Source of the DNA: Synergistaceae bacterium
GTDB lineage: Bacteria; Synergistota; Synergistia; Synergistales; Aminobacteriaceae
Direction of reading: 5' to 3'
Assembly: GCA_017470485.1 (NCBI GenBank)
Contig: JAFUYQ010000016.1
Coordinates: forward strand, 1 to 64,000
Length of the DNA stretch: 64,000 nt
The position numbers were made by a program, and so were the translations under genes. A model generated the notes under the pieces. It made no database searches. It worked only from the letters and a program-made list of their open reading frames with translations, and was not told the DNA's origin. Below, piece after piece: positions 1 through 64,000 of the stretch. Numbering within the stretch: position 1 is the first letter of the stretch; every line of letters begins with the position of its first letter.

Positions 1-92
1 ACATCAAAACGTGGTGCTACTTCTTTTGCCGCTTGCCCACTTTGTAATGCCTTCAATACTTTTTCTCTTAAATCATCACTATATGCTTTCAT
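1..92 (-). mobile_element. IS630-family transposase, N-terminal fragment (cut by window edge)
   Basis: The reverse strand opens at an ATG at 92 and runs off the left edge, giving about 30 residues that begin MKAYSDDLREKVLKALQSG. This is the typical start of IS630/Tc1-type transposases, whose first helix-turn-helix binds the terminal repeat (family knowledge). Only this DNA-binding start is visible; the DDE catalytic domain would lie outside the window. The stretch is clearly richer in A and T than the neighbouring genes, which fits a mobile element. The terminal inverted repeat should lie between about 93 and 130, but with one end visible I cannot define it. Confidence 0.8.
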
Positions 93-131
93 AATTTTTT
101 ATTATATCTCATTATTCATATTTTAGAAAAA

Positions 132-140
132 TGCTATAAT
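132..140 (+). promoter_or_regulatory. Extended -10 promoter upstream of the pilin-like gene
   Basis: TGCTATAAT is a perfect extended -10 element. It lies about 50 bases before the pilin-like start, with no convincing -35 box. It could be native to the gene or an outward promoter from the end of the adjacent insertion element. Confidence 0.45.
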
Positions 141-190
141 GACGGAGGGAATTTCCCAAGATGTTTAATTCTCAGGAGGAGTGATTGATT

Positions 191-499
191 ATGAGGAGAA
201 AGGGCGAAACGTTTACGGAGTTTTTGATGGCGGCGGCGGTATTCGGAGTTATGATGACGGGGATATTTGAGTTCATGGCCAACCAGACTGATAATCTGGC
301 GAAGATAAGGCACATGGACGATTTGATGTATCATGCTCAAGTTTACATGAACGCCCCTAAAAATAATAAACCAGACTGGGACGATAAAGACAAAATAGCC
401 TACGACACATCAACAGAAAACACCCTCATCATCAAGAAGAAGGGGAAAAAGGACGATGAACAATCCATCGTGTCAATGACGTTCAAGCTCAAGCCCTAA
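191..499 (+). CDS. Type IV pilin-like / pseudopilin protein (orphan)
   Basis: A short protein of about 102 residues with a class III signal sequence. A basic leader (MRRKG) is followed by ETFTEFLMAAAVF, so a prepilin peptidase would cut after Gly, leaving the conserved Glu at mature position 5 and a hydrophobic helix of about 20 residues. The rest is polar, with several lysines and aspartates, as in minor pseudopilins of type II secretion or type IV pilus systems (family knowledge). A Shine-Dalgarno AGGAGGA at 174-180 serves either the ATG at 191 or an in-frame TTG at 185; I chose ATG. No other pilus or secretion genes are nearby, so its assembly system must be elsewhere. It converges on cheV and overlaps its end by 4 bases. 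Confidence 0.7.
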   Translation: MRRKGETFTEFLMAAAVFGVMMTGIFEFMANQTDNLAKIRHMDDLMYHAQVYMNAPKNNKPDWDDKDKIAYDTSTENTLIIKKKGKKDDEQSIVSMTFKLKP

Positions 500-1407
500 T
501 AATTCCTGTTCTTCTTGCACTCGTGGTAAATCCTCATTACCGCCTCGACAAGTTTATACACATCAGGCTTCAGAACGTGAGTGATTTTCAGCTTCTCGGC
601 ACGGTCTAAAAGCTCCTTAACCATTATCGACGAGAACAATATAACCGGCATATTCTCAGTACGCGAGTCATTCCTCAACGTCTCAACAAGGCTCAATCCG
701 TCAAGCAGAGGCATCTCAATATCCGACACAAGCAAATCGAAATTCTCGCCCTGATCCAGTAATAACTTCCTCGCCTCCACACCGTCTTTCACCGGGTAAA
801 TGCTCGTGAACCCTGACTGCTTCAGTACATCGCAGGTCTGCTGTCTCAACAGCGGCGAGTCGTCCGCAACAAGTATATGAAAGTCCTCGACATGGCCGAT
901 TTGACGGTGGAACGTTTCGAGTTTCGACTGGTCGAACATGTGTTCGGCAACCGCCGGAGCTGTCTCCTGAATTATCGCCTCGTAGTCAAGCAACAATATA
1001 TTCCTCTCATCGCGCTTTATGATATAGAGTACCCACTTCAGCGATACTCCCCTCATCTTCGAGCTGTCCAAATCCTCTGCGTTGACCTGCCGTATTCTTT
1101 CAACTCCGTCAACAAGGAAGCCTAATTTTATGTCGTTGAACTCGACTACCATTACTTTAGTGTTAGCCATAGGGACTGTGGAATTTATACCCAGAAATAT
1201 TCGGAGATCTATCAGCGGCAGAAGAGCGTCTCTCAGCGTAGTTATTCCGACAAATGCAGGCGTTTTGGTCGGAACTGGCCGGCACCCTGTCCATCTTAAA
1301 ATTTCACGGGTCTTATTGACGTTTATGGCAAAGGCATCTTTACCGAGCGTGAATACTACTACTTCCCATTTCTTGCTGGCTGCCTCAACATTTCTTTTCT
1401 CTTCCAT
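496..1407 (-). CDS. cheV: Chemotaxis coupling protein CheV (CheW-receiver fusion)
   Basis: 303 residues with two domains. Residues about 12-160 form a CheW-like coupling domain that would dock to chemoreceptors and CheA. Residues about 175-300 form a response-regulator receiver domain. The receiver keeps its acidic pair (D182, D183), the phosphorylated Asp D229 in SDIEMP, a Ser pair at 259-260 and Lys280 in LKP, so it should be phosphorylated by CheA. In CheV proteins this tunes receptor-kinase coupling and adaptation (established for the family). The gene stands alone here, divergent from the alpha-2-macroglobulin gene and convergent with the pilin-like gene. No other chemotaxis gene is in the window. 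Confidence 0.93.
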   Translation of the reverse strand: MEEKRNVEAASKKWEVVVFTLGKDAFAINVNKTREILRWTGCRPVPTKTPAFVGITTLRDALLPLIDLRIFLGINSTVPMANTKVMVVEFNDIKLGFLVDGVERIRQVNAEDLDSSKMRGVSLKWVLYIIKRDERNILLLDYEAIIQETAPAVAEHMFDQSKLETFHRQIGHVEDFHILVADDSPLLRQQTCDVLKQSGFTSIYPVKDGVEARKLLLDQGENFDLLVSDIEMPLLDGLSLVETLRNDSRTENMPVILFSSIMVKELLDRAEKLKITHVLKPDVYKLVEAVMRIYHECKKNRNY

Positions 1408-1523
1408 GATATAAATCTTTTCCCCCTTTTACTTGCGCGGTTAAGATTATAACCTATTTTTATCATTTACAAGCTATAATTACTCCGAGATTTTAATACC
1501 ATTAAAGAAAGGATTGCATAACT

Positions 1524-4500
1524 TTGCTAAAGCCTCAAAGATTCATGCTGCTGGTTCTGGCTCTGCTGCTTGTTCCTTCGGCGGCCATGTCAGCTCCGGC
1601 ACGTTCAGGTATGCCCGCAGGCGTGAGAAGTTTCTCGCCTACAGGTATTGTGCCTGACAATGTTTCATTCAGAGTCGTCTTCAACAACCCCGTTGTAAGT
1701 AAGACTCAAACCGGAAAATCTATCACTCCCGAAAATGATTTGTTCCCGTTTGAAGTCAATCCTCCCCTTCAGCTCGAAGGACGATGGCAGAATGAACGCA
1801 CCTTCACCGCTCGTCTTCTCTCGCCCCTCAGAAACGCCACTACTTACACCGCCGCACTCAAAGACGGCCTCAAGGACAGGCGCAGAAACTCAATAGGGCC
1901 GGGAAGTTTCCGCTTCCAGACCGAAGGTCTGTCGCCCTCCGACATTACCGCTTCAATGGGCAAGGACGGCAACGCCTACTTCACGCTCAACTTCAACATG
2001 CGGGTTGACCCGGCAAGGCTCAAGGGCTTCATGCGCATAATCAGCCCCGAAGGTCAGGAAATGCCCTACAGCATTAACGGCGCATTACCGTCACGCACCA
2101 TTAGAGCCTCCGTGCCGGTGCGGAAATCATCATCAAGACAGCGTTTCACCGTCAAAATTTCCGCAGGTCTCAAATCCGGCGAGGGCGACTTGGGAATTGA
2201 CCGCGACATCACCGAAAGCGTAGTTCTTGACCCGTCATTCATGGTTCAGACCGTTGCCGCCGACGATGAGAACGTTATCCGCGCCAACTTCAATTTTGCC
2301 GTTGACCCCGAAACCGTCAAGAACTTCATCACAATCGAACCGTCTGTGAGCAATCCTCATTTCGAGTCGGGCTGGAATGATGAAATTCTCATGATAAGAG
2401 CCAATGACTTCAAGCCCAGAAGCAGATTCGTCCTGACGTTCCGTAAGGGCTTCCCCTCGAAAGGCGGTCTTGTCCTCAAGGACGACTACAAACAGGCCGT
2501 TATAATGCCTGATTTGCGCTCGGACATCACTCTTCCGGCAGCAGGTATGTACCTCACCGGCCTCGACAAAGGACTCATTCCCATTGAGCTTCTTAACGTC
2601 AAGAAGTTACAGCTCGATTTATGGCGCATGTATGACACTAATATTCCTTACGTTTTCGATGATGAGACGACTTTCTTCGACAAGGACATCGCAAGAAGAG
2701 TCTTCACGAAGGAAATTCAGCTCAGCCTCCCTCTTAATGAGCGCGTGAGGAAAAGCATTCCCGTCGAGGAAATCACAAGCGGCGAAAAAGGATTATTCAT
2801 GCTCACCGCAAGAGATTCAGAACATGAATGGTGGGACGAAACTTCGCAGGTCATCAGCCTCAGCGACTTGGGCGCGACCGCAAGGCTCTGGGAAGACGCT
2901 GTACTCGTCTGGGTGAACAGCCTCACTTCTTCAACAAGTATCAGCGATGCAAAAGTAAAAATCTTCTCGAAGAAAAAACAGCTGCTCGCTGAAGGTTCGA
3001 CAAATTCCGGCGGAGTGTTCTACTTTGAGCTTCCCGAAGGCAAGACTTGGGATCCCGATAACCAGCCTTCACTCGCCGTCATCTCAAAGGCTTCTGACCT
3101 TACCTACATTCAGCTCACGAGAAACCTTCTTAACCGCGAAGTCTTTGACACTTCCGGACGCGACTGGCTCAAATCCGGCTATGACGCGGCGATTTTCTCG
3201 CCCAGAGACATTTACAGGACAGGCGAGAACGTGAACTTCAAGTTCATAGTCAGGAATGCTGATCTTACGACACCTGACGCGTTCCCTGTAATGTTCATCG
3301 TGAGGGACGCTCTCGGACGCAAAGTCAAGCAGGAAACTATTACCCTCAACGCCAGAGGAAGTGCCGTCGCCGAACTGAAGCTCGCAGGTAACGCACTCAC
3401 AGGAACTTGGACAGCAAATCTCGCAGTTCCCGGAAACGAGAACAAACCTATCGCCGCATACAGCTTCCATGTTGAGGATTTCGCACCGCCGCGCATTGAG
3501 GTTAAACTCAATTCCCACAGACCTTACTTGATTCACGGCGACACGTTCACTGCCGACATTTACGCAAGATGGCTCTTCGGTGCTGACGGCGCAGGGCTGA
3601 ACTACAAAACTTCATGGTCGGCAAGAGAAGCGTCATTCACTCCCACTCAGGACAGATGGAAAGGATTTTCATTCGGAGACCCTTCGAGAAGTTTCTCGGC
3701 TGAAAACGGAGACATCGAGGAAAAACAGCTCGATAATTTCGGAGCGGCCAAGACAAATCTGAAACTCGAGGACGACTGGAAAGCTCCAACGATTATCAAC
3801 GTAACACTCCGCACTGAGGTAATGGAGGATTCAGGAAGATGGGTAAATTCTTCAATAACACGCCCGTATTTTCCGTCCCCGTGGCTTCTCGGTATCGCTC
3901 CTGTTGATGAGAATTTCAGCGTGAGAAGGAATATTGCTTTCAAGGTCGCCGGTATAACTCCCGATGAAGAACCGGCAAATCCCGGCCAGCTTAACGCCGA
4001 ACTCTACAAAATCACTTGGAATTACAACATGGTCGAGATTGACGGGCGCAAACGCTGGCAGTCAACTGAGGAGTTCAACCTTGTTGACGAAAAGAACATT
4101 ACTCTTCGGAACGGACTGGCTGATGTCTCATTCAAGCCCGAAAGCTACGGAACTTACCTCGTCAGAATCAGCGATGAGGACGACAACGCCAGAGCTGTCT
4201 ACAGGTTCTACGCCTCAGACCCAAGCAATGCAGGTTCAGGCTCGCAGTTAATCGACAGAATCGAACTTACTCCCGACAAAGATTCTTACAGGCTCGGCGA
4301 AACCGCTCACATTAAAGTTAAAGCACCCTTCAAAGGACTGATGATGATTACCGTTGAGGGCGCAAAACTTATCGACAGGAACGTCAGCCTTGTTGAAGGT
4401 TCTGAATTTACCTACGACCTCAAGATTACTCAGAACTTCCGGCCGAATGTTTGGGTTACAGCGTGGCTCATAAGACCTGTTGAGGCTTCGGACGCTAAAC

Positions 4501-6875
4501 AGTGGGCATCTCACCGCGCTGTCGGTTTGGCCAGAATCAAAACTGACCTCTCGGATTACAGAATTAATGTCGCAATCAACGCACCCAAAAAGGCTGAACC
4601 CTCCTCAAAACTTCCCGTTACAATAACGCTGAAGGGCAGCAGCGAGGCTATCAACCAGAATGCTGATGTCGCTGTCGCATTCGTTGATGACGGCGTTCTC
4701 GGAATGACTAAGTATAAAGTTCCTGATCTCCTGAGCTATTTCTGGGGATTAAGGAAACTTAACTCAGAGGGCTATGACATTTACGACCAGTTGATACCTG
4801 TTGAGGACAAGGCTACCGAACTCCTCCACCCGGCAGGCGATGAGGGAATGGGAGCGTTTTCGCCCGACGGAAATATTCAGAGGTTCAAGATTTTGTCGCT
4901 TTTTGACGGTGTCCTTTACCCCGACAAAAACGGCGTGATTAACACAGAGTTCGAGCTTCCTGAGTTCAGCGGAAGAGGAAGACTTTTTGTAGTCGCGGCT
5001 TCGGGAAGAAACTTCGGGAACGCCGAAACTACAATCGAGATTGCAAGAGACATCGTTACTGAGGCAGGATTACCGAGATTTGCCGCACCAGGAGATACCT
5101 TCGCAGTGCCGGTGTCGGTCTTCAATACCTCGAACGAAAACAGAAGCGTTAAAGTCAACCTCATTCCTGAAGGCTTAATGCTCGATAACTCGTTCGCAGA
5201 TCTCAGGATTTCGGCAGGCGCAAAATCTTCATTCACCGCAACTGCTAAGGCTCTCGGCGGAGCTGATAAGGCCGTCCTCAAAGTCGTAACTTCATGGAAC
5301 GAGGGAAGCACCGAAAAATCATTCACTCAGGAAATCGAAATGCCTGTACGTTCGGCGTGGCCGGTGGTAGCGGTCGGAGGCTCAGGAACTTTCGAGAACG
5401 GCACTACGAAACTTGACATACCGCTTGAGGATTTCGATGGGAAAATTTCAGGCACTTTAACGCTCGCTGACACTCCTGCCGTAAACATCAATCAGGCCGT
5501 AACCTTCCTCAATTCCTATCCTTACGGCTGCCTTGAGCAGACTATTTCGGGAGCTTGGCCGTTCCTCATACTTCCTGACGCGGTGGCCGAACTTGACCCG
5601 ACAGCGTTCAGCGATTATCAGGTCAAGGAACGCGCTGAGGCCGCTATCACGCGCATTCAGTCAATGCAGCTCTATAACGGCTCGTTCGCAATGTGGCCGG
5701 GAACTAATCAGCCTTACAACTGGGGAAGCGTTTATGCCGCGCATTTCCTTCTGAGCGCACAGCACGCAGGCGTGAATTTCCCGGAAGAAATGCTCACCGG
5801 CGTAATGAACTGGATACGCGAATTTTTAGCGTCAATGCCTGAGTATCAGTATGACGGCGAGGAAAAAGATGACCTCACCGCTAAGGCTTATGCTGTTTAC
5901 GTTCTCGCGCTGAACGGCGAGAAACCTCTCGGCTGGATTGAGTACCTCAGAGAAAATCAGGCAGGACTTCTTCAGTCCGGACATATTTACCTCGCCGGCG
6001 CAAGGTCAGTTGTTGACGGAAAGGCTGACGCTCTCAGGGAACTCAACATCGGAAGAACTACAGGATATTCGGGAATGACGCTTGAGTCAGAAGCAAGAAA
6101 CACAGCATTATTATTGTCGATGTGGCTTGATGTTGACCCTCAGGCACCTGAAGTTACCGAACTTGCGTTAAAGCTGTCAAAACTCAGGTGGTACAGCACT
6201 CAGGATAACGCTATGGCAATAACTGCGCTCGCCCGCTACAACGTTGAGGCCGCCTCCGCAAAGAGCGACATTAAAGCCAGCGTGAACACCGAGACTAGCG
6301 ACAAACCAATTCTCACTTACAAGAGCAATTCGGGTTCGGCAGGCGTGAATATCGACCAGCTTCCGAAAGGAACAAGCATTCTCATCGAGGCTGACGGAAC
6401 AGGTCAGGGCTGCTACTCGTGGAACATAACGGGTAATCCCAAAACTCAGCCCAAGCCCGAACGCAGAAATGTCAACATCGAATGCCTCTACTACGATGAG
6501 GCCGGAAATGTTCTTAATCCTTCACAGCCCGTTGAACACGGAAAAATCGTTCAGGTTATACTCGGCGTGAAGCCCTCAATGACTGTGAACAATCTCGCCG
6601 TCAGCTATTTATTGCCGGCTGGATTTGAGATTGAGAACCCAAGACTTGATGACGGAATGAATGATTCTGGGAACTCGTCAGGAGTTGTCAGCGATATTCG
6701 CGATGACAGACTGGTATTGTTCTTCGGGAGGCTTTCGGGCGAAATGTCTTACGGCTTCAAGATGAGAGCTGTAACTCGCGGCACGTTCAGAGTTCCGCAG
6801 GTCAGCGCAGTCGGAATGTATGACGCTTCCGTGAGATTCACCGGCAGCGTTCAGCCCGATATAACAATCAAGTAG
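1524..6875 (+). CDS. Bacterial alpha-2-macroglobulin (thioester type)
   Basis: 1783 residues. A signal peptide (hydrophobic residues about 8-22, likely cut near AMSA) has no lipobox, so the protein is probably periplasmic or surface-exposed. The long array of beta-sandwich domains ends in a helical thioester domain with intact YGCLEQ (Cys1336), followed by terpenoid-cyclase-like helices and a final beta domain at about 1600-1783. Bacterial relatives trap attacking proteases by covalent thioester capture after bait cleavage (family knowledge). It is longer than the common 1500-1650-residue forms. The start is TTG, with AAAGGA 11 bases upstream; an ATG at codon 8 would shorten the leader. The usual partner, penicillin-binding protein 1C, is not adjacent. 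A strong terminator follows. Confidence 0.92.
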   Translation: MLKPQRFMLLVLALLLVPSAAMSAPARSGMPAGVRSFSPTGIVPDNVSFRVVFNNPVVSKTQTGKSITPENDLFPFEVNPPLQLEGRWQNERTFTARLLSPLRNATTYTAALKDGLKDRRRNSIGPGSFRFQTEGLSPSDITASMGKDGNAYFTLNFNMRVDPARLKGFMRIISPEGQEMPYSINGALPSRTIRASVPVRKSSSRQRFTVKISAGLKSGEGDLGIDRDITESVVLDPSFMVQTVAADDENVIRANFNFAVDPETVKNFITIEPSVSNPHFESGWNDEILMIRANDFKPRSRFVLTFRKGFPSKGGLVLKDDYKQAVIMPDLRSDITLPAAGMYLTGLDKGLIPIELLNVKKLQLDLWRMYDTNIPYVFDDETTFFDKDIARRVFTKEIQLSLPLNERVRKSIPVEEITSGEKGLFMLTARDSEHEWWDETSQVISLSDLGATARLWEDAVLVWVNSLTSSTSISDAKVKIFSKKKQLLAEGSTNSGGVFYFELPEGKTWDPDNQPSLAVISKASDLTYIQLTRNLLNREVFDTSGRDWLKSGYDAAIFSPRDIYRTGENVNFKFIVRNADLTTPDAFPVMFIVRDALGRKVKQETITLNARGSAVAELKLAGNALTGTWTANLAVPGNENKPIAAYSFHVEDFAPPRIEVKLNSHRPYLIHGDTFTADIYARWLFGADGAGLNYKTSWSAREASFTPTQDRWKGFSFGDPSRSFSAENGDIEEKQLDNFGAAKTNLKLEDDWKAPTIINVTLRTEVMEDSGRWVNSSITRPYFPSPWLLGIAPVDENFSVRRNIAFKVAGITPDEEPANPGQLNAELYKITWNYNMVEIDGRKRWQSTEEFNLVDEKNITLRNGLADVSFKPESYGTYLVRISDEDDNARAVYRFYASDPSNAGSGSQLIDRIELTPDKDSYRLGETAHIKVKAPFKGLMMITVEGAKLIDRNVSLVEGSEFTYDLKITQNFRPNVWVTAWLIRPVEASDAKQWASHRAVGLARIKTDLSDYRINVAINAPKKAEPSSKLPVTITLKGSSEAINQNADVAVAFVDDGVLGMTKYKVPDLLSYFWGLRKLNSEGYDIYDQLIPVEDKATELLHPAGDEGMGAFSPDGNIQRFKILSLFDGVLYPDKNGVINTEFELPEFSGRGRLFVVAASGRNFGNAETTIEIARDIVTEAGLPRFAAPGDTFAVPVSVFNTSNENRSVKVNLIPEGLMLDNSFADLRISAGAKSSFTATAKALGGADKAVLKVVTSWNEGSTEKSFTQEIEMPVRSAWPVVAVGGSGTFENGTTKLDIPLEDFDGKISGTLTLADTPAVNINQAVTFLNSYPYGCLEQTISGAWPFLILPDAVAELDPTAFSDYQVKERAEAAITRIQSMQLYNGSFAMWPGTNQPYNWGSVYAAHFLLSAQHAGVNFPEEMLTGVMNWIREFLASMPEYQYDGEEKDDLTAKAYAVYVLALNGEKPLGWIEYLRENQAGLLQSGHIYLAGARSVVDGKADALRELNIGRTTGYSGMTLESEARNTALLLSMWLDVDPQAPEVTELALKLSKLRWYSTQDNAMAITALARYNVEAASAKSDIKASVNTETSDKPILTYKSNSGSAGVNIDQLPKGTSILIEADGTGQGCYSWNITGNPKTQPKPERRNVNIECLYYDEAGNVLNPSQPVEHGKIVQVILGVKPSMTVNNLAVSYLLPAGFEIENPRLDDGMNDSGNSSGVVSDIRDDRLVLFFGRLSGEMSYGFKMRAVTRGTFRVPQVSAVGMYDASVRFTGSVQPDITIK

Positions 6876-6892
6876 CAGGAAAGATTTTCTAT

Positions 6893-6924
6893 CCCCTCCG
6901 GCAAAACTGGAGGGGAGTTTTTTA
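6893..6924 (+). terminator. Rho-independent terminator after the alpha-2-macroglobulin gene
   Basis: A CCCCTCC / GGAGGGG stem with a 9-base loop is followed by AG and six T. The T-run overlaps the stop codon of the converging tail-anchored protein gene. Confidence 0.9.
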
Positions 6925-7710
6925 TTTCATTATTAGGATAAGCAGATTTATCAGCAGAAGAACAAGACAGCTTCCCGATAATCCCAAAGCAATCCTCACG
7001 AGTTTGCTGCTGCCCTCATCGTTGACGGAACGGCCTGTTGCTTCACCGCCAAGCCCTGAAATTTCCTCAGCCACCGCCTCCCGAACTTCATGAATTAATG
7101 CGGCGTTGTTCTCCTCCGTTACGGCCTCTATCTCGCGCGAGAACTCCGCAAGCTCTTTGCTGTGCGATTTCCCTTCAGCCCTCAAAAGTCCTTCAAGCCC
7201 CGACAATGTATCAGCGTCAAAAATTGGACGTATCACTTCTGAATTTGATGAGCCGGAAATAATTTCCCTTTGTTCGGCATAAGTCTCGAAAAATGTCTTT
7301 ATTCCCTGCGTCAGCATGTCAATTCTTTCGGAAAGGGCGTTAATCTCATTCATCAGTTCATCGGGAACTGAGGCATTCTTTTCTTCTGCCGGCTTAATCT
7401 CGCTTACTGCCGACGACAGCATTTCGGGAAGTCTCTCGATAGTTCTCCTCAAGGCTGAAACCTCCTCAAGCACTGTTCCGATTGACTGTATTATCATGCT
7501 CCGTCCGGCTCTCGAGTCATCTATGCCGGAACGCAGCGACTTCACGATGTCAGAACGCAAATCCTGCGTCATTCTGCTCGAACGCTCAATCGCGCCGGAA
7601 ATATCTACCTGCGGAATTGCCGCCATTAATGACTTCGTTAAACTCGGAAGAATTGAGGCTGATAATTCCGACACTAACCGCGCTGTTATTGGGTCTAAAT
7701 CTTCAGGCAT
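6922..7710 (-). CDS. Tail-anchored helical protein of unknown function
   Basis: 262 residues, not recognised. The first about 230 residues are acidic and look almost entirely helical, with heptad-like stretches (about 60-100, 115-145, 185-220) suggesting coiled coil. One hydrophobic segment at the extreme C terminus (about 238-261, ending LLLINLLILIMK) would anchor it in a membrane with the bulk in the cytoplasm. There is no signal peptide. The layout resembles scaffold or methyl-accepting-like coiled-coil proteins, but I see no diagnostic motif. It is divergent from hemC with about 60 bases between starts, so the two may share a control region. It converges on the alpha-2-macroglobulin gene. 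Confidence 0.7.
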   Translation of the reverse strand: MPEDLDPITARLVSELSASILPSLTKSLMAAIPQVDISGAIERSSRMTQDLRSDIVKSLRSGIDDSRAGRSMIIQSIGTVLEEVSALRRTIERLPEMLSSAVSEIKPAEEKNASVPDELMNEINALSERIDMLTQGIKTFFETYAEQREIISGSSNSEVIRPIFDADTLSGLEGLLRAEGKSHSKELAEFSREIEAVTEENNAALIHEVREAVAEEISGLGGEATGRSVNDEGSSKLVRIALGLSGSCLVLLLINLLILIMK

Positions 7711-7771
7711 GGTAAAATCTTCAACTCCGGTTAAAATTTATGGCACTTTTAGTATAGCAGGAGATGTGAAC

Positions 7772-8623
7772 TTGAAAATAAGAATAGGAACAAGAACAAG
7801 CCCCCTCGCATTAGCTCAGGTTGATTTAATCGCTGAACAGATAAAATCATTTTACCCTGACGCTGAAATCATCACCGTTCCAATAAAAGTTTCCGGCGAC
7901 AAATTAACTTCTCCGCTGTCTTCCGACCCTCTCGGCCTGAAAGGCATGTTCACTCTCGAAATCGAAAAGGCTCTAAGAGACGGTGAAATTGATTTGGCCG
8001 TTCACAGCCTAAAAGACCTTCCGGCTAACGTAAGTCCAGATTTGCCGGTGGCCGCTTACTCAGTGCGCGGAAATCCGAGAGATGCCCTCGTCATGAACGA
8101 AAACGGCGGTAACGTTCTGGGGACTTCATCATTGAGAAGACGTTTGCAGATTGAAAGATTATTTCCCGACTTCACTGTCGTTCCCGTGAGAGGCAATATC
8201 GGCACAAGGCTTCAGAAACTCGATAACGGCGAATACTCAGGACTAATTCTCTCCGTCTCCGGCCTCCAGCGTCTCGGACTGTCTCACAGAATTACAAGAG
8301 TGTTCAGCGTTGATGAGGTCATTCCTGCGCCGGGTCAGGGGATTTTGGCGTGTCAGGCTAGAATTGATAAACCTCACAAATGGCTCGAATGCGTTAATGA
8401 TGAAACCTCACGCGACTGCGCTGTTGCTGAACGGAGTTTCGCACGCTGTCTCGGTGCAGGGTGCAATCTTCCCGTCGGGGCTTACGCCGAAATTAACGGC
8501 GAAATGCTCACGCTCAAGGGATTTTTTGCGGACGGCGGAATTTTACACAGAGGCGTTCTTTCGGGAAAAAGAGTTAATGCTGAAATTATTGGCAGAAATT
8601 TAGCAGAGGTGATTATGAATTGA
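7772..8623 (+). CDS. hemC: Porphobilinogen deaminase (hydroxymethylbilane synthase)
   Basis: About 283 residues. The enzyme polymerises four porphobilinogens into hydroxymethylbilane for haem, sirohaem and B12. Visible hallmarks are the start IRIGTRTSPLALAQ, the substrate-binding VHSLKDLP, GTSSLRR, the RGNIGTRL arginines, and Cys231 in LGAGCNLPVGAYAE, which holds the dipyrromethane cofactor. I chose TTG at 7772 because AGGAG at 7759-7763 sits 8 bases upstream; GTG at 7766 is too close. The reading frame stays open upstream to 7316, but that stretch is antisense to the neighbouring gene and has no hemC homology. Its stop overlaps the next start (ATTGA), indicating translational coupling with cobA-hemD. 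Confidence 0.95.
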   Translation: MKIRIGTRTSPLALAQVDLIAEQIKSFYPDAEIITVPIKVSGDKLTSPLSSDPLGLKGMFTLEIEKALRDGEIDLAVHSLKDLPANVSPDLPVAAYSVRGNPRDALVMNENGGNVLGTSSLRRRLQIERLFPDFTVVPVRGNIGTRLQKLDNGEYSGLILSVSGLQRLGLSHRITRVFSVDEVIPAPGQGILACQARIDKPHKWLECVNDETSRDCAVAERSFARCLGAGCNLPVGAYAEINGEMLTLKGFFADGGILHRGVLSGKRVNAEIIGRNLAEVIMN

Positions 8624-10032
8624 TTTACATCGTTGGAGCAGGGCCGGGCGATTTGGGACTGCTGACACTGAGAGGTTATGAAGTTCTCAAGAGGGCTGAC
8701 ATTGTGATTTATGACAATCTTGTCGGCGAGGGCATACTCTCAATTATTCCAGAGGCAGCAGAGAAATTAGACGCTGGAAAATCCGCAGGCCATCACAAAA
8801 TGAAACAGTCCGAAATTGAAGCGGCCTTGATAAAACTTTCATCATCTGGAAAAAATATCGTCAGGCTCAAAGGAGGCGACCCTTTTCTTTTCGGGAGAGG
8901 CGGCGAGGAAGCTGAAGCGTTAATACGCGAAGGAATTAAATTCGAGATTGTGCCGGGAGTTTGTTCGGCCTTGAGCGTTCCCGCTTATGCCGGCATTCCT
9001 GCTACTCACAGGGATTACAGCTCAGGCGTTAAAATCTTCACCGCTCACGACAAAAATAATCTTATTCCAAGTTCTGACAGCTCCACTTCAATATTCCTCA
9101 TGGGTGTCGCCAATTCTGAGGCTCTTCAGAATGAATTACTAAAAACTATGAAACCTCTCACTCCCTGCTCAATCATCGAGAACGGCACTAAGTCTTCACA
9201 GCGCGTTGTCCGAACAACTCTGGCAGAACTTCACGCCTCCATCGTCAGGGAAAATATCGTTCCTCCTGCCGTAATTGTCGCCGGCGGAACAGCTGAATTA
9301 AATCTCGACTGGCGGTCTAATCTTCCGCTTGCAGGCAAAAAAATTATCGTTACACGCCCCGAAATCAGAGCTGGAAAATTATCGTCAATGCTCCGCGATT
9401 TAGGGGCTGAAGTCGTTTTGATGCCAACGATTAAGACTAGAACGATTCATGGAGCGATTGACGGCGCGAATTTGACAGGCTATGACTGGATTGGCTTCAC
9501 AAGCGTTACGGGGGTTGAGGCGTTAATGGAACTTCTGAACGAAACAGGGCGCGATGTCCGCGAGTTAGGCAGCGCGAAAATTGCCGCTATCGGTCAGGCA
9601 ACTAAAGACGCTCTCAACTCTCACTGCCTTAAAGTTGATTACGTCCCCGAAGTCTTTGACGGCGTTCATCTCGCCGAAGGGCTCGCGAAATCAGGCGGCA
9701 AAATCCTCATGTTCAGAGCTGAAAACGGTACTCCTGAAATCCAAAATACTTTCATAAATTACGGAATTATCGCTGAACAAATTTGTATTTACAGGACTGA
9801 TTATGTAAAATTATCTCATGTTCCAAAATTTGCAGACATTATAATTTTCACATCGTCCTCCACTGTTAGAGGCTTTGCCGAAAATTCAAACTTACTCCGC
9901 GATTCATTCGCCGTTTGTATAGGAAAACAAACTGCTGATGAGGCATTGAGAGCAGGGTTTAACAACATTAGGATTGCGGAACAGGCTACAATCAGCGACA
10001 TCGTTCATGCCTGTGTCTCAATAAATTCTTAA
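8620..10032 (+). CDS. cobA-hemD: Fused uroporphyrinogen-III methyltransferase and uroporphyrinogen-III synthase
   Basis: 470 residues. Residues 1 to about 235 are the SAM-dependent methyltransferase making precorrin-2. It has VGAGPGDLGLLT at the N terminus, the RLKGGDPFLFGRGGEE signature and PGVCSALSVPAYAGIP. From about 240 a HemD domain begins (KKIIVTRPE), which cyclises hydroxymethylbilane to uroporphyrinogen III. Such fusions are known in several anaerobe lineages. Together with hemC it takes porphobilinogen to precorrin-2, feeding sirohaem and cobamides. The start is TTG, overlapping the hemC stop by 4 bases. hemA, hemB and hemL are not in the window. Confidence 0.94.
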   Translation: MIYIVGAGPGDLGLLTLRGYEVLKRADIVIYDNLVGEGILSIIPEAAEKLDAGKSAGHHKMKQSEIEAALIKLSSSGKNIVRLKGGDPFLFGRGGEEAEALIREGIKFEIVPGVCSALSVPAYAGIPATHRDYSSGVKIFTAHDKNNLIPSSDSSTSIFLMGVANSEALQNELLKTMKPLTPCSIIENGTKSSQRVVRTTLAELHASIVRENIVPPAVIVAGGTAELNLDWRSNLPLAGKKIIVTRPEIRAGKLSSMLRDLGAEVVLMPTIKTRTIHGAIDGANLTGYDWIGFTSVTGVEALMELLNETGRDVRELGSAKIAAIGQATKDALNSHCLKVDYVPEVFDGVHLAEGLAKSGGKILMFRAENGTPEIQNTFINYGIIAEQICIYRTDYVKLSHVPKFADIIIFTSSSTVRGFAENSNLLRDSFAVCIGKQTADEALRAGFNNIRIAEQATISDIVHACVSINS

Positions 10033-10054
10033 TCTTTTGGAGGTATTCAGTTTC

Positions 10055-11026
10055 ATGAAAAAAATTCTTCTTGCGTTACTGGTTTTACTGCTGGCGTGTT
10101 CCTGCGCGTTCGCGGCGGATATTTACGAGAGCAAAGTCCTTTCCGTCGAACTCGATAACAATCAGGTCAACCTCTACGAGAATATCCCGTTCGCTCAGGG
10201 CTACTGGAGAGGCTCAATGCTTTACGCGCTTCATATGGACGTTCTCGTTCCCGACAGCAAAGAACCAATGCCCCTAATCGTCTTCGTTACCGGCGGCGGC
10301 TTCATCATGGCTCCCAAAAATAACTGGATTCAGCAGAGAATGAGACTCGCTCAGGCCGGTTATGTCGTTGCAAGCATTGAATACCGTTACGCGCCGCTCT
10401 CGAAGTTCCCGTTACCGCTTGAGGACTGCAAAACCGCTATCAGATGGTTACGCGCTCACGCCGATATGTACAACATCGACGCTAAAAGGGTCGGCATTCT
10501 CGGAAACAGCGCAGGCGGCTACCTCTCGGCATTCGTCGGCTTAACAAACGGTATGAAGGAATTTGACAAGGGCGATTTCCTCGATTATCCGAGCGATGTC
10601 CTGTGCGCCGCTGACATCTTCGGAATTTCAGACCTCAAGAACATAGGAATGGATTACGACGAGGAAAACCAGAAAGGCCATGCCTCCGCTGGTGCTACCG
10701 AAGCTCTCTGGGCATTAGGCACTCCGACTTTCGGCGGAAAAGACGGCGGCGTTCTCGCTCACCCCGAAGAAACTGCCTACGCAAGCCCAATAACTTACGT
10801 TGAGAAAAACGCAGGCAATCTCGTCCCTATGCTCCTCATGCACGGCGACAAAGATACCCTCGTTTCGCCCGGACAGACTGATTTACTCTATCAGGCGTTG
10901 AAAGCTAAAGGCGTTGAAACTGAACGCTACATCGTGAAAAATGCCGCTCATGGAGGGCCTTACTGGGTTCAGGAACCCGTCATGAAAGTTATGGTCGATT
11001 TCTTCGATAAGTACCTCAAGAAATAA
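10055..11026 (+). CDS. Exported alpha/beta-hydrolase (esterase/lipase-like)
   Basis: 323 residues. A signal peptide ends in LLACSCAFAADIYE. Cleavage could be by signal peptidase I after AFA, or at Cys15 as a lipoprotein, so location is uncertain. The hydrolase fold shows an oxyanion-hole TGGGF (the HGGG position of hormone-sensitive-lipase-like esterases), nucleophile Ser152 in GNSAGG, an Asp in HGDKDTL and a His in AAHGG. The substrate is unknown; relatives act on short-chain or carbohydrate esters. GGAGG lies 11 bases before the ATG. The gene starts 22 bases after cobA-hemD and may be co-transcribed with it. A terminator follows. Confidence 0.85.
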   Translation: MKKILLALLVLLLACSCAFAADIYESKVLSVELDNNQVNLYENIPFAQGYWRGSMLYALHMDVLVPDSKEPMPLIVFVTGGGFIMAPKNNWIQQRMRLAQAGYVVASIEYRYAPLSKFPLPLEDCKTAIRWLRAHADMYNIDAKRVGILGNSAGGYLSAFVGLTNGMKEFDKGDFLDYPSDVLCAADIFGISDLKNIGMDYDEENQKGHASAGATEALWALGTPTFGGKDGGVLAHPEETAYASPITYVEKNAGNLVPMLLMHGDKDTLVSPGQTDLLYQALKAKGVETERYIVKNAAHGGPYWVQEPVMKVMVDFFDKYLKK

Positions 11027-11039
11027 GTCTTTGCCGAAA

Positions 11040-11074
11040 TTCCCCTTGTGAACGCAGGGGGAAAATTTTTATTT
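11040..11074 (+). terminator. Rho-independent terminator after the esterase gene
   Basis: TTCCCC / GGGGAA stem with about 12 loop bases, then AATTTTT and ATTTT. It closes the hemC-cobA/hemD-esterase unit. Confidence 0.8.
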
Positions 11075-11090
11075 TGGGTGTGGTTATGTG

Positions 11091-12161
11091 ATGAAAAAAA
11101 GGTTTTTTGCGTTTACGCTTCTTGCCGTGTCCGTCCTCGTCTCTGTTAATGCAGAGGCTGACGATATTGATGATTTCTTTGACGAAATCAGTATCGGGGT
11201 CATGGAGTTCTCAAGCGGCACAATGGAGCTGTATCCCGAACAAGCCATAGTCGTCGGCAATGTGTTCACTCAAAGGCTCGCTATGTCTGTTCCCGACAAC
11301 ATCACTGTCGTTGGACACGGACAGCTTAGCAGAATAGCCGAAGAAAATCATATGTCAACCGAAGGTTACGTTTCTAACAGAAACGCCGCCAGAATTGGCC
11401 GCCTTGCAGGCTGCCGGTACATAATCGCCGGTATCGTTACAGACCTCAAAAGACGCACCGCTTCAACAGGCGTGCATTTTATCGTCAGAATGGGGCAGAC
11501 TATTGATGTGGCAACCGCAGGGGCTGACATCAGGCTTATTGACACAGAAACAGGCGAAGCACTGCTTTCGATTGCCGACACCGCAAGAGCTACTCAAAAA
11601 GACAGCCAGTTCAACGTGAACGTCGGCGAAGTGCTTGACGTACTCCCAAGAAATATCAGCCGCGAATACCCTACTTACATGCCCAGTTCCAAGAATGTTG
11701 ATGCAAGCTTCGGACGCTCTCAGACTGGTATGGAGGCTACATCAATGTTCCTGCTCTCTTCAAGACTTTCAATGAGAGTTGTTGAGGCAATAACCGGCAA
11801 ATATCCTGTCGTCAGTTCCGTGTCAGGAAAGGAAGTTACTCTCAGCATAGGCTCAAACGGCGGCGCAGTAAACGGAATGCTTTACCGTATCTTCTCGCCC
11901 GAAGGAAATATCGCTATCGTACAGCTGAAAGACGTTCAGGCAAACCAGAGCAGAGCTAAATTGTACAGCAAGGGCTACGGTAAACTGTCGCTCGCAAGAG
12001 AAGGAGACAGAGTTTTCCCGACTGACATTTATGAGGCGAAAGCTATGATTAAAAATAAGACGTTCATTCACAAACGGGAGGGAGCTGCAAAAAAAGCTAA
12101 ATCATCAAAGGCAAAAAAGAAAGAATCTCGAAAATCTTTACCGAACTGGGGCGATAAGTAA
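11091..12161 (+). CDS. Exported CsgG-like protein
   Basis: 356 residues with a signal peptide cut near VNAEA. The N-terminal about 170 residues match the CsgG/TolB-N-like pattern: IGVMEFSSG, a Q(R)L helix, VVGHGQLSRIAEE, NRNAARIGRLAGCRYIIAG, and a strand with DTETGEAL. CsgG proteins form outer-membrane secretion pores, but many relatives are only peripheral envelope proteins (family knowledge). This protein lacks an obvious lipobox. The central part is Ser-rich, residues about 240-310 look like a small beta domain, and the C terminus is strongly basic (KKAKSSKAKKKESRKS). No curli genes are nearby, so the role is not assignable. I chose ATG over the preceding GTG; the ribosome site is weak. 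It converges on the Hsp70-like gene. Confidence 0.72.
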   Translation: MKKRFFAFTLLAVSVLVSVNAEADDIDDFFDEISIGVMEFSSGTMELYPEQAIVVGNVFTQRLAMSVPDNITVVGHGQLSRIAEENHMSTEGYVSNRNAARIGRLAGCRYIIAGIVTDLKRRTASTGVHFIVRMGQTIDVATAGADIRLIDTETGEALLSIADTARATQKDSQFNVNVGEVLDVLPRNISREYPTYMPSSKNVDASFGRSQTGMEATSMFLLSSRLSMRVVEAITGKYPVVSSVSGKEVTLSIGSNGGAVNGMLYRIFSPEGNIAIVQLKDVQANQSRAKLYSKGYGKLSLAREGDRVFPTDIYEAKAMIKNKTFIHKREGAAKKAKSSKAKKKESRKSLPNWGDK

Positions 12162-12178
12162 AGGGGGAAAATTTTTTG

Positions 12179-13147
12179 CTAGGCGTTCTGAATTTCTCGT
12201 ATCATGTTCCCGATTATCGCTAGTATTCCTGCGTCGTTGGCGTTCTCCGCCTGACGGAACATTATGTATAATTTATCCTTCTGGCGGCGCGTCAATCCTT
12301 CTTCAATTCCCAAAATCTCAGCCCTCAATTCGCGTATCTTCGACGAATTGTCCGTAACCGCTTTCAGGATTTCGTGCCTGTTCCTCCTCGTAAGCTCCAA
12401 CGCTTTCAAGGCCGCTCCCTTCACGATTAGACCGTCGATAATTTCCGCTCCTTCAAAAAATTCCTGAACTAACGGGATTTTTACACAGCCCCCAGTCAGC
12501 ACAAAACGTTCAGGCTTCCAAACCCTCTTCAGCCTCTTGAACGTCAGCAACGACCTCTTAACCGGAAAATATATCAATCTCTCAAAATCCTCACGGAATA
12601 TTTCTACATTATGCCAGAGCCTCGACTTGCTTTCACTCAAAATATGCTTTATCCTTCTAGCCTCGCTCAGAAGATGACTGTCTATCTTTTTCAATAAACG
12701 ACGCTCGCAAAGGTATTCAGCAAAAATCTTGTCGAACATTCCGCCGCTCACATCTCCCGTAACTCTCTCTAGTATCTCGCCGCCCTCTATCACCGCAAAA
12801 TTACTCCCGGACGCTCCAAAATCATAAACCAGCGTCCTCGCTCCGTTACCAAGCCCCAAACTCATAGCCTCGCCGGAAGTCATCAGTTCGATTTCCCTGA
12901 AACCTGCCGTCATTGCCGAGTTTTTAAGAGCGTCTACCCTCCGCGAACCTAATCCCTCCGAAACCGCTATCACACACGAAAATACCGGCTCGTCAAAAAA
13001 TATCTCAGCTTCCTCCCGAAGCCTCAATACATCAAATCCTTCGGCCTCAGCTATTATTCTCGTTCCCAAATTGTCCGCGTATGCCAGCTTTGAACTCACT
13101 GAACCTGCGTCAATTCCTGTCGAGGCATTCAAAATTCCCGTCATCAA
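12179..13147 (-). CDS. Short Hsp70/actin-fold ATPase-like protein
   Basis: 322 residues. It carries the ASKHA nucleotide-binding pattern: phosphate-1 GIDAGSVSSKLAY (residues about 11-23), phosphate-2 TLVYDFGASGSNFAVI, connect-2 GDVSGG and the adenosine loop FVLTGGCVKIPLVQEFF. That is about 240 residues of an Hsp70-like ATPase. A charged helical tail of about 80 residues replaces the substrate-binding domain. It is therefore an Hsp70 relative rather than DnaK; its client is unknown. It overlaps the end of mtaB by 38 bases (ATG at 13147 or 13144), so translation is probably coupled in the prmA-mtaB unit. Confidence 0.72.
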   Translation of the reverse strand: MMTGILNASTGIDAGSVSSKLAYADNLGTRIIAEAEGFDVLRLREEAEIFFDEPVFSCVIAVSEGLGSRRVDALKNSAMTAGFREIELMTSGEAMSLGLGNGARTLVYDFGASGSNFAVIEGGEILERVTGDVSGGMFDKIFAEYLCERRLLKKIDSHLLSEARRIKHILSESKSRLWHNVEIFREDFERLIYFPVKRSLLTFKRLKRVWKPERFVLTGGCVKIPLVQEFFEGAEIIDGLIVKGAALKALELTRRNRHEILKAVTDNSSKIRELRAEILGIEEGLTRRQKDKLYIMFRQAENANDAGILAIIGNMIREIQNA

Positions 13148-14396
13148 AATTAATCACCTCCGCTTTCACTATCTCATTATCGCTAATCCCTTCGCACTCC
13201 GCCTCAATGTAATGCCTCGTGTGGCCTCTGCCGTTCCGCTCTGTCAGGATTTCAACCTCGCGGCCTATAAATCTTCCGGCATAGTCTGAAAATAATTTCC
13301 TGCCGAGCGATATTGCTTCCGATGTGCGCGAAGTTTTCACCGCGTCTGGAATTTGATTGGACATCGCCGCCGCTATCGTGCCGTTCCGCGCAGAGTAGGG
13401 GAATACATGAACACGCCCAAAACCAGACGCTTCCATTACATCAAGCGTCCGCTGAAATGCCGCGCTGCTCTCGCCCGGAAATCCTACAAGAATATCACTC
13501 GATATATGAAGGTCGGCGGAAATTCTCGACCGCGCTGTTCCGCAAAGTTCAACGAACTTCCGGCCGGTGTAGCCCCGACGCATTGACGCGAGAACTTCAT
13601 CATCTCCGCTCTGCAACGGCAAATGCAAATGATGGCAGAACGCTTCACACTCAGCAAGCGCGTTCATCAAGTTTTCATCAAGGCAGAACGGTTCAAGTGA
13701 ACCTAAACGCAACCGCTTCAGCTCTTTAATTCCCGAAACTCTGCGGATTAATTCAGCAAGTGATGTCCCGATTTCACGGCCGTAAATCCCCAAGTGAATG
13801 CCCGTGAAAATTATTTCCTTCGTTCCGTTGTCAATGAGCCTTTGAACTTCATTGATGATGTTTTCGGGAGGGCGGCTGACCGGCTTTCCGCGAAGATACG
13901 GGATTATGCAGTACGTGCAGAAATGATTGCACCCGTCCTGAATTTTTACGAATGCCCTAGAGTGCATAACAGGCGAAATCATCGGGAGTTCCTCCCATTC
14001 AGTTTCAACTCTAATGTCCGGCCTAATGTCAATGAAACTCCGCTTTCCTGAAAGCATTTGAATTACTGCGCTAGGAACTGAGCGTTTACCCTTTGAACCG
14101 GCTAATATGTCAATTCCCAATTCGCAAGCCGCTTCAGGAGTTATTCCTTGCGACCAACAGCCACACACCGCTAATATCCCATCGTCGCCGAGCGTTTTAC
14201 GAACCCTCCGAACCAGCTGGCGGCACTTCCTGTCAGCCTCCTGAGTTACCGAACACGTAACTATTACCGCCGCTCTGATGTCGGAATTGAGCGTCTCAGT
14301 TACCTCAAAACCAGACGCTTCAAGTTCGCCGGCTATAAATTCACCCTCGCAAAGGCTCGTTCGACACCCGAAAACATGAATGTATATCAGCCCCAT
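13110..14396 (-). CDS. mtaB: tRNA methylthiotransferase MtaB (t6A37 to ms2t6A37)
   Basis: 428 residues, a radical-SAM methylthiotransferase that thiomethylates t6A37 in ANN-decoding tRNAs. The N-terminal domain has three cluster cysteines (VFGC, VTCS, CGCWSQ). The radical-SAM cluster is CNHFCTYC, followed by IPYLRGKPVSR. A TRAM-like C-terminal strand region includes GREVEIL. Order and spacing match MtaB better than MiaB. ATG at 14396 starts the conserved YIHVFGC and overlaps prmA by 10 bases; an upstream ATG at 14420 would lie deeper in prmA. The prmA-mtaB pairing is common in anaerobes. The 3' end overlaps the Hsp70-like gene. Confidence 0.92.
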   Translation of the reverse strand: MGLIYIHVFGCRTSLCEGEFIAGELEASGFEVTETLNSDIRAAVIVTCSVTQEADRKCRQLVRRVRKTLGDDGILAVCGCWSQGITPEAACELGIDILAGSKGKRSVPSAVIQMLSGKRSFIDIRPDIRVETEWEELPMISPVMHSRAFVKIQDGCNHFCTYCIIPYLRGKPVSRPPENIINEVQRLIDNGTKEIIFTGIHLGIYGREIGTSLAELIRRVSGIKELKRLRLGSLEPFCLDENLMNALAECEAFCHHLHLPLQSGDDEVLASMRRGYTGRKFVELCGTARSRISADLHISSDILVGFPGESSAAFQRTLDVMEASGFGRVHVFPYSARNGTIAAAMSNQIPDAVKTSRTSEAISLGRKLFSDYAGRFIGREVEILTERNGRGHTRHYIEAECEGISDNEIVKAEVINFDDGNFECLDRN

Positions 14397-15310
14397 GCCT
14401 TGACCGCCCGGCAGCCCCACCAGTCGCCTATTCTTATCTCGCGCTCTATCTCAAGTTTTGATGTCTCAAGAACTGATATGAACATACTGCTCTCAATCTT
14501 AGTCATTCCTGAGAATATCGCAAAACCTTTGGGCTTCAGGACACGTTTTACATCGGGAAGAAGTGTTATGTTCGGATTTAGAAGAATGTTCGCCGTCAGA
14601 ATATTCACTTGGCCGCTGAAACCTTTGAGAAGATCGCCCTCCGAAAGTTCGCAGACTTTTGGATTTATTCCGTTGAGGTTCATGTTCCGCCTCGCTTCGG
14701 TCAATGTGTCCGGGTCTATGTCCCTCGCTATCGCTTTGTCAGCTCCTAGCTTCAGTGCCGTTATGAAAAGTATTCCAGTTCCAGTCCCGACATCAAGAAT
14801 TGTATCGCCAGTCCTCACGATTTCCTCGAGAAGCGAAAGAGCAATTTGTGTGCTTTCATGATAGCCCGTCCCGAAAGCACTCGCAGGGTAAATGTAAATT
14901 GGCATTCTGCCGTCAGGGATTTCCTCGTCCTCGTGCCACGGAGCCATTACGATTAGTCCCTTCCCGACCGGCAGGGGCGGAAATGCGTCGTAATGCTGGG
15001 TGTCCCATGCCTGATTTTCGATTTTGTAACAGCGCGTTATTTCGATACCGAAAAAATTATTGTCCTCAAGTATGAATTGAAGCATGTATATTACATCGTC
15101 AATTCCGAGCGCGCCGCTGTAGCTCGCACGGAGGAATAGGCGTTCGTTGCCGTAAAAATCAGGCTCGGTGAAGATTTCTGAGCCCATCGCGTCCGTTAAT
15201 GCCGCTATGGTGCTGAGACGCTCTTCATTGTGGTGAAGGTTGTATACGGCACTGGGGACGCTCAGTTCCACTATCCACCAGAAATAATTTTTTTTGGTTT
15301 CGTTCTGCAT
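14387..15310 (-). CDS. prmA: Ribosomal protein L11 methyltransferase
   Basis: 307 residues. An N-terminal L11-recognition domain (about 1-115) is joined to a SAM-binding Rossmann domain with FGTGYHEST (146-154), ILDVGTGTGI (171-180), an acidic loop (RDIDPDTL) and TANIL as the catalytic-loop motif. PrmA trimethylates several positions of L11 in the cytoplasm. It is the first gene of the prmA-mtaB-Hsp70-like run on the minus strand, with ATG at 15310. The family is unambiguous. Confidence 0.93.
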   Translation of the reverse strand: MQNETKKNYFWWIVELSVPSAVYNLHHNEERLSTIAALTDAMGSEIFTEPDFYGNERLFLRASYSGALGIDDVIYMLQFILEDNNFFGIEITRCYKIENQAWDTQHYDAFPPLPVGKGLIVMAPWHEDEEIPDGRMPIYIYPASAFGTGYHESTQIALSLLEEIVRTGDTILDVGTGTGILFITALKLGADKAIARDIDPDTLTEARRNMNLNGINPKVCELSEGDLLKGFSGQVNILTANILLNPNITLLPDVKRVLKPKGFAIFSGMTKIESSMFISVLETSKLEIEREIRIGDWWGCRAVKAWG

Positions 15311-15365
15311 GAAATTTTCCTCGTGATATTTTTATAAATTAGTCTGATTATATAACACGCCGTGT

Positions 15366-15714
15366 TTATTCATCGAGGATTTCAGAGAGCTTCATTCTCA
15401 ATTCAGGTATGTCGTTCTTCAATGTGTCCCAGACTATCGAATAATCAATATGGCCGTAATCATGTGCGTGTATATTCCTCATCGCCTTTATCGAACGCCA
15501 CGAAACTGAAGGATTTTTAACAGCTGTATCGTCCGATATTCTTCCGGCCAGCTCGCCAAGCTGTATCAGACACATTCCGCAGGCGTACTCAAATGATATA
15601 TCTGACCTGTATCCTGTCAAAATCTCCGCCGTAAATCTCCATAAGTCTCGAAATATCATCGCAATACTTCAGCATTCTTTCAATAACCGGCCTGTCCTTA
15701 GTGTTCAGAGACAT
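15366..15714 (-). pseudogene. hepT: HepT-family (HEPN) toxin, frameshifted
   Basis: Two reading frames together make one complete HepT of about 115 residues. Frame A starts with ATG at 15714, overlapping the mntA stop by 17 bases, and gives MSLNTKDRPVIERMLKYC and on to FDRIQVRY before a TGA at 15589-15591. Frame B carries the remainder from SFEYACGMCLIQLGELAGR to the end and holds the toxin motif RNIHAHDY (R, four residues, H, x, Y). The switch falls at an ATATAT run near 15592-15600. The total length of 349 bases is one more than a multiple of three, so a one-base insertion, a sequencing error or a +1 slip would explain it. As written, the toxin is broken. Confidence 0.75.
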
Positions 15715-15994
15715 ACAGCAAAACTCCTTCACTCTTTATTTTTTCGAGAAAATCCTTGTCATCTATTCCGTCGGTAACTACATCAACATGACAGCCGAAT
15801 GCGTCCTCAAGTTCATTAACAAATGAAAAATATTCTAGTAAACCCCTCAATTTTCCAGTGTCAATCAAAATATCAACATCACTGAAAGCGTCCGCGTTCC
15901 CCCTCGCGTATGAACCGAATAAACTCACTCTGTCTATTCCGTATTTCTCGGCTTTGGGAATTACCGTTCGCCTTATCTCGTCAACCGTAAACAT
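15698..15994 (-). CDS. mntA: MntA-type nucleotidyltransferase antitoxin
   Basis: 98 residues, a minimal nucleotidyltransferase with the GSYARG (27-32) and DVD (39-41) catalytic signature. In characterised MntA/HepT pairs the MNT protein inactivates the HEPN ribonuclease by adding AMP groups to the Tyr of its RxxxxHxY motif (established). Its stop overlaps the hepT start by 17 bases, the usual paired arrangement. The motif residues look intact, so the antitoxin may remain active even though the toxin is frameshifted. It is divergent from the capA-like gene. Confidence 0.88.
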   Translation of the reverse strand: MFTVDEIRRTVIPKAEKYGIDRVSLFGSYARGNADAFSDVDILIDTGKLRGLLEYFSFVNELEDAFGCHVDVVTDGIDDKDFLEKIKSEGVLLYVSEH

Positions 15995-16054
15995 CTGTAC
16001 TCACCTCATTGATATATGTTATCATGACCGTAATTTTCCGTGAGGTGATGAAAC

Positions 16055-17209
16055 TTGAAAAAACTGACTGCAATTTTTATGCTTCTGGTTTTCTGTAATT
16101 GCGCACATTCCGAAACAAAGGCCAGATTTTTATTCATCGGCGACATCATGGTTCATGACCAGCAGTTAGATGCCGCTAAACTAAAAGACGGTTCTTATGA
16201 CTTCTCGCCGTCCTTCAGAAGAGTTAAATCGCTTTTGATTGACGATTTCCTCGTCGGAAACTTGGAAACTGTCTTCGCCGGCACTGGCAAAAAATTAAAG
16301 TATGCCGGTTTCCCCTTCTTCAACACTCCCGACATCTTCACCGAAAATTTGAGCAACGATTTGGGCGTTGACCTGCTCTCGCTCGCTAATAACCACATCT
16401 TCGACAGAGGCTCGAACGGCGCAAAACGTACCACCGAAATCCTCAACAGTGCCGACATCGCTTGGATTGGGCTCGGCGTTGGCGATATTCCCTCGAACGA
16501 CGCGGTTATCCTCGATAATAACGGTGTCCGCGCCGCTTTCATTAATCACAGCTACGGAAGCAACGAATGGCCGAAATCCTCCGATGTCCATCTCAACGTT
16601 ACCGCCGAAAATGACATTATCCAGAGCATGAAACGTGCTAAATCCCTCAGTCCAGACATCATCATTGCCCTGTTCCACTGGGGAAACGAATACCACTACA
16701 AGCCCAATGTCCACCAGAAAAAAGCCGCCGATACCGCTTTCAGCGAGGGCGCAAATCTCATCGTCGGCACTCACCCTCATGTCCTTCAGCCCGTCGAGGT
16801 CAGAATTTCCAGCGGTGATGTCTGCGCAGTCGCTTGGTCATTAGGGAACTTCGTTTCCTTCCAGAGAACAAAGCCAAGAGAACGAACCATTATTCTTTCA
16901 GCTGAGTTCATCAAAAATGATGAGGGCAATACCAGATTATCAAGGCTCGCCGCCGCTCCGCTCTACGTCATCGCTCCCGGAAGAAAAAGAACTGAGGTTA
17001 CTTACGCAGGAACTAATGAAAATCTCATCAATTCGCTCGATTTCGAGGGGTTGAGCAAATCTCAAATTAATAATTTGAGAGGTATTGGGCGTTCGGTGAT
17101 TGAGTTTCTGGGGGCTGGAAAAGATTTCGATGAGTTCGGCTTCAATATCCTTTGGAAAGAGGAAAGCCCCGACATTCTCCCGAAAAGCAAGAAAAAATCC
17201 CCCCTGTAG
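16055..17209 (+). CDS. CapA-family metallophosphatase-like exported protein
   Basis: 384 residues. A signal peptide (about 1-20, cut near CAHS) is followed by a calcineurin-like CapA domain with GDIMVHD, GNLETVF, LANNHIFDRG, ALFHWGNEY, GTHPHVLQP and WSLGNF. CapA/PgsA proteins take part in poly-gamma-glutamate or related capsule synthesis and export (family knowledge), but CapA-like singletons often have other, unknown roles. No pgsB, pgsC or capB gene is here. TTG start with GAGGTG 7 bases upstream. A terminator overlaps the 3' end. Confidence 0.86.
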   Translation: MKKLTAIFMLLVFCNCAHSETKARFLFIGDIMVHDQQLDAAKLKDGSYDFSPSFRRVKSLLIDDFLVGNLETVFAGTGKKLKYAGFPFFNTPDIFTENLSNDLGVDLLSLANNHIFDRGSNGAKRTTEILNSADIAWIGLGVGDIPSNDAVILDNNGVRAAFINHSYGSNEWPKSSDVHLNVTAENDIIQSMKRAKSLSPDIIIALFHWGNEYHYKPNVHQKKAADTAFSEGANLIVGTHPHVLQPVEVRISSGDVCAVAWSLGNFVSFQRTKPRERTIILSAEFIKNDEGNTRLSRLAAAPLYVIAPGRKRTEVTYAGTNENLINSLDFEGLSKSQINNLRGIGRSVIEFLGAGKDFDEFGFNILWKEESPDILPKSKKKSPL

Positions 17210-17234
17210 TTCCGCAGAGGGGACATTTTTTTTT
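17198..17234 (+). terminator. Rho-independent terminator at the capA-like 3' end
   Basis: A CCCCTG / CAG-A-GGGG stem beginning inside the last codons is followed by ACA and nine T. It separates this gene from the converging PTS gene. Confidence 0.82.
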
Positions 17235-17241
17235 AACTCTT

Positions 17242-18711
17242 TTACTTGCTTGCCTCGATGAGCTTCTTCATCGCGTCAAATGCAAATTGTACTCGCGTTC
17301 CGATGACTACTTGAATGCTCGTTGGTGAAAGTTTCGTTATTCCGAGTGCGCCCGATGATTTCACTTTGTTGTCGTCAACCTGCGAACCGTCCTTCACGTT
17401 CACCCTTATCCGCGTCGCGCAGTAATCGTAATCCTCAAGGTTCTCAGCTCCTCCCAAGCCCTCGAGAATTACTGCCGCCATGTTCGTGAAATCACTCTTG
17501 ACCTTCTTCTTCGGCTCGTCTATCGCTACTGGCGTTACAAGCTCATCGTCGTCAGCGTCCTCACGGCCCGGCGTTCTCAAGTTGAACGTCTTTATCGCCC
17601 ACGTGAACACTACGTAATACACCACCGCCGTTACAAGTCCTATCGGGAGTATCAGCCATGCGTTCAACGCCATCGGCGCACGGAAACTCAATATCCAGTC
17701 AACCATTCCGGCACTGAAATTAAATCCGCACCGCACCGGCAAATACGCGCAAACTGCCATGCTTATCCCCGTCAGCACTGAATGTATTAAGTACAATCCC
17801 GGCGCAAGAAACATAAACGAAAATTCAAGCGGCTCAGTAATTCCAGTGAAGAACGATGCAAATGCTCCGGCTATTAATAAACTTCTGGCAACATTCCGGC
17901 GTTCAGGCCGAGCCTGTCTGTACATCGCAAATGCTCCGGCCACTAATCCGAACATCATTACAGGGAAAAATCCCGTCATATATATTCCAGTCAGGCCAAG
18001 CGTTCCCGAACCTGCCCAGAATTTCCCCAAGTCGTTAATCCCTATCGTGTCAAACCAGAACACCGCATTCAATGCGTGATGTAATCCCAATGGAATTAAC
18101 GCTCTGTTCAACATTCCGTAAATCCCGGCTCCTAATGCTCCCATCTTGGAAATCGTTACTCCGAAATGCTCCAGTCCTCCGTACACCGCCGGCCATACGT
18201 AATACAGCACAGCCGCTAATGCCGCCGATACAAATGCCGTAACTACCGCTACACAACGCTTTCCGCTGAAAAACGCTAGAAATTCAGGGGGCATAGCGTC
18301 CTTGAACTTGTTGTAACAAGTTGCTCCCGTCAATCCTGACAATATCCCGATGAATGCGTTCTGGATTTTCCCGAATGCGTCCGGCACTTCCGAAGCCTCT
18401 AAGCCAGTGTACATCGCCACCGCGTTCGTTGAAAGCAATGTCGTTATCATCAGCCATGACACCAAACCTGCCAATGCCGACGCTCCGTCATGCTCCTCTG
18501 CCATTCCGATTGACGTTCCTATCGCAAACAGTAATGGTATCTGGTCGATTATTGCGCTGGCCGCCTTTATGCAGAACGCCGCGATTACGCTGTTCGTTCC
18601 CCAGCCGGCAGGGTCAATCCAGTAGCCTATTCCGTAAAGTATTCCAGCCGCAGGAAGACACGCTACAGGTAACATCAACGAACGGCCTATCTTTTGCAAA
18701 TACTTCGTCAT
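17242..18711 (-). CDS. PTS EIICB permease of the glucose/N-acetylglucosamine family
   Basis: 489 residues. A multi-spanning EIIC domain (about 1-375) contains GLHHALNAVFWF and TGFFPVMMFGL, close to the N-acetylglucosamine-type permeases. A linker leads to a C-terminal EIIB domain with the phosphorylated Cys431 in YDYCATRIR. It imports and phosphorylates a hexose using the PEP-dependent phosphorelay; there is no EIIA domain, so one must act in trans. The start is ATG at 18711, where MTKYLQKIGRSLMLP begins the family alignment. The frame is open 40 codons further upstream, but that part overlaps the divergent mltG start and has no homology. GlcNAc or glucose is the likely substrate. Confidence 0.85.
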   Translation of the reverse strand: MTKYLQKIGRSLMLPVACLPAAGILYGIGYWIDPAGWGTNSVIAAFCIKAASAIIDQIPLLFAIGTSIGMAEEHDGASALAGLVSWLMITTLLSTNAVAMYTGLEASEVPDAFGKIQNAFIGILSGLTGATCYNKFKDAMPPEFLAFFSGKRCVAVVTAFVSAALAAVLYYVWPAVYGGLEHFGVTISKMGALGAGIYGMLNRALIPLGLHHALNAVFWFDTIGINDLGKFWAGSGTLGLTGIYMTGFFPVMMFGLVAGAFAMYRQARPERRNVARSLLIAGAFASFFTGITEPLEFSFMFLAPGLYLIHSVLTGISMAVCAYLPVRCGFNFSAGMVDWILSFRAPMALNAWLILPIGLVTAVVYYVVFTWAIKTFNLRTPGREDADDDELVTPVAIDEPKKKVKSDFTNMAAVILEGLGGAENLEDYDYCATRIRVNVKDGSQVDDNKVKSSGALGITKLSPTSIQVVIGTRVQFAFDAMKKLIEASK

Positions 18712-18797
18712 TTCGCCTAAAATCTCCTTTGTAATATATTTATCCGTGCCTCTTATTATATAATATTTCCAAAAACTGACAGGAAGTGTCTTAAACT

Positions 18798-19895
18798 TTG
18801 CACAGAAATTCCCGTGTTTCCAAATCTTCACGGCGGAAACGTAAATTCTTTTTCTCAGGACTTGTATTCATGCTCGTTCTGTTCGCACTCTCAGCCGCCG
18901 CTTACTCGGCCTATCATCTCAAAGTTCCGGCTCAGTTCTGGGAATATATGATACCTGTTCCAGAGGAAGGAATTAAAGTCAGCGTTAAGATCGACAGCGG
19001 CATGAATGCCCTACAGGCCGCCAGAGCGTTCGAGCTTCAGGGCGCACTCGAATACGGAAGCCCCGTCGAATTAGCTAGATGGCTCGTAAAGTTCGGTATC
19101 GACAGAAAAATCCGCGCCGGTCATTACTCAGTCATTCCGGCGGACGCTTGGACGCTCGCAAGACAGCTCAGAAATGCTAAACCGGCTCTCCTAAAAGCTC
19201 AAATTCTTCCCGGCCTCGACATCTTCGCAATGATTGATTCCCTCGAAAGTCAGGACAAAAAAGTCAACCGTGAAGCTGTTTCCCTCGCTCTCATGAATGA
19301 CAAAAATTATCCCCCCAAACTCCTCGAAATTTTGAAAGCCCTCCCCGACGACGAATACACTCGTACAGCCTTTCTAATGCCGGAAACGTTCATGCTCGTT
19401 GAAAGAACTGCCGACGAAATCATCAGTGCCGCCTCAGCCGCATGGTGGAACCACTGGGGCGAGTTCATAACTTCTCATAATCTTTCGGTCAAAGATATTC
19501 AGGACGCTTCGATTATCGCCTCGATGGTCGAGCGCGAGGTACTTCATGACGCTGAATGCAGAACAGTCTCTGGCGTAATTCATAACAGGCTCAGAAAAAA
19601 TATGCTCCTTCAAATTGACGCTACAGTAGTTTACGCATGGAGGCTCAAAGGACGAAAATTAACACGCGTTCTCAATAAAGACCTCGAAGTAAATTCTCCT
19701 TATAATACTTACAGATACTACGGGCTTCCCCCAAGACCGATCTGTGTTCCGGGAACTGAGGCTTGGGGAGCGGCGTTAGACCCCGAATTCAACGACTATT
19801 TATACTATGTCGCAGGGCGCGACGGATACCATTATTTTTCAAAAACTTACAAGGAACACCTCGCTAATATCAAGCAGGTTCGTTCCGGCAGATGA
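18798..19895 (+). CDS. mltG: Endolytic murein transglycosylase MltG
   Basis: 365 residues, with one N-terminal transmembrane helix (about 17-37) after a basic stretch and then the periplasmic YceG domain. The catalytic Glu245 sits in ASMVEREV, followed by NRL, LQIDATVVYA, NTYRYYGLPPRPI and YYVAGRDGYHYFSKTY. MltG cuts nascent glycan strands and is thought to terminate chain growth (established). TTG start with AGGAAG 11 bases upstream. It leads the division and cell-wall cluster and is followed 19 bases later by the FtsK-like gene. Confidence 0.93.
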   Translation: MHRNSRVSKSSRRKRKFFFSGLVFMLVLFALSAAAYSAYHLKVPAQFWEYMIPVPEEGIKVSVKIDSGMNALQAARAFELQGALEYGSPVELARWLVKFGIDRKIRAGHYSVIPADAWTLARQLRNAKPALLKAQILPGLDIFAMIDSLESQDKKVNREAVSLALMNDKNYPPKLLEILKALPDDEYTRTAFLMPETFMLVERTADEIISAASAAWWNHWGEFITSHNLSVKDIQDASIIASMVEREVLHDAECRTVSGVIHNRLRKNMLLQIDATVVYAWRLKGRKLTRVLNKDLEVNSPYNTYRYYGLPPRPICVPGTEAWGAALDPEFNDYLYYVAGRDGYHYFSKTYKEHLANIKQVRSGR

Positions 19896-19914
19896 AAGGA
19901 TTGAAAGTTCCATT

Positions 19915-22044
19915 ATGCCTAGACAAAATGATGAAAACGAAAACAATAAAGCCAGTCTTCCAGAATTAGTGCAGTTCATCGTAATTATTGCCTGCGTCTA
20001 CTGCTTAATGTCCCTTTTCGGAAGCTCTTTGACCGGCGAGGGAGGCAGACAGCTGGGCAATTATCTGCGAAATTCTTGGGGAGGCCCCGTAATAGTAATC
20101 ATACTGTTCGCAATGTACATCTCAGCCGCTAAACTCCTAAAGTTCCGCGTCCTTAAATTACGCAGACAGTTCTTCGGAACTATCATTCTATATGTCTCGT
20201 TCGCGTTCATGCTCGGCCTGCTCAATGAATCGGGCTGGACTTCTGAATTAACTTTGCTGACCGCAGGAAAGTTCGGCTCCGGCTTGGCGCATTTCTGCGT
20301 CCTAAATGCAGGAACTTTCATAACTTTAATTCTCGTCGCGGCATGTTTTATTCTTTCGGCGGTATTCTTCGGCTCGAAACTCATGAGGCTTTCTATCCCT
20401 AAAATTCCTCGTCTCTATCATCAGCGCAGACAGCTCTCCAAAAATAGAAAACGCCGCCGAACTCAACGCCCCAGTCAACAAAAAACAGAAACAGAAACAG
20501 AAACAGAAAATATACCCGACACCGATGAAATCCCAATCCCAACGGGAAAAATTGTTTTTCAGCCGCCAAAGCTCAAACCTGCTCCAGAAGGAAAAGAAAT
20601 CAATCTGCCGGAACGTTCGGAAGCCGGAGAAAATCAGGACACTGCTGAGCATATTGTTCCGGTCATAGGGAACGCCGTTGAAGTCATAGACAACGCGCTG
20701 GCTTTAATCAACTCTGATGAACTTAAACCGCCAGTTCAAAAATCCTCTAAACCTTCTAAATTTCCGTCAAAGAAACTCCGCCGTCCTTTACCTGCACCAT
20801 CTTTCACGGTGGAAAATATACAATCCGAAAATCAGGATAATATTCCTGAAAAAAAATCTCCGCTCCTCTATGACGAGTCTGCTTTCCCTCCGCCTCCTGA
20901 ATTATTCGGCACTAAAACACGTTACGAGCCTGACCGCCAAATTCTCAAAAATTCAGAGAAACAAGCTAAAACTATCATTACTGCCCTGAGAAATTTCGGC
21001 GTAAATGCTTCAGTCGCTCACATAATCACGGGACTTACATTCATACAGTACCAGCTTGAACTATCTCCCGGAACTAAAGCCAGTAGAATCTCCGGCCTCG
21101 CTGATGACTTAGCTATATCGCTGGCGGCGGTGTCAGTGAGAATTGAAGCACCCATACCCGGCACAGGTTATATAGGAATAGAAGTCCCCTGCGCTGAACG
21201 GAAATTCTTACCGATGAGGAATTACATTGAGAGCGAGGAATATAAGACGTCGGCGGCAAGACTGCCATTAGCGATAGGAGTACAGGCAGACGGAAGAATT
21301 TTTACAGCAGGGCTTGAGGAAATGCCGCACATACTGGTAATCGGGAACAGAGGTTCGGGACGCAGAATGTTTGTAAACGCTTCGATAGTGAGCATGTGTT
21401 CGCGGAGGAAACCGGAAGAGCTGAGACTGATACTTATAGACACCAGACGGGCGGATTTTGCGGTATATGATGGACTGCCTCATCTTTTAGCCTCGCCGGT
21501 AACTGAAACAGATTCTTCAGTGAAGGCGTTGACATGGGCATATGATGAAGTTGAGAGGAGGACTTCGTTATTTTCGGGTTATAGAGTTCGGGATTTGACT
21601 GCGTTCAACAAGAAACAGAAAAACGGCGGTAAACTCCCAGAAATTGTCATAATCATCAGCGAGCTTGCCGATTTAATTTACAGCGCAGGAAATGAAGTCG
21701 AGAGCATAATAATGAGGCTTTCACAGAAAGCTGGAGCGGCTGGAATACATATGATGATAGCGGCACAAAGTTCTTCATCAGATATAATCACTACGATGAT
21801 AAAGTCGAACATACCTGTGAGGGCTGTATTCAGCTTACCGACGGAAGCAGAGTCGAAAAATGTAATCGGTAATTCCGATGCGGTAAGGCTCACGGGGAAG
21901 GGAGATATGATACTCAGGAACGAAGGCGGCGAGGCGGTGAAGAATGTGCGCTGTCAGGCACCTTTCATAAGCGAGGATAAGATTTCCGAGTTCGTTGAGT
22001 ACATGTTCAGCAATCTCGAACCGACTGAGATGATGAAGTTCTAA
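19915..22044 (+). CDS. FtsK/SpoIIIE-like protein with degenerate ATPase motifs
   Basis: 709 residues. Four membrane helices (about 12-150) and a basic then Pro/Glu-rich linker lead to FtsK alpha and beta domains from about residue 345. Homology is clear (ERRTSLFSGYRVRDLTAFN, SNIPVRAVFS, LTGKGDMIL). However, Walker A reads GNRGSGRR (477-484), with Arg in place of the essential Lys483 and of the next Ser/Thr. Walker B reads IIISELADL, with Ser582 in place of the Mg-binding Asp. The usual AQRPS is AQSSS. The protein ends without the winged-helix gamma domain that reads KOPS sites. I infer a non-translocating membrane and septum factor rather than a DNA pump. ATG at 19915 was chosen; upstream in-frame codons lie inside mltG. 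Confidence 0.88.
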   Translation: MPRQNDENENNKASLPELVQFIVIIACVYCLMSLFGSSLTGEGGRQLGNYLRNSWGGPVIVIILFAMYISAAKLLKFRVLKLRRQFFGTIILYVSFAFMLGLLNESGWTSELTLLTAGKFGSGLAHFCVLNAGTFITLILVAACFILSAVFFGSKLMRLSIPKIPRLYHQRRQLSKNRKRRRTQRPSQQKTETETETENIPDTDEIPIPTGKIVFQPPKLKPAPEGKEINLPERSEAGENQDTAEHIVPVIGNAVEVIDNALALINSDELKPPVQKSSKPSKFPSKKLRRPLPAPSFTVENIQSENQDNIPEKKSPLLYDESAFPPPPELFGTKTRYEPDRQILKNSEKQAKTIITALRNFGVNASVAHIITGLTFIQYQLELSPGTKASRISGLADDLAISLAAVSVRIEAPIPGTGYIGIEVPCAERKFLPMRNYIESEEYKTSAARLPLAIGVQADGRIFTAGLEEMPHILVIGNRGSGRRMFVNASIVSMCSRRKPEELRLILIDTRRADFAVYDGLPHLLASPVTETDSSVKALTWAYDEVERRTSLFSGYRVRDLTAFNKKQKNGGKLPEIVIIISELADLIYSAGNEVESIIMRLSQKAGAAGIHMMIAAQSSSSDIITTMIKSNIPVRAVFSLPTEAESKNVIGNSDAVRLTGKGDMILRNEGGEAVKNVRCQAPFISEDKISEFVEYMFSNLEPTEMMKF
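20485..20508 (+). repeat. Four tandem copies of ACAGAA inside the FtsK linker
   Basis: A perfect 6-base repeat encodes a Thr-Glu run (TETETETE) in the flexible linker. Copy-number changes would lengthen or shorten the linker without breaking the frame. Confidence 0.9.
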
Positions 22045-22058
22045 CTTTTTTCCGGCCA

Positions 22059-22067
22059 TGCTACAAT
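22059..22067 (+). promoter_or_regulatory. Possible extended -10 promoter for murC and downstream genes
   Basis: TGCTACAAT matches an extended -10 element, with TTCTAA 17 bases before the hexamer. It lies between the FtsK-like gene and murC. Confidence 0.4.
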
Positions 22068-22093
22068 TACAGAAAATTTGAAAATTTTTAGGG

Positions 22094-23506
22094 GTGAAGA
22101 AAATTTCATTTATGTTTCAGGCTGACAAAATAAAACGTGTTCATCTTATGGGCATAGGGGGCGCAGGAATGAGCGCGCTTTCGCTTCTGTTAAAGGCTCA
22201 GGGGCTTGAGGTATCCGGCTGTGATTTGTGCCAGCCCCATTACGATTTAGGCGATATTCCCTGCGAAATACCGCACTCGGCTGAACACATCGGGCGTTAC
22301 TCGCCTGACGCTTTAATTCTCAGCACTGCGGTTTCCCGTGAAAATCCCGAAGTCTTACTAGCAGAACAGAAAGGCATTCCTGTATTTTCACGCGCTGAGG
22401 CTCTAAGCAGTCTTTTTAATAAGTCTTACGGTATCGGTATAGCCGGTACTCACGGAAAGACAACAACCACTTCAATGACCGCTCTGATTTTCCTGAAAGC
22501 AGGATTAAATCCGACCGTCTATGTCGGAGCGAACGTTCCTGATATTGGCTCAAACGCCGTAGCAGGTTCAGGCTCGCCGGAAAATCACTTCATCGCCGAA
22601 CTAGATGAGTCTGACGGGTCTTTTCTGCTTTTCACCCCTAAAATCGCGGTTATCACTAACGCTGACTGGGATCATGTAGATCATTACCCGACACGCGGCC
22701 ATGTTATTGAAGCGTTCACGAGGTTTGCGGACGGACGGAAGGACGGCGGGGCATTAATCCTCTGTGGTGAAGATGAAGGAGCGTCCCATGTCTACGAAAA
22801 TTGCAGAAAAAATCACGGCCAAATTATCCGTTACGGCTGGGGAAAAGGCCACGACTGGGGAGCTTATGACATCGTAAAATCTCACGGCGGCGGAATTTCC
22901 TGCAAAGTCGCTCACTCAGGAAAAGAATTAGGCACTCTCTCGCTCTCAGTTTCGGGCGAACATAATATTCTCAACGCATTAGCCGCTATTTCATCGGCTG
23001 ACCTCTGCGGAATTGACTTCTCACAAAGTGCTGAGATTTTACACGGCTTTCACGGCTCTGAACGCAGACTTCAGGTCTTAGGCTCGTCCGTCAATGACAT
23101 TCTAGTTATTGACGACTACGCCCACCACCCTGCCGAAATCAACGCCACTCTCTCCGCCGTCAAGGGCATTTACCCCGAACGCAGACTTGTCATTCTCTTC
23201 CAGCCACACAGATTCTCAAGAACTGCCGCTTTCGCCCCTCAAACCGCCTCAGCCCTCTCAGCCGCCAATCCTGCTAAAGTCTTCATTCTCCCAGTATTCT
23301 CAGCCGGAGAAATTCCTTCGCAACACAGCTCATCACTCGAAATTCTCAGACATGCCGCTTCACCCGTCTTCACTGCCGCCGAAAGTCTCGATGACGCTTG
23401 CGCAAAATTGCTGGACGAACTCAGGACGGGCGACTTGCTCATCACTATGGGTGCCGGAAACGTTTACCTCGCCGGAAAGAAAATTCTCGCCTCGCTAGAT
23501 GTATAA
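22094..23506 (+). CDS. murC: UDP-N-acetylmuramate--L-alanine ligase
   Basis: 470 residues. This ATP-dependent Mur ligase adds L-Ala to UDP-MurNAc in the cytoplasm. Motifs are intact: the N-terminal Rossmann loop HLMGIGGAGMSALS, the P-loop GTHGKTTTT, LDESDGSF, NADWDHVDHYPT and DDYAHHPAEI. Two starts are possible. GTG at 22094 overlaps the AGGGGTGA ribosome-binding-like sequence, while ATG at 22112 begins closer to the conserved domain but 14 bases from that site. I list the longer form. It follows the FtsK-like gene by 49 bases and precedes murB by about 30. Confidence 0.95.
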   Translation: MKKISFMFQADKIKRVHLMGIGGAGMSALSLLLKAQGLEVSGCDLCQPHYDLGDIPCEIPHSAEHIGRYSPDALILSTAVSRENPEVLLAEQKGIPVFSRAEALSSLFNKSYGIGIAGTHGKTTTTSMTALIFLKAGLNPTVYVGANVPDIGSNAVAGSGSPENHFIAELDESDGSFLLFTPKIAVITNADWDHVDHYPTRGHVIEAFTRFADGRKDGGALILCGEDEGASHVYENCRKNHGQIIRYGWGKGHDWGAYDIVKSHGGGISCKVAHSGKELGTLSLSVSGEHNILNALAAISSADLCGIDFSQSAEILHGFHGSERRLQVLGSSVNDILVIDDYAHHPAEINATLSAVKGIYPERRLVILFQPHRFSRTAAFAPQTASALSAANPAKVFILPVFSAGEIPSQHSSSLEILRHAASPVFTAAESLDDACAKLLDELRTGDLLITMGAGNVYLAGKKILASLDV

Positions 23507-23536
23507 TATGGCCGGATATTTCTCTATGAATGCGTG

Positions 23537-24409
23537 ATGAACGTGAATTTTGATTTAGTTTACAATCAGCCCCTAGCCCCCCTGACCTCGCTCCGTACCG
23601 GCGGTTATGCCGAAATCTTCGCAAGCCCCGATACTCCTGACGCTCTCGGGACGCTCATTTCCTCGTGCAGACATACCCCTGTTCAGGTTCTCGGCGGCGG
23701 AAGCAATATCATCGTCCCCGATGGAACTGTTTCCGGCCTCACCGTCTCGCTCGGAAAAATGGCCTCGTTCAGGCAGATTTCACGCTGTACTGCTGAAATC
23801 GGCGCAGGCTATCCGCTCCCGAAACTGCTCAAAACTCTGCGCACTCTTAATCTCGGCGGCCTTGAGTTCGCTGTCGGCATTCCCGGAACAGCAGGAGGCG
23901 CGTTCTTAGGCAACGCCGGCGCAGGAGGACACGGGTTCTGCGAGCTTGTCGACACCGTTACCGCCCTCGACAGCTCCGGCCAGCTCATCACTCTCGAGCG
24001 CGGACAGTTCACTTACGGCTACCGATACTGCTCGCTCAGGGAAATGATTGTGATTTCAATGGTCATGACGTTCAGGGATTTCGAGCCGGAAGACGCTGAA
24101 CTTCTGGAATTTTACAGGGACAAACGCAGAAACCAGCCTGTATCATCAAGAAGCGCAGGCTGTACGTTCAAGAACCCCGAAGGTCATTCAGCCGGCAAAC
24201 TCCTCGACGAATGCGGCTGTAAAGGTCTTTCCATAGGCGGCGCAAAAGTCTCAGAACAGCACGCCAACTTCATAATCAACACCGGCAACGCCTCAAGCAG
24301 TGATGTGAACTCGCTGATTGACCTGTGCGCAAAGAAAGTTTATGACAGTACGGGAATAATTCTTGAGAGGGAGATAAAGACGTTAAGCCCGTGCTTTTAC
24401 ACGCGGTGA
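23537..24409 (+). CDS. murB: UDP-N-acetylenolpyruvoylglucosamine reductase (type II)
   Basis: 290 residues. FAD-dependent MurB makes UDP-MurNAc. Seen are the FAD-binding VLGGGSNIIV, GLEFAVGIPGTAGGAFLGNAG, the YGYRYC loop and the C-terminal SAGCTFKNP, whose Cys is the proton-donor position in type II enzymes, followed by GAKVSEQHANFIIN. The length and the short loop after the active site fit type IIa. An in-frame GTG lies just upstream at 23534. The 3' end overlaps the FtsQ-like gene, consistent with an operon. Confidence 0.95.
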   Translation: MNVNFDLVYNQPLAPLTSLRTGGYAEIFASPDTPDALGTLISSCRHTPVQVLGGGSNIIVPDGTVSGLTVSLGKMASFRQISRCTAEIGAGYPLPKLLKTLRTLNLGGLEFAVGIPGTAGGAFLGNAGAGGHGFCELVDTVTALDSSGQLITLERGQFTYGYRYCSLREMIVISMVMTFRDFEPEDAELLEFYRDKRRNQPVSSRSAGCTFKNPEGHSAGKLLDECGCKGLSIGGAKVSEQHANFIINTGNASSSDVNSLIDLCAKKVYDSTGIILEREIKTLSPCFYTR

Positions 24410-25173
24410 GTGCCTTGCGTTCATCTCGGCTGTTTTTGGCGGCATTTTTGGCAGGAAGTCTTCTGTACATCAGGGATTATAAATACTGGTTTACAATGAG
24501 CAGTTACCGTGTAGAATCACAGTCTCAGGCATTGGAGCGGAGATTTTGGGACGTTTTCCCGATGAGATGCCTGACGTTCTGGCCGTTATTCCTGAAGGAC
24601 GCTGAGGGCGTGAAGGAATTTCTCGAGCGCGATATGCCCGTTTCTGTTGAAACTGAGATGGAAGGTCTGGGGCATTTCAAGACTAAAATTGAATGGCTCA
24701 GTGCTTGGGTGAAAGTCGACTGGCGCGGTAAAATCTGGTGTATTTCACGGGACGGGAGAATGTGGCTTTTCGAGCGCGGACGGCAGAACGACAATGCGGC
24801 CGGAAAACTGGTCTGGAAAATCCCCGATGACGGAAGCGTAACCGGCGGCATAACTGACGCGCCGATGTCTGGAGTATTCAAGTCTCCGCTGTCAACCGAA
24901 GTGATAGCCTCGTTTCTCGATGAGTTCAACGACTGCAAATGGTTCGGGGCGGCAACTGACATTACATGGCAGAGACGAGCCGGAATGGACTTGTTTTCCC
25001 TGAAACTGACGAGGGGCGGCCAGCATTTTGAGTTATACTTGCAGAGGGATAAATACAGCGGTCAGGACGTTGGAACAATGATAGACGAACTTTTCGCCCG
25101 TCTGATAACTGAGGGCGGAAATCATATAATAGACGCGACCTACGAGGGAAAAATTCTTCTTCGTAGTCTATAA
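24391..25173 (+). CDS. FtsQ/DivIB-like division protein (divergent)
   Basis: 260 residues with a short cytoplasmic start, one membrane helix (about 10-28) and an extracytoplasmic part. Sequence identity to FtsQ is weak. I make the call from position (murB, then this, then ftsA and ftsZ), topology, and a beta-rich stretch WLSAWVKVDWRGKIWCIS... matching the FtsQ beta domain, with a closing strand IIDATYEGKILLRS like the FtsQ C terminus. FtsQ links the Z-ring to septal wall synthesis via FtsB and FtsL. The POTRA part is poorly conserved. Possible starts are GTG at 24391, GTG at 24406 and TTG at 24415; overlap with murB suggests coupling. Confidence 0.6.
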   Translation: MLLHAVSALRSSRLFLAAFLAGSLLYIRDYKYWFTMSSYRVESQSQALERRFWDVFPMRCLTFWPLFLKDAEGVKEFLERDMPVSVETEMEGLGHFKTKIEWLSAWVKVDWRGKIWCISRDGRMWLFERGRQNDNAAGKLVWKIPDDGSVTGGITDAPMSGVFKSPLSTEVIASFLDEFNDCKWFGAATDITWQRRAGMDLFSLKLTRGGQHFELYLQRDKYSGQDVGTMIDELFARLITEGGNHIIDATYEGKILLRSL

Positions 25174-25213
25174 TTATTACATATGACATAAAAGAAGGGA
25201 ACGTATAAAGCAA

Positions 25214-26635
25214 ATGCCGGGAAGAACTGACAGCCTCTTAGTGGGATTAAGTATGGGGACATCGAAGATTACAATGATAGTAGCGGAGAGAGACCGCCGT
25301 TATCCTGATTCAATACACGTTGTAGGTTTTGGGAACGCGCCGTCTCGCGGTATCTCGAAAGGGATAATAGTAAGCCTTCAAGACGCCCGGCAGTCAGTTG
25401 AGAAAGCATTTGCCGAAGCCCAGAGCATAACAGGAATTTCAGCGCGCAGGCTCAGCAATGTAGTCGTAGCATTCGACGCGATGGACGTTCAGAGCGAGTC
25501 AACTCACGGAATGGTAACGCTCGGAGGCCGCGAATCTAAATCAGTCGAGGAGGCCGATTTGAACCGTGTCATCGAGCGCGCCACAGCCAATTCAGTTCTA
25601 GCCAATGCCAACCGAAACAACATGTATTCCCTTCACATGATACCGACGAGCTACGAACTTGACGGGCGGCCTATCGATGAGCCTTTGAATATGAACGGGA
25701 GCCAGCTTGATTTATGGCTTCAGACTGTAGCTGTACCGATGACTTACGCTCAGAACGTTGTGAGCTGTGTCCAGTCAGCCGGACTTGAAATCAAAGGGCT
25801 TCTTCTGAAACCGTTGGCGAGCGCATTGGGAGCAGTTTACGACGAGGAAATGCGCGCAGGTTGTATCTCAGTTTCAATCGGCGGCGGAACGACGGGAGTA
25901 GTTTTGTTCAAGAACGGCAGAGCGTTCAGAGTTATGAGCATACCGATAGGCGGCGACCACATAAGGAGCGATTTAGCGTCGCTTCTCCACATGTCATTGG
26001 GCGAGGCCGAACATCTCAAGAAGAGAATATTCACAACGAGCGAGGACGATTTGAGGCGCGAGGGGGTAGACGTTGAACTTGCGTATCAGACAATTTTCGC
26101 GAGGATAGAGGAACTTTTCGGCGACCAGCTGAGGACGTTGCTCTCGGAATGCACACCGCAGAATTTCCCCAGCGGAATAATCCTTTCGGGAGGAGTTTCG
26201 GAGACGCCCGGCATAGAGATGATGTTGAGCGATATTCTTCAAATGCCCGTCCGTAAAGCCAGCCAACCCGTTTACGCAATGCCTTACGGTTTGGATAATC
26301 CTGCTTACGTCAGCGCGGCTGGAATACTTCGTTACTGCGTAGCGGTTGAGCGCGACCGTTATTCATTCATGGAATCGGGACAGGAGCTTCCGGGATTGGC
26401 GGAGCGTTCGGAGGCTAGGAGCAGACAGAACGATTTATCGCCCCAGAGAAACACCAGACGGGACAGGGAAATCACTGCGGACGAGGGAGAATTTGAGGAC
26501 GACTACCCCGATGAGCCTGAATACCCTGATGAAATTGATGAAGGTGAAGACCCATACGGACAGGGCAGAGCCAAACGAAGGAATTTCGGACAGATGATGA
26601 CTAAACTTGCCAACGAGATAAAAAATCTCTTTTAG
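25214..26635 (+). CDS. ftsA: Cell division protein FtsA with altered ATP-site residues
   Basis: 473 residues with the actin fold plus the FtsA-specific 1C insert (about 90-170, MYSLHMIPTSYELDG). The C terminus ends in an amphipathic helix (FGQMMTKLANEIKNLF) that would bind the membrane, preceded by an acidic Pro/Glu/Asp-rich linker. FtsA tethers FtsZ to the membrane. Unusually, the phosphate-1 Asp is Ser13 (VGLSMGTSK), and the phosphate-2 motif is SIGGGTTG with Ser221 and Gly228 where Asp is expected. ATP may still bind, but hydrolysis is doubtful. ATG at 25214, with AAGGGA upstream. It lies 40 bases after the FtsQ-like gene and 65 before ftsZ. Confidence 0.93.
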   Translation: MPGRTDSLLVGLSMGTSKITMIVAERDRRYPDSIHVVGFGNAPSRGISKGIIVSLQDARQSVEKAFAEAQSITGISARRLSNVVVAFDAMDVQSESTHGMVTLGGRESKSVEEADLNRVIERATANSVLANANRNNMYSLHMIPTSYELDGRPIDEPLNMNGSQLDLWLQTVAVPMTYAQNVVSCVQSAGLEIKGLLLKPLASALGAVYDEEMRAGCISVSIGGGTTGVVLFKNGRAFRVMSIPIGGDHIRSDLASLLHMSLGEAEHLKKRIFTTSEDDLRREGVDVELAYQTIFARIEELFGDQLRTLLSECTPQNFPSGIILSGGVSETPGIEMMLSDILQMPVRKASQPVYAMPYGLDNPAYVSAAGILRYCVAVERDRYSFMESGQELPGLAERSEARSRQNDLSPQRNTRRDREITADEGEFEDDYPDEPEYPDEIDEGEDPYGQGRAKRRNFGQMMTKLANEIKNLF

Positions 26636-26700
26636 CGGTGAACTTGCCACTCTCCGCAAAATACAATAAAATTCAGAAAGCGGAGGAGGAGACTAAAAAA

Positions 26701-27966
26701 ATGAATAATGACAACTTGTTCAAACTGACCAACAGCAATGTCCGTCAAAATGAAAAGATAGTAGTGTTCGGAGTGGGCGGAGGCGGCGGAAACGCTCTGA
26801 ACCACATAATAGAGTCGAACGTTCAGGGAGTGGATTTTGTTGCCGCCAACACTGACGCGAGGGCGCTCGACATGAATCAGGCACCCAACAAAATAATTCT
26901 CGGCGAGACTTTGACGCGCGGTCTCGGCGCAGGCGCGAACCCTAAAGTCGGCGCAGATGCCGCAAAAGAAAGCATTGACCGAATTAAAGAATACATCACA
27001 GGAGCGGACATGCTTTTCGTAACCGCCGGAATGGGCGGCGGAACTGGCACGGGCGCGGCTCCCGTCATTGCTGAAGCGGCTCGCGACATGGGCGTTCTTG
27101 TTGTCGGAGTAGTAACGAAGCCGTTTGGTTTTGAGATGGGGCGGCGAATGCGGACAGCTGAGGAAGGAATTGAGCATTTGAAGAAGAATGTTGACGCACT
27201 CCTGATAGTTGAGAACGACAAACTTCTTCAGATAGAGAACGGAATGAAAATGAAAATCATCGACGCTTACAAAAAGGTTGATGAAGTCTTGCGCCAAGCT
27301 GTACAGGGAGTTACGGATTTAATCACGAAATCGGGCTTTGTAAATCTTGACTTTGCGGACATCAAGGCCATTTTGACGGGCGCAGGAACTGCCATCATGG
27401 GCATGGGCGAGGGCGAGGGCGAAGACCGTGCGCGGCGTGCGGCTCAGAACGCAATCGAATCGCCTCTCATGACAATGCCTGTAACCGGTGCGACTGGAAT
27501 ACTTTTGAACGTAACGACCGGTTCAGAAATCATGCTCAGCGAGATGACCGACGCGGCGAAAATCATCGAGGAGAAAGCCGACCTTGACGCTCAAGTCATC
27601 TGGGGGCATGTCATCGACGATTCGCTTGGCGAGAAGGTTCACGTAACATTGATAGCGACTTTCCCGGAAGACGTAATGTCTCAGGCCGTGAAAAATGCGC
27701 GGATAAATGTGAAGCCGTCAGGAACTCAGCCGAAGCCCCAGCAGAATTTACAGCCTCCGGCACAGCCTCAGCCGCCGATACAGCCTCAGCCCCAACCGAG
27801 ACGGACGATATTCGACATATACAGCAACAAGCGGAGGATACAGCAGGAAGGTTTCGAGGAGGCACGGTTAACTCAGCCGAACGCGAACGAACAGGAGCCG
27901 TTTCCGGGAGTGCAGAGGAGATTTTATGACCAGCCGGCGATTTACAGGAGGAACAGGAAAGACTGA
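26701..27966 (+). CDS. ftsZ: Cell division GTPase FtsZ
   Basis: 421 residues. FtsZ polymerises at mid-cell to form the Z-ring. The tubulin signature GGGTGTGAAPV, the early GVGGGGGNALN and the T7-loop region NLDFADIK are intact, so GTP hydrolysis is expected. A Gln/Pro-rich linker (about 335-365) leads to the C-terminal peptide QPAIYRRNRKD that binds FtsA. ATG at 26701 is preceded by GGAGGAGGA 10 bases upstream; the frame extends 21 codons further but without homology. Its stop overlaps the next start by one base. Confidence 0.97.
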   Translation: MNNDNLFKLTNSNVRQNEKIVVFGVGGGGGNALNHIIESNVQGVDFVAANTDARALDMNQAPNKIILGETLTRGLGAGANPKVGADAAKESIDRIKEYITGADMLFVTAGMGGGTGTGAAPVIAEAARDMGVLVVGVVTKPFGFEMGRRMRTAEEGIEHLKKNVDALLIVENDKLLQIENGMKMKIIDAYKKVDEVLRQAVQGVTDLITKSGFVNLDFADIKAILTGAGTAIMGMGEGEGEDRARRAAQNAIESPLMTMPVTGATGILLNVTTGSEIMLSEMTDAAKIIEEKADLDAQVIWGHVIDDSLGEKVHVTLIATFPEDVMSQAVKNARINVKPSGTQPKPQQNLQPPAQPQPPIQPQPQPRRTIFDIYSNKRRIQQEGFEEARLTQPNANEQEPFPGVQRRFYDQPAIYRRNRKD

Positions 27967-28691
27967 TGAGCAGACGAACAACAGCGCGCAGAGGGCTTAA
28001 GAAACGCGGAATATTTCCGTCATTCGGGGATATAGTTCTGCCTGTGGTGAGCGTTGCGGCGATAGGGCTTCTGATAATGGCAGGCCGCCAGTTTTTCATA
28101 AACGGTCTGAAGACCTCGCCGGGAATAACGTCGACGAGGGCATTTGCAGATTCACCTGCAATCATGGCCGAGCGCGAGAAGAAACAGGAAACTGCCGCTC
28201 CAGCCGCACCGGTAGCTTCAGCCCCATCAGCCCCTTCAAAGCCTGAACCGGTGAAGCCTGAACCCAAGCCGAAGCCAGCACCGAAGCCCCTTCCGTTGGC
28301 TGTTGCGGAGAACCCTGTTGCGCCGCCAATCGCTGAGGTAAAACCGGCAGTTGTCCAGCCGCCGAAACCAGCTCCCAAGCCTGCGCCGAAGCCTGCTCCA
28401 GCCCCAGCGAAGAAGACTGAGGAAGTCAAGCCGATAAAGCCCTCAAATCTTCCTGCGAACAAGCAGTGGAGGGTACAGACTGGCTCATACACGACTAAAT
28501 CCGGCGCGGAGGACGCTGTCAAAAAAATCAAGAAATCGGGATTTCAAGCGATGGTCTATAAAAATCCGGCGTCGAAGCATTACAAAGTGTGGGTACTTGG
28601 AGGGGAGAGCAAGTATCAGGCCGGACTTGTTCTTGACGCGATGAAGAAGCTCGGCTACAAGACGAGTTTTGCGTTTCCGCCTGCGAAATGA
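27966..28691 (+). CDS. SPOR-domain cell division protein
   Basis: 241 residues with a basic cytoplasmic start, one membrane helix (about 22-42), a long Pro/Lys/Ala-rich spacer (about 75-160) and a C-terminal SPOR domain (about 166-238, WRVQTGSYTTKSGAEDA). SPOR domains bind denuded glycan strands at the septum (established), so the protein is likely recruited to the division site like FtsN or DedD. Its place directly after ftsZ supports this. It starts on the ftsZ stop codon and overlaps folC by 4 bases. Confidence 0.88.
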   Translation: MSRRTTARRGLKKRGIFPSFGDIVLPVVSVAAIGLLIMAGRQFFINGLKTSPGITSTRAFADSPAIMAEREKKQETAAPAAPVASAPSAPSKPEPVKPEPKPKPAPKPLPLAVAENPVAPPIAEVKPAVVQPPKPAPKPAPKPAPAPAKKTEEVKPIKPSNLPANKQWRVQTGSYTTKSGAEDAVKKIKKSGFQAMVYKNPASKHYKVWVLGGESKYQAGLVLDAMKKLGYKTSFAFPPAK

Positions 28692-29983
28692 GCGGCATGA
28701 GAGATTTTGCGGAACTCGAAGAAATTTTATATAATAACTCCGATAACCGAATAATACCGGGCTTGGAGAGGATTTCAAAACTTCTTGAGCGTCTCGGAAA
28801 TCCTCAAAATTCCTTCAAGTCGATACACATTGTCGGAACGAACGGCAAGGGCTCAACTGGTTCATTTATCTCATCAGTTCTGAGAGCGTCGGGCTATCGA
28901 ACGTGTTTTTACTCAAGCCCCCATCTTGAAAGCCCTGCGGAGAGACTTTTAATTAACGGCGAGCCTCTTGACGCTGACGAATGGATAGGAGCGGCGGAAG
29001 CGGCGGTGAAAGTTTTTGATGACTTGCGCCCGTCGTACTTTGAACTTCTGACGGCGGCGGCGTTTTATCTCGCAAGAGAGAAGGGGACTGAAGCCGGAGT
29101 TATTGAGGCCGGACTTGGCGGAAAGCTGGACGCGACCAACACAATGAAAAACACTGTATGTTCAGTGATAGCGTCGATTTCGGTTGACCACACGGAATAT
29201 TTGGGGAACACCCTCGAAAGTATAGCGTCTGAGAAGTTCGATGTAGTGAGGAAGAATGTGCCGGCGGTATTTTCAGGCGAGGACGCTTCATTAAATGGAA
29301 TGTTCCGGGAAGTCTGCCGTGAGAAGGGAGCAATTCCCGTCATAGTGAGCGGACAGTCTGAGCTTAGGAACGTGAGGATTTCGCCGGAAGGCAACGAATT
29401 TGATTTTTATTCCGAAAAACTTGTTATCAAAGATGTAAAGACCTCATTGACGGGGAATTATCAGGTTAAGAACGCTAGGCTTGCGCTGTCGGCGTTGTCG
29501 TTAATGCGTGGAGAGTTCCCGAAAATTTCTGAAGCCTCAGTGCGTGAAGGAATGCTGAAAGCGAAGTGGCCGGGAAGACTTGAAATAATTTCGCGTAAGC
29601 CGCTTATAATTCTTGACGGAGGGCATAATCCCGGCGGTGTTAAAAATCTTTGCGCGAGCGTTAAGGAATTGTGGCCTTCGCGGAAGTTTGCTGTGATTTA
29701 CGCGGCCATGAGGGACAAGGATTTCGGTTTATGTCTTGGAATTATGAACGAGGCATTGAGGCCGAAGCTGTATGCAACGAAAGTTCCCGGAATGCTGAGA
29801 GCGGCAGAGCCGGAGGAAATCTTGAGGAGCGCGGAGAAATTCGATTGGCCGAATAATCCTGAAGGTTTTGAGAACCCGAACGACGCAGTCCGAAAAGCCG
29901 TTGACGATGGGAACGAAGCAATTTTAATCTGCGGAAGCCTGTACCTTATCGGCTGGCTGAAGAAGAATGCGCCAAGAGATTAG
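28688..29983 (+). CDS. folC: Folylpolyglutamate / dihydrofolate synthase
   Basis: 431 residues, a Mur-ligase-fold enzyme that adds Glu to dihydropteroate and folates. Seen are the P-loop GTNGKGSTGSF (50-60), SPHLESPAERL, EAGLGGKLDATN, SISVDHTEYLGNTLE and LDGGHNPGG. ATG overlaps the SPOR gene stop by 4 bases, and the 3' end overlaps the next ORF by 17 bases, so these genes are translated as a chain. Whether it is bifunctional cannot be told from sequence alone. Confidence 0.93.
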   Translation: MSGMRDFAELEEILYNNSDNRIIPGLERISKLLERLGNPQNSFKSIHIVGTNGKGSTGSFISSVLRASGYRTCFYSSPHLESPAERLLINGEPLDADEWIGAAEAAVKVFDDLRPSYFELLTAAAFYLAREKGTEAGVIEAGLGGKLDATNTMKNTVCSVIASISVDHTEYLGNTLESIASEKFDVVRKNVPAVFSGEDASLNGMFREVCREKGAIPVIVSGQSELRNVRISPEGNEFDFYSEKLVIKDVKTSLTGNYQVKNARLALSALSLMRGEFPKISEASVREGMLKAKWPGRLEIISRKPLIILDGGHNPGGVKNLCASVKELWPSRKFAVIYAAMRDKDFGLCLGIMNEALRPKLYATKVPGMLRAAEPEEILRSAEKFDWPNNPEGFENPNDAVRKAVDDGNEAILICGSLYLIGWLKKNAPRD

Positions 29984-30641
29984 CGGAATACCGTCAGAAA
30001 TTTACGGAGCGCCGTCGGAGAGCGTTTTCATCTATGTTCACGGAATGGGAGGCCGCAAGGAAGAGGCTGAAGAATTTTCGCGGACAGCGGAGGCGAAGGG
30101 ATTTCAAGTTTTGAGCATTGACCTTCCGGGACACGGTGAGAGGGACAGGAAAATCAGCCCGTCGCCGTTCAACGTACTGCCTGAGCTTGAAGAAGTTCAT
30201 AAATTTGCGCGCGCCCGATGGAAAAGAATTTCTCTTTACGCTGTGAGCATAGGCGCGTGGTTCAGTCTCGTTTATTTCCGAAAAAATCCGCCCTCGAACG
30301 CTCTCTTAGTTTCGCCGGTAGTGAACATGAAAACTCTTATCGAACGAATGATGAAATCCGCCGGCGTAACGCCTGAAATTCTCAGGGACAAAAAGATCAT
30401 ACCAGAAGCGAATTTATCATGGGATTATTATAGTTTTGCCTGTGAAAACGAGATAAATAACTGGGATTGCAGAACAAAAATTCTTTATCCAGAGAACGAT
30501 GAGATAACGCCGCGCCTTGAGATTGAGGAATTTTCTGAGAAGTTCAAGTGTGATTTGAGGATTGTACCGAATGCAGGACATTGGCTTCACACGGAGGCGG
30601 AACTGAAATTCCTGCGCACATGGGAGGAAGAAAGTATATAA
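29967..30641 (+). CDS. Small cytoplasmic alpha/beta-hydrolase
   Basis: 224 residues, no signal peptide. The fold is recognisable from VHGMGGRKEE (oxyanion region), LPGHGERD and the nucleophile elbow YAVSIGAW, where the first Gly of GxSxG is Ala. A late Asp lies in ENDEITP and a His in NAGHWLH. It resembles serine hydrolases of the YqiA/YheT-like or BAAT-like type, but the substrate is unknown. It is the last gene of the division-cluster run, overlapping folC by 17 bases. Confidence 0.75.
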   Translation: MRQEISGIPSEIYGAPSESVFIYVHGMGGRKEEAEEFSRTAEAKGFQVLSIDLPGHGERDRKISPSPFNVLPELEEVHKFARARWKRISLYAVSIGAWFSLVYFRKNPPSNALLVSPVVNMKTLIERMMKSAGVTPEILRDKKIIPEANLSWDYYSFACENEINNWDCRTKILYPENDEITPRLEIEEFSEKFKCDLRIVPNAGHWLHTEAELKFLRTWEEESI

Positions 30642-30671
30642 TTTCCCCGACACAACACAGGAGGTGCAGAC

Positions 30672-32021
30672 ATGCCCGAACTCACAGACACACTCGAAAA
30701 AATACAGGCACTAGCGGAGGCCAAGAATATCCGCGAACTCCGAACCCTCACCGAAGACATGAACGACGCAGACCTTGCGGACGCTCTCGAACAGCTTGAA
30801 CCCGAACCGAGAGTAATTCTCTTTCGTGCGTTAAGCCGGGACATGGCCGCAGAAGTTTTCGCACACTTAATCCCAGACAAGAAGGAAGCCTTAGTTTCCC
30901 AGCTGACCGCTCCCGAACTCGGACGGATTGTCGACGAATTGTTCTTGGACGACGCGGCTGACCTTGTTGAGGAACTGCCTGCCGACGTAGTCAAGCGCAT
31001 ACTTGAGAACGCAAGCCCCGAAACTCGGCGCGGCATAAACCAGCTTTTGCAGTATCAGGAAGATTCAGCCGGCAGCATAATGACGACCGAATACATTTCA
31101 CTGCGTCCCGATATGAACGTTGAGGAATCATTCCGGCACATAAGGGAAGTAGGGACTGACAAAGAGACGCTCTACACGTGTTACGTTACCGACCCCAAAG
31201 GCGTTTTAATCGGCGTGGTTACGGTAAGGACGATGCTTTTGTCGCAGTATGCAGACAAAATTCAGGACATAATGACCGACTCTAACTTAATCACTGTCAA
31301 TACGAACGATGACCGCGAGAAGGTAACAGAACTTTTCCAGAAGTACGATTTCATGGCGATACCAGTAGTAGACTCGCTCAATCATCTCGTTGGGATAGTT
31401 ACGGTTGACGACGCTATGGAAGTCATGGAGGAGGAAAGCACGGAGGACTTTCACAAGATGGCGGCCATGCTTCCGATGGACGAGCCTTATTTGTCAATGG
31501 GAGTGGGCGAGTTAGCGAAAAAGCGAGTAATATGGCTGATGGTACTGATGATTTCGGCGACACTGTCAGGTTCGATATTGAATCATTACCAGTCAGTATT
31601 TGCGGCGTTGCCAGCATTGATAGCGTCAATCCCGATGTTAATGGACACGGGCGGAAACGCAGGTTCGCAGTCTTCGACGCTGGTAATTCGCGGAATAGCA
31701 GTCGGCGAATTGAAACTGAGGGACGCGCTGACAGTCCTCTTCAAAGAAATCAGAGTGAGCCTGATAGTCGGCGGAGGATTAGCGTTTGTAAATTTCTTCT
31801 ATAAATATGCGATGAGCGGCGACTGGCTTCTGTCGCTGACGGTTGGAATAAGCCTGTTCGCAACGGTAATATTTGCGCAGACTGTCGGCGGAATGCTCCC
31901 GTTAATCGCGAAGGCATTGGGATTTGACCCTGCATTGATGGCGGCACCGATAGTTACGACGATAGTAGACGCAGGAAGCCTGACGATGTATTTTGCGGTT
32001 GCAAGTTGTATAATGGCATAA
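30672..32021 (+). CDS. mgtE: Magnesium transporter MgtE
   Basis: 449 residues. A helical MgtE N domain (about 1-125) and two CBS domains (about 135-255) act as the cytosolic Mg sensor. Five membrane helices from about 285 form the channel, including the signature TGGNAGSQSS. MgtE is a Mg-gated import channel (established). AGGAGGTG lies 8 bases before the ATG. A terminator follows directly. No M-box-like leader is apparent in the short 30-base gap upstream. Confidence 0.95.
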   Translation: MPELTDTLEKIQALAEAKNIRELRTLTEDMNDADLADALEQLEPEPRVILFRALSRDMAAEVFAHLIPDKKEALVSQLTAPELGRIVDELFLDDAADLVEELPADVVKRILENASPETRRGINQLLQYQEDSAGSIMTTEYISLRPDMNVEESFRHIREVGTDKETLYTCYVTDPKGVLIGVVTVRTMLLSQYADKIQDIMTDSNLITVNTNDDREKVTELFQKYDFMAIPVVDSLNHLVGIVTVDDAMEVMEEESTEDFHKMAAMLPMDEPYLSMGVGELAKKRVIWLMVLMISATLSGSILNHYQSVFAALPALIASIPMLMDTGGNAGSQSSTLVIRGIAVGELKLRDALTVLFKEIRVSLIVGGGLAFVNFFYKYAMSGDWLLSLTVGISLFATVIFAQTVGGMLPLIAKALGFDPALMAAPIVTTIVDAGSLTMYFAVASCIMA

Positions 32022-32054
32022 AGTGAAACTTTGGACAGCCAGAGCAATGAAAAT

Positions 32055-32085
32055 CCCTCCAGAAAGCTGGAGGGGTTTTTGTTTT
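32055..32085 (+). terminator. Rho-independent terminator after mgtE
   Basis: CCCTCCAG / CTGGAGGG perfect 8-bp stem with an AAAG loop, then GTTTTTGTTTT. It overlaps the stop of the converging antiporter gene. Confidence 0.92.
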
Positions 32086-33517
32086 AGTGATAGTTGCTGT
32101 TGTTTGAGTGAAGATGTTTCAGTGTTGTGTGCTGAAGGTTAGCGTTGACGGCCTCAGCAGGAACGGTCTGAGCATGTTCGGGCAAATCTCTTTGAATTTC
32201 TCTAATTCTTTCGATGAGGGTATTGATAATTAATTTGTCCTCGTCCTGCGGCGAAAGAGCCGGTGAACCGTCTGAGCCGCTTCCGTAGGAATGCGAGAGC
32301 GACAGCGATAATTTGGCACAAGCTGGGCCGATGAGTTCATAAAGTACGCTTGAGGCGAGTATGACAGTTCTGAGCGTGCTGCCTGTTGAACCGCCGAGAG
32401 TTCTTGCGCCGAGTTCGGCAAGACCTATAGCAACGCCGGCCTGAGGAATGAGCGCGAGGCCGAGATAATTTCTAACGAGCCTGCTTTTTCCGGTGATGAG
32501 ACAGCCTGCGAAAGCACCTGCGTATTTTCCTGCAATTCTTACGATGAAATAGACAATTCCGAGAGTGAGCAGAGAAGTTCCGTAGCTTGAGCCGCCGGTT
32601 AATGCGCCGAGTTCAAAACAAACTCCCGACCTCACGAAGAACAGAAGCAGAATTGGAGGGCTGAAGTAATTCAGCTGTTTGAATAATTTATCATCGTCAG
32701 TGAGATTGATATATACGGTAGACATGAACATACAGCCCAAGAGCGGCGAAACGCCTAACATCTCGCATATTCCGCAGAACCCGAAGAGTACGGCCACCGA
32801 GACTATGAGCCTGTTGTCGGTAGAGCGGTTAGGAGGCAATAGGAACATCATAGCGAGTCCGAGCAATGAGCCGATGAAAACGCTTGCGATGTTCATGATA
32901 ATCGGTAGAGTAACCTGACTGAAGCTGAAGCCGTCCGCCGAACCTGAAGCGTTCAGAGCCAGAGCGGCCGAGACAGCGACACTGTAAGCGATTAGCCCGA
33001 CGACATCATCGAGGGCGACGACCTGCAATAGAGTATTGACGAAATCGCCGTGTGCGCCGGTCTGACGGATAGTCATCATAGTGGAGGCCGGAGCAGTTGT
33101 TGAGGCCAGAGCGGCAATAACTGCGGAGAAAGCGAGGTTCATTCCGAGAAAATAATACGAGGTTATGAACACGAAGACTGAAGCGGTGCAGGCTTCGAGA
33201 ACGGTAATGACGAGGACTTTAACGCCGTTTCCCTTGAGGGCATTAAGTCTGAAGAACTGTCCGGTGCTGAAAGCTATGAAAGCCAGTGCGATATTAGGAA
33301 GGAACGCTGTGCTGTCAGCAATCGAATCCGGAACGAGATTGAGACAGTAAGGGCCTATGAGTATTCCAGTGATGATATAGGCTGTAACGTTCGGGAGTTT
33401 CAGAAGTTTAGTTATACGTGTTAATGCGAAACCGAACATGAGCATTAACGCTACAGTAATTACTGCAACACTTGCCGGCGAACCCTGATGCAGATAATCA
33501 ACAAAATGGGCAAACAA
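32084..33517 (-). CDS. Cation/proton antiporter (CPA2, Kef/NapA-like)
   Basis: 477 residues with about 12 membrane helices. The fold shows the inverted-repeat start (TRITKLLKLPNVTAYIITG) and the ion-site helix VVALDDVVGLIAYS with its two Asp, typical of CPA2 Na/K:H antiporters. A short hydrophilic tail has no TrkA-N domain. I place the start at TTG 33517, 11 bases after GGAAAGGAG; the frame continues 27 codons upstream into a leader containing a hairpin. Ion specificity cannot be told. Confidence 0.85.
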   Translation of the reverse strand: MFAHFVDYLHQGSPASVAVITVALMLMFGFALTRITKLLKLPNVTAYIITGILIGPYCLNLVPDSIADSTAFLPNIALAFIAFSTGQFFRLNALKGNGVKVLVITVLEACTASVFVFITSYYFLGMNLAFSAVIAALASTTAPASTMMTIRQTGAHGDFVNTLLQVVALDDVVGLIAYSVAVSAALALNASGSADGFSFSQVTLPIIMNIASVFIGSLLGLAMMFLLPPNRSTDNRLIVSVAVLFGFCGICEMLGVSPLLGCMFMSTVYINLTDDDKLFKQLNYFSPPILLLFFVRSGVCFELGALTGGSSYGTSLLTLGIVYFIVRIAGKYAGAFAGCLITGKSRLVRNYLGLALIPQAGVAIGLAELGARTLGGSTGSTLRTVILASSVLYELIGPACAKLSLSLSHSYGSGSDGSPALSPQDEDKLIINTLIERIREIQRDLPEHAQTVPAEAVNANLQHTTLKHLHSNNSNYH

Positions 33518-33568
33518 TTTATATTCCGCTCCTTTCCTGTTAAATTGTACTTGTTTGCACATGCCGCT

Positions 33569-33617
33569 AAAAAATTTTACCCCTCTGCACGAACGCACAA
33601 GGGGGTTTTAATTTTTT
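33569..33617. terminator. Palindromic terminator-like hairpin in the antiporter leader
   Basis: An AAAAAATT/AATTTTTT outer arm and a CCCC(T)/(A)GGGG core make a near-perfect palindrome with T-runs on both strands. On the minus strand it falls between a putative extended -10 (33627-33635) and the antiporter start, so it could act as an attenuator. On the plus strand it has the better-placed T-run but no known gene to terminate. Confidence 0.6.
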
Positions 33618-33626
33618 GATTGAAAT

Positions 33627-33635
33627 ATTCTAGCA
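33627..33635 (-). promoter_or_regulatory. Possible extended -10 for the antiporter gene
   Basis: On the minus strand the sequence is TGCTAGAAT. Transcription would start near 33620, giving a leader of about 100 bases that contains the palindromic hairpin. No clear -35 box. Confidence 0.35.
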
Positions 33636-33706
33636 TTTTTTCGTATCAATGCACTATGTGAAAGCCATTATTCTTGAGAAATTTAATCGCATATAAAATT
33701 CATGTA

Positions 33707-33734
33707 TTGACAGCTGAGAAATTAAGGCTATAAT
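33707..33734 (+). promoter_or_regulatory. Consensus sigma-70 promoter
   Basis: TTGACA, 16 bases, TATAAT: both hexamers match consensus exactly. The predicted start is near 33741. It is the strongest-looking promoter in the window, and it does not drive any previously obvious gene. Confidence 0.85.
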
Positions 33735-33752
33735 GTTTGACGTAACGAACAA

Positions 33753-33872
33753 ATGACGGAAGCATTCAATCAGAAAAGCCTTAACCTGCAAGAAGGACTT
33801 TTCGTAAGAAAGCGTGAAAGCGCGGAAGAGATTGTGAAATTGATGAACCCTCGTTCTTGTTCGATCGTTTAA
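33753..33872 (+). CDS. Candidate 39-residue small protein
   Basis: ATG to TAA reading MTEAFNQKSLNLQEGLFVRK at the start and ending PRSCSIV. The product is charged, probably partly helical, with no membrane segment or known motif. The 5' leader would be only about 12 bases with no Shine-Dalgarno, and the RNA pairing described for the host transcript would bury the start. Coding status is doubtful and could be chance; I list it because it fills a strongly expressed-looking unit. Confidence 0.3.
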   Translation: MTEAFNQKSLNLQEGLFVRKRESAEEIVKLMNPRSCSIV

Positions 33873-33895
33873 TAGTTTTACCCCCCTCATTAAAA

Positions 33896-33935
33896 AAGGC
33901 CGGAGCCGTCATAAGGAAGCCGGTCTTGTTTTTTT
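33896..33935 (+). terminator. Rho-independent terminator of the small transcript
   Basis: AAGGCCGG / CCGGTCTT 8-bp stem (one G-T pair) is followed by G and seven T. Confidence 0.82.
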
Positions 33936-34015
33936 ATTGCCGTGAATAATTGCGGAACATTGTGTTAAGTTTGTGAATTGATTTTGACGGAGAGAATATT
34001 TTGGAGAGAAATTAT

Positions 34016-34109
34016 GTCCGGTATTCAATGGCACCCGGAGGCTCCTTCTTAGTGCTGCTTCGTCCCCGACCTGACACGGTTCGCAGGTCTCCGCCGCATT
34101 GAGCCGGAC
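34016..34109 (-). ncRNA. ffs: Signal recognition particle RNA (bacterial small / 4.5S type)
   Basis: The minus strand forms one long hairpin closed by GTCCGG / CCGGAC. Its apical part carries the SRP domain IV signature GTCAGGTCGGGGACGAAGCA followed by GCACTAAG. Against the E. coli form, the tetraloop-closing C-G pair is swapped to G-C and the loop is GGGA, still GNRA, so the change is compensatory. It guides nascent membrane proteins with Ffh. A -10-like TAGAAT lies at 34117-34122, inside the space right after hemW, so the RNA likely has its own promoter within the hemW 3' end. Confidence 0.92.
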
Positions 34110-34127
34110 AGGTAATATTCTATCACA

Positions 34128-35213
34128 TTACAAGCCGATTAACTCGCACCATATTGAATTTCCCAGTCTCATGCCGCGCTGTGTCAATGCTATTCTCTCA
34201 GGCGTAATCATGAACAAATCCGGCGGCATCTTCAAAATAGCTTCTTCAATTTCGGGAAGAAGGTTAGCCCGTGAAACTCCCCATTTTGTTCTCAGTGAAA
34301 GCACCGCAAGTTCAACCGCAGATTCACGAGGCGTTAATTCTTCCTTTGCCGCCTCAACGCCGGATATATATTCCTCAAGAGTTCGGGGATTAGCGTATCT
34401 CACTCCGTCAATATAGCTCACCGCCGAAGCCCCTAACGCTATAACATCGGAATGATTCCAGTAAGCTAAATTGTGTCTGCATTCATGGCCGGGCGGCGCG
34501 AAATTCGAGATTTCGTACTGCTCGAAGCCGTTTCGCGGAAGCATGTACTGAGCATAGCGGTAGAACTTGTAGCCTGCATTATTGAGGTCGTCTTTCCCGT
34601 AACGCGGATACATCGGGACTTCAGGCTCAAGCGTCAGCTGATAGCACGAGATGTGCGAAGCATATTCCATCACGCGGCGCAGGGATTTATTCCAAGTTCT
34701 CAAAGTCTGGGAAGGTATCCCGAAAATTAAATCGCAGCTCAGATTTAGCCCTGATGATTTTACGAGCCTCATTGCGTTTTCAGCCGTTTCGGAATTATGA
34801 ATGCGTCCCAGAATTTTAAGTTCCGAGTCGTCCATGCTCTGAACTCCGAGACTGATTCGGGTGAAATCGTTGTCCTTCAAGAATGAAATATGCTCAGAGG
34901 TTAATGAGTTCGGGTTAGCCTCTGAGGTTGCCTCGATTACTGATGAGGTGTCGAAATTTCTGCGGATTATTTCGTTAAGCCTCTCCCATTCCGAAAGGCT
35001 CAGAACTGTCGGTGTTCCTCCGCCGATGTAAATTGTTGAAAGCGAAATCCTCCCGTCCTTGCTGTAACGTTCGGCCTCATGTTCGAGAGCCTCAAGCCAT
35101 TCCGAAACAGAAGAATTATTTTTCATCACGCTGTAGAATGAACAATAACCGCACTTTCTCTCGCAGAACGGAACGTGAACATAAAGCCCTTTAACCTTTT
35201 TCACCGCTGTCAA
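34128..35213 (-). CDS. hemW: HemW, HemN-like radical-SAM haem chaperone
   Basis: 361 residues. The radical-SAM cluster motif is [10 protein letters not shown] (C17, C21, C24), then [29 protein letters not shown] and HNLAYW, the last typical of HemW rather than true coproporphyrinogen dehydrogenase HemN. HemW binds haem and is proposed to deliver it to target proteins. It overlaps lepA by 23 bases; the lepA-hemW pair is widespread. The SRP RNA gene lies 18 bases downstream. Confidence 0.92.
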
Positions 35214-36996
35214 CCTGCATGAACGCCAAGAATGCCTCTTGAGGGATTGAGACTTTCCCGATTTGTTTCATGCGTTTCTTGCCTTCTTTTTGTTTTTCGA
35301 GGAGCTTTCGTTTTCGTGTTATGTCGCCGCCGTAGCACTTCGCGAGTACGTCCTTCCTCAATGCTCTGACGTTCACGCGGACAATTACTCGCCGGCCTAT
35401 TGAGGCCTGTATTGGTATCTCGAAAAGCTGGGAGGGGATTAACTCTTTAAGTTTCGTAACGACTGCATGGCCGCGATTGTATGCCTGATCCTTGTGGCAG
35501 ATGAACGAAAAAGCGTCAGCAGCTTCGCCGTTCACAAGAATGTCAACTCTCACTAATTCGCTTGCCCTCAATCCGACAAGTTCATAGTCAAGTGAAGCGT
35601 AACCCCTCGTCTGCGATTTCAACTTGTCGTGGAAGTCAACGATAAATTCCGACAGCGGCATCTCGTAAACCAGCCTGACACGTTCGGGAGTGATGTAATC
35701 CATTGATTTATATGTTCCGCGCTTGTCCTGCACTAACTGCATTACGCGCCCGGTAAATTCCGAAGGCATGAACACGGAAAGTTTTATGTAAGGTTCTCTA
35801 ATCTCCTGAATTTCCGAAGGGTCTGGGAAATCCGAAGGTCTATGAGCCTCGATGATTTCGCCCGAAGTTTTGACGACTTCATAAATTACGTTAGGGGCGG
35901 TGGCGACAAGTTCAACTCCGTATTCTTCTCTGAGGCGTTCGCGGACAACGTCCATGTGAAGCAATCCGAGAAATCCGCACCTGAACCCGAAGCCTAATGC
36001 CTCAGAACTTTCAGGCTCATAGGTAACGGCTGAGTCATTGAGGCATAATTTTTCGAGAGCGTCCCGAAGCTGAGGGTAATTGTCGCGTTCAACAGGATAG
36101 AAGCCGCAGAACACTACGCTTTTCACGCGCTTGTAGCCGGGAAGCGGTGAGCCTGCCGGATTGTTAGCGTCAGTGATTGTGTCGCCGACCTGAGCTTCCG
36201 CAAGCGTCTTAATGCTCGCCGTAATGTATCCGACCTCACCGGCCTTGAGTTCGTCAACGGGAGTGAATGACGGTTTGAACACGCCGACCTCATTGACTGG
36301 GTAAGTTATTCCGTTGGCCATGAACATAATGTTCTGACCTGATTTAATGCCTCCGTTTATGACTCGGACGTAGCATATTACGCCCCTGTAGTTGTCGTAA
36401 ACGCTGTCGAAAATTAAAGCCTGTAACGGAGCTTGAATGTCTCCTTTTGGTTCAGGAACGTCCCTGACGATTCTTTCGAGAATGTCATGAACTCCCTCGC
36501 CGGTTTTCGCGCTTGCCAGAACGGCATCGCCGGCATCGAGGCCGACAACGTCAGAGATTTCCTGCTTTGCGTTATCGGGACGTGCAGAGGGCAAATCTAT
36601 TTTGTTGATTACTGGGAGGATTTCAAGTCCCTGTTCGATAGCCTGATAAGCGTTAGCGACTGTCTGAGCCTCAACCCCTTGTGTCGCGTCAACAACAAGC
36701 AATGCGCCCTCACATGCCGCCAGCGAGCGCGATACCTCGTAGGCAAAATCGACATGTCCAGGAGTGTCGATGAGATTGAGAATATATTTCTTTCCGTCAT
36801 CAGCGGTGTAATTCATTCTTACTGGTACGAGTTTAATTGTAATTCCCCGTTCGCGTTCGAGTGAAAGCGAGTCGAGGATTTGGGCTTTCATGTCGCGTGA
36901 AGATATTGTGCCGGTAGCTTCGAGGAGTCTGTCGGCAAGAGTTGATTTTCCGTGATCTATGTGGGCAATTATGCAAAAGTTGCGGATATTGTTCAT
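35191..36996 (-). CDS. lepA: Elongation factor 4 (LepA)
   Basis: 601 residues, full length. The translational GTPase has P-loop AHIDHGKST (10-18), RERGITIK switch, DTPGHVDF and NKIDLP. LepA-specific C-terminal domain [20 protein letters not shown] is followed by the [12 protein letters not shown] ending. It binds stalled ribosomes and affects elongation and assembly. ATG at 36996. It is first in a minus-strand pair with hemW. Confidence 0.97.
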
Positions 36997-37078
36997 TATT
37001 TCACCTCATGAAGAATAATATCACGTGAGCTGAGAATAAATATCAGTTTGCTTTATAATACTTTTGGGAGGTGCTGAC

Positions 37079-38548
37079 ATGAAGCACTATATATGTTTTG
37101 ACGCTGGAACACAGAGCGTTAAAGTAGCGGTTTACGATGAGGAAGGGCAGCAAATTGCTGTTGATGTCAACCCGACAACGCTGAATTACCCTAAACCAGG
37201 CTGGGTGGAAATGAACGTTGATGAATATTACCGGCTGACGCTGAAAGGCATGAAGCGCTGCGCTGAAATAATGCGCGAAAAATCTCTTGACCCTTCAACG
37301 GTCAGGGCTGTAATGGGCGACGGAATAATCTGCGGAATTGCCGGTGCTGACGCTGACGGGAACGCCGTAACGCCCTACATAAATTATCTCGACTCACGAA
37401 CTCAGGACGACGCTGACAATCTTTCGTCAATGAATCTTGAAATCTGGGCTAAAGAGACCGGAAATCCTGAGCCTTTATGTCTTTTCCCAGCGTTGCACGC
37501 GAGATGGCTCCTCAAAAATTCGCCCAACGCCGGAAAAATTAAGAAATTCATTCACAACGCCCCTTATATTCTTATGCACCTCGCAGGCTTAAAGGCTGAT
37601 GACGCTTTCATTGACTGCGGTGCGATGTCTGGATGGGGACTCGGCTACAACGTCATGAAAAAAGAATGGTCTGATGAGCAGTTAGACATTCTCGGAATCA
37701 ATCGGTCGTTAATGCCGCGAATACTCAAGGCTTGGGACGTTGTCGGCGGATTGTCGGCTGAATGCGCGGAATACACAGGCTTCCCCGAAGGCACGCCGAT
37801 TTGCGCCGGAGCAGGAGACACAATGCAGTCATTGCTTGCGTGCGGAGTTCATGAGGCAGGACACGCGGTCGATGTTGCCGGAACATGCTCAATGTTCTGC
37901 ATATCGACAAGCGGAATTGTTCCCGGCCTCAGCAGAAAGGGCAACGCCTTAATCTTCAACAGCGGCACGCTCCCCGACACATATTTTTACTGGGGCTTCG
38001 TGAGGACTGGCGGTTTAGCGTTAAGGTGGTTCAGGGACAACATCTGCAACAAGACGGGCGATGATTCATACTATAAATACCTGAGCGAGGGCGCAGGGAA
38101 TTTAACGGACGGTTCGGAAGGCGTTAGATTTCTGCCGTACCTCACGGGCGGCCCGAAGGGAATGGAGAACGTTCACGGCTGCTTCATAAATATGGGAATG
38201 AATACGAATCAGTTTGTTCTCTGGAGGGCAGTGCTTGAGGCTATAGCAGGTGAGTATTCGGAGATTGCCGAACGCTGCCGGAAAGCCGGAACTCCCGTTG
38301 ACAGGGTGATAATCACGGAGGGCGGAAGCAAGGACGCTTTATGGAATCAGATTAAGGCCGATATGATTCAGGCCGAGACAATGACGCTCAAGACTGGCGG
38401 TGCGCTTGCGACTAATGCGGTTACGGGTGCTTATGCTGTGGGAGATGTAAAGGACATGGCCGGAAGGGTTCACGAAGGACTGACAGTAACAGGCAGGTAT
38501 GAGCCGAAAGAGAAACTGACGTTGCCGGAAATACCGTTCAAATTATAA
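37079..38548 (+). CDS. FGGY-family carbohydrate kinase (xylulokinase-like)
   Basis: 489 residues with two actin-like domains. Seen are the N-terminal FDAGTQSVKVAVYD phosphate loop, the catalytic Asp in CAGAGDTMQ and the C-terminal ITEGGSKDALWNQIKADM adenosine region. It phosphorylates a sugar or polyol; xylulokinase-like enzymes are nearest by feel, but substrate prediction is unsafe. GGGAGGTG lies 5 bases before ATG 37079; the frame extends 5 codons upstream. TATAAT at 37054-37059 could be its promoter. It is divergent from lepA. A terminator for the opposite-strand operon follows. Confidence 0.87.
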   Translation: MKHYICFDAGTQSVKVAVYDEEGQQIAVDVNPTTLNYPKPGWVEMNVDEYYRLTLKGMKRCAEIMREKSLDPSTVRAVMGDGIICGIAGADADGNAVTPYINYLDSRTQDDADNLSSMNLEIWAKETGNPEPLCLFPALHARWLLKNSPNAGKIKKFIHNAPYILMHLAGLKADDAFIDCGAMSGWGLGYNVMKKEWSDEQLDILGINRSLMPRILKAWDVVGGLSAECAEYTGFPEGTPICAGAGDTMQSLLACGVHEAGHAVDVAGTCSMFCISTSGIVPGLSRKGNALIFNSGTLPDTYFYWGFVRTGGLALRWFRDNICNKTGDDSYYKYLSEGAGNLTDGSEGVRFLPYLTGGPKGMENVHGCFINMGMNTNQFVLWRAVLEAIAGEYSEIAERCRKAGTPVDRVIITEGGSKDALWNQIKADMIQAETMTLKTGGALATNAVTGAYAVGDVKDMAGRVHEGLTVTGRYEPKEKLTLPEIPFKL

Positions 38549-38556
38549 TTCCGCAT

Positions 38557-38592
38557 AAAAAAATGCCTCCTCATGAAATTCACGGGGAGGCA
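38557..38592 (-). terminator. Rho-independent terminator of the MatC/DUF6282 operon
   Basis: On the minus strand TGCCTCC / GGAGGCA forms the stem, followed by seven T. It also closes the space to the converging kinase gene. Confidence 0.85.
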
Positions 38593-38610
38593 GAAATTTA
38601 TTCATTCACA

Positions 38611-39936
38611 CTAAAGCATTGTGCTTACAACGTAATTGAACCCTGCGCACAAAATCACGCTCACCGGCACAGCAAGGAATAACAAACGGTTGAAGACGCT
38701 GACTCTCTCATCTTCTTTTCCGCACGAGGCCATTATGAGGCTTCCGCCCGATGAGAACGGACTGATTGCGCTGCTCTGCGCTCCCAAGACTGTGCAGGCG
38801 AACAACGCTTCCGCACTCAATCCTGTTGAGGCCGCAAGAGCTGGAATTAACGGGAACAACGCCGGAGCAACTACTCCAGTTGTCGAACTGAAGAATGACA
38901 TGAACGCCGCTACAATGCTGAACGCTATCGGTACTAACGCTACTGCAACATTTGAGCTTATCCACGATGACATCATGTTAATCGTTCCTGCTTTGACCGC
39001 AACGGCGATTAGCATTCCTGCACCGGCAATCATTATGATTGTGTTCCACGGGACACGGGCAATAGCTTCCTTCTGGGGCGCGAGTTTCATCATCAAAGCT
39101 ATGACAGCAAAGATTATTCCGACGAGACCGACATCAATTTTGCTGTTCAGCATTGAGATTGTTGAATTGCCGGGCATTATCATTTTCAGAATCGGGAACG
39201 CTAAAAGCACAACCATCATCAATATCATCAATGTGAATGTCTGACGCTGTTTTCTGTCGAAAGGTTCGGGCTTTTTGAAGGTTACGCCTTTTCCGATGTG
39301 CCAGTTTGACGGGAGGCAGAAACGGAACACAGCTATGATTATCAGCGAGAATATTACCGCATAGATAAAAATTTTCATTTCCATGCTGAAACTGTCAACG
39401 GCAGTCAAATCCTTATTAGCCTCGAACGCGTTATCAGCGAGTCCTCTGAAGATTACGCCGAGATTTGATGTCGGGAAGTTTCCTCCTGCCAGTGCGCCGG
39501 CGTTAATCGCCACACCGCCGGTGAGTTTGTCCATATTGGCCTCATCGCAGATCGCCAGCGTTATCGGTGCCATGAACGCCATGACCGTGAAGAACGTTGC
39601 GCCCATTATCGAGAGTATTACCGCAACAGCGAAAAGCGCGAACGGAAGCATTCCCGGAAATTTACGGCAGGCATAGAGCAATGCGCCCGACAGTTTTTCG
39701 AGTGTCCCGTTAATCGCCGCGAAATTGTAGAACAATGAAACCGACAGTATAACGAACATCGTGTTCACAGGCCAGAAACCTATAACCTGCGAAGGCTTCA
39801 GCCCCATCACGAAACAGCCTATTACATACGCGAAGACCATGCAGAAAAGACCGGTGTTAATTCCCGTCTTGTAGCCTAAAATTATTGCGACCGCTATGCA
39901 GATTATTATTGCGAGACTCAGTGATGCTCCAGTCAT
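38611..39936 (-). CDS. MatC-type dicarboxylate carrier (ion-transporter superfamily)
   Basis: 441 residues, about 12 membrane helices. The N-terminal 140 residues match the MatC N-terminal pattern of malonate/dicarboxylate carriers. Two short loops of the inverted-repeat type are visible (GGNFPTSNLGV and FFSSTTGVVAPALFP), as in DASS/SLC13-like permeases. The substrate is probably a small carboxylate. It starts 2 bases after the DUF6282 gene stop, so they are co-expressed, implying the carboxylate feeds that hydrolase. Confidence 0.8.
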   Translation of the reverse strand: MTGASLSLAIIICIAVAIILGYKTGINTGLFCMVFAYVIGCFVMGLKPSQVIGFWPVNTMFVILSVSLFYNFAAINGTLEKLSGALLYACRKFPGMLPFALFAVAVILSIMGATFFTVMAFMAPITLAICDEANMDKLTGGVAINAGALAGGNFPTSNLGVIFRGLADNAFEANKDLTAVDSFSMEMKIFIYAVIFSLIIIAVFRFCLPSNWHIGKGVTFKKPEPFDRKQRQTFTLMILMMVVLLAFPILKMIMPGNSTISMLNSKIDVGLVGIIFAVIALMMKLAPQKEAIARVPWNTIIMIAGAGMLIAVAVKAGTINMMSSWISSNVAVALVPIAFSIVAAFMSFFSSTTGVVAPALFPLIPALAASTGLSAEALFACTVLGAQSSAISPFSSGGSLIMASCGKEDERVSVFNRLLFLAVPVSVILCAGFNYVVSTML

Positions 39937-39938
39937 GA

Positions 39939-40808
39939 TTATTCGCCCTCCTTAATTCCGAGTAAGCCGTAAGGTATTGTCCTCGTCATGTGGTAGATAT
40001 GTTCTTCAGGTATTCCGTTGTCGGCGAGGTACTGCATGTATTCTTTCAGCGCGATTTCCCAGTGTGGATTTTCGGTCTGTCCTCCGTCAGTATCGACCAT
40101 GACATTCTTGTAGCCGACTTTTTTAATGATTTCAAGATTGTCGGGGAGATTGGACTTGTACTTTCCGCCGCCCATGTTCTGAGCGTAGCAGCGTTCGAGA
40201 ATGACATCATAATCCTTGACGATTTTCACTTGGTCATCATGGGACATTCCGACAATCCACCATTCGGGGTGAGTGAGGACGATTTTTTTGACACCGGCAT
40301 TTCTGGCGGCCTCAATAACGACGAATGCTTCTTCGGGCGAGACGTGAGCAGTTCCGAGTACAGCGTCGTAGTCGTTAATCATTCTGAAAATTTCGTTGAG
40401 CTGAGGAACGACTTTCCAGCCCGATACTATGTCAACACCAGCCGCAGGGTCATTGCCCATTTTCCGGATATGGTTTTTTGCCGACTGAGTTGGTAGCCAG
40501 ACGACTTTAGCCCCAAGTTTCAGAGCAGTAATGACCGCTGAAGGATTGATTCCGCCGACAGACTTGTTCAGAGTTACTGAACCGAACATTGTGAAGCCAG
40601 TGTTTTCGCCGTGAACCTTCTTGACATATTCATTCGTGAGATATGCCCTGTTGGCGGTGAAGCCCTGATGAGATTTGATAACGATTGCGCGCGCTCCGAC
40701 TCTTATAGCCGCCTCAGCAAGCTCGAAGTCGTTGTATGCACGAAGACGCAAATCCGGATTTGTGTGAACGTGCATATCGCAGACACCTTTTAATGATACT
40801 TCTGACAT
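39939..40808 (-). CDS. DUF6282-type metal-dependent hydrolase-like protein
   Basis: 289 residues, an amidohydrolase-like barrel. The N-terminal DMHVHTNPD metal motif, an invariant Lys region (VIKSHQGF), GTAHVSPEEA, LTHPEWW and VDTDGGQTENP fit the uncharacterised DUF6282/cytosolic hydrolase group. The reaction is unknown; the metal ligands look intact. The paired MatC-like carrier suggests it acts on an imported carboxylate or its lactone/amide. ATG at 40808. A TATAAT-like sequence lies on the minus strand at 40849-40854. The stretch 40809-40946 holds no other gene. Confidence 0.75.
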   Translation of the reverse strand: MSEVSLKGVCDMHVHTNPDLRLRAYNDFELAEAAIRVGARAIVIKSHQGFTANRAYLTNEYVKKVHGENTGFTMFGSVTLNKSVGGINPSAVITALKLGAKVVWLPTQSAKNHIRKMGNDPAAGVDIVSGWKVVPQLNEIFRMINDYDAVLGTAHVSPEEAFVVIEAARNAGVKKIVLTHPEWWIVGMSHDDQVKIVKDYDVILERCYAQNMGGGKYKSNLPDNLEIIKKVGYKNVMVDTDGGQTENPHWEIALKEYMQYLADNGIPEEHIYHMTRTIPYGLLGIKEGE

Positions 40809-40946
40809 TGCTTTACCCCTCCTGTATTATGTTTTCTGGAATGCGCGTATTATACTTAAAGACAGCTATCGCCGAAAGGGTGAAATTGTGTTACAGCATA
40901 TCATTAAAATTAATAGCTATTAGAGCAGCTCAACAAGTTCCGTCAT

Positions 40947-42125
40947 TTAATCATTTTTTTGCTCAATATTAGCCAGCATTTCGGACATGTCAACTTCAAG
41001 GAAATCAGCTACATCGGCAAGAAAATCCGCAATCTTCAGGTGCTGAGGGCAGACCTTCTCGCATTTTCTGCATTTTACGCACTGACTTGCCTTACCGTAA
41101 CCGTCATTAATGAGATTTGCATAGTACAGTCTCTCAATCATGAAACCGCCCGGAATGCTCTCAGGGGCGCGCTGTTTTGCGGAGTTGTACATCGCAAAGT
41201 AATTCGGTATCGGTATGTTCTTCGGGCAATGGTTCGTCTCAACGCAGTAACGGCAGGCAGTACAGGGTATTGCGTACCAGCTCCGTATGATTTCACCGGC
41301 TTTCATGACAGCTTCGCGCTCAGTATCGGTGAACGGCGTAAAATCCTTCATAGCGTCAACATTGCCTCGTAACTGTTCAAGCATACTCATTCCCGATAAT
41401 ACAGTCTGAACGTTCGGGAGGCTCGCCGCGAATTTTATAGCCCAGTGAGCAGGCTCCCAGTCCGGGTGAACAGACCGTAACAGCTCATCGGCTTCCTTCG
41501 GAATTACCGCTAGAGTTCCGCCTTTTACCGGCTCCATAACCGTAACTTTCAGGCCGTGTTCCTCCGCAGCTCTGTAACATTCTCCGCTCTGTACTCCTGC
41601 ATTGTCCCAGTCCAAGTAATTTATCTGCAGCTGAACGAAGTCGAAGCCCGTATGGTCATCGAGTATCTTTGCCAGATTTTCGGCTGTGTCATGGCATGAG
41701 AAGCCGAGTTTTTTAATCTCGCCGGTTCTGCGTTTCTCCTCAAGGTAGTCAATCGTTCCCCATTTTTTTGCGCGTTCGTATTGTTCAAGCGTCATGTTGT
41801 GCAGTAGGTAATAATCGAAAAAGCCAACGCCTACATTAGCTTTCTGTTTAGTGAAAATATCAGCATGTTCGTTTACAGACCTCATCAATGCTAACGGCAT
41901 CTTTGTTGCAACCGTGAATGAAGCTCGCGGATAACGTTCAACGACCGCCTGACGCAGTACAGCCTCGCTCGTGTAATCGTGGTACATGTAGGCCGTGTCG
42001 AAATACGTGAAGCCGTTGGCGATGAAGTAATCAGCCATCTTCTTGACCTGCTCAATATCAACCGTTGTCATGTCGTCAGGGTTGAACACCGGCAGACGCA
42101 TGAACCCGAAACCAAGTTTCTTCAT
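40947..42125 (-). CDS. Aldo/keto reductase with C-terminal ferredoxin-like clusters
   Basis: 392 residues. The first about 270 residues are an aldo/keto reductase barrel (FMRLP, DTAYMYHDYTSE, KLGFSCHD). The tail holds two cysteine sets, CTACRYCVETNHCP from 288 and CVKCRKCEKVCP from 349, able to carry iron-sulfur clusters. This AKR-ferredoxin type is common in anaerobes, where it probably takes electrons from clusters rather than only NAD(P)H. It is divergent from a LysR regulator 110 bases away, which likely controls it. Confidence 0.88.
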   Translation of the reverse strand: MKKLGFGFMRLPVFNPDDMTTVDIEQVKKMADYFIANGFTYFDTAYMYHDYTSEAVLRQAVVERYPRASFTVATKMPLALMRSVNEHADIFTKQKANVGVGFFDYYLLHNMTLEQYERAKKWGTIDYLEEKRRTGEIKKLGFSCHDTAENLAKILDDHTGFDFVQLQINYLDWDNAGVQSGECYRAAEEHGLKVTVMEPVKGGTLAVIPKEADELLRSVHPDWEPAHWAIKFAASLPNVQTVLSGMSMLEQLRGNVDAMKDFTPFTDTEREAVMKAGEIIRSWYAIPCTACRYCVETNHCPKNIPIPNYFAMYNSAKQRAPESIPGGFMIERLYYANLINDGYGKASQCVKCRKCEKVCPQHLKIADFLADVADFLEVDMSEMLANIEQKND

Positions 42126-42235
42126 AGTTTTACCCTCCTGAATTCTTTTCGTGTATTATATTCACAAACTTGTGCCGGCGGAACTATAGAAATATCAATA
42201 CCTGATAACATAAAAAACGATTGGAGGATTTCAGC

Positions 42236-43153
42236 ATGGACAACAGGGAAATGGATTACGTTATTGCCATTGCTGAGGAAGGAAGCATATCGAAAGCCTC
42301 AGAACGGTTATTCATGGCACAGTCAACTTTGAGTCAGTTCTTGGGAAATCTTGAACGCAAACTCGACAGCAAGTTATTCGTTCGGACTTCTACGGGCGTA
42401 AGGCCGACTGAAGCCGGTAAACTTATGATTGAGTACGCATACCGTGAGCGTTCGGAATATCACAGGCTTCATGACCGTATACAGGACGTTGAAGGACTGA
42501 AAGGCGGAAGCGTAATTCTCGGCATAAGCTCGTTCAGGGGAACGTTTCTTCTTCCCGACGTACTGGCTGCATTCAGGAAGGAATATCCCGGAATTGATGT
42601 GGTAATTGTCGAAGAAAATTCTATGGTTCTCGAAGGTATGCTAAGAAACGGTACTATCGACATCGCTTTAATCATTCTTCCTGCTCAAATCCTCAAAGTC
42701 CCCGTAAAAACTGTAATGCGTGATGAAATATGTCTGATTACCTCACCCAATCACCCCGTAATGAAATACGCAAAGCCCTCGCCGTCTCACAGCAAATCAC
42801 GAATCGAAAAGTATATTGACATCAGGGACACAATAGAGTTCGAGTATCTACTCAGCGATTACGATACGATACTTGGCCGCGAGAGCAGACGGATATTCCG
42901 CGAACATGACATAATCCCCAAAGCCTGCAACGAAAAATTATCGGCCTTCATTGCGGCAACTCTGGGGGCTGAAGGTTTAGGGCTTGCATTCACGTATTAC
43001 TGCGCTAAAACTTGTTTCCCTGATGCCGAATTTCTTTCGTTAGGCGAGGAGGGAACGATTATAGATTTAGGGGTGTCATTAGCTCCCGGCCGTTACAGCT
43101 CGAAAGCTGCCCTTGCTCTTAAAGAAACAATGATTCGCGTATTAGGCCGTTAA
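42236..43153 (+). CDS. LysR-type transcriptional regulator
   Basis: 305 residues. The N-terminal winged helix-turn-helix (about 1-60, EEGSISKASERLFMAQSTLS) is followed by an effector-binding domain with GSVILGISSFRG at its start. ATG 42236 has GGAGG 8 bases upstream; the frame also opens at TTG 42221, which overlaps that site. It is divergent from the aldo/keto reductase gene, and the 110-base gap should hold its operator. A bidirectional terminator follows. Confidence 0.92.
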   Translation: MDNREMDYVIAIAEEGSISKASERLFMAQSTLSQFLGNLERKLDSKLFVRTSTGVRPTEAGKLMIEYAYRERSEYHRLHDRIQDVEGLKGGSVILGISSFRGTFLLPDVLAAFRKEYPGIDVVIVEENSMVLEGMLRNGTIDIALIILPAQILKVPVKTVMRDEICLITSPNHPVMKYAKPSPSHSKSRIEKYIDIRDTIEFEYLLSDYDTILGRESRRIFREHDIIPKACNEKLSAFIAATLGAEGLGLAFTYYCAKTCFPDAEFLSLGEEGTIIDLGVSLAPGRYSSKAALALKETMIRVLGR

Positions 43154-43190
43154 AAAAGGGAGGCGGTTTCCGCACGTCCCTTTTTGTTTT
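43152..43190. terminator. Bidirectional terminator between LysR and antiporter genes
   Basis: AAAAAAGGGA ... TCCCTTTTT with inner GCGG / CCGC pairing. There are A and T runs on both sides, so it can end both converging transcripts. Confidence 0.88.
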
Positions 43191-43199
43191 ATGCCTGAC

Positions 43200-44498
43200 T
43201 TATGATCTGTTAAGGAGGCTTCTTCTGTGGTAGAGGTCTTCCTCAATTTCATCGGCTTGTTCATCAATCATGAATCTTTCCTCGAACATCGTGCTTCCGG
43301 CAACGTCCTTCTGGCCTTCAAACGCTTTCTTCAGGAAAATCGGCGTGATTATTGTGCATACGATTATCATTATGATTATGGGGCCTAATTCGCTCTCCTC
43401 GATGAGGTTCATTGATACGCCTTTTCCGGCGACGATTAATGCGACCTCTCCCCTGCAGACCATTCCGAGTCCTATCTGGTAGCTCTGGCGCATGTCGAAA
43501 CCGCAAATCTTCGCGCCCAGACCGCACCCGAAGAGTTTTGACACAATGCTGACGATTACGATTACAATCGTGAAGATTACCACCTCGCCCGAAAATTCAG
43601 GAAGTGTAACCTCAAGCCCTATGTTCGCAAAGAACACCGGCGTTAAAAGCAGATATGCTATCGTGTCGAACTTGCTAGAAATATACTGCCCCTTCGGCGA
43701 AATCGAGATAATCATTCCTGCGGCAAACGCTCCGATTATGTCAGCAACTCCGAAAACTACCTCAGCAGCCCACGCCATGAAAAGGCATAACGCAAATCCT
43801 ATAACAGGGTAGCGTCTCAAGTTCCTTTCGGCCTGAACACGGTCTGACCATATCATAGCGTTCTTGTACGCCCAGCCCATCGCCCACACAAACACGAAAA
43901 ATCCGGCTATCTTCAACGCAACAATCGAAAAGTCAGTATTTCCTCCGGCGATTCCTGTTACGAGCGTTAAGCATATCAATCCCAGAATATCGTCTATCAA
44001 TGCCGCCGCTAAAATCGTATTGCCGACTTTCGTTGACATCTTTCCGAGTTCTTTCAGTGCCTCGACGGTGATTGAAACTGATGTGGCCGTTAAGACTGCT
44101 CCGACGAAAATTGCTGCCGGAAATGTTATATCGGGCTTGAAGAAGTACATCATTCCTGCGCCCATTCCAAGCGGCAGAATTACTCCGAGAAGCGCAACTA
44201 CAAATCCAACAAATCCAGCCTCTTTCAGCTCGTCAATATTTGTCTCCATTCCGGCGGTGAACATGATTACTATAACGCCTAGTTCAGCCATTCGCGATAA
44301 AAGCGGCGAGGGCATTAAACAGAACTGAACGCCGAATAACGAGTTGGTTATTGCTCCGAGAACGGCAGGGCCGAAAAATAATCCTGCCATTAACGCTCCT
44401 ACAACCTGCGGTAATTGAGCGCGCTGTGAAAGAATACTGAAAAATTTTGTGGACAGCAGAATAACACAAAGGCTCAGTAAATAACTGTAACCCTCCAT
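43200..44498 (-). CDS. Cation/proton antiporter (CPA2), second copy type
   Basis: 432 residues, about 12 membrane helices. PQVVGALMAGLFFGP begins the fold, and AALIDDILGLICL carries the double-Asp ion site. It is shorter than the 477-residue antiporter at 32-33.5 kb and clearly different in sequence. The C-terminal tail is short and acidic (DEQADEIEEDLYH). Ion specificity is unknown. It begins 30 bases after the ribokinase gene stop and may be co-transcribed with it. Confidence 0.86.
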   Translation of the reverse strand: MEGYSYLLSLCVILLSTKFFSILSQRAQLPQVVGALMAGLFFGPAVLGAITNSLFGVQFCLMPSPLLSRMAELGVIVIMFTAGMETNIDELKEAGFVGFVVALLGVILPLGMGAGMMYFFKPDITFPAAIFVGAVLTATSVSITVEALKELGKMSTKVGNTILAAALIDDILGLICLTLVTGIAGGNTDFSIVALKIAGFFVFVWAMGWAYKNAMIWSDRVQAERNLRRYPVIGFALCLFMAWAAEVVFGVADIIGAFAAGMIISISPKGQYISSKFDTIAYLLLTPVFFANIGLEVTLPEFSGEVVIFTIVIVIVSIVSKLFGCGLGAKICGFDMRQSYQIGLGMVCRGEVALIVAGKGVSMNLIEESELGPIIIMIIVCTIITPIFLKKAFEGQKDVAGSTMFEERFMIDEQADEIEEDLYHRRSLLNRS

Positions 44499-44528
44499 AA
44501 TATATAAGACCTCCTTAAAAATTAAACC

Positions 44529-45464
44529 TCAAAGTTCATAATCATCGCCGTGCGCTTCACCGAGCAATGCGCTTACCTGATGTCTCCACGGCATTGAAGG
44601 GTGCGCGCCGATTTTCGTACATGCCAATGCTCCGCAGGCTGACGCGAATTTAGCGGCTCTCTTCAGCGGCATACCCTCGCATAACCCGACGCAGAACCCG
44701 GCACAGAATGCGTCCCTTGCGCCCGTAGTGTCAACGGATCTTATGTCGAACGCCTCAAATGAAAAATTCTCTCCGCCCTTCTCAAAAATCATTCCGCCTT
44801 TAGCACTCTGAGTTACCGCAAGGCACTTAACGCCCCTTGAAAGTATCTCGTCAGCCATAGACGTTACTGATTTATGCTGTTTATGTCCTGCGTAAAAACT
44901 TAAAGCCTTTTCGTTGAGTATGAGATAGTCAATGTTTTCCCAGACCTCATCAGGCAGTGAGAAAGGAGGCTCCGCCGATAAAAATGTCCTGCACCCGTGC
45001 TGCCTCGATAATTTCAGACCTGCCGCAACTGTCTGAGGAGGGCTCTCCATTTGGAACAATGCCGCGTCCGATGACTCAAAAATTTCTGATGCCGTAGTCA
45101 TTGCACCGTCATCAAGAAGTGAATTTGCCCCCTGTGAAATTATGATTGAACTTTCTCCAGCGTCTGTTACTGTGATTACTGCCGTGCCTGTCGGAGCATT
45201 ATTGATTGTCTGAAGGTGAGAGCAGTCTACTCCGTTTTCCGTTAAAACATTTTTGAGCCTCCTGCCGAAATCATCGCTTCCGACACAGCCGATGATGTGA
45301 GATTTTGCGCTAAGCCTTGCCGCCGCTAACGCCTGATTTGAACCTTTGCCGCCTCCGGCCATTCCGAATGCTCCGCCGATAACTGTCTCGCCTTTGTGGG
45401 GACAATGAGGAGCGCGTATAACTAAATCAATATTAAGTGAACCTACAACTGCTACTGATGACAA
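44529..45464 (-). CDS. Ribokinase-like PfkB kinase
   Basis: 311 residues. PfkB family signature 1 is GGGKGSNQALAAARL (37-51), and the N-terminal GSLNIDLV and C-terminal DTTGARDAF are ribokinase-like. The catalytic base is Asp251. The residue before it, normally Gly of the anion hole (GAGD), is Arg250 here (GARD), which may change phosphate handling. Ribose or a related sugar is the likely substrate. It is divergent from the symporter gene. Confidence 0.85.
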   Translation of the reverse strand: MSSVAVVGSLNIDLVIRAPHCPHKGETVIGGAFGMAGGGKGSNQALAAARLSAKSHIIGCVGSDDFGRRLKNVLTENGVDCSHLQTINNAPTGTAVITVTDAGESSIIISQGANSLLDDGAMTTASEIFESSDAALFQMESPPQTVAAGLKLSRQHGCRTFLSAEPPFSLPDEVWENIDYLILNEKALSFYAGHKQHKSVTSMADEILSRGVKCLAVTQSAKGGMIFEKGGENFSFEAFDIRSVDTTGARDAFCAGFCVGLCEGMPLKRAAKFASACGALACTKIGAHPSMPWRHQVSALLGEAHGDDYEL

Positions 45465-45506
45465 ATTCTAACGACCCCCTCAGTTTATGAGTGCCAATAA
45501 TTTTTG

Positions 45507-45512
45507 TATAAT
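45507..45512 (+). promoter_or_regulatory. Possible -10 box for the symporter gene
   Basis: A TATAAT lies 55 bases before the symporter ATG. No good -35 box is visible. Confidence 0.35.
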
Positions 45513-45567
45513 AGCACAATCATTCTATTTATCTATCTTTTTGTAATCAGGAGGGATTTTTATAATC

Positions 45568-46986
45568 ATGCAGGACTTTTTAGAATTTCTTGATGCTCTT
45601 GACGGTTTTCTGTATTACCCTGTGTTAATCATCGTTCTGATTGTCGCAGGGCTTTATTTCTCGTTCAGATCGAGATTCGCTCAGGTGAGACTTTGTTTCG
45701 ACTCGGTCAGGCTAGTAACTGAACGTCCGGGAAACAAGAACTCAATCTCGTCGTTCGGTGCGCTGATGGTATCGACTGCCTCTCGTGTCGGAACAGGCAA
45801 CATCATCGGAGTTTCGACCGCAATATGTCTCGGAGGGCCGGGAGCAGTGTTCTGGATGTGGGTACTCGCAATTCTCGGAGGCGCAAGCGCAATGGCTGAA
45901 AGCACACTCGCTCAGATCTTCAAGAAACATGACGCAGATACGGGAAGAAGTTACGGAGGGCCTGCGTTCTACATTGAGGCGATACTTCACAGCAAAGCTA
46001 CTGCGGTAATCTTCTCGCTGTTCCTGATTGCGACGTATGCTTTCGGTTTCAATGCCCTTGCCTCGTACAACCTTCAGTCAACTTTCTCGGTCTACAAGTT
46101 CTATGACGCGGGCGTTACGCCGTTAATCATCGGTACTGTAACGGCCTTAATTACAGGGTGGTGCATGTTCGGCGGAGCAAAAAGAATCGTCAAAGTAACC
46201 GGCCTTCTCGTTCCTGTAATGGGAATCGTCTATGTCCTCACGGCGTTATGCGTAATCGTAATGAAAGTTGACGTTCTGCCTGACGTTCTCAAGATGATTT
46301 TCGCAGACGCTTTCAACTTCAAGGCAATCGGGAGCGGTATAGCCGGTTCATGCCTCGTCTACGGAATTAAGCGCGGACTTTACTCGAATGAAGCCGGTGT
46401 AGGTTCAGCCCCTAACGCGGCGGCTTACGCGGAGACAACGCACCCGGTTAAGCAGGGACTAATTCAGATGCTCTCGGTCTATATCGACACGATAATGATT
46501 TGTTCGGCGACAGCGTTCATGTGCCTGATGTCTGGGACTGAAATAACTCACGAGGCAGCCGGAGCGCAGTACGTTCAGGAGGCAATGAAAACAATAATGG
46601 GCGAGTCCGGGCCTGTGTTCATCACTGTGATAATGGCATTGTTTGCTTTCACGACGCTGCTTGGAAATTTATTCTACGTTGACAACGCCTTAGCATACAT
46701 CAACGGCAAGAAGGTGCCCGGCAAAAAATTCATGACAGTATTCAAAATCATCTGCGCCCTTGTAATACTTGTCGGAGCTGTTCTACCGATGTCAACGGCT
46801 TGGGCAGTCGCGGACATAACGATGGCCGGAATGACGCTGATTAACATTCCGTGCATAATGGTGGGAAGCGGAATAGTCTTCAAGGCACTGGCGGATTACG
46901 AGAAGCAGAGACGCTCGAAGATTAACCCTGTTTTCAAAGCGTCAGACATCGGGCTTGACACTTCAAAGCTCGATTACTGGAAGTGA
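45568..46986 (+). CDS. Sodium:alanine/glycine symporter (AGCS family)
   Basis: 472 residues, about 11 membrane helices. The family hallmark GTGNIIGVSTAICLGGPGAVFWMW and the later GLYSNEAGVGSAPNAAAYA are clear (quoted in part: GGPGAVFWMW, NEAGVGSAPNAAA). AGCS carriers import alanine or glycine with Na+. AGGAGGG precedes the ATG by about 12 bases. The D-2-hydroxyacid dehydrogenase gene follows 8 bases later, so the two are co-transcribed. Confidence 0.93.
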   Translation: MQDFLEFLDALDGFLYYPVLIIVLIVAGLYFSFRSRFAQVRLCFDSVRLVTERPGNKNSISSFGALMVSTASRVGTGNIIGVSTAICLGGPGAVFWMWVLAILGGASAMAESTLAQIFKKHDADTGRSYGGPAFYIEAILHSKATAVIFSLFLIATYAFGFNALASYNLQSTFSVYKFYDAGVTPLIIGTVTALITGWCMFGGAKRIVKVTGLLVPVMGIVYVLTALCVIVMKVDVLPDVLKMIFADAFNFKAIGSGIAGSCLVYGIKRGLYSNEAGVGSAPNAAAYAETTHPVKQGLIQMLSVYIDTIMICSATAFMCLMSGTEITHEAAGAQYVQEAMKTIMGESGPVFITVIMALFAFTTLLGNLFYVDNALAYINGKKVPGKKFMTVFKIICALVILVGAVLPMSTAWAVADITMAGMTLINIPCIMVGSGIVFKALADYEKQRRSKINPVFKASDIGLDTSKLDYWK

Positions 46987-46994
46987 TTTGATAC

Positions 46995-47990
46995 ATGGCC
47001 ATGAAGATTTGTTTTTACGCGCTCAGGGAGTATGACGAACTTCACTTCTGCAATCAGATGAAAGAAAAGTACGGAATTGATTTCGTCTACTCCACCGAGT
47101 ACCCCAACGACAGGAATTTCGGTCTTTCAGAGGGCTGCGACGGAGTTAGCTGTACGCCGTGCGACATGTCCGCAAAAGTCCTCGAAAGGTTCAGGGGGCT
47201 GGGAGTGAAGTACATACTGACGCGCTCAATCGGCTATGACCATATTGACCTCAAGGCCGCCTGTGAATTAGGGCTGAAAGTTGACACAGTGAGCTACACG
47301 CCTACAGGGGTAGCGGACTATGCAATAATGTTAATGCTTGCGAGCGTTAGGAGATTTCCGCACATTTTGAAGAGAGCTGAACTTCAGGATTACTCGCTCA
47401 AGAATAAACTTGGCCGCGACTTCTCAGCCTGTACCGTCGGAGTAATGGGCACTGGACGAATCGGGACTACAGTTCTTCAGCACCTTTCTGGATTCGGGTG
47501 CAGGTTACTGGCGTATGACGTTTACGAGAGCGAGACGGCAAAGAAATTCGCAAAGTACGTAAGCCTCGATGAGATATTAGCGGAGTCGGACATCATTACG
47601 CTTCACATGAACGCCAACGATGAGAACTACCACATAATTAACCGCGAGGCCATCGAAAAAATGAAGGACGGCGCGTACATTATCAATACCGCCAGAGGGA
47701 AGCTGATTGATTCAGAGGCGTTAATCTGGGGAATCGAGTCAGGAAGACTCGGAGGAGCCGCGCTTGATGTTGTTGAGTTCGAGAACGGACTTTACTATTA
47801 CGACATAATGGGCGAAGTAATGGTGAACCGTAAACTCGCAATACTGAGGTCATTCCCGAATGTGATACTGAGTCCGCACACAGCGTTCTACACGGCAGAA
47901 GATGTAAGCGATATGGTCGAGGGAAATTTCAGGAGCTGTTACGAGTTCGGAACAGGCAAGAAACTTCACGGAGTAGAAATTCAAAACTAG
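46995..47990 (+). CDS. D-2-hydroxyacid (D-lactate-type) dehydrogenase
   Basis: 331 residues. NAD-dependent Rossmann loop GVMGTGRIG, and the catalytic triad is visible as Arg in NTARG, Glu in VVEFENG and His in SPHTAFYT. The closest types are D-lactate dehydrogenase, VanH and aromatic D-hydroxyacid dehydrogenases. It reduces a 2-oxoacid to the D-hydroxyacid. Pairing with an alanine-type symporter suggests fermentation of amino-acid-derived 2-oxoacids. ATG at 46995; an ATG two codons later is equally possible. A terminator follows. Confidence 0.9.
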   Translation: MAMKICFYALREYDELHFCNQMKEKYGIDFVYSTEYPNDRNFGLSEGCDGVSCTPCDMSAKVLERFRGLGVKYILTRSIGYDHIDLKAACELGLKVDTVSYTPTGVADYAIMLMLASVRRFPHILKRAELQDYSLKNKLGRDFSACTVGVMGTGRIGTTVLQHLSGFGCRLLAYDVYESETAKKFAKYVSLDEILAESDIITLHMNANDENYHIINREAIEKMKDGAYIINTARGKLIDSEALIWGIESGRLGGAALDVVEFENGLYYYDIMGEVMVNRKLAILRSFPNVILSPHTAFYTAEDVSDMVEGNFRSCYEFGTGKKLHGVEIQN

Positions 47991-48005
47991 AACACAAAAA
48001 AAAAT

Positions 48006-48037
48006 CGGGACTCCCTTCAAGGGAATCCCGTTTTTTT
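48006..48037. terminator. Terminator between dehydrogenase and degP
   Basis: CGGGA-C-TCCC / GGGA-A-TCCCG stem with a TTCAA loop is followed by seven T on the plus strand. An A-run precedes it, so it may serve both converging genes. Confidence 0.88.
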
Positions 48038-48048
48038 ATTCTAACTTC

Positions 48049-49500
48049 TTAGTCCTCATCTTTTGAGAGCATTTGATAATTCGTAGTACCCTCGCGCTCA
48101 AACTTAATGACTATGTTTTTCTCCGCGCCCTTCAGAGCTTTTTCGAGGTCATTCAGCGATTTCATCTCATGAAGATTCACTTCCAGAAGCATATCGCCCT
48201 CACGCAGTCCCTTCTCGTAAGAGGCCGCTGAATCTTTGTCAACCTCAGTGATTACGAGGCCGTTATCGGAAGTGAGCTTGTATTGCTTCCTCAGTGTGTC
48301 ATTCACGGGCGTAACCCTCGTGATTCCGTAAGCCTTCAGAGCATCGCTGCCCGATTCGGTTTTACCGCTGCCCTTGACGCTGGCGTTAGTGTCTGTCTGA
48401 GTCTCATCGGGACGTTCGGAGAGTTTCACGGGGATTACCTGTGATTTCTTGTTCCTGACGACCTTGAGCCTTGCCGTTGAGTTCGGGGGGATTGCGCCGA
48501 TTCTCTGCCTGAGTTCGTTCGAGTTCTTAACCTTTGCGCCGTTCACCTCAACGATAATATCTCCGGCTTTAACTCCTGCTTTCTCCGCCGGATCTCCGGG
48601 TATAACCTTAGCGACAACTATACCGCTTCCGTCGGGAATGCCGTACATCTTCGCGACTTCGGGGTCTAAGTCAGTGATGTTTACGCCGAGCCAGCCTCTG
48701 CTTACTTTGCCTTTTTCGAGGAGCTGTCCCATAATTTCCTTAGCCTTGTTGACTGGAATTGCGAAACCTAATCCCTGAGCGTAAGGAATAATTGCGGTGT
48801 TAATGCCCACGACTCTGCCGTCCATATCGAGGAGAGGGCCGCCCGAATTTCCCGGATTAATCGCGGCATCGGTCTGGAGAAAATCATCGAAGTTCACGTC
48901 CTGCGCATGAATGCTTCTGTTCTTTGCGCTGATTACGCCGGCAGTTACCGAGTGTTCAAAGCCGAGAGGATTTCCGATAGCGACAACAAATTCGCCGACT
49001 TCAACATTATCTGAGTCGCCAAGTTCCAGAACGGGTAATGCCTCATCGGGTTCAATCTTGATTACTGCGATGTCATATTCTTTATCATGGCCTTTGATTT
49101 CGGCACTGTATTTTTTCTTGCTGCCGTCCGCAAGCTGTAACGACACCGTGATTTTGTCAACGCCGTCAACAACGTGATTATTTGTGAGGATTAAACCTTC
49201 TTTGCTGACGATGAAGCCGGAGCCTCTGCCCTTCATCGGAACTGAACGTGTAAACTCCTTGAAGCTGTCGCCGAAGAAGTGCTTGAAGAACGGGTCATCA
49301 TCGAACGGGAACGGTGAGATTGTCCGTTTAGCGGTCTTTTCAACATCAATATTAACGACTGCCGGAGATGCTTTCTTAACGATAGGGACGACAGGATTCA
49401 AACGCCCCGATGACAGCGGCGCGAGTGCTGAGGAACTTCCTGCGATTGCGAGGATTAACCCAAGCGCGATTGTGAACGCTAGAATTTTTCTTTTGGTCAT
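48049..49500 (-). CDS. degP: Periplasmic serine protease DegP/HtrA
   Basis: 483 residues. A signal peptide (about 1-27) leads to a trypsin-like domain with His109 (NNHVVDG), Asp143 (EYDIAVIK) and Ser219 (NPGNSGGPL), all intact, then two PDZ domains (about 265-355 and 390-480). It degrades or refolds misfolded envelope proteins. GGAGGT precedes the ATG. A TTGACG hexamer about 60 bases upstream may be its -35 box. It lies 93 bases downstream of lgt, with which it may or may not be co-transcribed. Confidence 0.95.
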   Translation of the reverse strand: MTKRKILAFTIALGLILAIAGSSSALAPLSSGRLNPVVPIVKKASPAVVNIDVEKTAKRTISPFPFDDDPFFKHFFGDSFKEFTRSVPMKGRGSGFIVSKEGLILTNNHVVDGVDKITVSLQLADGSKKKYSAEIKGHDKEYDIAVIKIEPDEALPVLELGDSDNVEVGEFVVAIGNPLGFEHSVTAGVISAKNRSIHAQDVNFDDFLQTDAAINPGNSGGPLLDMDGRVVGINTAIIPYAQGLGFAIPVNKAKEIMGQLLEKGKVSRGWLGVNITDLDPEVAKMYGIPDGSGIVVAKVIPGDPAEKAGVKAGDIIVEVNGAKVKNSNELRQRIGAIPPNSTARLKVVRNKKSQVIPVKLSERPDETQTDTNASVKGSGKTESGSDALKAYGITRVTPVNDTLRKQYKLTSDNGLVITEVDKDSAASYEKGLREGDMLLEVNLHEMKSLNDLEKALKGAEKNIVIKFEREGTTNYQMLSKDED

Positions 49501-49593
49501 AAAAATTACTACCTCCGTTAAAATTTTTCAGGCATGTATTTTAACCGTCAACTCAAAATCCTTCATGGCATGTTTTACTTATACTAACCAATA

Positions 49594-50376
49594 TCAATTC
49601 GCTGATTTCAACCTGAGTAAACTATGCAGAAGCCATACAATCATGAACGGCAGTAAAATGCTTATGCCCTGATACGTTATTGAGTGAGTTACCTCCCAAA
49701 GGAACGGCTGAGTCTCTCTCACAGGAATCATTGAATACCTCATCAGTGAATAGAGTATGACTGCAAGAGGTGCGATGACGGAGTAATGTTTCTTCTGCCT
49801 GAGCTGAACGGGGAGTACCTTTCTTTCAAGCAACAGCAACACCGCGACAATAACGAATGCAATCAGCGAATAATATATCTGCACTGGGTGCCTCAATACG
49901 TCAGCCCTGTCGAACGGAAAATGAACAGCCGTGAAAAATTTTGAGGGAAGTCCGACACAGCAGCCGTTAAGAAAACAGCCCCAGCGTCCTATTGCTATTG
50001 CAAGAAGCGCAGGGGGTGAAGCGGCATCGCAGAGCTTTGAGAATGATACCTTCTTGTTGAACAGGCACATCACCAATGCCGAAAGGAATGCGCCAGATAC
50101 CGCGCCGAACTCGTGAACTCCTCCCCTGTTTATGTCGAGGAAGAGCGAAGGATTGTTCATGTACTGCCGCCAGTGAAGAATGTACTCGAATGACCTCGCG
50201 CCGATTAGCATGAAGAAAAATGAGACAGCCATTACACGGCGTGATTCGTATTCGTCAAGGCCGTAGAGGCTCAAGCGTTTAATGCTCCAGATGATAGCGG
50301 TTGAGAGGGCTATGAACCATATTACGCTGTAGGTGTCGATTCTGAAGCTGGCTATTTGAAATAGTGTAGGGTACAT
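49594..50376 (-). CDS. lgt: Prolipoprotein diacylglyceryl transferase
   Basis: 260 residues, seven membrane helices. The Lgt signature appears as IAIGRWGCFLNGCCVG and the substrate-region HPVQIYYSL; GARSFEYILHW and HEFGAVSGAF are also present (an HGG-type loop with Phe). It transfers diacylglycerol from phosphatidylglycerol to the lipobox Cys of prolipoproteins. The ATG shares its last base with the upstream ligase stop, so the two genes are coupled. Confidence 0.92.
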   Translation of the reverse strand: MYPTLFQIASFRIDTYSVIWFIALSTAIIWSIKRLSLYGLDEYESRRVMAVSFFFMLIGARSFEYILHWRQYMNNPSLFLDINRGGVHEFGAVSGAFLSALVMCLFNKKVSFSKLCDAASPPALLAIAIGRWGCFLNGCCVGLPSKFFTAVHFPFDRADVLRHPVQIYYSLIAFVIVAVLLLLERKVLPVQLRQKKHYSVIAPLAVILYSLMRYSMIPVRETQPFLWEVTHSITYQGISILLPFMIVWLLHSLLRLKSAN

Positions 50377-52013
50377 TATTTCGCGCTGTCCTCGCCGTAA
50401 AAACTGCTGCCCTTTGCGTACATTTCACGGAGTTTCGGCTTCTCAATTTTTCCGGTGGGGTTTCTCGGAACATCAGCGAAGATTATTTTTCTCGGCCTCT
50501 TGTATCTCGGCAAGCCCAAGCAGAAATGATTGATTTCCTCCTCTGTGCATGTCATTCCCTTCTTCACCTGAATTACTGCGGCGGCAATCTCGCCGAGTCT
50601 TGGTTCGGGAAGTCCTATGACAGCAACATCATGAACCTTCGGGTGAGTGATGATGAAGTTCTCGACCTGAACAGGATATATATTCTCGCCGCCGGTTATA
50701 ACGACATCTTTCTTCCTGTCAACAAGCCACACGAAACCGTCATCGTCCATCATGGCCATGTCGCCGGTAAACAGCCAACCGTCCTTCAATGTCTCATGAG
50801 TCGCGCCGGGATTATGGTAGTAACAGAGCATAACGCCCGGCCCTTTAACGCAGAGTTCGCCGGTTTCGCCCTGAGCTACAGGCTTGCCCTCGTTGTCAAC
50901 AATCTTCAATTCCCAGCCGTAGCCCGGCACACCGATTGCGCCGACCTTGTGAATGTTCTCCATTCCGAGATGAACACAGCCCGGCCCTGTCGATTCTGAA
51001 AGACCGTAATTCGTATCATACTTATGACTTGGGAAATACTCAAGCCAATGACGGATCAATGACGGCGGTACAGGCTGCGCCCCGATGTGCATTAAACGCC
51101 ACTGCGAAAGGTTACGGCCTTCGAGCTTCAAGTCTCCGCTGTCGAGCGCGGTCAAAATATCCTGACACCACGGGACTAAAAGCCATACAATCGTACATCT
51201 TTCCCACGAAACTACATCAAGTATTGCTTTCGGTGAAGTTCCTTTGAGAATAACGGCTCTGCTTCCGGTGTAGAGCGAACCGAACCAGTGCATTTTCGCG
51301 CCGGTGTGGTAAAGCGGAGGAATGCAGAGGAAAACGTCATCATGAGTTGTCTCGTGATGAACTGCCTCCATTTTCGCCGACTGCATCAGAGCAGCATGGT
51401 TGTGAAGGATTGCCTTCGGGAAACCTGTAGTCCCTGATGAGAAATAAATAGCAGCTTCGTCATGGTCTTCGACAAGAATTTTCGGTGCTGACGAGTGGCA
51501 GTTATTGACGGCATCATTGTAGCTTTCTGCGAATGAAGGGCAGTTGTTGCCGACAAAGAACAGCAGGCATGTTTCGCCGAGAGCAAGCACGGTATTTTCA
51601 ACTCTTCCGATGAACTCAGGCCCGAAGAAAAGAACGTCAACATCAGCGAGTTTAACGCAGTATTCAATTTCTTCTGCTGAGTAACGGAAGTTCAGAGGTA
51701 CGGCTATTGCGCCGGTCTTGAGTATTCCGAAGTAAATCGGCAGCCATTCAAGGCAGTTCATGAGGAGGACAGCGACTTTCTGACCTTTTTTAATTCCGCG
51801 AGAAAGCAGCATGTTAGCGACTCTGTTGGCTTTTTCATCGAAGACCGCCCAAGTAATTTCGCGCCTGTAAGGTTTTGATGAAGTCGGCTGAATGAGGGCG
51901 TATTCCTTCCAAGTTATGCGGACGGGTTCGGTTTGTTCGGGATTGATTTCGACCAATGCGACCTCATCGCCGTAGAGTTTAGCGTTTCGTTCGAGTAAGT
52001 CTGTGATAGGCAT
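50376..52013 (-). CDS. AMP-forming acyl-CoA ligase
   Basis: 545 residues of the ANL superfamily. The phosphate loop YFSSGTTGFPKA, DTNYGLSEST, TGDMAMMDDDGF, the hinge DRKKDVVITGGENI and the C-terminal PTGKIEKPKLR lysine are all present. It activates a carboxylic acid to acyl-AMP and acyl-CoA. Chain length cannot be read from the sequence. It is coupled to lgt by a one-base overlap and has a good promoter at 52075-52103. Confidence 0.88.
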   Translation of the reverse strand: MPITDLLERNAKLYGDEVALVEINPEQTEPVRITWKEYALIQPTSSKPYRREITWAVFDEKANRVANMLLSRGIKKGQKVAVLLMNCLEWLPIYFGILKTGAIAVPLNFRYSAEEIEYCVKLADVDVLFFGPEFIGRVENTVLALGETCLLFFVGNNCPSFAESYNDAVNNCHSSAPKILVEDHDEAAIYFSSGTTGFPKAILHNHAALMQSAKMEAVHHETTHDDVFLCIPPLYHTGAKMHWFGSLYTGSRAVILKGTSPKAILDVVSWERCTIVWLLVPWCQDILTALDSGDLKLEGRNLSQWRLMHIGAQPVPPSLIRHWLEYFPSHKYDTNYGLSESTGPGCVHLGMENIHKVGAIGVPGYGWELKIVDNEGKPVAQGETGELCVKGPGVMLCYYHNPGATHETLKDGWLFTGDMAMMDDDGFVWLVDRKKDVVITGGENIYPVQVENFIITHPKVHDVAVIGLPEPRLGEIAAAVIQVKKGMTCTEEEINHFCLGLPRYKRPRKIIFADVPRNPTGKIEKPKLREMYAKGSSFYGEDSAK

Positions 52014-52074
52014 AGGGGAAAAATATCATTCCTTTGCGAAAAATTTAAGCCCTGTCATGAAACAGGATTTGTGA

Positions 52075-52103
52075 AAATTACCCCAAACCCGAATTAATGT
52101 CAA
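52075..52103 (-). promoter_or_regulatory. Sigma-70-like promoter for the acyl-CoA ligase-lgt unit
   Basis: On the minus strand TTGACA is followed by 17 bases and TAATTT. A small CCTGT/ACAGG hairpin (52051-52066) lies just after the predicted start. The 216-base divergent gap to rlmB holds no gene, only this promoter and a TATAAT on the plus strand at 52138-52143. Confidence 0.6.
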
Positions 52104-52229
52104 GAAGTCCTGCTGTATTTATCTTCCTGATGTTTCTTATAATAAAATTATGTTGCAAGAACCATTCATTCCCATAGTTTGGGCGGTCTGTTTCTGGTAA
52201 AAATTATTTCAAAAGAAAGCAGAGATACA

Positions 52230-52970
52230 ATGACAGAAGACATTTGCAGAGGCCGTAAGCCGGTTATCGACCTCCTCGCTAAATCCCCCTCGCGCTGTGC
52301 CAAACTCCTTATCGCCAACAATGTCCGGCCTCCGTTCCTCGATGAACTCATCGACACGGCAAAAAATGCAGGAGTAACCTTCCAGCTTGTAGCACCTGAA
52401 GCACTCGACAAAATTTCGGGCGGTGAAAAACATCAGGGCGTTATATGCCGTCTCACTCAGGGAAAAACTATTGACCTTGACGCTTTCCTCAAGGCTCTTG
52501 ACCCTAAATTGCCCTCACTCGCCGTAATCCTTGACCACATTGAAGACCCTCACAATCTCGGAGCAGTCATACGTTCGGCAGAGGCCGGCGGAGCGTCTTG
52601 TGTTGTTTACGCCAAAAGACGTTCGGCAGTCCCTAATGATACCGTCATAAAGACCAGTGCAGGCGCGTCATTGAGGCTTCCGCTCATTCCAGTCAGCAAC
52701 ATCACGAGAACTATTGAGCGTTTCAAGGCCGCTGATTTCTGGATTGCAGGTCTTGACGGGGAGGCAGAGGAGTCTTTATGGACAGGCGAACTTCCCGAAC
52801 GCTGTGCGCTGGTCATCGGTGCTGAGGGCGAAGGGCTGTCCCGTTTGGTGCGCGAGAACTGCGATATTCTCAAACGCATTCCGATTAAGCAGGAGGGAGT
52901 CAGTTCTCTCAATGCGAGTGTTGCCGCTGCTCTCGGAATATTCGAGTGGTCAAGAGTTCACGCGGTATAA
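52230..52970 (+). CDS. rlmB: TrmH-family 23S rRNA 2'-O-methyltransferase (RlmB-like)
   Basis: 246 residues. The SPOUT knot motifs are NLGAVIRSAEAGG, VIGAEGEGLSRLV and SLNASVAAALGIFEW. A small N-terminal L30e-like substrate domain (about 1-75) fits the RlmB/TrmH-group 3 architecture, methylating a ribose in 23S rRNA (G2251 in E. coli) or a tRNA. ATG 52230 begins the conserved GRKPVIDLL; the longer frame to 52179 has no homology. It precedes gltX by 43 bases. Confidence 0.88.
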   Translation: MTEDICRGRKPVIDLLAKSPSRCAKLLIANNVRPPFLDELIDTAKNAGVTFQLVAPEALDKISGGEKHQGVICRLTQGKTIDLDAFLKALDPKLPSLAVILDHIEDPHNLGAVIRSAEAGGASCVVYAKRRSAVPNDTVIKTSAGASLRLPLIPVSNITRTIERFKAADFWIAGLDGEAEESLWTGELPERCALVIGAEGEGLSRLVRENCDILKRIPIKQEGVSSLNASVAAALGIFEWSRVHAV

Positions 52971-53013
52971 TCTTTCAAAGCATTAAAGATTTCAAAAATC
53001 AGGAGGAATAATC

Positions 53014-54354
53014 TTGTCAGAAGTAAGAGTAAGATTCGCTCCGAGTCCGACTGGAGCATTACACATCGGCGGAGGTCATACGGCTTTATTCAACTGGCTG
53101 TGGGCAAGGCATAATCACGGTAAATTCATTCTCAGAATCGAGGATACTGATCTTGCGCGTTCAACGAAGGAATACGAACAGACAATAATGTCGGGAATGG
53201 TCTGGCTCGGCCTCGACTGGGACGAAGGCCCCGACATCGGCGGAGATTACGGGCCTTACCGTCAGTCAGAACGCCTCGAAATTTACAGGGATTACGCAAA
53301 CAAACTCATCGAAATGGGAAAAGCCTATAAGGACGGAGACGCGATAATTTTCCGCGTAGAGCCGGGACAGGATATATCATTCAAAGATATGGTTTACGGA
53401 CAGATTGACGTTATGAGCGACGGCCTCCGCGAGAAGGACAGCGACAAGCTCAAGGACATCGTTATCATTAAGAGCGACGGTATGCCTACATATAATTATG
53501 CTGTAGTAGTTGACGATCACCTCATGAGAATTTCACACGTCATAAGAGGCGAAGACCATATCTCAAACACTCCGAAGCAGATTTTGATTTACAGGGCATT
53601 AGGCTGGGAAGTCCCTGTATTCGCTCACTTACCGATGATACTCGGACGGGACAAGAAGAAACTCAGCAAGCGTCATGGAGCGACAAGCATTTACGAGTAC
53701 AGGGACATGGGTTACATGCCCGACTCAATGTTCAACTTCCTCGCGTTATTGGGGTGGTCGGCAGGAGACGACAAGGAGATATTTACTCGTGATGAGGCTG
53801 CGGAGTTATTCGAGCTTTCGAGGGTTACGAGGAAAGCGGCAGTGTTTGACTTCGACAAGCTGAACTACATCAATCAGGAACACTTGAAAGCACTCGCGCC
53901 CGAAGTAAGGCTCTCAATGGTTCGGCCTTTCTGGGTTGAGGCAGGATTACCCGTTGAGGCTGTCGAGGCTGAAAGAGGCGTTAAATACCTTGAGGACTCA
54001 TTAACGCTCATGGCCGGACGCGGAAGAACTGCGAAGGAAATGGCAGAGTTCTCGGATTATTTTGTGTCGTTTGAGCCGGTAAAAGCCCGCTGGAATGCTG
54101 AGGGTATCGACAAGGAAAAATTAAGACCGTTTATGTCGAAAGTAATCGCCCACGAGAACTGGAATGCTGAGGAGCTTGAGGGAGTCGCTAGAGACTGGAT
54201 AGGTTCGCACGAGGGAGCAAAGATGAAGGATTACGCAATGCCTTTGAGGTACGCTTTAACGGGAATGAAAGTGAGTCCGGGAATTTTTGAGGTTGCCGAA
54301 CTCATGGGGCGCGAGGAATGCAGAAAGAGGCTCGAATTTTACGGATTATTATAG
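53014..54354 (+). CDS. gltX: Glutamyl-tRNA synthetase
   Basis: 446 residues. Class I synthetase with RFAPSPTGALHIGGGHTAL (the HIGH motif) and KKLSKRHG (KMSKS). It charges tRNA-Glu, and possibly tRNA-Gln in organisms using the amidotransferase route. It is about 40 residues shorter than the E. coli enzyme. The start is TTG with AGGAGG about 8 bases upstream. The gene converges on exonuclease III, overlapping by 6 bases. Confidence 0.96.
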   Translation: MSEVRVRFAPSPTGALHIGGGHTALFNWLWARHNHGKFILRIEDTDLARSTKEYEQTIMSGMVWLGLDWDEGPDIGGDYGPYRQSERLEIYRDYANKLIEMGKAYKDGDAIIFRVEPGQDISFKDMVYGQIDVMSDGLREKDSDKLKDIVIIKSDGMPTYNYAVVVDDHLMRISHVIRGEDHISNTPKQILIYRALGWEVPVFAHLPMILGRDKKKLSKRHGATSIYEYRDMGYMPDSMFNFLALLGWSAGDDKEIFTRDEAAELFELSRVTRKAAVFDFDKLNYINQEHLKALAPEVRLSMVRPFWVEAGLPVEAVEAERGVKYLEDSLTLMAGRGRTAKEMAEFSDYFVSFEPVKARWNAEGIDKEKLRPFMSKVIAHENWNAEELEGVARDWIGSHEGAKMKDYAMPLRYALTGMKVSPGIFEVAELMGREECRKRLEFYGLL

Positions 54355-55113
54355 CCTGAACTCAGCGATTAACGGCGTATGGTCTGAAGGACGTTCCCAT
54401 TTTCGAGGCTCGATGTCAGGTCTGCACCATTCGGCCAAGTCGGCGAGTGATTGAGAGGCTAACATGTGGTCAATGCGCCAGCCTATCTTACGGTCAACGG
54501 CATCTTTCACGCGGTAATCGAAGAAAGTGAAGACATCAGGATTTTTGTTGAACAGTCTCAGAATATCAATGAGGCTGTTTTTTGTTTCGCTGAAAACCTC
54601 GCGGATTTCATCGCAGAAACAGACATGATTACGTTTCGCGGAAGGGTTGGTAACGTCAATCTCTTCGGGGGCGACATTGAGGTCTCCGAGCCAGAGAAAG
54701 AGTCCGTTTTTTTCGCGGTCAATGATATTTTTGACACGGGCGAGAAAATCTTTCTTAACCTGAAAGTCGGAGTGGTCGATTGATTTTCCCTGCGGAACGT
54801 AGGTATTGAGGACGGTTAAGGATTTGTGCCTTAGAGTCAGAACTCTTGTGTCGAACTCGCCGTCATCAAATCCGAACGTAACATTGACATCATCAAGTGA
54901 GTTTTTGACGAGGACAGCTACGCCGTTGTAGCTTTTACCGCCGTGATAATAAGAACGGTAGCCCATCTCTTGAAACGCCAATGAGGGGAAAAATTCGTCC
55001 TGAGTCTTAGTCTCCTGAAGGAAGAGTAAATCAGGAACGTTAGTTTTGAGCCAGCGTTCGAGAATCGAAAGACGGGTACGGACGGAATTAACATTGAATG
55101 TTGCAATAATCAT
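54349..55113 (-). CDS. xthA: Exodeoxyribonuclease III (AP endonuclease)
   Basis: 254 residues of the exonuclease-endonuclease-phosphatase fold. Metal and catalytic residues lie in ATFNVNSVR, QETKTQD, LGDLNVAP and the C-terminal PSDHTPL. It incises DNA at abasic sites and degrades 3' ends in base-excision repair. Its ATG overlaps the stop of the upstream toxin gene by 4 bases, so it is translated as the last gene of the restriction/toxin block. Confidence 0.95.
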   Translation of the reverse strand: MIIATFNVNSVRTRLSILERWLKTNVPDLLFLQETKTQDEFFPSLAFQEMGYRSYYHGGKSYNGVAVLVKNSLDDVNVTFGFDDGEFDTRVLTLRHKSLTVLNTYVPQGKSIDHSDFQVKKDFLARVKNIIDREKNGLFLWLGDLNVAPEEIDVTNPSAKRNHVCFCDEIREVFSETKNSLIDILRLFNKNPDVFTFFDYRVKDAVDRKIGWRIDHMLASQSLADLAEWCRPDIEPRKWERPSDHTPLIAEFRL

Positions 55114-55397
55114 AATCCTAGAACCTCCGAATGAGTGCCAATATCTTCAAGCACAAGTACATCATCTCCCTGATACTTATAGACCAGAACCAAATCAAAT
55201 GTGATATGACAGTCCCTATAACCTTCCATATCTCCTGTCAGCGCATGATAATGATAAGAATAATCAAGCGGTATATCATTCGCTAGTTTTATGAGAGCAG
55301 GTATAAATCTTTCCTTTATGGCCTTGCGGTAACGTCCTCCCTTTTCTATGCGCCTTTTAGCCCGCTTGAAATTCCCTGTTTCTTCAATATTTCTCAT
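55110..55397 (-). CDS. YafQ-family toxin, copy A
   Basis: 95 residues, a RelE-superfamily mRNA interferase. The residues known to be needed in E. coli YafQ align: His51, His64, Asp68 and His89 (HALTGDMEGYRDCHITFD, and THSEVLGL at the end). Such toxins cut mRNA on the ribosome until neutralised by the partner. It overlaps its antitoxin by one base upstream and xthA by 4 bases downstream. It is a clear paralogue of copy B (55695-55982), about half identical by eye. Confidence 0.88.
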   Translation of the reverse strand: MRNIEETGNFKRAKRRIEKGGRYRKAIKERFIPALIKLANDIPLDYSYHYHALTGDMEGYRDCHITFDLVLVYKYQGDDVLVLEDIGTHSEVLGL

Positions 55398-55660
55398 TAT
55401 AAGCTGTCAGCCCACTCAAGCAGTTCATCAAGTGTTGTGGGTGTAGTAAGACCGTTTTCAGTCTCATACATCGAACGTATTAAAGGCTCTGTAGGATTCC
55501 CGTACTTGTCGAAAAGCACATTAAGCTCATCGCTATCGTCTTCATCATCGGCAACATAAGGGTCATAGTCATAATTATCCACAATCTCCCGAATTTCATC
55601 ACCGCTGAGTTTTCGGTTAAACTTGTATTCCTGCTTCGGCCTTTCAAGTACTGCTTCCAT
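55397..55660 (-). CDS. Antitoxin partner of YafQ-like toxin A
   Basis: 87 residues, acidic, unlike DinJ or other named antitoxins I can recall. The N-terminal KFNRKLSGDEIREIV is followed by the Tyr/Asp-rich core NYDYDPYVADDEDD, the block YGNPTEP and a C-terminal LDELLEWADSL helix. Its assignment rests on its place directly before the toxin and on the matching gene in module B. ATG 55660 has GAGGTGA just upstream; the frame opens 3 codons earlier at a GTG within that site. Confidence 0.72.
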   Translation of the reverse strand: MEAVLERPKQEYKFNRKLSGDEIREIVDNYDYDPYVADDEDDSDELNVLFDKYGNPTEPLIRSMYETENGLTTPTTLDELLEWADSL

Positions 55661-55694
55661 GTTTATCACCTCTTAACTATAAATATGCACCATT

Positions 55695-55982
55695 CTATAG
55701 CTTCAAAGCCTCAGAATGTGTATTCAGCCTGTCAAGCCACAAAACATCATCACCTTCATACCAATAAATCAGCAAAAGGTCAAAAAGTATATGACATTCC
55801 CGTCTTCCCTTCATGTCCCCTTTGAGCGCATGGTCATAATACGATGAATCAAGCTGTTCATCGTTAGCAAGCGCAATAACCGCAGGGATAAACCGTTTCT
55901 CTACGGCCTCAGCATATTTACCGCTTCTGTCTATGCGTTTCCTATCACGCCTGAACATTTTCGACTCTAATATTTTCCTCAT
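55695..55982 (-). CDS. YafQ-family toxin, copy B
   Basis: 95 residues with the same catalytic set as copy A: His51, His64, Asp68 and His89 (HALKGDMKGRRECHILFD, and THSEALKL). The start overlaps the end of its antitoxin gene by 38 bases. The antitoxin A gene begins 34 bases downstream, with its own ribosome site, so the two modules probably share one transcript. Confidence 0.88.
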   Translation of the reverse strand: MRKILESKMFRRDRKRIDRSGKYAEAVEKRFIPAVIALANDEQLDSSYYDHALKGDMKGRRECHILFDLLLIYWYEGDDVLWLDRLNTHSEALKL

Positions 55983-56247
55983 GCCTCAGACCGCTAGACC
56001 ACACAAGAAGTTCATCAAGTGATGTCTCCTCACCGATACCGTGTTCCTCCTCGTAAAATGCGTCCATCGTCTCAACCGTAGGATTTCCGTACTCATCATA
56101 AACCGGCGAGGGCGTATCCAAATCATCATTATCAAATCTGTTAGGGTCATAGTCCCAGTGCTTCAGGAGTTCTTCTATTTCCTTACCTGTCAGCTTACGT
56201 TTGAACGGCAGTACCCTGACTCCGCTGTTTGTCATTAAGATTTCCAT
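55945..56247 (-). CDS. Antitoxin partner of YafQ-like toxin B
   Basis: 100 residues, paralogous to antitoxin A. The shared blocks are KRKLTGKEIEELL, HWDYDPNRFDNDD, DEYGNPT and SLDELLVWSSGL. The N-terminal 10 residues and a charged C-terminal extension are extra. ATG 56247 has GGGAGGTGAT just upstream. It lies 34 bases downstream of the restriction-modification gene on the same strand. Confidence 0.74.
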   Translation of the reverse strand: MEILMTNSGVRVLPFKRKLTGKEIEELLKHWDYDPNRFDNDDLDTPSPVYDEYGNPTVETMDAFYEEEHGIGEETSLDELLVWSSGLRHEENIRVENVQA

Positions 56248-56281
56248 GATTATCACCTCCCATGAATTATATCAACCCTCC

Positions 56282-59098
56282 TTACTCCCCCTGAGTCATC
56301 TCCTGATAACGCCTCATGAGTTCATTCACAATACTGTCCTCGTCCATATCCTTCCCGAAACCGTAGGCCGCGCAGACTGCCCTGTCATTCTCCCTGTGAG
56401 CCTGCCTGAGTTCCATAGGCATTGCGATGGGGTCATAAAGTTCCGCAAGGCTCGAATCCGGGTACATTGCGCGAGCGTCAAGTATTCCCTGAGCGGTTGA
56501 CTCGATTTTCATTCGTTGCTTCTCCGTTGCGTCAGGCCAGACAAAATTATTGTAGTCGATACTCACTGAATACCTGTAGCGCATCTCAAGCCGTCCCGTT
56601 ATCCTTCTTACCCAGCCCATATGCGGAAGGCTCGTCAGCACTCCGAAATGATACAGCGTTGCGTCAGGCAGAAGCTGGAGAGCATGACCGCACATTACAG
56701 ACTCGTCCATGAAGCCCATAGGTATATATTCCCTTTTCTCTGATGATGTTTGAGGGACTGCAATATACTTTCCTTTCGGGAGAGTCGTAACTTGAAACCT
56801 AGCCGGAGTATCTGCAAGCCTTACAGTGGCTTCCCGTTTGCTTTTAAGTCTGAAGGCTCTGACAGCTTCGACTCTCTTGTAGCATTCGGACATCATCTTG
56901 AGTTCATGCGGTGTGCAGTCTGCAAGGTAAAGGCAGTAGCGCGGAGTGTTGTATAAAAATTCCTGACCGCCGAGCCATAAGTGAAAATATTTCTTTGAGG
57001 CAGGCTCCTTCTTTATGAACTCCTGATACTCATCGGGCGTGAAAATATATTTTCCGTCATCTATGGGCTGATTTCCGATTTTCATTCTCGGAACGTCAAA
57101 GAGCGGTTCTTTTCTGTTCTCAATGAAAACGTCAGGGGCATCGCATAGGTAGCCGTTAATATTTTCCGCTTTACGCCCCGAAACACTGCCGTCATCATTC
57201 ACTGTGTATATGTGCCTTTCCTCCGGCGTTCCCTCCATGAAGCCGACTATAACGCATGTAACATGAGCTTTGTCCTCAGCCTTGCTCTCCCAGATGAAGG
57301 GGCTGTAAGCGAAATTTATGCTTAAGCCCTCGCTGAATAACGTTTTCCAGAGAACAGGGCAGTTGTCGCCGTGAGCAATGCTGTTGGTTGAGACCAGTGC
57401 CGAACGTATTGATGTTCCTTTCATATATTGATGAGCTTTCCTGTACCAGCATGATACATAGTCGAGGTTTCCTGTTCCTTTAATGCCGGCGAAAATTTCA
57501 TTTAGTTCATTTTTCTGCTGCTTAGTCATTATTCTTGCGCCTCTGAACGGCGGATTGCTTATGATGTAGTTCAGACGCTCAGGAGGAATCAATGAAGCCC
57601 AGTCCGTAGTTAATGCGTTTTCCTGAATGATTCTGTTATAAGTTTTCAGCGGAAGGTAATCGTCCTTAATGTCAACGATTCGCATTGCTTCTTTCATCAT
57701 CTGGTGTTCGGCAATCCAAAGGGCTGTTTTGGCAACGGCCACCGCGAAATCATTTATTTCAATCCCGTAGAACTGTCCTATTGAAACACGTACAGGGGTT
57801 AAGCTGCCCTCAGCGATGTTAATCTGCCCCTGTGAAAGTTCAGCAATGATTTTGTTTTCGAGCCTTCTTAACGACATATAGCTTTCAGTGAGAAAATTCC
57901 CTGAACCGCACGCAGGATCCAAGAAATTCAGCGAGGCCAGTTCCTCCTGAAGGTTTCTTAAAGCGTCCTCGCGTTTAGGTTTTCCTTTGAGGGCTGTAAC
58001 TTTTTGGCCGGGCTTCAGGGCTTTCAGTGCTTTGAATTTTTCCTCAAGCTCATTCATGAAGAGGGGGTCAATTACTCTGTGAATGTTCTCGATAGATGTG
58101 TAGTGCATACCGCCCTCAGTTCTTGTGTCGTCATTGAGTGTTGACTCGAAGATTGCCCCGAAGATTGGGGGGTTAATGCCCGACCAGTCGAAGCCCTCCG
58201 ACATATCCTCAAGAATTATTCTCAAAGGCTCATCATCAGGTGAATCTAGTTTTGGAATCTCAATACCGCCCTTGAAAAGTCCGCCGTTAATGTATCTGAA
58301 GGCCGCTAAATCGTCATCAATATAAGGATCTCTTTCGTTTTCATTCTGGTTGAGGACGGCGAAAAGCTGAAGGAGCGAGTCGCGCGCTGATTTTTTTCTG
58401 GCCGAGAGGTAGTCATGAAACGATGATTTCGGGAAGATTCCAGAGTCCTCAGCGTAAAGAAGGAAGACTAAGCGTGTGCAGAGCATGTTGAGACTTTCTT
58501 TTGAATGTTTGCTGTCGGGGTCTTTGTAACGTGGTTTAACGGCCTCGTAGAATTTTCGGATTAATTTTCCTGCGCTTTCGGACAGAACAAGCTCTCTAAT
58601 TTCTCTGGGAGTTTTTGCCGTAACGCTGACTAAAAATTTGAGGCGTTCAATTTCTTTCGGGAGGTCTGAGAGCTGAATAATCTCCGGCTCATCTCTTGGG
58701 TATTCAAGGTCGTGAATCCTGAATGTCTGGAAGTTGCATGTAATAATGAAACGCCCCTGCTCTGACGAGGGCAGCCAGTCTTTATAACGTTTAGCCTGTT
58801 CGTAAGGTGTCATGGCCGAACCGTCAGACTGTTTAGCCGGAGCGGTGAGGTCAATATCTATAGATTTCTGCTCTATGAGAATTTTCGTTGAGGGCATGTA
58901 TGCGTCAATGAAGCTGACGTGTGAAAGCTCGACTCTTTTCTCGAACTCTATGAACTCTCCGGGTTTTTCAACTCCGAGAACGTCATGGAGTAATTCAAGC
59001 CAGAAAGTAGCTGTATCGCTTTTCTCATCGCCTCTGTTCAGCCATCTTTGAGCGAACGATTCAGCGTTAGCCGTGTAATTTTCCAAAGTCGTATCCAT
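56282..59098 (-). CDS. MmeI-like single-chain restriction-modification enzyme (type IIL/IIG)
   Basis: 938 residues. The N-terminal domain carries a D-(10)-ExK nuclease motif, D65 and E76-x-K78 in FIDAYMPSTKILIEQKS, like that of MmeI. A helical spacer follows (about 160-385). The adenine methyltransferase core has motif I DPACGSGNF (394-402) and NPPF (515-518). The rest (about 640-938) should be the target-recognition and C-terminal domain. Such enzymes cut a set distance from an asymmetric site and modify one strand using SAM; BREX PglX is the main alternative but lacks the nuclease motif and has other genes around it. GGAGG precedes the ATG. Two toxin-antitoxin modules follow. Confidence 0.85.
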   Translation of the reverse strand: MDTTLENYTANAESFAQRWLNRGDEKSDTATFWLELLHDVLGVEKPGEFIEFEKRVELSHVSFIDAYMPSTKILIEQKSIDIDLTAPAKQSDGSAMTPYEQAKRYKDWLPSSEQGRFIITCNFQTFRIHDLEYPRDEPEIIQLSDLPKEIERLKFLVSVTAKTPREIRELVLSESAGKLIRKFYEAVKPRYKDPDSKHSKESLNMLCTRLVFLLYAEDSGIFPKSSFHDYLSARKKSARDSLLQLFAVLNQNENERDPYIDDDLAAFRYINGGLFKGGIEIPKLDSPDDEPLRIILEDMSEGFDWSGINPPIFGAIFESTLNDDTRTEGGMHYTSIENIHRVIDPLFMNELEEKFKALKALKPGQKVTALKGKPKREDALRNLQEELASLNFLDPACGSGNFLTESYMSLRRLENKIIAELSQGQINIAEGSLTPVRVSIGQFYGIEINDFAVAVAKTALWIAEHQMMKEAMRIVDIKDDYLPLKTYNRIIQENALTTDWASLIPPERLNYIISNPPFRGARIMTKQQKNELNEIFAGIKGTGNLDYVSCWYRKAHQYMKGTSIRSALVSTNSIAHGDNCPVLWKTLFSEGLSINFAYSPFIWESKAEDKAHVTCVIVGFMEGTPEERHIYTVNDDGSVSGRKAENINGYLCDAPDVFIENRKEPLFDVPRMKIGNQPIDDGKYIFTPDEYQEFIKKEPASKKYFHLWLGGQEFLYNTPRYCLYLADCTPHELKMMSECYKRVEAVRAFRLKSKREATVRLADTPARFQVTTLPKGKYIAVPQTSSEKREYIPMGFMDESVMCGHALQLLPDATLYHFGVLTSLPHMGWVRRITGRLEMRYRYSVSIDYNNFVWPDATEKQRMKIESTAQGILDARAMYPDSSLAELYDPIAMPMELRQAHRENDRAVCAAYGFGKDMDEDSIVNELMRRYQEMTQGE

Positions 59099-59121
59099 GT
59101 CCGTAAAATCCTCCTTTCATC

Positions 59122-59156
59122 AAAAAAGCGGTCAGCACCGTTAAAGCACTAACCGC
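59122..59156 (-). terminator. Rho-independent terminator between the ligase operon and the restriction gene
   Basis: On the minus strand GCGGTTAG / CTGACCGC (one G-T pair) is followed by six T. Only 23 bases separate it from the restriction gene ATG, leaving no room for a full promoter between them. Confidence 0.8.
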
Positions 59157-59171
59157 CGTGAAAATCATGAT

Positions 59172-60665
59172 TTACTTTTCTGCTGCTGCCCTTTCGCGCA
59201 GGACTCTCCGCAAAATCTTCCCAGTACCCGACAGCGGAAACTCCTCTACGAACTCAACGCTTCTCGGAACTTTGAAGTGAGCGAGTCTCTCCTTAGCGAA
59301 ACGGATAATATCCCTGTCATTAGCTTCTGCCCCGTCCTCAAGCTGAATATATGCCTTTGGAATCTGGCCGTTAATGTCATGAGGCATTCCGACAACGACA
59401 GCCTGATGAACCGCAGGGTGTTCGGCCAAAACCTTCTCGACCTCCTGAGGATAGACATTGAAACCTCCAACAATGATTATGTCCGTTACCCTGTCGAGAA
59501 TGTAAACGAACTCCTCGCCGTCATGCGTCTCAAGTCTGACGTAATCGCCCGTGTTCAGGAAACCTTCACTGTCGAACCTCTCGGCTGTAATTTCCGGCGC
59601 GTGCAAATATCCCGGCGTTACTGAAGCACCTCTGACCCATAGCACTCCTTCTTTGTCGGAAGTCTCGTTACCCTCGCGGTCTTTGAGCTTGTACTCAAAT
59701 CCGGGAAGAACAGGCCCGATACTGCCGGTCTTCTGAGTCTCGCAGTCATGGTTCACGCAGATTACCGGCGATGTTTCAGTGAGGCCGTAACCCTCCATTA
59801 TGTCGCGTCCGAGAAGTTTCAGGGACATCTTGTGAAGGTTGGGATTTAACTTGTCGCCGCCGGTGCAGATTATGCGGATTCTCGAAAGGACTTCGGGAGC
59901 GAGTTTGCCTTTCTCGACCGACATCAAGAGGAATGACATTATCGCAGGCACTACAAACATCACATCTACTTTTCCTTCACTTATTGCCCTGATTGTAGCC
60001 GCCGGAGGAAGGAATGAAGGGGCTGTGGCTGTTTTCGCTCCGATTGTGAGGGGCATTATGGTAGTTACCGTGTAGCCGAATGAGTGAAAGTTAGGCAGGA
60101 CGGTCAGGAATGTATCACTGCTGCTGACTGACGGAATCATTGCGAGGGTCGATTCGCAGTTTGAGCGGAGATTTTCATGCGTCAATGGTACGGCTTTGGG
60201 GAGGCCGGTTGTTCCCGAAGTGGCGAAGATTACGGCGAGGTCTTCAGATTCTGGGGGCTGAGTTTTTCCCGTGAACGAAGGGAGGCTCACGCTGTCAAGC
60301 GAGCATGTGAGGCACGGCCATAATTTTGAAAGTTCGGGGATTTCGTGTTCAGTTATAACGGCGAAAGGTTTTATTAAATCGAGCGTGCCTGTGAGCGATT
60401 CGAGCCCTGCTTTCTCGTTGAGGGGGCAGAATGTTCCGCCCAGCTTCCAGACCGCAAGCGACAAGGCCGGAATTAACGGCGAGTTCCTGAGCATTACGAC
60501 TAGCCGCTGACCGCGTGAAAATCCTGCATTCCTCAGAACGTTCTCGCAGTTGTTCACGAGTGAAAGCATGTCCGAACGTGTATACCATTTGCCGTCCCAC
60601 CAGTACGAAATTGACGACGGTTCCGACTCAAGTTTAGGTATGATGATATTTTCGAGGCGTAACAT
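59172..60665 (-). CDS. AMP-forming acyl-CoA ligase (tandem copy 2)
   Basis: 497 residues of the ANL superfamily. ATSGTTGLPKAVPLTH, EGYGLTETSP, DRVTDIIIVGGFNVYPQE and SGTGKILRRVLR are clear. It is a close paralogue of the gene immediately upstream, sharing most of the C-terminal 120 residues (HPAVHQAVVVGMPHDI against HPAVNMAVVVGMPNDI). It probably activates a fatty or aryl acid. Its ATG follows the upstream TAA with no gap. Confidence 0.87.
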   Translation of the reverse strand: MLRLENIIIPKLESEPSSISYWWDGKWYTRSDMLSLVNNCENVLRNAGFSRGQRLVVMLRNSPLIPALSLAVWKLGGTFCPLNEKAGLESLTGTLDLIKPFAVITEHEIPELSKLWPCLTCSLDSVSLPSFTGKTQPPESEDLAVIFATSGTTGLPKAVPLTHENLRSNCESTLAMIPSVSSSDTFLTVLPNFHSFGYTVTTIMPLTIGAKTATAPSFLPPAATIRAISEGKVDVMFVVPAIMSFLLMSVEKGKLAPEVLSRIRIICTGGDKLNPNLHKMSLKLLGRDIMEGYGLTETSPVICVNHDCETQKTGSIGPVLPGFEYKLKDREGNETSDKEGVLWVRGASVTPGYLHAPEITAERFDSEGFLNTGDYVRLETHDGEEFVYILDRVTDIIIVGGFNVYPQEVEKVLAEHPAVHQAVVVGMPHDINGQIPKAYIQLEDGAEANDRDIIRFAKERLAHFKVPRSVEFVEEFPLSGTGKILRRVLRERAAAEK

Positions 60666-62162
60666 TTACTTTTTTTCTCTCTCTTTCTGACGCAGAACGC
60701 GCCGTAAAATTTTTCCTGTTGACGACAGCGGAAGCGACTCCACAAATTCAACGCTTCTCGGAACTTTGTAATGCGATAATCTTTCCTTGCAGAACTTCAC
60801 GAGTTCGCCCTCAGTTACTTCAGCACCTTCGGTCTTAATGACGTATGCTTTCGGGACTTCGCCGCTTATGTCATTGGGCATTCCCACGACAACGGCCATG
60901 TTGACTGCTGGGTGTTCGGCGAGTGTTGCCTCGACCTCCTGCGGATAGACGTTGAAGCCCCCGACTATGATAATGTCAGTAACGCGGTCGAGAATCTTAA
61001 TGTATCCGTCATTATCAATCTGAACGTAGTCGCCGGTGTTGAACCAGCCGTTAATGAATCGTTCTTTGTTGATTTCGTCAGCGTGGTAGTACCCTGATGT
61101 TACTGAAGACCCTCTGCACCATAAAACGCCCTCGCCGGGAATGCTCTGAAGTTCTCCTGCCTCGCTCCTCAGCTCAAGTTCAAAGCCCGGAAGCGCAGGG
61201 CCTACAGTGCCGAGTTTCCGCACGGAGGGTTTAGGGTTGACGGCCAGAACGGGCGAACACTCAGTGATTCCGTAGCCCTCGATTACAGGAACGCCGAACG
61301 CCGCCGTAACTCTTTCATCAATTTTGGGATTGTACCTGTCGCCGCCTGCTATCAGCAGTTTAATGCCCGATAATTTTTTGCCCTGACGTTCGAGAAGTGA
61401 TGTCGCGAAACCGAGCATTGTCGGAACGAGAAGCAGTACAGTCGGGTGAGTGGCCTCGATTGCCTTGATGACGTTCGACGGAGGCATGAACCCCGTAACG
61501 ATTACCTGAGTCGCTCCGAGAACGAACGGCAGTACACAGCATATTGTGAATCCGAAAGCGTGGAAGTTCGGAAGGACATTGAGAAGCGAGTCGCCGGGTG
61601 TAAGGTCTGGGACGTGTTCGAGGCAGGCGTTAATGTTAGCGAGAATGTTCTCATGAGTAAGTGGAACGGCTTTAGGGTCGCCTGTAGTGCCGGAGGTCGA
61701 GAAGATTACGGCCAGTGTTTTGTCGAAATCGTCTGAAGGCTGAATTATCCCTTTGAATCCCTCATTGCCTGAGAGTTTTTCATTCCCTAATCTCACGCAG
61801 GGCCATTTAGATTCGTTGAGGGCTGATTCGAGTTCGCCCTTCACGGATTCAGAGAGGACAACCGCAAAAGGCTTCAGCAAATCGAGCGTCTTCATCAGCG
61901 ATAACTGACCTGTTTTCTCATTGAGGGGGCAGAAAACTCCGCCGAGTCGCCAGACAGCGTGAATAAGCGCGAGCGTCATCGGTGAATTAGGCATTAGAAC
62001 GGCGAGCCTCTGACCTTCGGTGAAACCTGAAGCCCTCAGAAGTTCGGTGCATTCGTCCGAGAGCTGCTTAAACTGTCTGCGAGTTATCCATTTCTGAGCG
62101 AACCAGCAGCAATTTTCATCAGGTTTCGAGGCTAAATACTCATCAATAATTTTATCCAGCAT
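60666..62162 (-). CDS. AMP-forming acyl-CoA ligase (tandem copy 1)
   Basis: 498 residues with STSGTTGDPKAVPLTH, EGYGITECSP, DRVTDIIIVGGFNVYPQE and SSTGKILRRVLR. First gene of the tandem pair. The ATG has an AGAGGAG 10 bases upstream. Differences from copy 2 lie mainly in the middle, around the acyl-binding region (about 180-300), which may mean different substrates. Jag ends upstream with its own terminator. Confidence 0.88.
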   Translation of the reverse strand: MLDKIIDEYLASKPDENCCWFAQKWITRRQFKQLSDECTELLRASGFTEGQRLAVLMPNSPMTLALIHAVWRLGGVFCPLNEKTGQLSLMKTLDLLKPFAVVLSESVKGELESALNESKWPCVRLGNEKLSGNEGFKGIIQPSDDFDKTLAVIFSTSGTTGDPKAVPLTHENILANINACLEHVPDLTPGDSLLNVLPNFHAFGFTICCVLPFVLGATQVIVTGFMPPSNVIKAIEATHPTVLLLVPTMLGFATSLLERQGKKLSGIKLLIAGGDRYNPKIDERVTAAFGVPVIEGYGITECSPVLAVNPKPSVRKLGTVGPALPGFELELRSEAGELQSIPGEGVLWCRGSSVTSGYYHADEINKERFINGWFNTGDYVQIDNDGYIKILDRVTDIIIVGGFNVYPQEVEATLAEHPAVNMAVVVGMPNDISGEVPKAYVIKTEGAEVTEGELVKFCKERLSHYKVPRSVEFVESLPLSSTGKILRRVLRQKEREKK

Positions 62163-62216
62163 TTTTGAATTTCTCCTCTGATGCAGTCTTTGTACAAAAT
62201 TTTACCAATAACCGGC

Positions 62217-62249
62217 AAAAAAAATACCCTCAGTTTTTCTCTGAAGGTA
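62217..62249 (-). terminator. Rho-independent terminator after jag
   Basis: On the minus strand TACC-T-TCAG / CTGA-G-GGTA is followed by eight T. Confidence 0.82.
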
Positions 62250-62265
62250 CTTTGTTTTACGGTAC

Positions 62266-63036
62266 TTAGTCCCTGTCTTTGCGTCCTCTTCTTCTTGGGA
62301 ATCTTCTGCGTTCGGGGACATTTCTTATGCCTGTGCGCTCGGTCAGTTCTCTTTGAGCGCGCACTCTCATTGTTGCCGGGCCCGGAACTCTGAGTTCATC
62401 AGGTTCATACTTAGGGATAATTACGACTTTTCTGTTCGGCGATTCGCCCACTGATTCGGTGGTAACATCGCTTCTGCTTTTCAGCGTTGTGTGAATTACC
62501 CAGCGTTCCCACGAGGCCATAGGGTCGAGCCTTATGGGTTTTCCGTATTTAACGGCCTGACGTGCGGTAGCTTCAGCGAGTCTCTCAAGGCTCTTTGTTC
62601 TGCGTTCCCTGTAACCGCATGAGTCAATTTTTATTCTCGGCTCATTCTTGGGATCTCTCAGTGCCAGATTAACGATGTACTCCATTCCCTTCAGAGCGTC
62701 GCCGTAACGCCCCACGAAGTAATCAAGTGCCTCATCGCCCTGAACATCGAGCATGTTCCGTTCTGTCTCTGAAGGTACTGAATGGGCGTTGATGTCCATG
62801 CGTTTGAGTACCTCGTCAACGAACTCCTGACTCCTCATCATCAAATCGGGACGGCTCTGAGCGGTTATCTCGATTTTAGTTTTCTTTGCGCCGAAAAGCC
62901 CCAAGAATCCCTCGCGTTCAGTCCCAAGAACTTCGGCGTGTAACTCCTCAACCGGTATTTTCCACTGCTTAGAGACTTCGTTCAATGCTTCCTGAACGTC
63001 CGAAGCCTCTACGGTAATTTTTCTTTCCTGTATCAT
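62266..63036 (-). CDS. jag: Jag/KhpB RNA-binding protein (SpoIIIJ-associated)
   Basis: 256 residues. An N-terminal Jag domain (about 1-55, EREGFLGLFGAKKTKIEI), a KH domain (about 85-150) and an R3H domain (about 150-215) are followed by an Arg-rich tail (VPERRRFPRRRGRKDRD). It binds RNA and affects cell division and envelope genes (known from Gram-positives). The ATG overlaps the yidC stop by 4 bases; the yidC-jag pair is conserved. Confidence 0.92.
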   Translation of the reverse strand: MIQERKITVEASDVQEALNEVSKQWKIPVEELHAEVLGTEREGFLGLFGAKKTKIEITAQSRPDLMMRSQEFVDEVLKRMDINAHSVPSETERNMLDVQGDEALDYFVGRYGDALKGMEYIVNLALRDPKNEPRIKIDSCGYRERRTKSLERLAEATARQAVKYGKPIRLDPMASWERWVIHTTLKSRSDVTTESVGESPNRKVVIIPKYEPDELRVPGPATMRVRAQRELTERTGIRNVPERRRFPRRRGRKDRD

Positions 63037-63863
63037 TTCGATTTTGGTTTCTCCTTATAGAGAATTGGTTTCTGGCTCATTTCCTCAGAAGTTTTCTTTG
63101 AGACTCTCATCTGGTGAACTATCCCCATTAATGACGACACACCCCAGTACAATAGAACGCCTCCCGGAAGCCCGAAGCATATGAACGTCAGGAAAAGCGG
63201 CATAAACCAGTTCATCATTGCCATCTGCGAGTTCCCTGCGCTCGATAAATGCTGCTGAAGCCACGTAAGATATGCTATCAGTATCAGAAGTATGAAATTG
63301 AATATCCATGTTCCCAAGTGCGAGAAAAGCAATCCGAGATTAGTGAACGATGAAAGGAATACCATCACGAATCCTAACTGTTCGTCAGGGATTCTCACGC
63401 CTGCCTCGTCAACAAGGTTCAATGCGTTCGCCACTGTCGTCAGGACGCTTCCGCCGAGATTAACGCCGAGAAATGTTACGTCCGTGAATGCCTCAGTTTT
63501 CGTGAGGTCATAGAGTACGCCGTAAAGCAGTATGAAAATCGGAAGCTGTATTATCAGGGGAAGACAGCCGCTTGCCGGGTTGACTTTGTTGTCCTTGTAG
63601 AGAGCCATAGTTTCCTGATTGAGTTTGTCTTTGTCATCGGCGTACTTTTCCTGAAGGACTTTCAGCTGAGGCTGTAACTTCTGCATTTTCTGCATACTTG
63701 ACATCTGCTTTGCCGTCAGAGGGTGCATGAGAAGCCTTACAAGAAGCGTCAGGGCAATTATTGCCAAGCCCCACGCAAAATTAGTGCCGATTCCGATTCC
63801 TGTGATAGCGTTGTGAATCATTTGCAGAAGTCCGAGTAATAGACTTTTAGCCTGCTCCCACAT
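63033..63863 (-). CDS. yidC: Membrane protein insertase YidC (Oxa1 type)
   Basis: 276 residues, the short form without the large periplasmic domain of E. coli YidC. The five core helices and the hydrophilic hairpin (QLKVLQEKYADDKDKLNQET) are visible, and the conserved Arg in LTLLVRLLMHPLT lies in the inner cavity. It inserts proteins with or without SecYEG. GAGGTGA precedes the ATG. It sits between yidD and jag. Confidence 0.93.
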   Translation of the reverse strand: MWEQAKSLLLGLLQMIHNAITGIGIGTNFAWGLAIIALTLLVRLLMHPLTAKQMSSMQKMQKLQPQLKVLQEKYADDKDKLNQETMALYKDNKVNPASGCLPLIIQLPIFILLYGVLYDLTKTEAFTDVTFLGVNLGGSVLTTVANALNLVDEAGVRIPDEQLGFVMVFLSSFTNLGLLFSHLGTWIFNFILLILIAYLTWLQQHLSSAGNSQMAMMNWFMPLFLTFICFGLPGGVLLYWGVSSLMGIVHQMRVSKKTSEEMSQKPILYKEKPKSK

Positions 63864-63881
63864 TATTAATTCTTCACCTCG

Positions 63882-64000
63882 TTAAAATTTTTTAGGCGGA
63901 AGGTCGACTCCGCCGTCGTTCCAAGCTCCGCACTTCATGAGTCTTTTCACCGTCAGGGCAGTTCCTTTTAGGAAGCCCCATTCCTGATAGACGCTCAGGG
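63882..64000 (-). CDS. yidD: YidD insertion-efficiency factor, C-terminal part (cut by window edge)
   Basis: The last 38 codons are visible on the minus strand, ending LPPKKF. They show FLKGTALTVKRLMKCGAWNDGG, matching the YidD pattern of a kGt..kRL.kC.pw..GG.D signature (shown here as KRLMKCGAW). YidD lies between rnpA and yidC in most bacteria, so rnpA and rpmH are expected just beyond the edge. The gap to yidC is 18 bases. Confidence 0.85.
   Translation of the reverse strand, partial: LSVYQEWGFLKGTALTVKRLMKCGAWNDGGVDLPPKKF

Follow-up and report, generated by a model that had tools for sequence, protein, structure and literature searches.

In the usual account FtsK does two jobs in a single protein, building the division septum and pumping DNA out of the way as that septum closes. 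A gene in the window (the whole 64,000-nucleotide stretch of DNA that was analysed) raises the question of what is left of these jobs when the catalytic residues of the motor have been replaced. An earlier reading of this DNA made without database searches (the sequence-only reading) had described the gene as an FtsK homologue with dead Walker A and Walker B motifs and no gamma domain, and had proposed a septal scaffold or a subunit of a mixed hexamer. The features of the locus are given below; the residue numbers K472 to R661 follow P. aeruginosa FtsK, and the numbering of the window's own protein differs (Gly607, for example, stands at the R620 position).

18798..19895, + strand: mltG/yceG (PF02618; neighbourhood comparison)
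19915..22044, + strand: ftsK homologue, 709 aa, with membrane domain, linker, alpha and degenerate beta domains, no gamma (Pfam, alignment, AlphaFold model)
19948..20370, + strand: N-terminal membrane domain, residues 12-152, hydrophobic helices (high-confidence AlphaFold helices; hydropathy)
20371..20889, + strand: linker, residues 153-325, low-confidence and probably disordered (AlphaFold model)
20935..21204, + strand: FtsK alpha domain, residues 341-430 (PF17854; model)
21205..22014, + strand: FtsK beta (RecA-like motor) domain, residues 431-700, fold kept and catalytic residues lost (PF01580; Foldseek to 6t8b/6t8o; dN/dS)
21343..21366, + strand: Walker A, GNRGSGRR, with K472 and S473 each replaced by R (codons read; alignment)
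21640..21663, + strand: Walker B, IVIIISE, with D595 replaced by S (codon AGC, 21658-21660) and the catalytic Glu E596 kept (codons; alignment)
21733..21735, + strand: position of the trans arginine finger, R620 replaced by G (Gly607) (codons; alignment; roles from PMC9410874)
21763..21774, + strand: phosphosensor and DNA-gripping loop II, T630 replaced by A, Q631 kept, R632 and P633 each replaced by S (codons; alignment)
22094..23506, + strand: murC, first gene of the division cluster 3' of ftsK in most of the genus (Pfam; neighbourhoods)
23534..24409, + strand: murB (Pfam)
24391..25173, + strand: gene in the ftsQ position, without a Pfam match and named from gene order; it looks like a fast-evolving FtsQ
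25214..26635, + strand: ftsA (Pfam)
26638..27966, + strand: ftsZ (Pfam)

The ftsK frame is unbroken from an ATG at 19915 to a TAA stop at 22042-22044. Its product matches both FtsK_alpha (PF17854, 77.8 bits) and FtsK_SpoIIIE (PF01580, 127.7 bits) above cut-off, and of the solved structures P. aeruginosa FtsK matches it best (4.6e-72). The Pfam FtsK_4TM model stays under its cut-off across the genus, and also just under it in one relative with a canonical motor. The domain order (membrane, linker, alpha, beta) is that of the E. coli and P. aeruginosa proteins, with alpha and beta homologous over their full length, and the division-gene neighbourhood is likewise similar; however, the P-loop Lys and Ser, the Walker B Asp, the arginine finger and the loop II Arg are all replaced, and gamma is missing. 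Direct reading of the codons bears out what the sequence-only reading had reported of these motifs: Arg483-Arg484 (GNRGSG-R483-R484, codons at 21361-21366) stand where FtsK has GSGKS, Ser582 precedes Glu583 (I-S582-E583, at 21658) where FtsK has D-E, Glu583 being the catalytic Glu596, and the AQSSS loop (A-A617-Q-S619-S620-S) occupies the place of what is properly TQRPS in FtsK. Beyond these, Arg620, the arginine finger of P. aeruginosa FtsK (PMC9410874), has become Gly, and Ser619 sits at the position of the DNA-gripping Arg632. Alignment to P. aeruginosa FtsK shows that E596, D599, Q631 and R548 are all retained (for the roles of these residues and of R620, T630 and R632 in that protein, see PMC9410874). 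The predicted end before the winged-helix gamma domain also holds: FtsK_gamma has no Pfam match in the 709-residue protein and none in a search of the whole genome, and, counted from where the LTGKGDM motif begins, the protein ends 51 residues on, whereas relatives that keep gamma run on for approximately 138-151 residues.

To place this gene we compared 43 genomes of its genus (completeness 95% or more in 24) with 40 genomes from other genera of the family Synergistaceae. A single-protein search of named genomes returned no confirmed relative; a search with a 34-sequence alignment identified the group as ruminant-gut 'Synergistaceae bacterium' and 'uncultured Fretibacterium' assemblies. Of 42 genus proteins, 41 have lost one or more catalytic residues, at positions that are all invariant in 59 relatives: R620 is lost in 39 of 41 proteins, D595 in 33 of 42 and K472 in 21 of 42. 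The sequence-only reading had named a canonical P-loop in relatives as an observation that would overturn it, and the Lys-Ser pair is in fact retained in 12 of the 42; the conclusion nevertheless stands because in 11 of them the arginine finger or the Walker B Asp is gone. Other positions are kept. Glu596 is present in 41 of 42 proteins, and E596, D599 and S634 are nearly invariant, R548 is mostly kept, R661 is mostly Lys, and position 632 carries a positive charge (R or K) in 35 of 41; of the 122 columns that are invariant in canonical relatives, 56 remain at least 90% conserved in the genus. On an FtsK tree built without the catalytic columns, independent changes number 7 at K472, 12 at D595, 10 at T630, 8 at R632, one each at E596 and D599 and none at S634, the counts being minima and the tree a quick one in which several branches are long. 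The single-protein extremes are L077, which keeps K472, S473, D595, E596, R620 and T630 and may be an early branch of the genus (its long branch leaves the placement unsure), and L086 (genome G025), the most degenerate, with E596 changed to Ala and D599 to Glu and likewise a long branch.

The beta domain is under purifying selection and the gene is not a pseudogene. Pairwise dN/dS within the genus is 0.046-0.12 (one value of 0.16 comes from a nearly identical pair), against approximately 0.005-0.05 for canonical pairs and 0.074 for a gamma-less pair from genus g31; these are simple pairwise estimates, with some dS values near saturation. The linker is the fastest-evolving part of the protein. 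In the AlphaFold model the membrane and alpha/beta regions are predicted with confidence and the linker is disordered; the model's best Foldseek matches are FtsK motor structures (6t8b, 6t8o and 2ius), for the closest of which the TM-score reaches 0.90 and the rmsd is about 2.1-2.4 Å. The earlier view of a maintained pseudo-ATPase in place of a decaying gene thus agrees with dN/dS and predicted fold alike, and a maintained, gamma-less, catalytically degenerate FtsK is confirmed as the rule in the genus.

The partners of the motor are missing from the genus too, a co-loss that lay beyond the view of the sequence-only reading, which had suggested checking for dif and XerCD. FtsK gamma is found in none of the 43 genus genomes vs 33 of the 40 from other genera, and no convincing gamma remnants are present near ftsK in the genus. 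The seven gamma-less genomes of other genera are of several kinds: three (G071, G076 and G088, 75-85% complete) have strong Xer matches, and their gamma is probably merely unassembled; from G105 (80% complete) no FtsK was recovered; and the recovered FtsKs of one g26 and two g31 genomes end without gamma. The XerD model gives strong matches in 35 of the 40 other-genus genomes (best match 242-279 bits, usually two copies per genome), 'XerC/D' here meaning a clearly separated high-scoring class of which no member reaches NCBI's strict XerD cut-off. Recombinases of this grade are found nowhere in the genus, in which no genome exceeds 129 bits and several near-complete ones have no match. A short tyrosine recombinase of approximately 200 aa, the size of FimB/FimE-type inversion recombinases, is encoded elsewhere in the window's genome (G000, contig C13:19994-20521), with similar proteins in several but not all relatives. 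For dif, a first pattern taken from other phyla was noisy, and alignment of its single-copy matches yielded the family's own dif-like site, TGTCCTATAATRTATCTTATGTTACRT, which was used for the final search. It occurs in exactly one copy in 33 of the 40 other-genus genomes, with no control matches, and in none of the 43 genus genomes, the one g26 genome or the two g31 genomes; it is likely to be dif, given its form, its single-copy state and its presence in the same genomes as Xer. In several other Synergistaceae genomes (e.g. L240-L255) the site lies approximately 13 kb from ftsK. Most other genera of the family carry gamma, XerC/D and dif together, and the absence of XerC, XerD and dif is a further departure of the window's genus from E. 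coli and P. aeruginosa.

Genera g26 and g31 appear to be intermediates. Like the window's genus they lack gamma, XerC/D and dif and keep the mltG-ftsK pair; unlike it they have canonical Walker A, Walker B, arginine finger and TQRPS motifs. In L318 (G092, g26) ftsK stops a few residues into gamma, leaving an apparent stub (MDTGIASASGL) at the stop codon, with its motor motifs intact. Both genera stand apart from the window's genus on a RecA tree, on which the loss state changes three times on the best tree and at least twice on well-supported branches, and the resolution pathway was therefore probably lost more than once in the family. Since g26 and g31 have lost gamma, Xer and dif and yet keep an intact motor, the resolution pathway was probably lost before the motor decayed. 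Most likely Xer, dif and gamma disappeared first, followed by the arginine finger and then by Walker B and Walker A; the graded series from canonical FtsK through gamma-less FtsK with an intact motor to FtsK with a dead one suggests how such a machine is dismantled step by step.

The surroundings of the gene are in line with a role in division only, as the pseudo-FtsK lies among division genes. The pair mltG-ftsK is an old neighbourhood in the family, present also in g26 and g31, and where a genus locus is long enough to tell, murC-murB-ftsQ-ftsA-ftsZ comes next in most cases; in g26 and g31 a different frame, which by its sequence reads as thiamine pyrophosphokinase-like, lies downstream of ftsK in place of murC-ftsA-ftsZ. 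In E. coli, division requires the FtsK membrane domain, which hexamerises without the translocase (PMC3870252). We favour, with a probability of about 0.7, a maintained division or scaffold FtsK that has lost DNA pumping along with the XerCD-dif pathway, and the septal scaffold role put forward at the outset stands as the best inference. From its residues the protein is predicted to have neither ATPase nor translocation activity, and across the genus FtsK probably serves cell division only. A place in the divisome is suggested by the gene neighbourhood and by analogy with E. coli FtsK. The lineage would first have lost dimer resolution by FtsK-XerCD-dif, that is gamma, both recombinases and dif; selection on ATP-driven translocation would then have relaxed because there was no site left to bring DNA to; and the arginine finger would have gone early, with the Walker B Asp and the Walker A Lys then lost repeatedly in different species. 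The protein would still be selected as a membrane-anchored component of division, its N-terminal domain in the membrane and probably oligomerising at midcell, and its alpha and beta domains persisting as a ring-like structure that supports other divisome proteins and may make passive contact with DNA. Several observations count against this explanation: a dead motor domain this well conserved would not be expected if the membrane domain alone mattered, L077 keeps the six motor residues named above, and the retained E596, D599 and mostly R548, with the positive charge at position 632, could mean residual nucleotide or DNA binding.

The main rival turns on the conservation of the motor domain. 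A ring that binds DNA (and in some species perhaps ATP) without pumping, and so delays septum closure over trapped DNA as a passive clamp or sensor, would account for purifying selection on the beta domain; the charge at position 632, the Lys found mostly at R661 and the near-invariant E596, D599 and S634 fit as well. The window's own species, however, has Ser for R632 and AQSSS for TQRPS, and we regard a clamp as unlikely, though less so than what follows. Continued translocation by non-canonical catalysis, in which a P-loop Arg and an altered Walker B tolerate hydrolysis through Glu596, would draw on the same purifying selection, on the almost universal Glu596 and on the several species that keep Lys and Asp; it is made improbable by the joint loss of the P-loop Lys and Ser, Walker B Asp and arginine finger in the window's species, by the near-complete loss of the arginine finger in the genus, and by the absence of gamma to orient movement and of any dif or Xer target.

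The mixed hexamer, a dead subunit working alongside an active FtsK-type motor, has little left in its favour, and we give it hardly any weight. A second, canonical ftsK, which the sequence-only reading had proposed to look for, was not found by PF01580 search in the window's genome (one protein over cut-off; a draft, 86% complete in 35 contigs) or in near-complete relatives, and relatives in the genus as a rule have one FtsK each. A second gene could be missing from an 86%-complete genome, but not from all 43 relatives, and with one FtsK per genome the protein is unlikely to share a hexamer with a normal FtsK. Some genus species do encode other members of the FtsK/SpoIIIE superfamily: approximately ten genomes (e.g. 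L099 and L100) have EssC-like proteins of approximately 1500 aa with two FtsK/SpoIIIE ATPase domains, whose size and layout suggest type VII secretion proteins, but these are absent from most species and were not found in the window's genome. It is equally hard to credit that the pattern comes from faulty assembly, miscalled bases or a gene that died recently. The window does come from a draft, unfinished genome, but open frames with altered catalytic positions recur in dozens of independently assembled species and dN/dS is far below 1. Base errors at the altered codons, the other observation that was to undo the first reading, are ruled out by alteration of the same positions in most species of the genus; sequencing or assembly error and chance were also rejected on the Arg for K472 common to the nearest relative species (64% identical), and a recent pseudogene on the genus pattern and dN/dS.

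A maintained division protein without a pump leaves a puzzle, namely how chromosome dimers are resolved in RecA-bearing cells without XerCD-dif. We considered absence of RecA as a reason for dimers not to matter and rejected it, recA being present in most of the genus; with RecA kept, recombination, and hence chromosome dimers, should still occur. ParB is matched strongly (103-188 bits) in nine genera (g16, g17, g19-g24 and g32); the window's genus has no such match (best 86 bits, with four genomes above cut-off), and neither do the genomes searched of g18, g25-g31, g33 and g34. ParB is missing more widely than Xer, and its loss is therefore broader and probably older than that of Xer. SMC is full-length or nearly so in at least 16 genus genomes, the window's included, among the best 12 candidates scored per genome. 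A genus with RecA and no known terminus route (no FtsK pump, XerC/D or dif, and apparently no chromosomal ParB) may, at somewhat short of even odds, have an undescribed mechanism of segregation, an undescribed form of dimer resolution, or a form of chromosome in which dimers do not matter, with FtsK a purely structural protein of the divisome. The genus in effect offers a natural separation experiment, in which the DNA job and its partners are gone and a protein with a dead motor domain is still selected, and with it a way to see what FtsK does for division when it no longer translocates DNA.

A search of open-licence papers turned up no account of an FtsK pseudo-ATPase, nor one of Synergistota losing FtsK. 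PMC11154593 describes a degenerate ATPase (DUF) domain in EccC of type VII secretion, which is likewise a degenerated ATPase domain retained in a protein of the FtsK/SpoIIIE superfamily; as presented there, it is one of several such domains in a secretion motor, whereas that of the window's protein is the sole motor domain of a division protein. Parts of the dimer-resolution pathway have also been lost in insect endosymbionts, which include cases of dif loss (PMC3025954, PMC3914690) and Buchnera without FtsK (PMC10591338). Buchnera, however, has lost FtsK altogether, whereas the window's genus keeps it without the motor residues, and in contrast to the endosymbionts the genus consists of gut bacteria with RecA and genomes of 1.5-2.8 Mb.
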